Source: a virus
Length of the DNA stretch: 25,423 nt
Reading direction: 5' to 3' (one strand)
IMG/VR virus record: IMGVR_UViG_3300035701_000262
Span: 1-25,423 of that record
Program-made: the position numbers and the translations under genes
In this document: one piece after another, positions 1-25,423 of the stretch
How positions within the stretch are numbered: the first letter of the stretch is position 1
How the letters are laid out: every line of letters begins with the position of its first letter
The notes under the pieces: model-generated
Database searches by the model: none
Told to the model about the DNA's origin: nothing
Seen by the model: the letters and a program-made list of their open reading frames with translations, nothing else

Positions 1-1514
1 TGTAAGTCAGGTTCAGCAATAGCAGCTTTCTTTATCTCATCTCTCGCCTCTTGTATTTCTTTTATCTGATCAGGTGTTAAATTTGGATCGTATACCAAAT
101 CTAAATTCTCTTTCGTTTCATTTATTGCTCTACCAAAAGAACCTAACTCATTCTCTTTTAGTGTATTATCGTAGTAGTGATTTAGTTCTTTGTGGTTTTT
201 ATAAAGACTTCCGGCATGAAGCAAACTGAAACCAACGCCTGTACCAATCTCCATAGCTAACTCTTCGCCTGTAGCCAATCTACCTTCCTGTATGGGTGTA
301 CGTATAGCCTTAGCAGTAGCAAATACCCCTGCATTTGCAAGCGGATTAGCTATAGCTGTAGATATAGCACTATTCATTCCTGTCTTAGACAATCTTTTGG
401 CGATAATAGGCGATGTTTTCCCTGCAACAGCACCAAGACCGTGCATATATATACCTTCTAAAAATCCTTTACCTGCACCTTTTGCGCCTGCCTCAAGTAA
501 TGTCTCATCATCTTTAGCTTTTGCTACACCACTTATTGCACCTTTAACAGTAAATATTTTTGTCATTGGAGCTTTAACGGCTTCCTCTGTAAACTTTGCT
601 ACTTTAGGTGTGTACTTCTCAACAATAGCCGCTACTTTTGGAGATATTCTCTCTAAAGTTGGCAAAACTCGTGCTGTCGTTGCTGCGTATTTTGATTCTA
701 AAACTGTGGGGTTTTTCATTAAGGCAGCAGCCGCCAAATCGGGAGCAAATCCTGCAATACCTTTTAACACTTTTGTAGTTATACTATTATCTAATGTTTC
801 TTCTTGAAGTTTCTCTCTTTTTGATATTTCATATTTTGTTCTATCCGAAGCTTCTTGAAGTTTTTTTATTACAGCATTTTTTTGTTCTTGAGAAAGTGTT
901 GAATTTATTACCTCTCTAGTTTTATTTGCTAAAGCTTCACCTGTAACTTTTATTACATCTAAAGGATTTAATGGGTTAAATTTTTCATCTTTCCCTATTG
1001 CTCCATTCCTTTCTTCAAATAGTTTTTTTGTTCCGCTAACAATATCATCTGCAAAGCTTAATACACTCTTCTCAGCCTCTGCTGCCATACCTGATACGTA
1101 TCCTGTAACATTCTCAATGCCTTTGCCTATTGTGGACAATATACCACCATCATCTTCCTTATTTTTCGTAGGTGGCAATTGCGCAGCCGAAGAAGTATCT
1201 TCCAAAGGTAATGCCGTAGTATCGGATTCGTTTTTTTTTTCAACGGCAGGTTGTTGCACAGGTTGTTGTGCAGATTCTTGTAATTCTTGCACAGGTTGTT
1301 GTGCAGGAGTAGGAGCAGGTGCAGGTGTACCTGCTCCACTATATTTTTGTAAGAATGTATTTTTATCTTTAGAATAAAAACCATCTCTTACTACTACATC
1401 ATATACCTTGTCCTTGTAAGATTGGTCACCCCATTTTACTTGAAACTCTTCAAAAGATTTACTGTATTTACCTTCTCTAACTAATACATCATATAGTTTT
1501 TTTAATTCGTCCAT
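1..1514 (-). CDS. Large internal virion protein, N-terminal part (partial, at least 504 aa)
   Basis: An open minus frame starts at ATG 1512-1514, 17 bp after the previous stop, with the A-rich leader typical of this window, and runs off the left edge. The N-terminus carries two copies of a 22-residue motif 30 residues apart (LYDVLVREGKYSKSFEEFQ at 7 and VYDVVVRDGFYSKDKNTFLQ at 37). A Pro/Ala/Gln linker follows (about 61-90, with AQQPVQ twice), then charged segments. Residues about 230 onward hold Gly/Ala-rich, weakly hydrophobic helices (GIAGFAPDLAAAALMKNP, GKGFLEGIYMHGLGAVAG), which could cross or perturb membranes. By position it is the gp16-like largest ejection protein or a head cargo protein. 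Any lytic or polymerase domain would lie outside the window. Confidence 0.78.
   Translation of the reverse strand, partial: MDELKKLYDVLVREGKYSKSFEEFQVKWGDQSYKDKVYDVVVRDGFYSKDKNTFLQKYSGAGTPAPAPTPAQQPVQELQESAQQPVQQPAVEKKNESDTTALPLEDTSSAAQLPPTKNKEDDGGILSTIGKGIENVTGYVSGMAAEAEKSVLSFADDIVSGTKKLFEERNGAIGKDEKFNPLNPLDVIKVTGEALANKTREVINSTLSQEQKNAVIKKLQEASDRTKYEISKREKLQEETLDNSITTKVLKGIAGFAPDLAAAALMKNPTVLESKYAATTARVLPTLERISPKVAAIVEKYTPKVAKFTEEAVKAPMTKIFTVKGAISGVAKAKDDETLLEAGAKGAGKGFLEGIYMHGLGAVAGKTSPIIAKRLSKTGMNSAISTAIANPLANAGVFATAKAIRTPIQEGRLATGEELAMEIGTGVGFSLLHAGSLYKNHKELNHYYDNTLKENELGSFGRAINETKENLDLVYDPNLTPDQIKEIQEARDEIKKAAIAEPDL
1254..1306 (-). repeat. 20-bp direct repeat in the Pro/Gln linker of the partial internal protein
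   Basis: The 20-base string ttgcacaggttgttgtgcag (+ strand) occurs at 1254-1273 and again at 1287-1306. It encodes the doubled AQQPVQ of a flexible linker. The core is itself an imperfect palindrome (tgcaca...tgtgca). The 33-bp period keeps the reading frame, so copy number could change without frameshift. Confidence 0.8.
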
Positions 1515-1531
1515 TGTTTATCTTTTGATTT

Positions 1532-3385
1532 TTAGTTGTCTAATTCTAATGTTCCGCTTTGTTCCGCTGCTCTTGCTTGTTCTTCTGTAAAATCCTTTCC
1601 AAGAAGTTTTTCTTTAGTTTCTTTTTTAACATTTTCACTTAAAAAAATTACTAAAGCATCATAGTTTTTTTGCGCTTTTTCTTCACTTTCATTCGTGTTT
1701 AAAGTTATAGTTTTTGTTCCTATTTTAAACTCAATATCGTTTACTCCCAATGTTTTATTTGGAATAATTTCTAATTCCGGTATACCTGCTAATTTTCTTT
1801 CAAGTATAGGCATCGCTCCTTTTATATTTTTTTTACCTTTAAATACATTTAAACTGAAACCTAATCCTCCTGTACTTATTTTATTGGCAAATGCTGAATT
1901 AAGATCTCTTTCTCTTGAATAACCTGAACCTTGACTAACTGTATTAATAGCACTATTAGGATTTATAAATCTTTTTAATTCGTCTGCAACATAATCTTCC
2001 CTTAATCCTTTTGCATTTACTGCTGATATTAATGACTTTCCAAATTTTAAAGGATTCGCAAGTTTACCACTTTTACTAAAGTAATATGGTATTTCTTTTG
2101 TTGTTCCATCTGCTTGTTTTTGAGATATGAGTATTGCATTTGTAGTTCTACGGATAGGAACCCCAAGTCCTGCAAAGTATCCTAAAGAGCTATTTACATC
2201 AGTAGCACTTCCTTTTATTACGTTCCCAATTTGTTCGGCTAAATTACTAGCTTCTTTTCTTTCTGCTTCATCATCAAGCTGCCATTTTTCTTTACCTCTT
2301 CCTTCGCTCAACTGACTTGTTGTAGTAACCTTTCTCTCGCTATCTAATCTGTTCATTATCTGAGTTCTAACCCAAGCCTCAGCCTCTTTTTTTTGTTCTG
2401 CAAAGTGCGGAGCAGATTCGTCTAATACAGGCAATCCTGTGCTTGGGTCTATTTTTAAAAGCAATTTAGTTTTGTCTTTAGCCGCAACATCTTTATCATA
2501 AACGTATGATTGAGCATTGTACCTACCTGTATTCTCTGTTAATACAGAAGACAAGTTGTATTTATTACCTGAAAAGTAAACTGCAATAGTACCATCAACA
2601 GCTTTATTAAATTCAGTAATAGCATTTTTAAATCCTTCTATTTTAGGATACCTTTTCAATGCATCAATACCTGTAAGCTCAGTTATAGTTCCTGCTCCTG
2701 TTATTGTCGCTGCTTGGTATATAGCCTCTTTCCTATCTCCAAATGCCGCTATTGACTTATTGATTTCATCATCAACCTTAAATGTTTTAATCTCGGTTCT
2801 AAGCTTTCCCATAGCCACACTAACAGGCATAACATCTTTTGTAAGCTCCATAACTCCTGTCTTAGGATTTGAAGCCATTATACCAATATTAACTGTGCCA
2901 TCCAATGGATTTATAATTCCTTTTGATTTAGAGAAGTCACCAAACATCTCAACGTATTCCATGTTGGCAATATTCAAAGCTTGTAAATCTCCTGCTTGGA
3001 TACCTGCCATTCTTTTATCAAATTCTTCTTGATATGTCTTTTGCAAATCAAACAATTGATTTGTGCCATTCATCATATTTTGTCTAATTAAAGTAAATTG
3101 TCTTGGATCTAATTTACCTGCCCTTAATAATTTATAATTGATAGCATTTTGCTCTTTAGCATCATGAGCAAAATTATTTGTAAATTTATTTGCAGGGTCA
3201 TATTTACCTTGAGGTGCTTTGTTTAAAAAGTCAATGTCTTTTAAATTCTGATCCTCAAAATCTTGTATTTTATCTCTACGGTCTTGAGCTTCTGTAGCTA
3301 ATGCGCTAGAAAGGTTCTTACCTACGGCAGACCAATCTACGTAACTGTCGGTATCTCTTTCAGCATATTTATATCCTAATGGCAT
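1532..3385 (-). CDS. Large internal virion / ejection protein candidate (617 aa)
   Basis: This is a soluble, helical, highly charged protein with no signal peptide and no cysteine cluster. It starts MPLGYKYAERDTDSYVDWSA and continues with charged helices (ATEAQDRRDKIQDFEDQNL, about 30-48), a helix-rich middle (RQNMMNGTNQLFDLQKTYQE) and an acidic C-terminus (LLGKDFTEEQARAAEQSGTL). Its place between a gp14-like protein and a very large protein matches the gp14-gp15-gp16 order of T7-type internal cores. In crAss-like virions, large cargo proteins fill the head and tail, and this is a candidate. It lies 9 bp after the 283-aa gene. No enzymatic domain is seen. Confidence 0.65.
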   Translation of the reverse strand: MPLGYKYAERDTDSYVDWSAVGKNLSSALATEAQDRRDKIQDFEDQNLKDIDFLNKAPQGKYDPANKFTNNFAHDAKEQNAINYKLLRAGKLDPRQFTLIRQNMMNGTNQLFDLQKTYQEEFDKRMAGIQAGDLQALNIANMEYVEMFGDFSKSKGIINPLDGTVNIGIMASNPKTGVMELTKDVMPVSVAMGKLRTEIKTFKVDDEINKSIAAFGDRKEAIYQAATITGAGTITELTGIDALKRYPKIEGFKNAITEFNKAVDGTIAVYFSGNKYNLSSVLTENTGRYNAQSYVYDKDVAAKDKTKLLLKIDPSTGLPVLDESAPHFAEQKKEAEAWVRTQIMNRLDSERKVTTTSQLSEGRGKEKWQLDDEAERKEASNLAEQIGNVIKGSATDVNSSLGYFAGLGVPIRRTTNAILISQKQADGTTKEIPYYFSKSGKLANPLKFGKSLISAVNAKGLREDYVADELKRFINPNSAINTVSQGSGYSRERDLNSAFANKISTGGLGFSLNVFKGKKNIKGAMPILERKLAGIPELEIIPNKTLGVNDIEFKIGTKTITLNTNESEEKAQKNYDALVIFLSENVKKETKEKLLGKDFTEEQARAAEQSGTLELDN

Positions 3386-3394
3386 ACTCTATAT

Positions 3395-4246
3395 TTATTG
3401 ATAAATTTGAAAAGGGTTGTAAGCATTTTGATTTCCTACCATGTAATAATTTGTAGGCAAAGTATTTTGCTTGCTCTGTAATGCAAGATTATTCAAAGGA
3501 TAAATATCTTTTAAAGTTGGAATCTTTCCTGCAACATTAATAGGATTGCCATTAATGTCAGTATTCCCCTGATTAAAATCAAAACCACCCTTCAAAGTGC
3601 TTTGGTCTATACTCTTGCTCATTGGAGTAGTTGCTGTTGCAGGATTGGTAACTGTTGCAGGAATAGCAGTTTTTGCAGTTCCTTGATTAGCAAACAAAGG
3701 TACAAGCTCTTTTACTCCTGTCATAGCGGCATCAGTTGCTGATTTCATTCCTTGCTCAGTAGCTTTAGCCGCAGCTTCTTGTGCATCTCTAGCCGCTTGT
3801 TGATATCCTGCCGCTTGCTCTAAGTCTAAGCCAACACCTATATCCCTTAATCGACTATTCTCTTGTGCTGTAAGTTTCTCAAGATTCAATAACTCTTGCC
3901 CTTGCTCTGATCTTACTTGACCTTGTCCTTGCTGAGAAGCCAAGTATATTCTACCTGCCGCCTCTGCTGCACCTCTCTCGCTCTCCTGAGCCGCTTGAGT
4001 TAGACCAAATGATGATGACAACAATCCCTCACGACTTAACTCGTAAGGTTCTTTTTGTAATCCTATTGCTTGGTAATAGTTTTTGCCCAAGTCTTTACGT
4101 GCCTCGTCAAATGCGTTCTGTGCATCTCTCTCAGCTTGTCTTTGCAAACCTCTTTGCTTTCCTGCCTGAGCAAATGACATACCTGCTGTACCTGCTGATA
4201 CGGCCATTCCGCCTAATGCTATTGCTGTTGCTGTTGCTACTGCCAT
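3395..4246 (-). CDS. Internal virion protein candidate (T7 gp14-like)
   Basis: This 283-aa protein begins with a hydrophobic Ala/Gly-rich segment (ATATAIALGGMAVSAGTAGM, residues 4-23), followed by a long, Ala/Gln/Glu-rich helical region (about 27-180, for example QRQAERDAQNAFDEARKDLG and EQAAGYQQAARDAQEAAAKA). This layout matches small internal core proteins such as T7 gp14, which leave the head during infection and insert into the outer membrane. The C-terminal third is low in charge and Asn/Pro/Thr-rich, ending in YYMVGNQNAYNPFQIYQ. The ATG directly follows the GNAT-like stop. The match is by architecture, not by sequence identity. A head cargo protein is the alternative, compatible with the same role. 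Confidence 0.6.
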   Translation of the reverse strand: MAVATATAIALGGMAVSAGTAGMSFAQAGKQRGLQRQAERDAQNAFDEARKDLGKNYYQAIGLQKEPYELSREGLLSSSFGLTQAAQESERGAAEAAGRIYLASQQGQGQVRSEQGQELLNLEKLTAQENSRLRDIGVGLDLEQAAGYQQAARDAQEAAAKATEQGMKSATDAAMTGVKELVPLFANQGTAKTAIPATVTNPATATTPMSKSIDQSTLKGGFDFNQGNTDINGNPINVAGKIPTLKDIYPLNNLALQSKQNTLPTNYYMVGNQNAYNPFQIYQ

Positions 4247-4247
4247 A

Positions 4248-4658
4248 TTAAAATTTTTTAAGCATTTCTGCCGTGTAACTGTCTCCTTTTACATACCCTA
4301 AACTCTCGTATGTACTTATAAGTCCTTTGTGTTTAATTAACGCATATCCATACTTATTGCCTGCATTCTTTGATATGTTGGTCAATGTTTCAATCAATAA
4401 AACCAATGCTTGTTTTCTTTGTGGTTTCTTTCTATAATCTTTATTAGATATAATCCAATCTATCCAACTTGCTTTTGAATTAGTTGCGTACAAGAACCCT
4501 GCGCATATTGGAGTGTCTCCATCAAATACAATAATACCACCCTCACTATCATCAGGCAAGAAGTCTTTTGGCGGGGCATCCCAATTCCAATCCTTCCACC
4601 ATCCAACAAGAATGTTGTCGTAATCTGTACTATTTAATTTGCGAATTTGTAATTCCAT
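4248..4658 (-). CDS. GNAT-like N-acetyltransferase fold protein (degenerate acetyl-CoA loop)
   Basis: This 136-aa protein has the order of a GNAT fold: a first strand/helix (MELQIRKLNSTDYDNILVGW), a Trp-rich loop (WKDWNWDAPPKDFLPDD, 21-37), central strands GGIIVFDGDTPICAGFLYAT, then WIDWIISNKDYRKKPQRKQA (65-84) before a helix, then KYGYALIKHKGLISTYESLG up to 121, the usual Y-x-x-x-GF end. The acetyl-CoA pyrophosphate loop, normally R/QxxGxG/A, here reads PQRKQA with no glycine, so the protein may have altered cofactor binding or be non-catalytic. Similar proteins occur in marine phage virion modules, from memory. Its TAA stop abuts the start of the 283-aa gene, so it is co-translated with internal virion proteins. 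A substrate cannot be named. Confidence 0.65.
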   Translation of the reverse strand: MELQIRKLNSTDYDNILVGWWKDWNWDAPPKDFLPDDSEGGIIVFDGDTPICAGFLYATNSKASWIDWIISNKDYRKKPQRKQALVLLIETLTNISKNAGNKYGYALIKHKGLISTYESLGYVKGDSYTAEMLKKF

Positions 4659-4665
4659 TTCAGTA

Positions 4666-4673
4666 CAAATATA
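4666..4673 (-). promoter_or_regulatory. Possible -7 box (TATATTTG) before the GNAT-like gene
   Basis: TATATTTG lies only 7 bp before the GNAT-like ATG, in a 23-bp gap. It is identical to the box at 12743-12750. No -33 TTG is seen, and the distance would give a nearly leaderless message, so chance in AT-rich sequence is quite possible. Confidence 0.2.
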
Positions 4674-4681
4674 TCATTTTT

Positions 4682-5494
4682 TTACGGATAACTTTTCATC
4701 ACCTCTGAGCCAACTGAGAACAATTCTATTTTTCCTGCGCTACCATTTGTAAAATCAAATACACAGTAATGACCTAACACTCCGTGAGATTCAGCAATTG
4801 AATTTTTAGTGTAAAGAATATATGGGTCTTGCGTTGTTATTGGAACAGTATTAGGTAAATTTGTATTTACAATTATTCTATTTATACCTGATGTGTAATC
4901 TTGTATAATATTAGATACTTTACCTGCAAAAAATATTGAATTAGCAGGTAGTATTGCAAAATATATAGAGTCACCAATACTAATCATTCCTCCAATAGAT
5001 ACCAATGGCGATATTGAAAAATTAATTTGAGTAGAAAGTCCCGGCGTTACACTAATACTTTTTCCTATACCACTTGTACTTCTTATTGACAACTCTCCTG
5101 AGTCATTGTTTCTTATAAATGAAAAATAGCTTGATTCTTTTCTTTCAAAATAACCTGACTGAACTTCGCCAGAGTTCTGTAAATCAGTAACAAGACTGCC
5201 TGACCACGTTGAGTCACCTTCTAATACAATGGTCTTAAATAGTTTGCTTTCAAGTGGTGCGTCATTTATAACTGACTTTATTCTTGATGATGTAAAAGAT
5301 AAAGCAGGAGTGCCTACTTTATCCCACCATTGCTGATAAAAAGTATTTCTTAAATCAGTTGCATTATGACGATATATATCACCACCTTTAAATGTGTACA
5401 GGTAGTTATTCATACCAATCATCCAATCAGGTTCAAAAGAGTAGAAGGACACCCATCCTTTTACCGCTTCGCTATATGTTAAAGTATATGTCAT
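4682..5494 (-). CDS. Conserved tail-associated protein (270 aa)
   Basis: The N-terminal region is highly distinctive: MTYTLTYSEAVKGWVSFYSF then EPDWMIGMNNYLYTFKGGDI, YRHN (residues 1-44), a Trp/Tyr-rich beta segment that I associate with a conserved gene following the muzzle gene in phages of Bacteroidota. The middle contains FTSSRIKSVINDAPLESKLF and STWSGSLVTDLQNSGEVQSGYF, consistent with a beta-sheet protein that may form part of a propeller-like surface. The C-terminal part contains SVTPG and INFSISPLVSIGG-type strands. No enzyme motif is visible. It lies 9 bp after the cysteine-rich gene and 23 bp before the GNAT-like gene. A structural tail role is likely; a function cannot be named. Confidence 0.72.
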   Translation of the reverse strand: MTYTLTYSEAVKGWVSFYSFEPDWMIGMNNYLYTFKGGDIYRHNATDLRNTFYQQWWDKVGTPALSFTSSRIKSVINDAPLESKLFKTIVLEGDSTWSGSLVTDLQNSGEVQSGYFERKESSYFSFIRNNDSGELSIRSTSGIGKSISVTPGLSTQINFSISPLVSIGGMISIGDSIYFAILPANSIFFAGKVSNIIQDYTSGINRIIVNTNLPNTVPITTQDPYILYTKNSIAESHGVLGHYCVFDFTNGSAGKIELFSVGSEVMKSYP

Positions 5495-5503
5495 AGTTAT
5501 TTT

Positions 5504-6082
5504 TTAATCAATACAATCACAAGAATCAAATTGAACTATTGCTGCTCCTGTATCTATTGTAGGAAATGTTCCCGATAAAATACACATACCTCCTGTAAAT
5601 CCCACATTTACAAGTATATTTTTAGGCGTGCCATCACAATCTGTATAAGATACTGTTACGCTTTCAGTTACATTAGTTATACTCCATGTCTCACATGGTC
5701 CTACACAACATCCACAATTTCTATTTATACTTATAGTAGCATTGCCTGTTTGAACATTAGGAATATCTCCATAACCAACGCATATGTCTACATTTGTACC
5801 ATCAGGAAATTCTTCAACTACAAGTCCTCTATTTCCACAAGCAGCATATTTTAATTGAAATGGTCCTTGATTACCCACTACATTCCAACTCGTACAAGGC
5901 TGACTACAGCAACTAGGACATTGTTGTAATGGAAGCAGTTTACAATTAACTAACTCTCTAACAATACCACCTCCTGCATAGAATCCATCAGGAGCACACA
6001 TTGTTAATGCAGCATCAAGAAATACAGCAGTAGCTGAATAAAGGTTATCGGCATTTAAATAAAATGGTTGTGTTATTGGCAT
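5504..6082 (-). CDS. Cysteine-rich tail-tip protein with two tandem domains
   Basis: The first 50 residues (MPITQPFYLNADNLYSATAV onward) form a conserved head that I associate with crAss-like tail genes. Two tandem copies of a cysteine-rich domain follow, at about 58-125 and 125-190. The cysteines of copy 1 (59, 63, 82, 101, 123, 125) and copy 2 (126, 130, 149, 167, 188, 190) have nearly equal spacing (4, 19, 19, 22, 2 against 4, 19, 18, 21, 2), each with a PC-x-x-W start and a CxC end. A third copy ends the muzzle protein encoded just upstream. There is no signal peptide. The cysteines may form disulfides after release from the cell or bind metal. A decoration of the tail tip or a receptor-binding function is likely but not shown. 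Confidence 0.75.
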   Translation of the reverse strand: MPITQPFYLNADNLYSATAVFLDAALTMCAPDGFYAGGGIVRELVNCKLLPLQQCPSCCSQPCTSWNVVGNQGPFQLKYAACGNRGLVVEEFPDGTNVDICVGYGDIPNVQTGNATISINRNCGCCVGPCETWSITNVTESVTVSYTDCDGTPKNILVNVGFTGGMCILSGTFPTIDTGAAIVQFDSCDCID

Positions 6083-6091
6083 AATTTATTT

Positions 6092-9000
6092 TTATGGTGG
6101 CGTACATCCGCAACTATCTACAGTTAGTATAGGATTACCTTGTGTTATTTCATATTGTATATTAGGTGTACCTGCTGAGTTTATACAAATTGTTAGAGGT
6201 GGATCATCTTCTTTTAAAGTTACTTGATATAATCCGGGAGTACCACAAATTCCATTTAAAAAACCAATTACACAATCTGCTCCATTTGGATTTATTGTTA
6301 TCTCTACACATTCAGAAGGTCCACAATAAGTACATTCGCAACATACAGCATTTATATCTGTAGGGTCATAACATAATCCTTGTGCTACTGATGATGTTAA
6401 ATCCCAAATTAAATATAAATACTCACCTGAATAAGTGCTAGAAGGAACTGTAAATTCAGCATAATACAAACTTGAACTTGCAGAAACAATTGGAGTAGCT
6501 GTATAAGTATTTACATTATTTAACATTGCATTTATATCAATCGTATTATTTCCATACAATGTACTGCTTTTTAAATACTTAAACTTATCTCTGCTTGAAT
6601 TTTGGTATAATCCTGTTGCAGTAATCAAATTTGTTTGCATTCTCATTGTGCTACCTCCTTGAGGGAAACCTGCATTTCCTTCAGGACCTGATACTATATT
6701 GTACCAAGAAACTAAAGGAGATGTTGTTCCACTTGCAAATGTTACAAAGTTAGACTGTAATGCGCCTGTAAATGTTCCATTTGTGTATCTATATTGAGCA
6801 TCAATAGTGTCTCCTGCTTCTGAGTTTATAGTAAGAACAACCTGTACTATATTTAAAGTCTTAGCCAATGGACATGCTACATTTACACTAAGCGTAACAG
6901 CTCCTGTATATCTTATTTTAATGTTTGCAACTTCAATATTGTTAACTCCTTTTGAAAAAGAAAACAAGCCATCTTCGTCAACAAAACCCGACTCGGTATT
7001 TACTAAGTTAAAATTTGCAATTATATTAAAAGATTCACCGCTTTCTATTGATTGTATATTGTATGTTATATTAACATCTCCAACAAGAGCTCCTACATCA
7101 ACACAATAATCAAACTCAGCATATCCTATTAATGGATCAATCGCATCATTAAGCGTAAGTGTTTGATTTGTTCCACATGGAATACATTGAGGACTAATAG
7201 GGAGTAATCTATCATTTGATACCAATACATACTCATTTGAGTAAGGGTCATATCCTCCAAGTTTTTGTGTATTAAAAGACCTATTGAACTCATCTCTAAA
7301 CCAAGTTCTCATATTGGCATCAGAGATAACCATTAACTGCTCGTTTGAGTATGAGTCACCTCTTAATTGCAATACAACACCTCTTTTTGCATCAGTAAAA
7401 TATCTATCTGAACCCCATTGTACATAACTCTCAGGATTAAAACTTATACCATATTTATCAGTACGAGCAATTTGAGTTCCCAATACTTCAGGTACTGATG
7501 TAATTGCACCCCCTGCCGCAGCATCAGACAACAAGTTTTTACCTGCTAATACGTAAGATATTTTATCTTCTTGCAAAACAAGTACATCTGTTTGTCTTCC
7601 ATCCATTTTAAATATCTCGCCAAATGATGTTTCTAATCTTTTATAATTTAAAAGACCTAAATTAAACTCGTTTAACTTATTTACATTTGATTCGGCATTA
7701 AATATACCGCTATATGTAATATCAGCAAATCTATCAGCTTCTTTGTAATCTTGCGCAGATACTTGAGTTACACGATTACCTAAATTCATAGGTACACCAA
7801 CAATTGAATCTCTGATTTTATAACTTTCAGCTCCGTTACCAAATGTAAAGCAGTTAAAGAATCCTGTATCAATAATTGCAGGTAGTGATGATGTTTGTGT
7901 TTGAACATTGCCTGAATGGTATCCATCTTCATCAATAGCAAAGGATAAGTCATTCTCAAAGAAAATATCAGGTAGTGAATCTTGTGGTTCTGTTTCAAAT
8001 ATAAAAAGATTATTAGCCCTAAATACTTGAATATTAGCAGAAGTACAAGATCGTCTTTTGTCATTTCCTCCTATACCTATTGTACAAGGGTCTGTTCCTC
8101 TTAATACCAATACAAGTTCATTGGTATCTGTAAGTCTAGCAAATTGATAATAGTTTGTACATAGAGCAGAAGGTATAGGGAAAGGTCCTGTAGACGATGT
8201 AGTCATTAATGTTGGGATATACTCATTCTCAATTGGACAACCACTTCCGCCTACATTTTTAACTCCTGAGTCTATTAATGCTTCTACATTATCTCCATTC
8301 CACCAATCAGCCATATTATCATAATTGTTTGAAGATATCAATGTCAAATCCAAAGTATACTCTCTTCTTTCACATTGTCTATTTCCTGCTCCTGCACCTC
8401 TTCTTTCAAATCTAATATTTATAACTATTTTACTTCCTGCAGGAACTGTGTAGTCAATAAACATACCCGGATTGCTTGGATCTGCAATATTCATTGGATA
8501 TGTTAAAATTGCTCCTGCTCCTGCACCGGGATCTTTGCATCTGCTTTGAGATCCGGGAGCTACAGTTGAATTAGGGTCTTCAACAACAACAAAATCGTTT
8601 GGATTTATTTTCATATACACACCTGCAGGTGGAACTACATTTGTCTCAGGTTCAATAAATCCTTCTGCTTGCGATTGCGTTTCAAGTACAGTAGCATAAG
8701 TGCAAGTCTGAGTAGGACCATTTGAATCTGCTTTTACAATCAATCTATCTCCTTTCTCAATCTTTCTTGAATTTTCTCCTTCAAGTAAAAAGTAAACCTC
8801 ATTATTTGTAGGACTTTTAAAAAATATTGAACTATAAATAGTTTCATAATTTTCTTGGTCAGGTTTTATAACAAACTTATACCTTGTAGCCCAATATGGA
8901 GCAATCTGTGTAGTTGGTATAGTTACTTGTATTGAGTTCTTTCTATCTGCAAAACCACATGGAATTTGCTCGGTATCGCTACGCGTACTAACCAATGCTG

Positions 9001-10810
9001 TTGATGACCTGTTAAATTCATCCATATATACCATACCAATTTGGTAACCACGATTACTATGTAGACTTCTTGGATTTCCTATCTCTTGAAATGTAGCTTC
9101 AGCAAATGTGTATGAGTAGTACTCGTAAGCATTTACAGTTGGAGTAGTAGTATCATCTACGTACCTCATTGCAATAATCTTAAGACCAATCACACTACTT
9201 CCCGGACTTGTAATAACTTCAACAGCTTGACCCCCTACTGATATACCACTTTTGTATTTAGTAAGTGTGCCTCCACTATAATCCAATGTTGCAGGTAGTG
9301 CACAGTTTACAGAATCTGTAAATGTTATACCTGTACATGAGTTAAAAGGGAATACTGTTTGAATATTCCCCAATGGTAACGATGTCCCTATAGCATTTTG
9401 AAACTCAACACTTGTCGCCATTTCATACACAGAATTGTAATCTTGCAATAAGAAAAAAGAAAAGTTTAAACTTAAAGATTCCGTTTGTTCAGTAGGAGTT
9501 ACATCTCCTGAAAAATCAGCATGAGATATTGATAACTCCAAAGAAAGAATTGCACCCTGAACTAAATTTGCTCCTGTAAAATCAACTTCAACTACAGAAT
9601 TTGGAATTGTTTTTATAATATCTATACTATACTCTCCTGATACCGTATTGTCGTCTAAACTTGATTCGCCTATAATCTCAGATATAAGTGTTGTTTGATA
9701 TTCTAACTTTGTAGGAGAATTATTTTTATCAATCAAATCGTATCCTTCTACATAATTACCATACATTAATCTATTGCCCATTAATGTTTGAGATTTAGCA
9801 AATCTTGGTACGTTATCATAAAGTCTTAAAAGCTCAGATTCAGGAAGTATAGTAAATATCTTGCTATTGTCAAACGTATATTGCTTTGGAGCATTATTGC
9901 CAAATCCTGCTTGTTTTTTATTTATCTTCTCAATTACTTTTATAACATTGCTTGACATTTGTTTAAAAAGTAAGTCAACGCCAACTACCAATGGACCACC
10001 TGTATTATAAGTTATAATAGCAGTATTACAAGCATTTGTCATCCCTTCATTTAAATAACTATTTATAGTAAATTGGAAAGGCTTAGGAACAAATGATGGA
10101 GCAGACCATTGCGATGTTGCAGAATACTCGCCATCTGCGTACTTATATCTATAAGCAAAACAAATAAATCTAGTATCCATAAATGTAGACTGACTATTTG
10201 TTACAATAGGTTGAACTACAGGAGATTCTAATGGTGGTTTTTTAATAACCAATAATTCTTCTGATGTAATTCCATTAAAATCAAATTGATTTGTAGGAAG
10301 ATTATAAGTTCTTTTTATGTTTATAAATCTTGGAGGATTATAGTCGTCAGTAAAAAATAATAAATCTCCAATTATATTTACTCCTGTAATTAAATAATTT
10401 TCATTAAAATTTAAAACAACAAATGAAACAACATGATACGTTAAAATGCCTGTAAGTATATTTAACGATACAATCATGTCCAATTTGACAGAACCTGTAG
10501 ATGGGGGCATAACAAATGAAGGATCTGTAACAAACCAATAAATAATTTCATTTGCATCATCAGCTATTGCTCCTATACATTTTGCATTTATACTTAATGG
10601 AGCAGCAGAAAAATTTAAAAGATCAATATTAAATGCTAATCTTGATAAAGCAATATTACCTTTTGTATTCTCAAGAACACCAATCTCAGAATCTTCAGTA
10701 GAACCCATCCTGATATTCATAGCATCAATATACTCTCCATTAGGAACAACTCTTTCGTCAAAAGTTTTGTTCATCTTTCCTGCTACGAAGTTTCTTGATA
10801 ATTTTCCCAT
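6092..10810 (-). CDS. Tail stabilization / muzzle protein
   Basis: This 1572-aa protein is the largest in the window. The N-terminus has the hallmark SRNFVAGKMNKTFDERVVPN then GEYIDAMNIRMGSTEDSEIG and ENTKGN (residues 5-52), known from crAss-like stabilization (muzzle) proteins and many podovirus tail-nozzle relatives of P22 gp10/T7 gp12. Residues 142-165 (GVNIIGDLLFFTDDYNPPRF) and about 1140-1195 (RGVVLQLRGDSYSNEQLMVI, GGYDPYSNEYVLV) look like blades of a beta-propeller-type nozzle. The long middle part contains inserted beta domains. The last 80 residues (C1490-C1569) form a cysteine-rich domain also found twice in the next gene. The protein should sit at the distal end of the short tail and gate DNA exit. 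Confidence 0.85.
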   Translation of the reverse strand: MGKLSRNFVAGKMNKTFDERVVPNGEYIDAMNIRMGSTEDSEIGVLENTKGNIALSRLAFNIDLLNFSAAPLSINAKCIGAIADDANEIIYWFVTDPSFVMPPSTGSVKLDMIVSLNILTGILTYHVVSFVVLNFNENYLITGVNIIGDLLFFTDDYNPPRFINIKRTYNLPTNQFDFNGITSEELLVIKKPPLESPVVQPIVTNSQSTFMDTRFICFAYRYKYADGEYSATSQWSAPSFVPKPFQFTINSYLNEGMTNACNTAIITYNTGGPLVVGVDLLFKQMSSNVIKVIEKINKKQAGFGNNAPKQYTFDNSKIFTILPESELLRLYDNVPRFAKSQTLMGNRLMYGNYVEGYDLIDKNNSPTKLEYQTTLISEIIGESSLDDNTVSGEYSIDIIKTIPNSVVEVDFTGANLVQGAILSLELSISHADFSGDVTPTEQTESLSLNFSFFLLQDYNSVYEMATSVEFQNAIGTSLPLGNIQTVFPFNSCTGITFTDSVNCALPATLDYSGGTLTKYKSGISVGGQAVEVITSPGSSVIGLKIIAMRYVDDTTTPTVNAYEYYSYTFAEATFQEIGNPRSLHSNRGYQIGMVYMDEFNRSSTALVSTRSDTEQIPCGFADRKNSIQVTIPTTQIAPYWATRYKFVIKPDQENYETIYSSIFFKSPTNNEVYFLLEGENSRKIEKGDRLIVKADSNGPTQTCTYATVLETQSQAEGFIEPETNVVPPAGVYMKINPNDFVVVEDPNSTVAPGSQSRCKDPGAGAGAILTYPMNIADPSNPGMFIDYTVPAGSKIVINIRFERRGAGAGNRQCERREYTLDLTLISSNNYDNMADWWNGDNVEALIDSGVKNVGGSGCPIENEYIPTLMTTSSTGPFPIPSALCTNYYQFARLTDTNELVLVLRGTDPCTIGIGGNDKRRSCTSANIQVFRANNLFIFETEPQDSLPDIFFENDLSFAIDEDGYHSGNVQTQTSSLPAIIDTGFFNCFTFGNGAESYKIRDSIVGVPMNLGNRVTQVSAQDYKEADRFADITYSGIFNAESNVNKLNEFNLGLLNYKRLETSFGEIFKMDGRQTDVLVLQEDKISYVLAGKNLLSDAAAGGAITSVPEVLGTQIARTDKYGISFNPESYVQWGSDRYFTDAKRGVVLQLRGDSYSNEQLMVISDANMRTWFRDEFNRSFNTQKLGGYDPYSNEYVLVSNDRLLPISPQCIPCGTNQTLTLNDAIDPLIGYAEFDYCVDVGALVGDVNITYNIQSIESGESFNIIANFNLVNTESGFVDEDGLFSFSKGVNNIEVANIKIRYTGAVTLSVNVACPLAKTLNIVQVVLTINSEAGDTIDAQYRYTNGTFTGALQSNFVTFASGTTSPLVSWYNIVSGPEGNAGFPQGGSTMRMQTNLITATGLYQNSSRDKFKYLKSSTLYGNNTIDINAMLNNVNTYTATPIVSASSSLYYAEFTVPSSTYSGEYLYLIWDLTSSVAQGLCYDPTDINAVCCECTYCGPSECVEITINPNGADCVIGFLNGICGTPGLYQVTLKEDDPPLTICINSAGTPNIQYEITQGNPILTVDSCGCTPP

Positions 10811-10811
10811 G

Positions 10812-11735
10812 TTATTTTATTACTTTGTCCATACCCCTCATATTCATTAACAATCTGCCGGGATGGATATTACTGATTCTTATTTTCGCATTCATTAATA
10901 AAGCCCTTCTGTCTTTCTTTGCCCTTTGCACAACATATTCTTGCACCCCAAATTTAGAGTTTAACATTTCATACTTAATGGCTGCATAAATATATTGTTC
11001 AAATAATTTATTAACCGTAACCAATGAATTATCTCCATTCTCCATACCATCAGATATATACTCAAGTATGCAAGTTTCGCCTGACATCCCTGAATCAAAA
11101 TTAATAACACCTGCTTTCTTGTTTATATTGAATGTAGGGTTAAAATTAGCCGTTTCTGTGTTCAATCCAAAATGCTTACCTACCCCATAGTCGAAATACC
11201 AAATACCTTCGTAAAACCAACCATTCTGACCACTAAATTGATGTCCCTGATTTAAGTAAATACTTTTTTTAGTATTCATCAATCTATCAAAATCAATATT
11301 GGAATACTGCGGTTGTAATATATTGCCAAATTGGTCAAACAAAATCTGACCTTTGTTATCTTGTAAATATGCAGTAGAAGATAATGTTTGAATATTCTCA
11401 GACAATGGTCTAAGTACACCATTTTTATACAATGATATCCTAACCCAATTTACAAAGTCAGAAGGTAGCACATATCTAAGCGTATCTACAACACTAAGCT
11501 CCAATACTTTTATTTCTTTAAAAGCATCATAATTTAATTCTTGTATAGCACGTTTAGCATGAAATATTATTTTATACTTCTCCTCATTATTTACTAACGA
11601 ATGATTCCCTGTATGCATCAATATAAAATTGTTTACAATGTCTTGTAAGCTAATATACTGATACGATCCCCAATTGGAATCCAAAGGAGTAACTCCTTCA
11701 TTTTCGTAATACTTATATTGAGATATGTATGCCAT
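10812..11735 (-). CDS. Tail tubular protein (T7 gp11 / P22 gp4-like ring protein)
   Basis: This 307-aa protein has the features of the adaptor that plugs the portal and starts the tail tube. An N-terminal helical part has a conserved run HAKRAIQELNYDAFKEIKVL (59-78), followed by a strand-rich part (ELSVVDTLRYVLPSDFVNWV to about residue 99), the usual P22 gp4/T7 gp11-like pattern of a helical bundle with a beta extension. The C-terminal half contains aromatic-rich beta segments and ends in a helix (LFEQYIYAAIKYEMLNSKFG) with a basic tail. It is adjacent (1 bp) to the giant muzzle-type protein gene, matching the tail-ring to muzzle order of crAss-like virions. In known structures twelve copies form a ring under the portal. 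Confidence 0.75.
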   Translation of the reverse strand: MAYISQYKYYENEGVTPLDSNWGSYQYISLQDIVNNFILMHTGNHSLVNNEEKYKIIFHAKRAIQELNYDAFKEIKVLELSVVDTLRYVLPSDFVNWVRISLYKNGVLRPLSENIQTLSSTAYLQDNKGQILFDQFGNILQPQYSNIDFDRLMNTKKSIYLNQGHQFSGQNGWFYEGIWYFDYGVGKHFGLNTETANFNPTFNINKKAGVINFDSGMSGETCILEYISDGMENGDNSLVTVNKLFEQYIYAAIKYEMLNSKFGVQEYVVQRAKKDRRALLMNAKIRISNIHPGRLLMNMRGMDKVIK

Positions 11736-11741
11736 AGTTTA

Positions 11742-12728
11742 TTATTGTTGCTGACTAAATGTAGGTTGTTCGTGTTGTTCTTGAGCCATTGCAAATTGAG
11801 TAACTTCATTCTCGCGTATTGATACACCACAATACTGAAGAATCTTCATTGCTAATTTAAACTCATCTTCTTGTGGTAACTCAAAATCTTGGTAATCAAG
11901 TTGTGTTTGGTCAAATATAGGTTCTCCTCCTCCCAATGTTACATATGTCCATTTAGGTTCTTTTGGATACCTAAAGTAATTGCATTGCACTTGACCTAAT
12001 TTACCAATAACAAAAGTACTTGATGTAGGATATATCTGCATTAATGTTGAATCTTGTGTATAGGCAGGGAACATTGAACTTGGAGCTGTTAAGTTAGAAA
12101 GATTAAGACCAATTATTTTACCTGCGCTAACCTTCTCAGACTCAACATAATTCTTTCCTGATACTATATAATAAGGAGTAGTTGTATTTGGGAAAATATT
12201 AGCACTTAATAAAAGCTCATCATTAGTAAGTATAGTATAAACTGTAGCTGTTTTGTTTGTAACTGAATTTACAACAATATCACCAGGATTAATTAATCCA
12301 ATAAAACTAGCTGAGCTATCAATAAGTCTATCTGTTTGAACAAAAGTATTTACACTTGCATTAACTAAAATAGTTGGATAAAGCACCACTCTGTTTATCA
12401 TGTATGCCTCATTGCCTGTAGTAGTAAGTGATGGTATATAAAATCTATTTCTAGTTACATCAGTATTATTATAATCAAAAGGTTTTAAAAAATCATTTAC
12501 CAAAAAATACTCCAATGTTTCGCTTATAGCTTTTTGTATATCAGAGTAGTCTGTTCCTGACATACGAGTATTCTCTAGATTTGTAGTTTTATTTGCATTA
12601 CTAAAATACTCTTCAAATGCTTCTAACTGAGCTTGCTTAGCATACAAATTAAAATCAGATGGAGAGATGTATCCAAAGTTATTTTTGTTCAATACAGATA
12701 ATACAGTATTTCTAACCGAGTTTATCAT
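11742..12728 (-). CDS. Tail ring / head-tail connector protein
   Basis: This 328-aa protein starts with MINSVRNTVLSVLNKNNFGY and ISPSDFNLYAKQAQLEAFEE, followed by NLENTRMSGTDYSDIQKAISE (50-70). This is the pattern of a conserved protein next to the tail-tube gene in crAss-like and other phages of Bacteroidota, one of the ring proteins below the portal. The middle (about 110-240) is beta-rich. The C-terminus is a Gln-rich tail (EQHEQPTFSQQQ). It is the first gene after the terminator at 12.76 kb and lies 6 bp before the 307-aa tail-tube gene, so the two probably assemble on the same connector. The exact ring number is not determinable from sequence alone. Confidence 0.7.
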   Translation of the reverse strand: MINSVRNTVLSVLNKNNFGYISPSDFNLYAKQAQLEAFEEYFSNANKTTNLENTRMSGTDYSDIQKAISETLEYFLVNDFLKPFDYNNTDVTRNRFYIPSLTTTGNEAYMINRVVLYPTILVNASVNTFVQTDRLIDSSASFIGLINPGDIVVNSVTNKTATVYTILTNDELLLSANIFPNTTTPYYIVSGKNYVESEKVSAGKIIGLNLSNLTAPSSMFPAYTQDSTLMQIYPTSSTFVIGKLGQVQCNYFRYPKEPKWTYVTLGGGEPIFDQTQLDYQDFELPQEDEFKLAMKILQYCGVSIRENEVTQFAMAQEQHEQPTFSQQQ

Positions 12729-12742
12729 CTATTTATTTTTTA

Positions 12743-12750
12743 CAAATATA
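12743..12750 (-). promoter_or_regulatory. Possible -7 box (TATATTTG) restarting transcription of the tail genes
   Basis: TATATTTG matches the Bacteroidota TAnnTTTG -7 box and lies immediately after the terminator T-tract, 14 bp before the next ATG. No TTG stands at a suitable -33 distance because the terminator stem occupies that place. The same 9-base string (acaaatata on the + strand) occurs before the GNAT-like gene. Confidence 0.3.
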
Positions 12751-12752
12751 CA

Positions 12753-12780
12753 CAAAAAAAAGAGGTGTAGAAACACCTCT
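12753..12780 (-). terminator. Hairpin terminator after the 247-aa gene
   Basis: A perfect 8-bp inverted repeat (agaggtgt, loop agaa, acacctct) at 12761-12780 is followed on the transcribed strand by eight T residues. This is a textbook rho-independent terminator, 28 bp after the 247-aa stop and 32 bp before the next ATG. Confidence 0.92.
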
Positions 12781-12808
12781 TATTAATCATTAAACTAAAC
12801 AAAACAGA

Positions 12809-13552
12809 CTATATTGAACAAGCCTCTAACATTTTTAGTGAATCAAGCCCTTCATCGCTTTTCAGGTAAGAACCTGTTGCATCGTAAGGATCATCACCAA
12901 ATGGTATCGACATCATTTTTTTCTTATTTGTAGGAGTATTAAACCATACTTCTTTGTCGTTATTACGCAAAGCTAATAATTTATTCTCAAAAAATTGTCT
13001 AATTTTTGCTTGGTAATTCAACTCAGGATCGTTAATTATATTTAAAAACTCTCTTGGTTCTTGTCTAGCAAAAATTAAAATATCTCTTCTCAACTCTGCA
13101 GTAGATATTAAAGAAGGGTCTTTACCAAATAATACTCTTGTAAGCATTTCAACTTGGTCAATTGATAATTGACGAGCTTCTATTAACGCATCTACTTCTA
13201 TATTCATATTAGCAACTTCATCAGAAGCTTCTTTCTCTTTATCTACCTCTGTAAATGTAACACCATTTAAAGGATGGTAATGTAAGAACTCTTGTAATAC
13301 AGGATTGTTTTTTGGAACACTCAAAAATCCATCTTCAAAAACAATTGGCTCAAGAATAGCATTGCCATCTTGCTCATCTTCAAATGGTGACTTTTGATTT
13401 ACTGAATATCGTAATGCACGATTAACATTGTTTTTCTCATCAAACCACATCAAAGGGAATCTATGGTGGTTTCTTGATGGTAAAGTATAGGATAAGGGGC
13501 TTCCTATTTTCAACTTGTAAATTTTATTTACAGGTACTGTAGCTTTTGTCAT
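12809..13552 (-). CDS. Conserved protein downstream of MCP, possible capsid-associated protein
   Basis: I do not recognise a named family for this 247-aa protein, but its N-terminal pattern resembles a protein group found next to capsid genes in many phages. The pattern is a strand-rich start, then FPLMWFDEKNNVNRALRYSV, then SPFEDEQ, then IVFEDGFLSVPKNNPVLQEF and LHYHPLNG up to residue 97. The second half is helical (ALIEARQLSIDQVEMLTRVL and onward). The N-terminal half could bind the capsid or portal, and the C-terminal part may be an auxiliary or head-completion module. It has its own A-rich leader and is flanked on both sides by terminators, so it may be expressed separately from both the head and the tail genes. 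The stop codon is TAG. Confidence 0.75.
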   Translation of the reverse strand: MTKATVPVNKIYKLKIGSPLSYTLPSRNHHRFPLMWFDEKNNVNRALRYSVNQKSPFEDEQDGNAILEPIVFEDGFLSVPKNNPVLQEFLHYHPLNGVTFTEVDKEKEASDEVANMNIEVDALIEARQLSIDQVEMLTRVLFGKDPSLISTAELRRDILIFARQEPREFLNIINDPELNYQAKIRQFFENKLLALRNNDKEVWFNTPTNKKKMMSIPFGDDPYDATGSYLKSDEGLDSLKMLEACSI

Positions 13553-13561
13553 TTTATATAA

Positions 13562-13576
13562 TTTAATTTGATTTTA
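13562..13576 (-). promoter_or_regulatory. 15-base leader element, copy 1 (before the 247-aa gene)
   Basis: TAAAATCAAATTAAA on the coding strand is identical to the sequence at 16218-16232 directly before the scaffold-like ATG. Here it is 9 bp before the ATG. It may be a translation enhancer or binding site; in AT-rich DNA some chance similarity must be allowed. Confidence 0.35.
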
Positions 13577-13577
13577 A

Positions 13578-13609
13578 AAATAAAAATAGGGAGTGCATTG
13601 TGCACCCCC
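13578..13609 (-). terminator. Hairpin terminator after the MCP gene
   Basis: On the transcribed strand GGGGGTGCA-CAA-TGCACTCCC forms a 9-bp stem (one G-U pair) with a 3-base loop at 13589-13609, followed by TATTTTTATTTTT. It lies 15 bp after the MCP stop. The stem is GC-rich against a very AT-rich background, so selection for an intrinsic terminator, perhaps partial, is likely. Confidence 0.85.
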
Positions 13610-13624
13610 TAATTTAAATATATA

Positions 13625-15076
13625 CTATCCATAACGGAATAATACGAAGTTGTTTGCACCCAAAGTACATACACAACGCTCAGAAAGGAAGTTAACCTCC
13701 ATTGCATCCAAGTCGCTTGTTTGAGCACCTCCGGCAGAACCTGTAATCCAAGTTTTGTATCTGCGGTCTTCAGCTTCAGAAGCACGGTATCTAACGTGTA
13801 AGAATGGTCTCTTAGCGTTTTTACCCATGATTTGATCGTAAACTGAAGTAGAACCTGCAGGAACTAATAAACCTGTGATTGTACCTGTTGCAGAAGCAGC
13901 AGTAGCACTAAGACCACCACGCATTGTTGGATCGTTTAAGTACTTCCAATCAGACTTGTAGAAATCGTAACCTCTACGGAATCCTGTGAAACCTAAGTTT
14001 AACGCCATTGCAACATCATTGTCAAACAAACCGAATGAAGCACCTTGAGCAGGGGCAGTACCACCTGATCCTGCAGTACCTAAACCATTCAATCCTGCTA
14101 ACATGTTGTCAATGTCAAAACTTAAACCACGATTTACAAATACTACGTTTTCTTCAATAGCACCTTGCTTATCTAAACGAGATACGATTGTGTCCCAATC
14201 AGTAAGTGTAGTTGGTGTGCCACCACCCCATACGTTACCACGATTGTTTACAACGTAGAAAATACCTTCAGAACCTGCAGAACCTGCAACACCTGCAGTA
14301 CCTAATACAGTAATTGCTCCTGAACCTACTTCAGCAGGAACAGCTTCAATCATTGCAGTTTCTAAGTAATCTTCAAAACGTAAACGAGTCTCATGCTCTG
14401 ATTTCAAATACCAAAGGTATCCTGTAGCACCATTCTCAGATGTTACCTCAACCCATCCAATTTGAGCCATATCAGAACCATTTACAGCATATTTATCTTT
14501 AATGATAATAGGCTTGTTGGTGTAGATATCGTCATCAGCTTCTAAAGAACCAACCATTCCGTTTGTTCCTTTCTTAAACTCAGAACCATAAATAAATACA
14601 GTACATTGAGTAGATATAGCAAATGTCTGACCATTTGCTTCGTAATAAGCTACGTTAAATGTCAATGTTCCAACAGAAGTAACAACAGCTTTGTTAAAAA
14701 TACCTGAGGTATTATTTTGAATCATTACTGTTTGTCCAACACGAATTGCAACTTGAGTAACTCCTGTATCAGCTACTGTGATTGTTGCTGTATCAGAAGC
14801 AGCAGCTGCACCTGAAGTACAATTTGTGTATTTAATGTGTAAACGACCTTGTTCTGCCCATTTGATTTGGTCAGAGTTAGAAGGCATTTCAGCACCTACC
14901 ATTCTTAAGAATGAAGATACCGTTCTATTACCGTAACGCTCAAATTCTTTCTCATAAGTATCAGGAAGATACTGATTCAAGAAATCGAAATTGGTAATGT
15001 AGTTTGTTTGTAACGCCACTTGCTGCGGTGCCGGTTGCAACGCAAAGGTGGGGTTATTTAATAAAGCACTTGCCAT
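13625..15076 (-). CDS. Major capsid protein (HK97 fold)
   Basis: This 483-aa protein builds the icosahedral head shell. The N-terminal signature (NYITNFDFLNQYLPDTYEKE at 25-44, then FERYGNRTVSSFLRMVGAE and SDQIKWAEQGRLHIKY up to 83) is the pattern I associate with crAss-like major capsid proteins. The rest shows alternating short strands and Gly/Ala loops, as expected for the HK97 P- and A-domains. An Ala/Gly-rich loop near residues 333-348 (GLGTAGSGGTAPAQG) is probably flexible. The gene is visibly richer in G+C and in preferred codons than its neighbours, which fits very high expression. It sits 19 bp after the scaffold-like gene and is followed by a hairpin terminator. The ATG is chosen by the A-rich leader and the conserved N-terminus. 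Confidence 0.93.
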   Translation of the reverse strand: MASALLNNPTFALQPAPQQVALQTNYITNFDFLNQYLPDTYEKEFERYGNRTVSSFLRMVGAEMPSNSDQIKWAEQGRLHIKYTNCTSGAAAASDTATITVADTGVTQVAIRVGQTVMIQNNTSGIFNKAVVTSVGTLTFNVAYYEANGQTFAISTQCTVFIYGSEFKKGTNGMVGSLEADDDIYTNKPIIIKDKYAVNGSDMAQIGWVEVTSENGATGYLWYLKSEHETRLRFEDYLETAMIEAVPAEVGSGAITVLGTAGVAGSAGSEGIFYVVNNRGNVWGGGTPTTLTDWDTIVSRLDKQGAIEENVVFVNRGLSFDIDNMLAGLNGLGTAGSGGTAPAQGASFGLFDNDVAMALNLGFTGFRRGYDFYKSDWKYLNDPTMRGGLSATAASATGTITGLLVPAGSTSVYDQIMGKNAKRPFLHVRYRASEAEDRRYKTWITGSAGGAQTSDLDAMEVNFLSERCVCTLGANNFVLFRYG

Positions 15077-15095
15077 TTTTTAATGTTTTAAATTT
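15077..15095 (-). promoter_or_regulatory. A-rich translation leader of the MCP gene
   Basis: The 19 bases before the MCP ATG, read in the coding direction, are almost only A and T (ending ACATTAAAAA-ATG) with no AGGAGG-like sequence. This is the expected initiation context for a highly expressed gene in Bacteroidota, where A-rich leaders rather than Shine-Dalgarno pairing favour initiation. Confidence 0.45.
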
Positions 15096-16217
15096 TTAAG
15101 ATTTTTTTATACTTCGGATTTTTAAACTCTTCCCGGAGTCGGGGTTAACCGCTTTTACTTGCATACCATCCGTAAATTTAGATGCTTCAGGTGCTCTACG
15201 TTCAGACATGTTAATGTTTTTGATCTTTCGCATACTGTCTTCAGTAGCATCAGATTGTCCCTGTTCGTAGAAAAACTTAGCAAATTTATCAGGATTCATT
15301 GCAATCGCTAACGACCTGTGATATCCAACCGAATCTTTCATTAAGCCGCTTTCATCTAAAAACTTACTTATAAAGCTTGATGGATTAAGCTGTACTTTTT
15401 TTAACTCAGATGCGTCTGAAGGTGAAAATGAAAAAGACTTGTCATTAATTTTAAACTCAAAACCTTTGAATTCATTAGTGAAAAGCTCATTTGTTTTCTG
15501 TTCAAACCATCCACGTTTTCTTTCGTTTTCTTCCTGTATGGTCTTAGCTTGTGTTGTATATTGCTTGTAAGCTTCAAACTCTTCTTTTTCCTCATTAGAA
15601 AGAGATGACCCACTTGACTCAAGAGGTATCTTGTACTTTTCTTTTTGGTCATTAAAGAATTTTTTTGCTTCAGCAACAACTTTCTTTTTTGCTATTTTTA
15701 TTTTTTTAATTGTAGACTCATCATCAATATCTTCATCATATCTATAATCGTCCATCAATGTTTCAATGTCATCTTCATCAAGACTTTCTTGCGTAGAAGT
15801 AAGATAATCTTTTAATAAATCATCTGAATCCATAGAATCAAAGTCTTTCTTTAGTTTAAGAAAATCTTCAAATCCTCTGCCTGTTTCTTTCTTATACTTC
15901 ATATAAGCAGAAACATCTTCAGGAAGTTCTTCTGCTTCTTTTCTTTCAGCCATTAACTCTTCAAAAGAATTAATTTGCTTATTATATCTTTTACCAATAA
16001 ATGAAAGAACTTTTTCTTCGCTTAAATCATCTTCAACTTGTTCAGATTCGGCTTGAACTTGCTCAGGTTCAGGTTGAACTTCTTCTGTAGGTTTTATTGA
16101 GAAATCAACTCTGCCACCACCATTTAATTCAGCTTCATGCTTTTCTAATAAAACTTGTTCTACTTCTTGAGCACTTTTTGGCTCAACTACATCTAATGAT
16201 TTTACTTTAAATTCCAT
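15096..16217 (-). CDS. Probable scaffolding protein
   Basis: This 373-aa protein is very acidic and helix-rich and lies directly between the portal and MCP genes, the classical place of a scaffold. Residues 30-70 are a Glu/Gln/Pro-rich flexible segment. Residues about 75-250 are charged helices with clusters of Asp/Glu (LDEDDIETLMDDYRYDEDID) and Lys-rich heptad-like stretches. The C-terminal quarter is basic (GKSLKIRSIKKS at the very end), which suits binding of a scaffold tail to the acidic inner face of the capsid protein. No protease motif is visible, so scaffold removal would depend on other genes. Other possibilities are a capsid maturation factor or an internal head protein. Its leader contains a 15-base sequence shared with the leader of the 247-aa gene. 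Confidence 0.7.
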   Translation of the reverse strand: MEFKVKSLDVVEPKSAQEVEQVLLEKHEAELNGGGRVDFSIKPTEEVQPEPEQVQAESEQVEDDLSEEKVLSFIGKRYNKQINSFEELMAERKEAEELPEDVSAYMKYKKETGRGFEDFLKLKKDFDSMDSDDLLKDYLTSTQESLDEDDIETLMDDYRYDEDIDDESTIKKIKIAKKKVVAEAKKFFNDQKEKYKIPLESSGSSLSNEEKEEFEAYKQYTTQAKTIQEENERKRGWFEQKTNELFTNEFKGFEFKINDKSFSFSPSDASELKKVQLNPSSFISKFLDESGLMKDSVGYHRSLAIAMNPDKFAKFFYEQGQSDATEDSMRKIKNINMSERRAPEASKFTDGMQVKAVNPDSGKSLKIRSIKKS

Positions 16218-16232
16218 TTTAATTTGATTTTA
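16218..16232 (-). promoter_or_regulatory. 15-base leader element, copy 2 (before the scaffold-like gene)
   Basis: TAAAATCAAATTAAA directly abuts the scaffold-like ATG and is an exact match to 13562-13576. Both copies occur in leaders of head-module genes with gaps larger than usual. A related AAATCAAA string precedes the partial gene at 1514. Confidence 0.35.
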
Positions 16233-16239
16233 GTTATTA

Positions 16240-16247
16240 CAAAATTA
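16240..16247 (-). promoter_or_regulatory. Possible Bacteroidota -7 box before the scaffold/MCP genes
   Basis: TAATTTTG fits the Bacteroidota -7 consensus TAnnTTTG and lies 22 bp before the scaffold-like ATG, in the largest gap between the portal and head genes. No TTG is found at the expected -33 distance, so this is a weak candidate. Confidence 0.25.
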
Positions 16248-16266
16248 TACATTTTTACTTTACACT

Positions 16267-18702
16267 TTATCGAGGCTCGAATTCAGCCAAATCAAAACCA
16301 TCAAGACTGTCCTCATTTGATTCAAAATTCAACGGAGGTAAATTGTTTTTCCTTTGGTCTATTAACTTTGATTGCTGCGTATTTTGAATGCTTATTCTTT
16401 TGTCCTTAGCTACTTCTTTCTCTTTTTCTCTTTGTGTTGTATTACCAATCTCCATATCGTAAAGTCTTTGGTTATACTGAAACTCTTCTGCCATTAACTG
16501 AGATTTCAATTGAGCTTGTTGTTGCATTTTTTGCATATCAAACTGAACTTCCATTTGCTTTATTTTTATCTTAGCATTGGTTTCCATCTCAATTTTTTGC
16601 ATTGCTGTTTGCCCTGCTAGTTGTTGAGATTGCATTTGTTGTTGAGCAATCATTGCTTGTTGTTGCATCTTCATCTTCTCTTCTCTATCATTCTTCTTAA
16701 CTCGCTTCATCTTTAGCAATTGATTAGCAAGCTTTATATTCTTAATCTCTCTTATGTCTATAGCATCTTCAAGGTTTATGTCGCCCTTAGATAATGCCAT
16801 TTGTATATTGCCTTCAAGTTGAGCTCTTTGCTCTTCGTCAGGAGACAATTCAATAAAAATACCAAAGTCGTATATGTATAAATCAGAGATGTCATTTAGT
16901 ATAGAAACATTGTACTTGCCTATTTTATTTACAAAGTCATCTTTAAAGTCAGCGTACTCCAATATATCTCCAATCCTGTACGTTAATGCTTCTGCTATTG
17001 TTTTGTAAATAAATAAACCACCTTCAAGAATATGTCTTGTTGCGGTATTTGAATTTAATGCTGCCAACTTCTGTACACCAACTAATGAGTTAGGATCAGG
17101 CATTGAGCCGTCCCTAGCCTCGTTTAAGCCTGTTACAGCCCTTATCATATCCATGTAATGATTATAGTTAGTTATAAGCATTTGCGTCTTGCTTGCGCCT
17201 GAATTAGACGTAAGCTGTGTAATTGGTATTCTTGCATTATTAAACTCGCCATCTTGCGTATAACTTCTTCCTATAACACTACCTGTTTGGAAGTACAATC
17301 TTAATGCGTCTTCAGGATTGTATGCCGCACCTGTACCCAAGTCAATCTCATTTAAACCATCAGCGTCTATAAATACACCATCAGGGACAACACGAGCTAT
17401 TACTTGCTGTAGTTTCAAATGACTTATCTGAATCAAATCAGCAAATGGAATCATTCTACGAACCAACGACTCGATTGCACCCTTGTACATACGAGGAGCA
17501 CAAGCTACATAGTTTGGTATTGCATGTTGTGACGCTGACTTAGGTCTAACCATATTCTCAGACATCTCCCACTTCAATAAGATATTAGAACCCATTACCA
17601 TTATTCCTTCATACCAAACATCAATTGTCTTTTCTAACTTCTCAAAATTACCTTCCTCCATCATTTCGTTTGGAGGATTGAATGTATCGTCTTTCTCAAT
17701 TACACGAGAACCGCCATTTTCAAGTATTTTTTTCTTGTAAACAACCTTCTTAGTAGTCTTGTAATTAAAATACATTAATGTACAAGTATCTCTATTGAAT
17801 AAACTGTTCTCATAGAATCTTGCTACGTTATAGTAATCATACCAACCTTGACTTTGTTGTGATATTTGTTGAAGGTCATCTTTAGTTAAAGTTTGATCTA
17901 TTTTCAAAAGTTCTGTCATTGGAAGCGTTTTAATCTCACCCCAATAAAAACAATCCTTAAAGTAAGGGTCTTCAGTATAACTATAAACAATATTAGCAGG
18001 ATCTACGTAAGATATTTTAACTCCTGCGCCGGGAAGAAATTCATGCTTTGCTACTCCTATACCAAGTATAGTCATATCATAGTCAACCCTTCTTCTTGTT
18101 TCATCATAATGATTCTCTTCAAAAATAGTATTTATAGCAGTCTCTTCGGCAATCTCAATAGCAGGTTTGTAGTTTAACTGCATGTATAAGTTCAACTCGT
18201 CATCAGTTTCAGGAAGCTCATCGGGGTCCATTGTAAATGCATCAACGCCTGTCTTTTCTTTTATGGTTGTCAAGATTTCTTTAGAAGCCATCTCTGACTC
18301 CATTGCATCTTGATACTTGTTTCTTTTAGCTTGAGACATAGCGTCTTGAGCATATGCTTTTACTTTAAAAAGTCTATCCGACATTCCATTTACTACAATA
18401 TCAACAAACTTTGGTATAATAGGAATAGGAGTCCAATCTATATTTAAGTATGACAAATCTCCATCAATAGCCAATTCATTTTTGTATTTAGCTACAGACT
18501 GCTCGCCTCTTGCATATAATCTTAGTCTATGAAATTCTCTCCATTGGCTATAATATCTACAAGAAGTTCCGTCTTTTCTAAACCATTCATATTGAATGGC
18601 TTGACCTACTTGCAAACCAAAAGAATCAGATGCCTTCTCAGCATCTGTTGCCATTTGTGTTGGAAAATTTGTAGATACTATGTCTATTAATATATCTTTC
18701 AT
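16267..18702 (-). CDS. Portal protein
   Basis: This 811-aa protein fits the portal of a crAss-like podovirus, which forms the dodecameric channel at one head vertex, docks TerL and carries the tail ring proteins. The diagnostic stretch is residues 64-107: ARGEQSV, then GDLSYLNIDWTPIPIIPKFV and DIVVNGM. The middle contains long mixed alpha/beta wing and crown regions. The last 130 residues or so are a Met/Gln-rich coiled coil (MKMQQQAMIAQQQMQSQQ onward) that could form a barrel reaching into the head. It starts in the TerL stop (ATGA) and is followed by a 49-bp gap before the scaffold-like gene. The position directly after TerL and before scaffold and MCP supports the call. Confidence 0.93.
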   Translation of the reverse strand: MKDILIDIVSTNFPTQMATDAEKASDSFGLQVGQAIQYEWFRKDGTSCRYYSQWREFHRLRLYARGEQSVAKYKNELAIDGDLSYLNIDWTPIPIIPKFVDIVVNGMSDRLFKVKAYAQDAMSQAKRNKYQDAMESEMASKEILTTIKEKTGVDAFTMDPDELPETDDELNLYMQLNYKPAIEIAEETAINTIFEENHYDETRRRVDYDMTILGIGVAKHEFLPGAGVKISYVDPANIVYSYTEDPYFKDCFYWGEIKTLPMTELLKIDQTLTKDDLQQISQQSQGWYDYYNVARFYENSLFNRDTCTLMYFNYKTTKKVVYKKKILENGGSRVIEKDDTFNPPNEMMEEGNFEKLEKTIDVWYEGIMVMGSNILLKWEMSENMVRPKSASQHAIPNYVACAPRMYKGAIESLVRRMIPFADLIQISHLKLQQVIARVVPDGVFIDADGLNEIDLGTGAAYNPEDALRLYFQTGSVIGRSYTQDGEFNNARIPITQLTSNSGASKTQMLITNYNHYMDMIRAVTGLNEARDGSMPDPNSLVGVQKLAALNSNTATRHILEGGLFIYKTIAEALTYRIGDILEYADFKDDFVNKIGKYNVSILNDISDLYIYDFGIFIELSPDEEQRAQLEGNIQMALSKGDINLEDAIDIREIKNIKLANQLLKMKRVKKNDREEKMKMQQQAMIAQQQMQSQQLAGQTAMQKIEMETNAKIKIKQMEVQFDMQKMQQQAQLKSQLMAEEFQYNQRLYDMEIGNTTQREKEKEVAKDKRISIQNTQQSKLIDQRKNNLPPLNFESNEDSLDGFDLAEFEPR

Positions 18703-20948
18703 CGAATTATTTGACTTGTTGTACCATCATTGCTATACCTTGCGAAGTTAATACTAATTTTTGATTCTTTTTTTTCAGGAACATACATATGTTTTTGATT
18801 AGCCATAATTGCCAATCCTGAACTTATAGCCGCATCAAATTTAGTTCTGTCGTTAATATCAAACTTTGCCCAATCTTCTAATGTTCTTGTAAATGGCATT
18901 GTACCCATTTCATCTGAACCTCTATACGCACCTACTAAATCCATTCCTATGTATCGCTCAATGTAAGACTCGATTGCGGATGCATGCGATTGTTTTACAT
19001 CTTCAGAAGAGTTTGGTATACCACCAAGTTCTCTTTCTGTTTTTGTTAGTTTAGCATATTGCTTATCAGGTCTATTCATACAAAAATTCCTATAACCTCT
19101 ATTTTTAAAATGGTATAGTAATCTTGGTTTGTTATTCTCAATAAGCACAGGCATACCATAAAACACACAAGCCATTAATACATCTTCAAAAAATATCTCA
19201 GCCGTCTGAGGTCGTGCTATATATTCTAAAAAAAACTCGTTTGCAGGGCCTTCATCCATATGAAATTTAGTCATTCCATGTAATGCTCCATTAGAACCTC
19301 TACCCCCCACTACTGCAGATATATCATAGGGATCGCAACCAAATGAACCTATGTGCTCGTTACCGGGATAAAATAACTCTCCTCTTCTATAAACATTATT
19401 TTGTAAATGCTTATTAGGAATCCAACTTACTAAAAATCTACCATTTCTATCAGGTGTCCATACTACTGTACTATCCTTGTCTCCATCTTTCCAATGAAAA
19501 GAACCTTTTGTTATATAATGTTCTTTAATCATTGAGTCGTTATAATCAATCTGTTGGTATATTTTAGTAAGATTAAATAAAGCTTCTTTGCTTTCATCTC
19601 TAAACGCATGTGATTCAGTACGTGGAAACTGTCTATAAAACTCATTCAAAGCATCAGCATCATTTTTTAACGAATCAACCTCTGCTTCCCAATAATCTAA
19701 TGCGCCATTTTTTATAACCCCCCCATCAACACCTTCTATTTCTTGCAATGGCTTTCTAAATACAGGCATGCCATATCTATCAATAAAGCCTTCCATGTTC
19801 CATTCCATAGGTATAAACAAAGCATATAGCCCTGACTTTGTTTGCCCATTAGCATTTCTTGAATGTATACGTGAATCTTCGTATAGCTTTTTAAAGTTAT
19901 CTCCACCCTTGCTTAAAGCATTTGATGTAGAACCCATCATACACTTGCCAATCACTTTACTACCTAATCTCAAACAAGTTTTAGTTACCCTCCAATTGTT
20001 CAATATATTGTTTGGCTTAATCCACTTACCACTCTCGTCATGAGCCAAAAACAACAACTTCTCACCATCATAAGAGTTCTCTTCTGTATTCTTCCAATCT
20101 ATTGTGGTATCCAATCCATCCATATCATTGTTGCCCACATTGTGCATGTTCTTTTTAGTAATTTTAGATGCAGGTATCCTAAATGCCAACTCAGCTTTTG
20201 GTTTATCCATGCCATCCATAATAGGTCTAAAAAAAAACGGTAATCTGTTATTTATTGGAACAACTTTGTCGGTAAACATTTTTTTAGCATCACTACCTGT
20301 TTTTGATAGGATACCAATACGAGAGTCCCTTGCAAGTGTTCCTATATTTATACACTCTGATGATGACATAAATGAAAATCCTGAACGTCTTATTTTTAAG
20401 TATATCATACCAAAAGACCTGTAGTCTGCTCTGCATGCTTCCCAAAAAATAAAATATATTCTGTTTGCTTCTCTAAAGTCAGGATAGCCAATATCAATAC
20501 TTGCCCATTGAAGATACATCCAATGCGAACCTGTTATATAAGTCTTTACACCATTGTTCATAAACCAAAATCCATTCTCTCTATAATCAAACTGCTGTTC
20601 AATATAGTCTATCCAACGGTCTTTAAATTGAGGAGGCATTTCATTCCAATGAAATATTGACTTCATTTTTGACAAGTCTTTTGGTATCTCTTCTCTTTGC
20701 CAATACTGTCTTGATTTCTCTGAATCTCTTTGATGTATTTTATCGGGATATTCGGGGAGTGCTATAAGCAGACCTGATATATTTATGATTTGACCTATTT
20801 GTCCTGTCTTTGAAATGACTATTAAGTCATACTTGTCATTATACCCATATACCCAACTTCTTGCCTTGTTTTTCTTAACAAGTTCATTTGTAGGTACGTA
20901 TTCATGTGCTACACTATAAATTGTATTATTTAGACCTTCTCTCTGCAA
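18699..20948 (-). CDS. terL: Terminase large subunit (TerL)
   Basis: This 749-aa ATPase/nuclease pumps DNA into the prohead through the portal. In the ATPase domain, residues 185-193 (KIRRSGFSF) form a deviant Walker A lacking the usual GKS/T, residues 298-305 (LLFLAHDE) are the Walker B with catalytic E305, and GSTSN at 339-343 fits the coupling motif. The nuclease domain has the RNase H-like acidic triad: D539 in FGCDPYD, E604 in VLIENNKP and D650 in SSEDVKQSHA. The length is at the long end for TerL and typical of crAss-like phages. The gene overlaps its upstream neighbour by 23 bp and ends with TGA in an ATGA junction with the portal gene. All motifs are intact, so it is probably functional. 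Confidence 0.95.
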   Translation of the reverse strand: MQREGLNNTIYSVAHEYVPTNELVKKNKARSWVYGYNDKYDLIVISKTGQIGQIINISGLLIALPEYPDKIHQRDSEKSRQYWQREEIPKDLSKMKSIFHWNEMPPQFKDRWIDYIEQQFDYRENGFWFMNNGVKTYITGSHWMYLQWASIDIGYPDFREANRIYFIFWEACRADYRSFGMIYLKIRRSGFSFMSSSECINIGTLARDSRIGILSKTGSDAKKMFTDKVVPINNRLPFFFRPIMDGMDKPKAELAFRIPASKITKKNMHNVGNNDMDGLDTTIDWKNTEENSYDGEKLLFLAHDESGKWIKPNNILNNWRVTKTCLRLGSKVIGKCMMGSTSNALSKGGDNFKKLYEDSRIHSRNANGQTKSGLYALFIPMEWNMEGFIDRYGMPVFRKPLQEIEGVDGGVIKNGALDYWEAEVDSLKNDADALNEFYRQFPRTESHAFRDESKEALFNLTKIYQQIDYNDSMIKEHYITKGSFHWKDGDKDSTVVWTPDRNGRFLVSWIPNKHLQNNVYRRGELFYPGNEHIGSFGCDPYDISAVVGGRGSNGALHGMTKFHMDEGPANEFFLEYIARPQTAEIFFEDVLMACVFYGMPVLIENNKPRLLYHFKNRGYRNFCMNRPDKQYAKLTKTERELGGIPNSSEDVKQSHASAIESYIERYIGMDLVGAYRGSDEMGTMPFTRTLEDWAKFDINDRTKFDAAISSGLAIMANQKHMYVPEKKESKISINFARYSNDGTTSQIIR

Positions 20949-21207
20949 ATCCTTGTTTTGTATCTGTTTTACTAATACCTCTATCCATAGAGTCTATGTT
21001 TTCTCTTTCCAATTCAATTCTACTTAGTATTTCAAAAGCATCAAATATTGCTAACTTTTTTGACATCGCTGCATTCTTAAGCTTGTCGGCAGATAAGTCA
21101 TCGTCTGAGTTTATCTTTATGATGTCCTCTTCTGCAACTTTTATCAGTTGCTCAACAGCTTTATGCCCTGCTGCAATTATTTTTAATTTTACTTCTCTAA
21201 TGTTCAT
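20926..21207 (-). CDS. Candidate small terminase subunit (93 aa, helical)
   Basis: This short, highly charged, helix-rich protein ends inside the TerL gene (23-bp overlap), the usual place of a small terminase. Its core DKLKNAAMSKKLAIFDAFEI (41-60) followed by LSRIELERE looks like a continuous amphipathic helix, suited to oligomerisation. The N-terminus (NIREVKLKIIAAGHKAVEQ) could form a short helical DNA-binding unit, but no clear helix-turn-helix can be called. The C-terminal tail is Lys/Arg/Asp-rich and probably flexible. It is smaller than most TerS proteins. Crassvirales often lack a recognisable TerS, so the assignment rests on position, size and helicity. It could also be an unrelated packaging accessory factor. 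Confidence 0.4.
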   Translation of the reverse strand: MNIREVKLKIIAAGHKAVEQLIKVAEEDIIKINSDDDLSADKLKNAAMSKKLAIFDAFEILSRIELERENIDSMDRGISKTDTKQGFAERRSK

Positions 21208-21673
21208 TTTTTTCTAAAAATATTACTTGTATTAATCTTGAACAGTCACCTTCTCCAAAGTTTTTAAATATAGTTCTTGAGTGTGGAGCATTTGAATTAA
21301 ATGCAATCATTCTATTAAACTTTGAAAGCACTCTACATAACTCATTATTTTCTTTATCGTAAATTGTAGTTCCATCATCAAACGGATGATATTTACTAAG
21401 ATACAAAATGCAAGTGATATCTCCCATCATATCATCTTTATGTATAAAATTTGGCTCTTCTTGATTTAATGGCGACTTTCTTACAAAATTAAATTTCACT
21501 TTATATCTTGGATACAATAATTCAATATATCTAGCAAACTCATCATTATCTCTTGCTTGTATATTTTTAAATACATTGACACCATCTGTTACATCGTAAA
21601 ATTCTCCTTTTAAAATATCCTCTACATATTGAATTGGATTATCCAACACATTGTCAAATGATATTAAATTCAT
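21197..21673 (-). CDS. 2-oxoglutarate/Fe(II)-dependent oxygenase (DUF6445-like)
   Basis: This 158-aa protein has the full ligand set of the 2OG/Fe(II) dioxygenase jelly roll: H78 and D80 in FIHKDDMMGDITCILYLS (HxD), H131 in NAPHSR as the distal histidine, and R146 in SRLIQVIF, placed 15 residues later as the 2-oxoglutarate-binding arginine. The spacing and the PHSR motif are typical of small phage and bacterial members annotated as DUF6445 or prolyl hydroxylase-like proteins. Such enzymes couple 2-oxoglutarate decarboxylation to hydroxylation of a protein, nucleic acid or small molecule. The substrate is not shown here. The collagen-like fibre two genes upstream is one candidate. The ATG lies in an ATGA overlap with the GroES-like gene, and the 3' end overlaps the next gene by 11 bp. 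Confidence 0.72.
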   Translation of the reverse strand: MNLISFDNVLDNPIQYVEDILKGEFYDVTDGVNVFKNIQARDNDEFARYIELLYPRYKVKFNFVRKSPLNQEEPNFIHKDDMMGDITCILYLSKYHPFDDGTTIYDKENNELCRVLSKFNRMIAFNSNAPHSRTIFKNFGEGDCSRLIQVIFLEKNEH

Positions 21674-22233
21674 AGCTTAATTGTTATTTGATGATCCATA
21701 ATTCGATACAACTTTTCATCGTCAACAGTAAACTCGTACTCAGAATCAAACTTGTAACAAACAACATCTCCTGCTTTTATTCCTTTACTAATCAAGTATT
21801 CATTTGGGTACTTCATTATACCCATCAATGGCTCATTAGTAAAACACTTCTTGATGTAGCATTCAATTGCCGGCAATGGCTTTACAAAACAATACTTGTC
21901 ATACGCGTTCCACGTAGAACTTTTTTTGTACATAAAAAACTGATCAGTTTCAATAAAGAAGTTATCATCTCTAAAGAAACTCTTACCACTTTTTTGACGA
22001 CCCTTCATGTCGTTGTAATACTTAAAAACATTATGATGAACGAGTAATATATCACCCGGAGTAATTGGGCCGTTGTAACCTAAAGGGACTTCTACGACTT
22101 CTGCATATCGGTTAGAAAACATGTGGTCTTCCTCTGAAGTACTAACCACTATCTCTACTCCTGATATGTCTTTTGTGTTGTCGTATCGTTTCCCCTTCAA
22201 TGGCTTTGCTATGAAGTAGAATGGTGAACGCAT
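21670..22233 (-). CDS. GroES-like co-chaperonin fold protein
   Basis: The N-terminal half (residues 1-105) follows the Cpn10 order: an opening beta-strand (FYFIAKPLKG), a flexible loop with SGVEIVVSTSEED at 24-36 that parallels the GroES mobile loop and its hydrophobic I-V-L tripeptide (here I-V-V), a strand RYAEVVEVP, and the turn ITPGDILLVHHNVF where GroES has VGDxV. Residues 93-103 (FIETDQFFMYK) match the closing strand. The C-terminal half (about 137-187) repeats the logic: GIKAGDVVCYKFDSEYEF then EKLYRIMDHQITI. In T4, gp31 is a GroES analogue needed to fold the capsid protein. This protein could serve the MCP or the fibre. It overlaps the oxygenase gene by an ATGA junction. Assignment is by fold pattern only; sequence identity to true GroES is clearly low. 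Confidence 0.55.
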   Translation of the reverse strand: MRSPFYFIAKPLKGKRYDNTKDISGVEIVVSTSEEDHMFSNRYAEVVEVPLGYNGPITPGDILLVHHNVFKYYNDMKGRQKSGKSFFRDDNFFIETDQFFMYKKSSTWNAYDKYCFVKPLPAIECYIKKCFTNEPLMGIMKYPNEYLISKGIKAGDVVCYKFDSEYEFTVDDEKLYRIMDHQITIKL

Positions 22234-22461
22234 TTAAAAATTTATATTATATTCGATTGAAATTGGTATTGTTGAATTGAACTCTTTCCAAAGCACTATT
22301 TCACTTTTTTCATTTATTATATACACTAATATAGAACTTGACTCTTCATCATGTCTTATTAGGTGAATCTCGTTAGAATCACCTAATACTTTTTGCCCTA
22401 CAATATAATGCATTGCACCTCCTTTATAATCAGGACCAACTGATATTTTTCTTATATCCAT
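22234..22461 (-). CDS. Conserved hypothetical protein (75 aa)
   Basis: This is a small soluble protein with no recognised domain. It starts with MDIRKISVGPDYKGGAMHYI and continues with alternating hydrophobic residues (EIHLIRHD, SILVYIINEKSEIVLWKEF), which suggests a compact beta-sheet fold. It starts inside the fibre stop codon (TAATG, one-base overlap) and ends directly before the next ATG, so it is translated with its neighbours. From memory, small proteins with the same MDIRKI..GPDYK..MHYIVGQ opening occur near terminase genes in other phages of Bacteroidota, but I cannot name a function. An accessory role in fibre or assembly is suggested only by position. Confidence 0.75.
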   Translation of the reverse strand: MDIRKISVGPDYKGGAMHYIVGQKVLGDSNEIHLIRHDEESSSILVYIINEKSEIVLWKEFNSTIPISIEYNINF

Positions 22462-24293
22462 TATGGGTAAATTCTTACTTCTATAGTAGTATTAAACAAT
22501 GTACTATTTATATAGTTATCACTAAAATCTTTTGATGAAACAACAATTGAATTAGCTCCTGAAATAGCTGATCTAATAGTAATTGTATCATTTGATGCGC
22601 CTGCAGACCCTGCAAGTATAAATGTTTTTGAAGCATTTAAACTTGTAGAAAATGTAGCAACATATCTTCCTGTATTAAGGTAAGACCAAGTTACAGTTAG
22701 TCCTGTTGTATTTTCTAAAACCGTAGCAGTAGGAGCACTTGTTCCACTTTGTGTTAAAGTAGCTACGTATGAAGTATATTTACTTAATGCTAATGTTCCG
22801 CTTTCGTCAGGAAGTTGCCAATTTCTAGCAGCAGTTGGATTATCTGCTAATAAATTAGATTGAAAAGAAGAATTATAAAATTGTAAAGCACCTGAGTTTG
22901 TAGCAGTAGTGTCAACTGCTAATGCAATACCTCTACCTGTAGTATTAATTGCTGTAATAAAAACTGATGAACTTTTTTGAACTGTTAAATTGTTTGAAAA
23001 CAATGTTTGAGAAGAGTATAATCTTATTTGCGCTACATTGTTTCTTTTAATAATAACATCAGCATTATCTGTTGTTCCTATAAAATTTGCTACGCCTAAT
23101 CCTGTATTTCCTAATGTAGACCAACTACCACCACCTGTTATATCCGATAACATTGCAAATGTTCCACTCTTATCAGGGAAAGTATAAAGACGGTCTGCAG
23201 TAAGTCCTCCATATCCTAATCTAGTCATAAAATTTTCTCCTGCAAATACAGCCATATTGTTACTTGTAGCTGTAGCATTGTATCCAAATAAATTAACATG
23301 ACTATAAGAGTTTAATGTACCTGCATCTGCACCAAAAGCATTTACATGAAAACCCGAATTGCTTACTGCAGCACCACTACCTAAAGCATTTATATGATAA
23401 CCTGAATTGCTAGTAGCTGCAGTTGAACCTACAGCGTTTACATAAAAACCTGTATTGCTTAATGCTGCTTGATATCCTAAAGCATTTACTTCATTACCTG
23501 TATTACCTTGTGCTGCACCTGCTCCAAATGCATTTACATTATTCCCTGTATTACTTAATCCTGCAAGAGTACCTTGATAATTTCTACCATTAGTTAAAGC
23601 ATGGTCAAAGTCTAAAACTTGTTGTAATGTTTGCGTTCCTGTTGGACCTGTTGCACCTGTTGGACCTGTTGCACCTGTAGGCCCTTGAGCACCTGTCGCA
23701 CCTGCAGGACCTTGTGCTCCTTGTGAAGCTAACAACGCCCAATGTGTAGTATCTAAATCAGGAGTAATAGTACCTGATGTTGCTAATATACAAAACCATG
23801 ATGCACCTCCGTAAGCCACAGCGTCATCAATGACATATGACGTACCTGACACCCATGAACTTTGCCAATTTAAACCTGCAGGACCTACAGGACCCGGAAC
23901 ACCTTGTGGACCTATTGGACCTTGTATACCTTGAGGCCCTGTTACAACTGATGATGACCATATTGGTATATTCCCTGTACCTTGACTTACAAGGACTTGA
24001 CCTGATGTACCTGCACTTGAATTTATTAAAAACTGATTTGATATATTTATAGTATTTGTTTGAACAATACCATAAAAAACGCCATTAGCAGCATATAAAA
24101 CTTTATTATTTAAATTAACATCTGCTGTTGCTCCTGTATATGGAACAAACCCACCATTTAATCCTATATAAGAAATTAACTGATTAACAGTAAAGTTTTT
24201 AGTAGCATTATTATTTGCAGTATCAGTACCAATCATCTTATCATTACCTGATATTGTTGATGGTGCTAAAGGATATGATTCTATTTTTGCCAT
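22461..24293 (-). CDS. Collagen-like tail fibre protein
   Basis: This 610-aa protein is modular. Residues 1-45 form an N-terminal block (SGNDKMIGTDT...NFTVNQLISYI) of a type common at the virion-attachment end of fibres in phages of Bacteroidota, from memory. Residues 119-140 are a first Gly-X-Y collagen stretch. Residues 143-190 form an aromatic-rich module (W143, W147, Y153, Y161, W166, W185) resembling the small CBM5/12 chitin-binding fold. Residues 191-220 are a second collagen stretch rich in GPTGAT. Residues 248-343 are six 16-residue repeats of the type N-T/S-G-x-x-V-N-A-x-G. Residues 344-610 are beta-rich and contain two FPDKSGTFA/LPDESGTLA motifs seen in trimeric fibre shafts. The protein is probably a homotrimeric receptor-binding fibre. 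A GroES-like protein and a 2OG oxygenase lie just downstream. Confidence 0.88.
   Translation of the reverse strand: MAKIESYPLAPSTISGNDKMIGTDTANNNATKNFTVNQLISYIGLNGGFVPYTGATADVNLNNKVLYAANGVFYGIVQTNTINISNQFLINSSAGTSGQVLVSQGTGNIPIWSSSVVTGPQGIQGPIGPQGVPGPVGPAGLNWQSSWVSGTSYVIDDAVAYGGASWFCILATSGTITPDLDTTHWALLASQGAQGPAGATGAQGPTGATGPTGATGPTGTQTLQQVLDFDHALTNGRNYQGTLAGLSNTGNNVNAFGAGAAQGNTGNEVNALGYQAALSNTGFYVNAVGSTAATSNSGYHINALGSGAAVSNSGFHVNAFGADAGTLNSYSHVNLFGYNATATSNNMAVFAGENFMTRLGYGGLTADRLYTFPDKSGTFAMLSDITGGGSWSTLGNTGLGVANFIGTTDNADVIIKRNNVAQIRLYSSQTLFSNNLTVQKSSSVFITAINTTGRGIALAVDTTATNSGALQFYNSSFQSNLLADNPTAARNWQLPDESGTLALSKYTSYVATLTQSGTSAPTATVLENTTGLTVTWSYLNTGRYVATFSTSLNASKTFILAGSAGASNDTITIRSAISGANSIVVSSKDFSDNYINSTLFNTTIEVRIYP
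23265..23552 (-). repeat. Six 16-residue repeats in the tail fibre
   Basis: Residues 248-343 of the fibre divide into six units of exactly 16 residues: starting with NTGNNVNAFG, NTGNEVNALG, NTGFYVNAVG, NSGYHINALG, NSGFHVNAFG and NSYSHVNLFG, each followed by an Ala/Gly/Ser-rich tail. A fixed glycine and a V/I-N-A/L core per unit suggest a trimeric beta-helix or left-handed beta-roll shaft, similar in principle to YadA-type head repeats. The variable positions are the two residues before V/I and the AxxA tail. Confidence 0.85.
23634..23723 (-). repeat. Collagen Gly-X-Y repeat 2, with 18-bp DNA tandem repeats
   Basis: Fibre residues 191-220 consist of Gly-X-Y triplets (Pro mostly at X, Thr at Y). 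At the DNA level, 18-bp units starting with cctgttggacctgttgca repeat: the first two copies (23638-23655 and 23656-23673) are identical and two diverged copies follow. Such exact repeats allow length change by slippage or recombination. Confidence 0.85.
23874..23939 (-). repeat. Collagen Gly-X-Y repeat 1
   Basis: Fibre residues 119-140 read as seven Gly-X-Y triplets plus a final glycine (GPQ GIQ GPI GPQ GVP GPV GPA G). One triplet (GVP) has proline in the Y position, the site prolyl 4-hydroxylases modify in animal collagen. Confidence 0.85.
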
Positions 24294-24315
24294 TGTTTTT
24301 TTTATAAAATTACAA

Positions 24316-24336
24316 AAAATATCTCAATGATATTTT
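24316..24336 (-). terminator. AT-rich hairpin before the fibre gene (weak terminator or mRNA structure)
   Basis: A perfect 8-bp inverted repeat (aaaatatc and gatatttt) with a 5-base loop overlaps the stop codon of the 110-aa gene. In the direction of transcription the 3' arm continues as TTTTTT. The stem has only one G-C pair, so any terminator would be weak. It may instead mark an RNA end or a processing point before the fibre message. Confidence 0.3.
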
Positions 24337-24667
24337 ACTCGTCATTTTCAATAGCTTTTATGCTATGGTTTTTATCTATTAGTTCTAAAAAGTAATACAA
24401 TAATCTGCCAATAAATGTCAAAGTATTAGCTAATTTATTTTTACCAATTACTGAGCTAATTGTCTCATCCTCATTTCCAAACTTATAAATACTGTAATGT
24501 TTTATTAAAGTTGAGTTGAATAATCTACCACACACTACATTTCCCAATTGATCTATTGCTCTAGCTATATTATAAAAATACTTTCTTCTTCCTAAATAAA
24601 ATATTGAAAATATAAATCCTATTGGAAAAATTATAATTGATACTACTATTGCTATTATAAGAATCAT
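24335..24667 (-). CDS. Small membrane protein with one N-terminal transmembrane segment
   Basis: This 110-aa protein opens with a strongly hydrophobic stretch of about 24 residues (MILIIAIVVSIIIFPIGFIF and onward) ending in LGRRKYF, a positively charged boundary typical of a membrane anchor with the rest in the cytoplasm. The soluble part carries YKFGNEDETISSVIGKN (about residues 61-77) followed by TLTFIGRLLYYFLELIDKNH, a possible second amphipathic or membrane helix. Similar small proteins with a DETIS..GKN-type motif occur in many phages, from memory, with no known function. It could be a holin-like or envelope-associated factor, but one anchor and a conserved cytoplasmic tail do not prove that. 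It is coupled to the previous gene by an ATGA overlap and sits 41 bp before the tail-fibre gene. Confidence 0.75.
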   Translation of the reverse strand: MILIIAIVVSIIIFPIGFIFSIFYLGRRKYFYNIARAIDQLGNVVCGRLFNSTLIKHYSIYKFGNEDETISSVIGKNKLANTLTFIGRLLYYFLELIDKNHSIKAIENDE

Positions 24668-25098
24668 AACTGATCTATAAAAGTTTTTCCTTGTGTTATT
24701 GCATTGTCTTTAGTAACTGTATTTAATTCTTTAGCGTATGTTATACCTTGTGCAATTAATTGCCAATAAGCGTTATTTGGCAAGTTTCCATCTTCATCAG
24801 GACCTATTCCATTAGATTGTTCATCTGTCACACCTAATACAATTTGTGGCAATAGCAAATCATCCATCTCTGTATTTATTTTATTAGCTTGTCCTTCAGG
24901 CAAAACTGTCAATGTCTTAAACATATCTATTACCTCTACTACATTAGCACTCACATCAAAAAAAGCATCTAAATCATTATTCCCATTTAATGTTATTTTT
25001 AATCTATTAATTAATGAGAAATATTGCTGTACTGAACTATTTCGTAAATAGTGTACTATATAATAATAATGTTTTGCTTTTAATCTAATTTGTACCAT
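24664..25098 (-). CDS. Hypothetical protein (144 aa)
   Basis: I do not recognise this protein. It starts with a basic, tyrosine-rich stretch (KHYYYIVHYLRN around residues 9-20) and then looks like a mostly helical, acidic soluble protein with no signal peptide and no cysteine. The second half holds a Gly/Asp/Glu/Asn-rich loop (about residues 94-107) followed by another helix. The leader before the ATG is A/T-rich with no Shine-Dalgarno, as elsewhere in the window. Its TGA stop overlaps the ATG of the next gene in an ATGA junction, which suggests translational coupling to the 110-aa membrane protein. Its place between two fibre-like genes suggests a virion or assembly function, but nothing in the sequence shows this. 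Confidence 0.75.
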   Translation of the reverse strand: MVQIRLKAKHYYYIVHYLRNSSVQQYFSLINRLKITLNGNNDLDAFFDVSANVVEVIDMFKTLTVLPEGQANKINTEMDDLLLPQIVLGVTDEQSNGIGPDEDGNLPNNAYWQLIAQGITYAKELNTVTKDNAITQGKTFIDQL

Positions 25099-25110
25099 AT
25101 TTTTTGTATT

Positions 25111-25423
25111 TTATTCAATGTAAAGTGTTCCTGAAAATATACTTAATGTTGGAGCTATTGTATTAGTAGATATTACCTTCATTTCAATATAATTACCTTC
25201 AGTAACACTAATTGACAACGCATTATTATTATAAGTCCTAAAAATAGCTGATGCTGTTGAAGACGCCACTAATGTATCAGTTGTATTATTTAACCTTATA
25301 CTAACAGTAATTGAAGTTATCGTTCCAGTTGTAGCTGAGTATGAAGTAATGTAAGCTTTTTTTATTATGCCTGTTTTTGGAATATATACTCTTGACTGAT
25401 CAGCAGTTGTACTATTACTTCTA
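25111..25423 (-). CDS. Virion structural protein, C-terminal end only (partial)
   Basis: This gene enters from beyond the right edge; only its last 103 codons and a TAA stop (25111-25113) are in the window. The visible part is a beta-rich, Ser/Thr/Asn-rich segment with SRVYIPKTGIIKKAYI near its start, then IRLNNTTDT, then GNYIEMKVI, ending in IFSGTLYIE. From memory, this pattern resembles C-terminal domains of tail or fibre-associated proteins in phages of Bacteroidota and marine bacteria. It precedes the 144-aa gene by 12 bp and belongs to the same transcription unit as the collagen-like fibre downstream, so a receptor-binding or fibre role is plausible. I see no catalytic motif. The reading frame is clear because it is the only minus frame without stops across the segment; the functional name is an inference. 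Confidence 0.7.
   Translation of the reverse strand, partial: RSNSTTADQSRVYIPKTGIIKKAYITSYSATTGTITSITVSIRLNNTTDTLVASSTASAIFRTYNNNALSISVTEGNYIEMKVISTNTIAPTLSIFSGTLYIE

Follow-up and report, generated by a model that had tools for sequence, protein, structure and literature searches.

The 25,423-nucleotide stretch of viral DNA analyzed here (IMG/VR record IMGVR_UViG_3300035701_000262, positions 1 to 25,423; hereafter, the window) belongs to the structural-gene region of an uncultured crAss-like phage, with genes on the minus strand. The muzzle of the tail tip is encoded there in pieces and, as read from the comparison of related loci, the gap between the muzzle genes is a cassette slot, with a nearly universal anchor and highly variable modules. 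A small cysteine-rich domain, the Cys module, is present in three copies, and it is rather probable that these are six-stranded beta beads in an exchangeable muzzle cassette, stabilized by disulfides, which contact the host surface and tune recognition. The contents of this part of the tail tip are swapped like cartridges between related viruses, probably for recognizing different bacterial surfaces.

The slot may be the place where a group of uncultured crAss-like phages varies host recognition, and this setting (a split muzzle with a cassette slot) matters more than the repeat itself. The finding provides a concrete handle, with an anchor that stays constant, a recognizable module family and a slot located in the ejection gate itself, and the coupling of receptor recognition to gate opening in crAss-like phages becomes testable on single proteins. 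The features are collected in Table 1.

Table 1. Features of the muzzle region and their positions in the window
Feature	Position	Strand	Basis or remark
1572-aa muzzle protein	6092..10810	-	N-terminal part of crAss muzzle; matches PF25731 and phrog_14478
192-aa slot ("mid") gene: anchor plus copies 1 and 2	5504..6082	-	Lies between the muzzle and 270-aa genes
270-aa protein, C-terminal part of muzzle (muzzle-C)	4682..5494	-	PF25729 crAss_MUZ_C match; fused to muzzle in Elemovirus, phi38:1 and Gundel
58-aa N-terminal anchor of 192-aa protein, with co-varying C29-C47 pair	5909..6082	-	Slot anchor in 79/81 loci; co-variation 60/0/0/35 of 95
Cys module copy 1, residues 59-125 of 192-aa protein	5708..5908	-	Iterated HMM, profile-profile, shuffle test, AF2 strands
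Cys module copy 2, residues 126-190 of 192-aa protein	5513..5707	-	Iterated HMM, profile-profile, shuffle test, AF2 strands
Cys module copy 3, residues 1496-1569 of 1572-aa muzzle; divergent muzzle-specific subfamily	6104..6325	-	Iterated HMM, profiles, tree clade, AF2
Extra C-terminal muzzle stretch, residues 1206-1572, ending in copy 3	6092..7195	-	Missing in contiguous muzzles; profile alignment
Divergent block vs G001 (IMGVR_UViG_3300031707_000148)	5369..5918	.	Identical DNA at both sides

The Cys module and its three copies

The cysteines of copy 1 are located at positions 59, 63, 82, 101, 123 and 125 of the 192-aa protein (spacing 4-19-19-22-2), those of copy 2 at 126, 130, 149, 167, 188 and 190 of the same protein (4-19-18-21-2), and those of copy 3 at 1496, 1501, 1522, 1542, 1567 and 1569 of the 1572-aa protein (5-21-20-25-2). 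The initial annotation of this DNA had these positions and spacings right for all three copies and omitted one extra cysteine, C1513; the interval that it assigned to the repeat extends from 5513, the end of copy 2, to 6343, the start of C1490. Cysteine accounts for 8.3% of the 192-aa protein vs 0.73% (59/8057) of the other 20 listed proteins of the window pooled, and 11 of the 29 cysteines of the 1572-aa protein fall within its last 172 residues.

An iterated HMM search started from copy 2, against 148 dereplicated slot proteins and muzzle tails, recovered 56 modules, including all three copies of the window. Because iteration can pull in unrelated sequences, the groups of copies 1-3 were held out of the test profile, which was built on 41 modules and compared with 1000 shuffles that keep the cysteines fixed; group membership itself came from the iterated search, so that this test is not wholly independent. 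With the held-out profile, E was 2e-14 for copy 2 and 1e-8 for copy 1, scores reached by none of the 1000 shuffles, and the copy 1 group matched the copy 2 group with 97.1% probability (E 5.8e-11): copies 1 and 2 are clear homologues. The expectation that a profile comparison would join all three segments was borne out for this pair and, in group-to-group comparison, only poorly for copy 3, whose subfamily profile reached 55% against the copy 1 group and 17.7% against the copy 2 group. Taken alone, copy 3 scored 8.7 bits against the held-out profile, which 5/1000 shuffles equalled, and within its whole protein it had no significant match by the same profile. These direct comparisons would fit a small beta domain rich in cysteine that arose independently at the end of the muzzle and shares the spacing by chance, a reading which we judge highly improbable: the copy 3 subfamily profile (seven sequences) matched the rest of the family with 95.3% probability (E 2e-8), tandem arrays with a copy-3-type module followed by ordinary modules are found in three loci (L016, L006, L020), and the same six-strand order and cysteine placement were predicted for copy 3 from an alignment that has no module in common with that used for the 192-aa protein. 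By profile similarity with its own group held out, copies 1 and 2 clearly belong to the family and copy 3 does so as a subfamily profile only.

AlphaFold2 (AF2) was run on copy 3 with an alignment of its own subfamily only, and on the 192-aa protein with an alignment without that subfamily; the three predicted folds were compared by strand order and cysteine place, without superposition. The copy 3 model had a mean pLDDT of 77.5, residues 21-90 of 95 being at 80-95 (ten-residue blocks) and the first 20 at about 50; the 192-aa model had a mean of 85.6, with an unreliable domain-domain arrangement (pTM 0.46). The strands are predicted at residues 63-70, 75-81, 87-92, 97-103, 109-112 and 115-121 in copy 1 and at 130-136, 142-147, 153-158, 164-169, 175-178 and 182-188 in copy 2. 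A shared fold had been anticipated for the three segments, and all of them are predicted with six strands in one order and cysteines at matching places: the second cysteine opens strand 1, the third comes after strand 2, the fourth is within strand 4, and the fifth and sixth are at or just past the end of strand 6. The module was defined as six beta strands with CxxxC or CxxxxC where strand 1 starts and CxC where strand 6 ends or just beyond, and all three copies correspond to this definition. Profiles and AF2 models together uphold the earlier proposal of one domain occurring three times in two adjacent tail genes at the muzzle, copy 3 being an old, divergent family member that is tied in by intermediate sequences and by its matching predicted strands and cysteines.

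Fold searches of the PDB with the copy 3 and 192-aa models for a known adhesin or lectin fold gave nothing significant: the copy 3 model had a best Foldseek E of 0.12 (4fca), with BclA-type lectins at E of at least 0.13 and a VIA Z of 5.2, and the 192-aa model a best Foldseek E of 0.32 and a VIA Z of 4.2. Against BFVD, the 192-aa model found 8 models at E <= 0.001, 7 of which are nameless in the tables of the tool. At the sequence level, 40 modules gave only single-member matches, none of them convincing, in Pfam (best E 0.0018) and in PHROGs (best E 0.0068); nothing below E 0.41 was obtained for Cys modules among PDB sequences, and 10 module-bearing slot proteins had no match in PHROGs at E 0.01. 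An NCBIfam scan of 60 slot proteins (11 with module) returned FISUMP and single or double weak matches. None of 296 bacterial genomes from the phylum of a Cytophagales MAG (G002) had a module match at E 0.001; the query was able to match a genome, since the same query matched in G003. Among named phages, the 192-aa protein matched MW202828 with E 2e-3 and four further records with E of at least 0.7, a two-module slot protein matched MW202828 through its anchor only, and a five-module array had no match at E 1. Literature searches yielded nothing on the Cys module or on a muzzle slot among the matches listed. The Cys module, with 105 distinct sequences in the fetched loci and up to five in tandem, is regarded as a new domain family without a convincing Pfam or PHROGs model; its setting, exchangeable tail-tip modules, is of a known kind in an unusual place.

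A tree was computed from 66 columns of 89 modules, and many of its forks are unresolved. It joins the copy 3 type in a clade of nine modules from muzzle tails with support 100/99, in which an identical copy from locus L003 represents that of the window, and copies 1 and 2 fall outside it. At least 8 changes between muzzle and slot gene are needed on this tree, and starred branches force 3 of them. Copy 2 has 34-40% identity to muzzle-tail modules of four other loci (L016, L067, L077, L002) vs 23% to the adjoining copy 1. The duplication put forward at the outset was abandoned, if taken as a simple local, tandem or recent event, because the three copies belong to different clades and the muzzle modules of these other phages are closer to copy 2 than copy 1 is; moreover, slot contents recombine.

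The split muzzle and its slot

The 1572-aa protein scores 35.8 bits against PF25731 and the 270-aa protein 44.4 bits against PF25729, the curated cut-off being 27 for both, and the 192-aa protein has no match in Pfam or PHROGs at E <= 1. The three genes are all in one frame in the window, separated by gaps of 9 bases, and frames and gaps differ in its relatives. A contiguous-muzzle profile (A7), made from the C-terminal regions of four records (two of Elemovirus, plus phi38:1 and Gundel), is matched by the window in two separate parts: residues 1026-1205 of the window muzzle correspond to columns 2-172 and residues 4-269 of the 270-aa protein to columns 178-412. The window has additional sequence between these two parts, namely 367 muzzle residues with copy 3 at their end, and the 192-aa gene; its muzzle is not a single contiguous polypeptide, being distributed over three genes (1572, 192 and 270 aa). 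The muzzle chain is thus interrupted after residue about 1205, apparently within a hairpin of a propeller blade, as judged from the sequence pattern and from the domain list in the accessible part of PMC10172136; for a solved muzzle, no muzzle match was present among the PDB sequences searched. The insertion is carried by the extra tail of the muzzle and by the separate slot gene, with the remainder of the muzzle as a third gene; the three chains may reassemble into one muzzle, and the anchor may dock the slot protein at the break.

The slot was compared over 81 loci, namely the window and 80 viral contigs, which are the best 80 of 338 stretches found with the 270-aa protein, duplicates kept. 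The anchor is present in 79 of them, in a separate slot gene (72 loci) or inside the muzzle tail (7 loci); the two loci with neither arrangement are L057, cut by the contig end, and L059, in which the muzzle frame is broken in two. The 72 slot-gene loci code for 60 distinct slot proteins, 12 with a Cys module, and for 59 distinct muzzles, 29 of which have a Cys module ending 1-3 residues before the C-terminus. Counted by locus, modules occur in both genes in 8, in one gene in 30 and in neither in 34. The slot is often without a Cys module in both genes (34/72 loci), an observation that counts against the explanation by beads.

A second scan, based on the anchor, kept 80 of 408 stretches encoding relatives, a set picked for the anchor and containing near-duplicates. 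Both scans gave together 107 distinct complete anchored proteins of 120-634 aa, 21 of them with one or two Cys modules, while muzzle tails have up to five in tandem. Pair identities were calculated on 103 distinct loci of both scans, counting the rest of the slot over the longer protein, so that length differences weigh in. At 85-95% muzzle-C identity (73 pairs), the median was 88% in the anchor vs 31% in the rest of the slot protein, with values below 60% in 48/73 pairs for the rest and in 4/73 for the anchor; at 95% or more (53 pairs), the medians were 97% and 90%, and the rest fell below 60% in 6 pairs. Therefore, very close relatives mostly keep the cassette, and moderately close ones mostly do not. 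Other cargo comprises a FISUMP domain (Fib_succ_major), found in 4/60 slot proteins (L011, L012, L050, L061), and phrog_21885, of no known function, matched by 5/60 with a best E of 5.4e-6.

Exchange, cysteine chemistry and possible role

The contig IMGVR_UViG_3300031707_000148 (G001) has three aligned pieces within positions 3622-24337 of the window, with 97.2-97.5% identity, which is near 100% over most of the alignment and broken by several divergent blocks, also in other tail genes. The deepest divergence in reliably aligned sequence is found in the Cys modules (71-72% identity per 150 bases). The first and last differences of this block are at 5369 and 5918, with none in 5000-5368 or 5919-6384; it covers copies 1 and 2, where 99 differences occur in 396 bases (5513-5908), as well as the gap between the genes, and extends ~126 bases into the start of the 270-aa gene and ~10 bases into the end of the anchor. 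Between window and G001, dS amounts to 0.88 for copy 1 and 0.41 for copy 2, compared with 0.05 for the anchor, 0.08 for the muzzle-C gene and 0 for muzzle residues 301-1350. Since the DNA flanking the divergent block is identical at either end, copies 1 and 2 were exchanged by recombination, and the block represents an import in this one pair of phages. Rapid point mutation was rejected, as synonymous sites diverge inside the block and the flanks are identical; a diversity-generating retroelement, a device thought to vary tail proteins of crAss-like phages (PMC12386605, in its accessible part), was rejected as well, given that 63/99 differences involve A, and are thus not adenine-only, and given a dS of 0.41-0.88. 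Exchange is not confined to the slot, the same pair showing other divergent blocks.

Copy 3 is unchanged between the window and G001, and has 59% identity with that of locus L005, whose muzzle is 80-98% identical to that of the window in 9 of 10 full 150-residue stretches and 61% in the remaining one (751-900). The module dN/dS is 0.24-0.64, below 1 in all three pairs compared, and therefore gives no sign of positive selection on point changes.

Regarding the cysteines, the initial annotation had considered dense cysteines unusual for a phage made in a reducing cytosol and had suggested metal binding as one possible role. The first argument has little force, because the phicrAss001 virion contains disulfides in several proteins, including a portal-vertex protein, and between tail hub and ring proteins, according to the accessible text of PMC10172136. 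Metal binding found little positive evidence, and the anchor points instead to a disulfide: among 95 distinct anchors, 60 have cysteine at both positions 29 and 47, 35 at neither and 0 at one alone, a strict co-variation that looks like a disulfide, and the two residues flank a predicted hairpin (AF2 strands 33-37 and 40-45). The module's own cysteines are mostly invariant, so that co-variation does not decide there between disulfide and metal. All six are present in 66 of 105 distinct modules; because 19 modules without the third cysteine keep the fourth, at least one pairing is not universal. These 19 belong to one muzzle clade, two of them being placed via near-copies outside the tree.

The alternative with metal would have CxxxC and CxC of successive modules, and the anchor CxxC, form joint sites of the Zn(Cys)4 type that are stable in a reducing cytosol. 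Four cysteines are available at each of two joints (C55, C58 with C59, C63; C123, C125 with C126, C130), and 1/40 modules weakly matches in Pfam the N-terminal model of sulfocyanin (E 0.0087), a copper-protein family. The Pfam scan of the 40 modules pointed to no other metal-binding family, the first CxC cysteine is missing in 6/105 modules, a further 8/105 being cut off or gapped before the CxC end, and C29 and C47 of the anchor vary strictly as a pair; these beads are thus quite unlikely to bind metal. About equally improbable appears an arrangement in which the split muzzle chains are joined at the exchange point by inter-chain disulfides, from muzzle-tail clusters (CCxC/CxC) to the anchor CxxC, making an oxidation-dependent plug-in receptor sensor in the ejection gate.

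The proposed explanation considers the module as a small six-stranded beta bead with cysteines clustered at both ends (CxxxC ... CxC). Beads would stick out from the outside of the muzzle and touch structures on the host surface; their exchange would change recognition, while the muzzle gates ejection, and the cysteines would form disulfides locking beads and joints outside the cell. Structural reinforcement only, with beads stiffening or capping the muzzle and variability due to drift and recombination in a tolerant surface loop, is unlikely, even if slightly less so than the two readings above. It agrees with the dN/dS values, with the 34/72 loci devoid of modules, with the divergent blocks in other tail genes of the same pair and with the lack of an adhesin fold match; it fits poorly with slot contents that differ far more than the neighbouring anchor and muzzle-C gene, as is typical of recognition modules, and with the proposal, in the available portion of PMC10172136, that muzzle surface loops touch the cell.

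Comparison with known systems

The muzzle of phicrAss001, gp44 (crAss_MUZ PF25731, crAss_MUZ_C PF25729), belongs to the same families as the 1572-aa and 270-aa proteins of the window. As described in the part of PMC10172136 available, gp44 is a hexamer at the tail tip, the length of the muzzle varies by insertions, and the crass domain likely touches the cell and sets off the changes by which the gate opens. Both the muzzle and the variation of its length were thus already known (same source), while the Cys module domain is new and the slot lies in an unusual place. The diversity-generating retroelements of crAss-like phages, as reported in the accessible text of PMC12386605, are also thought to vary tail proteins; the divergent block described here differs from them in its substitutions and dS.

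In Elemovirus, Cellulophaga phi38:1 and Tenacibaculum Gundel, a single gene encodes the muzzle, with no break at the insertion point, unlike the split muzzle of the window; the muzzle-C region of these phages and of Cellulophaga phi19:3 is homologous to that of the window, with 24-32% identity. In phi19:3, the muzzle is broken and its tail extended as in the window, but there is no slot gene. As in the window, the muzzle and muzzle-C genes of Podoviridae sp. ctfjg026 (MW202828, Manatee Spring) are separated by a slot gene with anchor, and its muzzle ends in a Cys module; its muzzle-C protein is 46% identical. Its slot protein differs in having another sequence after the anchor, with no Cys module detected. 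The length variation of muzzles is placed in the crass and IG2 domains, as far as PMC10172136 could be accessed, whereas in the window the muzzle is distributed over three genes, with the cassette slot at the break.

Reading frame and slot content

In the window, the gene for the muzzle protein, the slot gene that follows it (which opens with a conserved 58-aa anchor) and the muzzle-C gene share one reading frame over positions 4682-10810, and each gene is separated from the next by a TAA stop and nine bases; judged from the sequence, the layout looks as if a single gene had been broken twice. Four of the related loci (L011, L012, L050 and L061) have slot proteins with a domain of the FISUMP family (PF09603, with E values from 5e-42 to 5e-37), the position of which differs among them: it lies at residues 324-438 in L011, L012 and L050, and directly after the anchor in L061.

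Further divergence from a near-identical contig

Compared with the near-identical phage contig G001 (IMGVR_UViG_3300031707_000148), the window has more divergent blocks at 10200-10800, 13500-15000 and 20700-22300; among the diverging regions is the N-terminal ~300-residue stretch of the muzzle, with synonymous divergence (dS) of 0.35 and 0.12. These further blocks suggest that the structural genes recombine at several places. At the corresponding position, G001 also lacks a segment covering most of one ORF.

ORF affected by the segment missing from G001
Feature	Position	Observation
158-aa ORF	21197-21673	Most of the ORF lies inside the ~460-base segment (window 21208-21668) absent from the corresponding position in G001

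Related stretches in cellular assemblies

A public Aenigmatarchaeota MAG chromosome (L173; CP070801.1, 550884-561039) includes a short phage stretch, consisting of a partial muzzle tail, an anchored slot gene and a partial muzzle-C. The stretch adjoins runs of N and the genes on either side look cellular by eye; it is probably a scaffolding chimera, although the N runs may instead be masking.

Of 11 window proteins searched for in the contig L172 (WTJX01000555.1), which was assigned to a Cytophagales MAG, six have matches there, arranged in the same order as in the window; no match to the 136-aa gene appeared. L172 is therefore probably a contig of phage DNA, and it hints at a Bacteroidota host.
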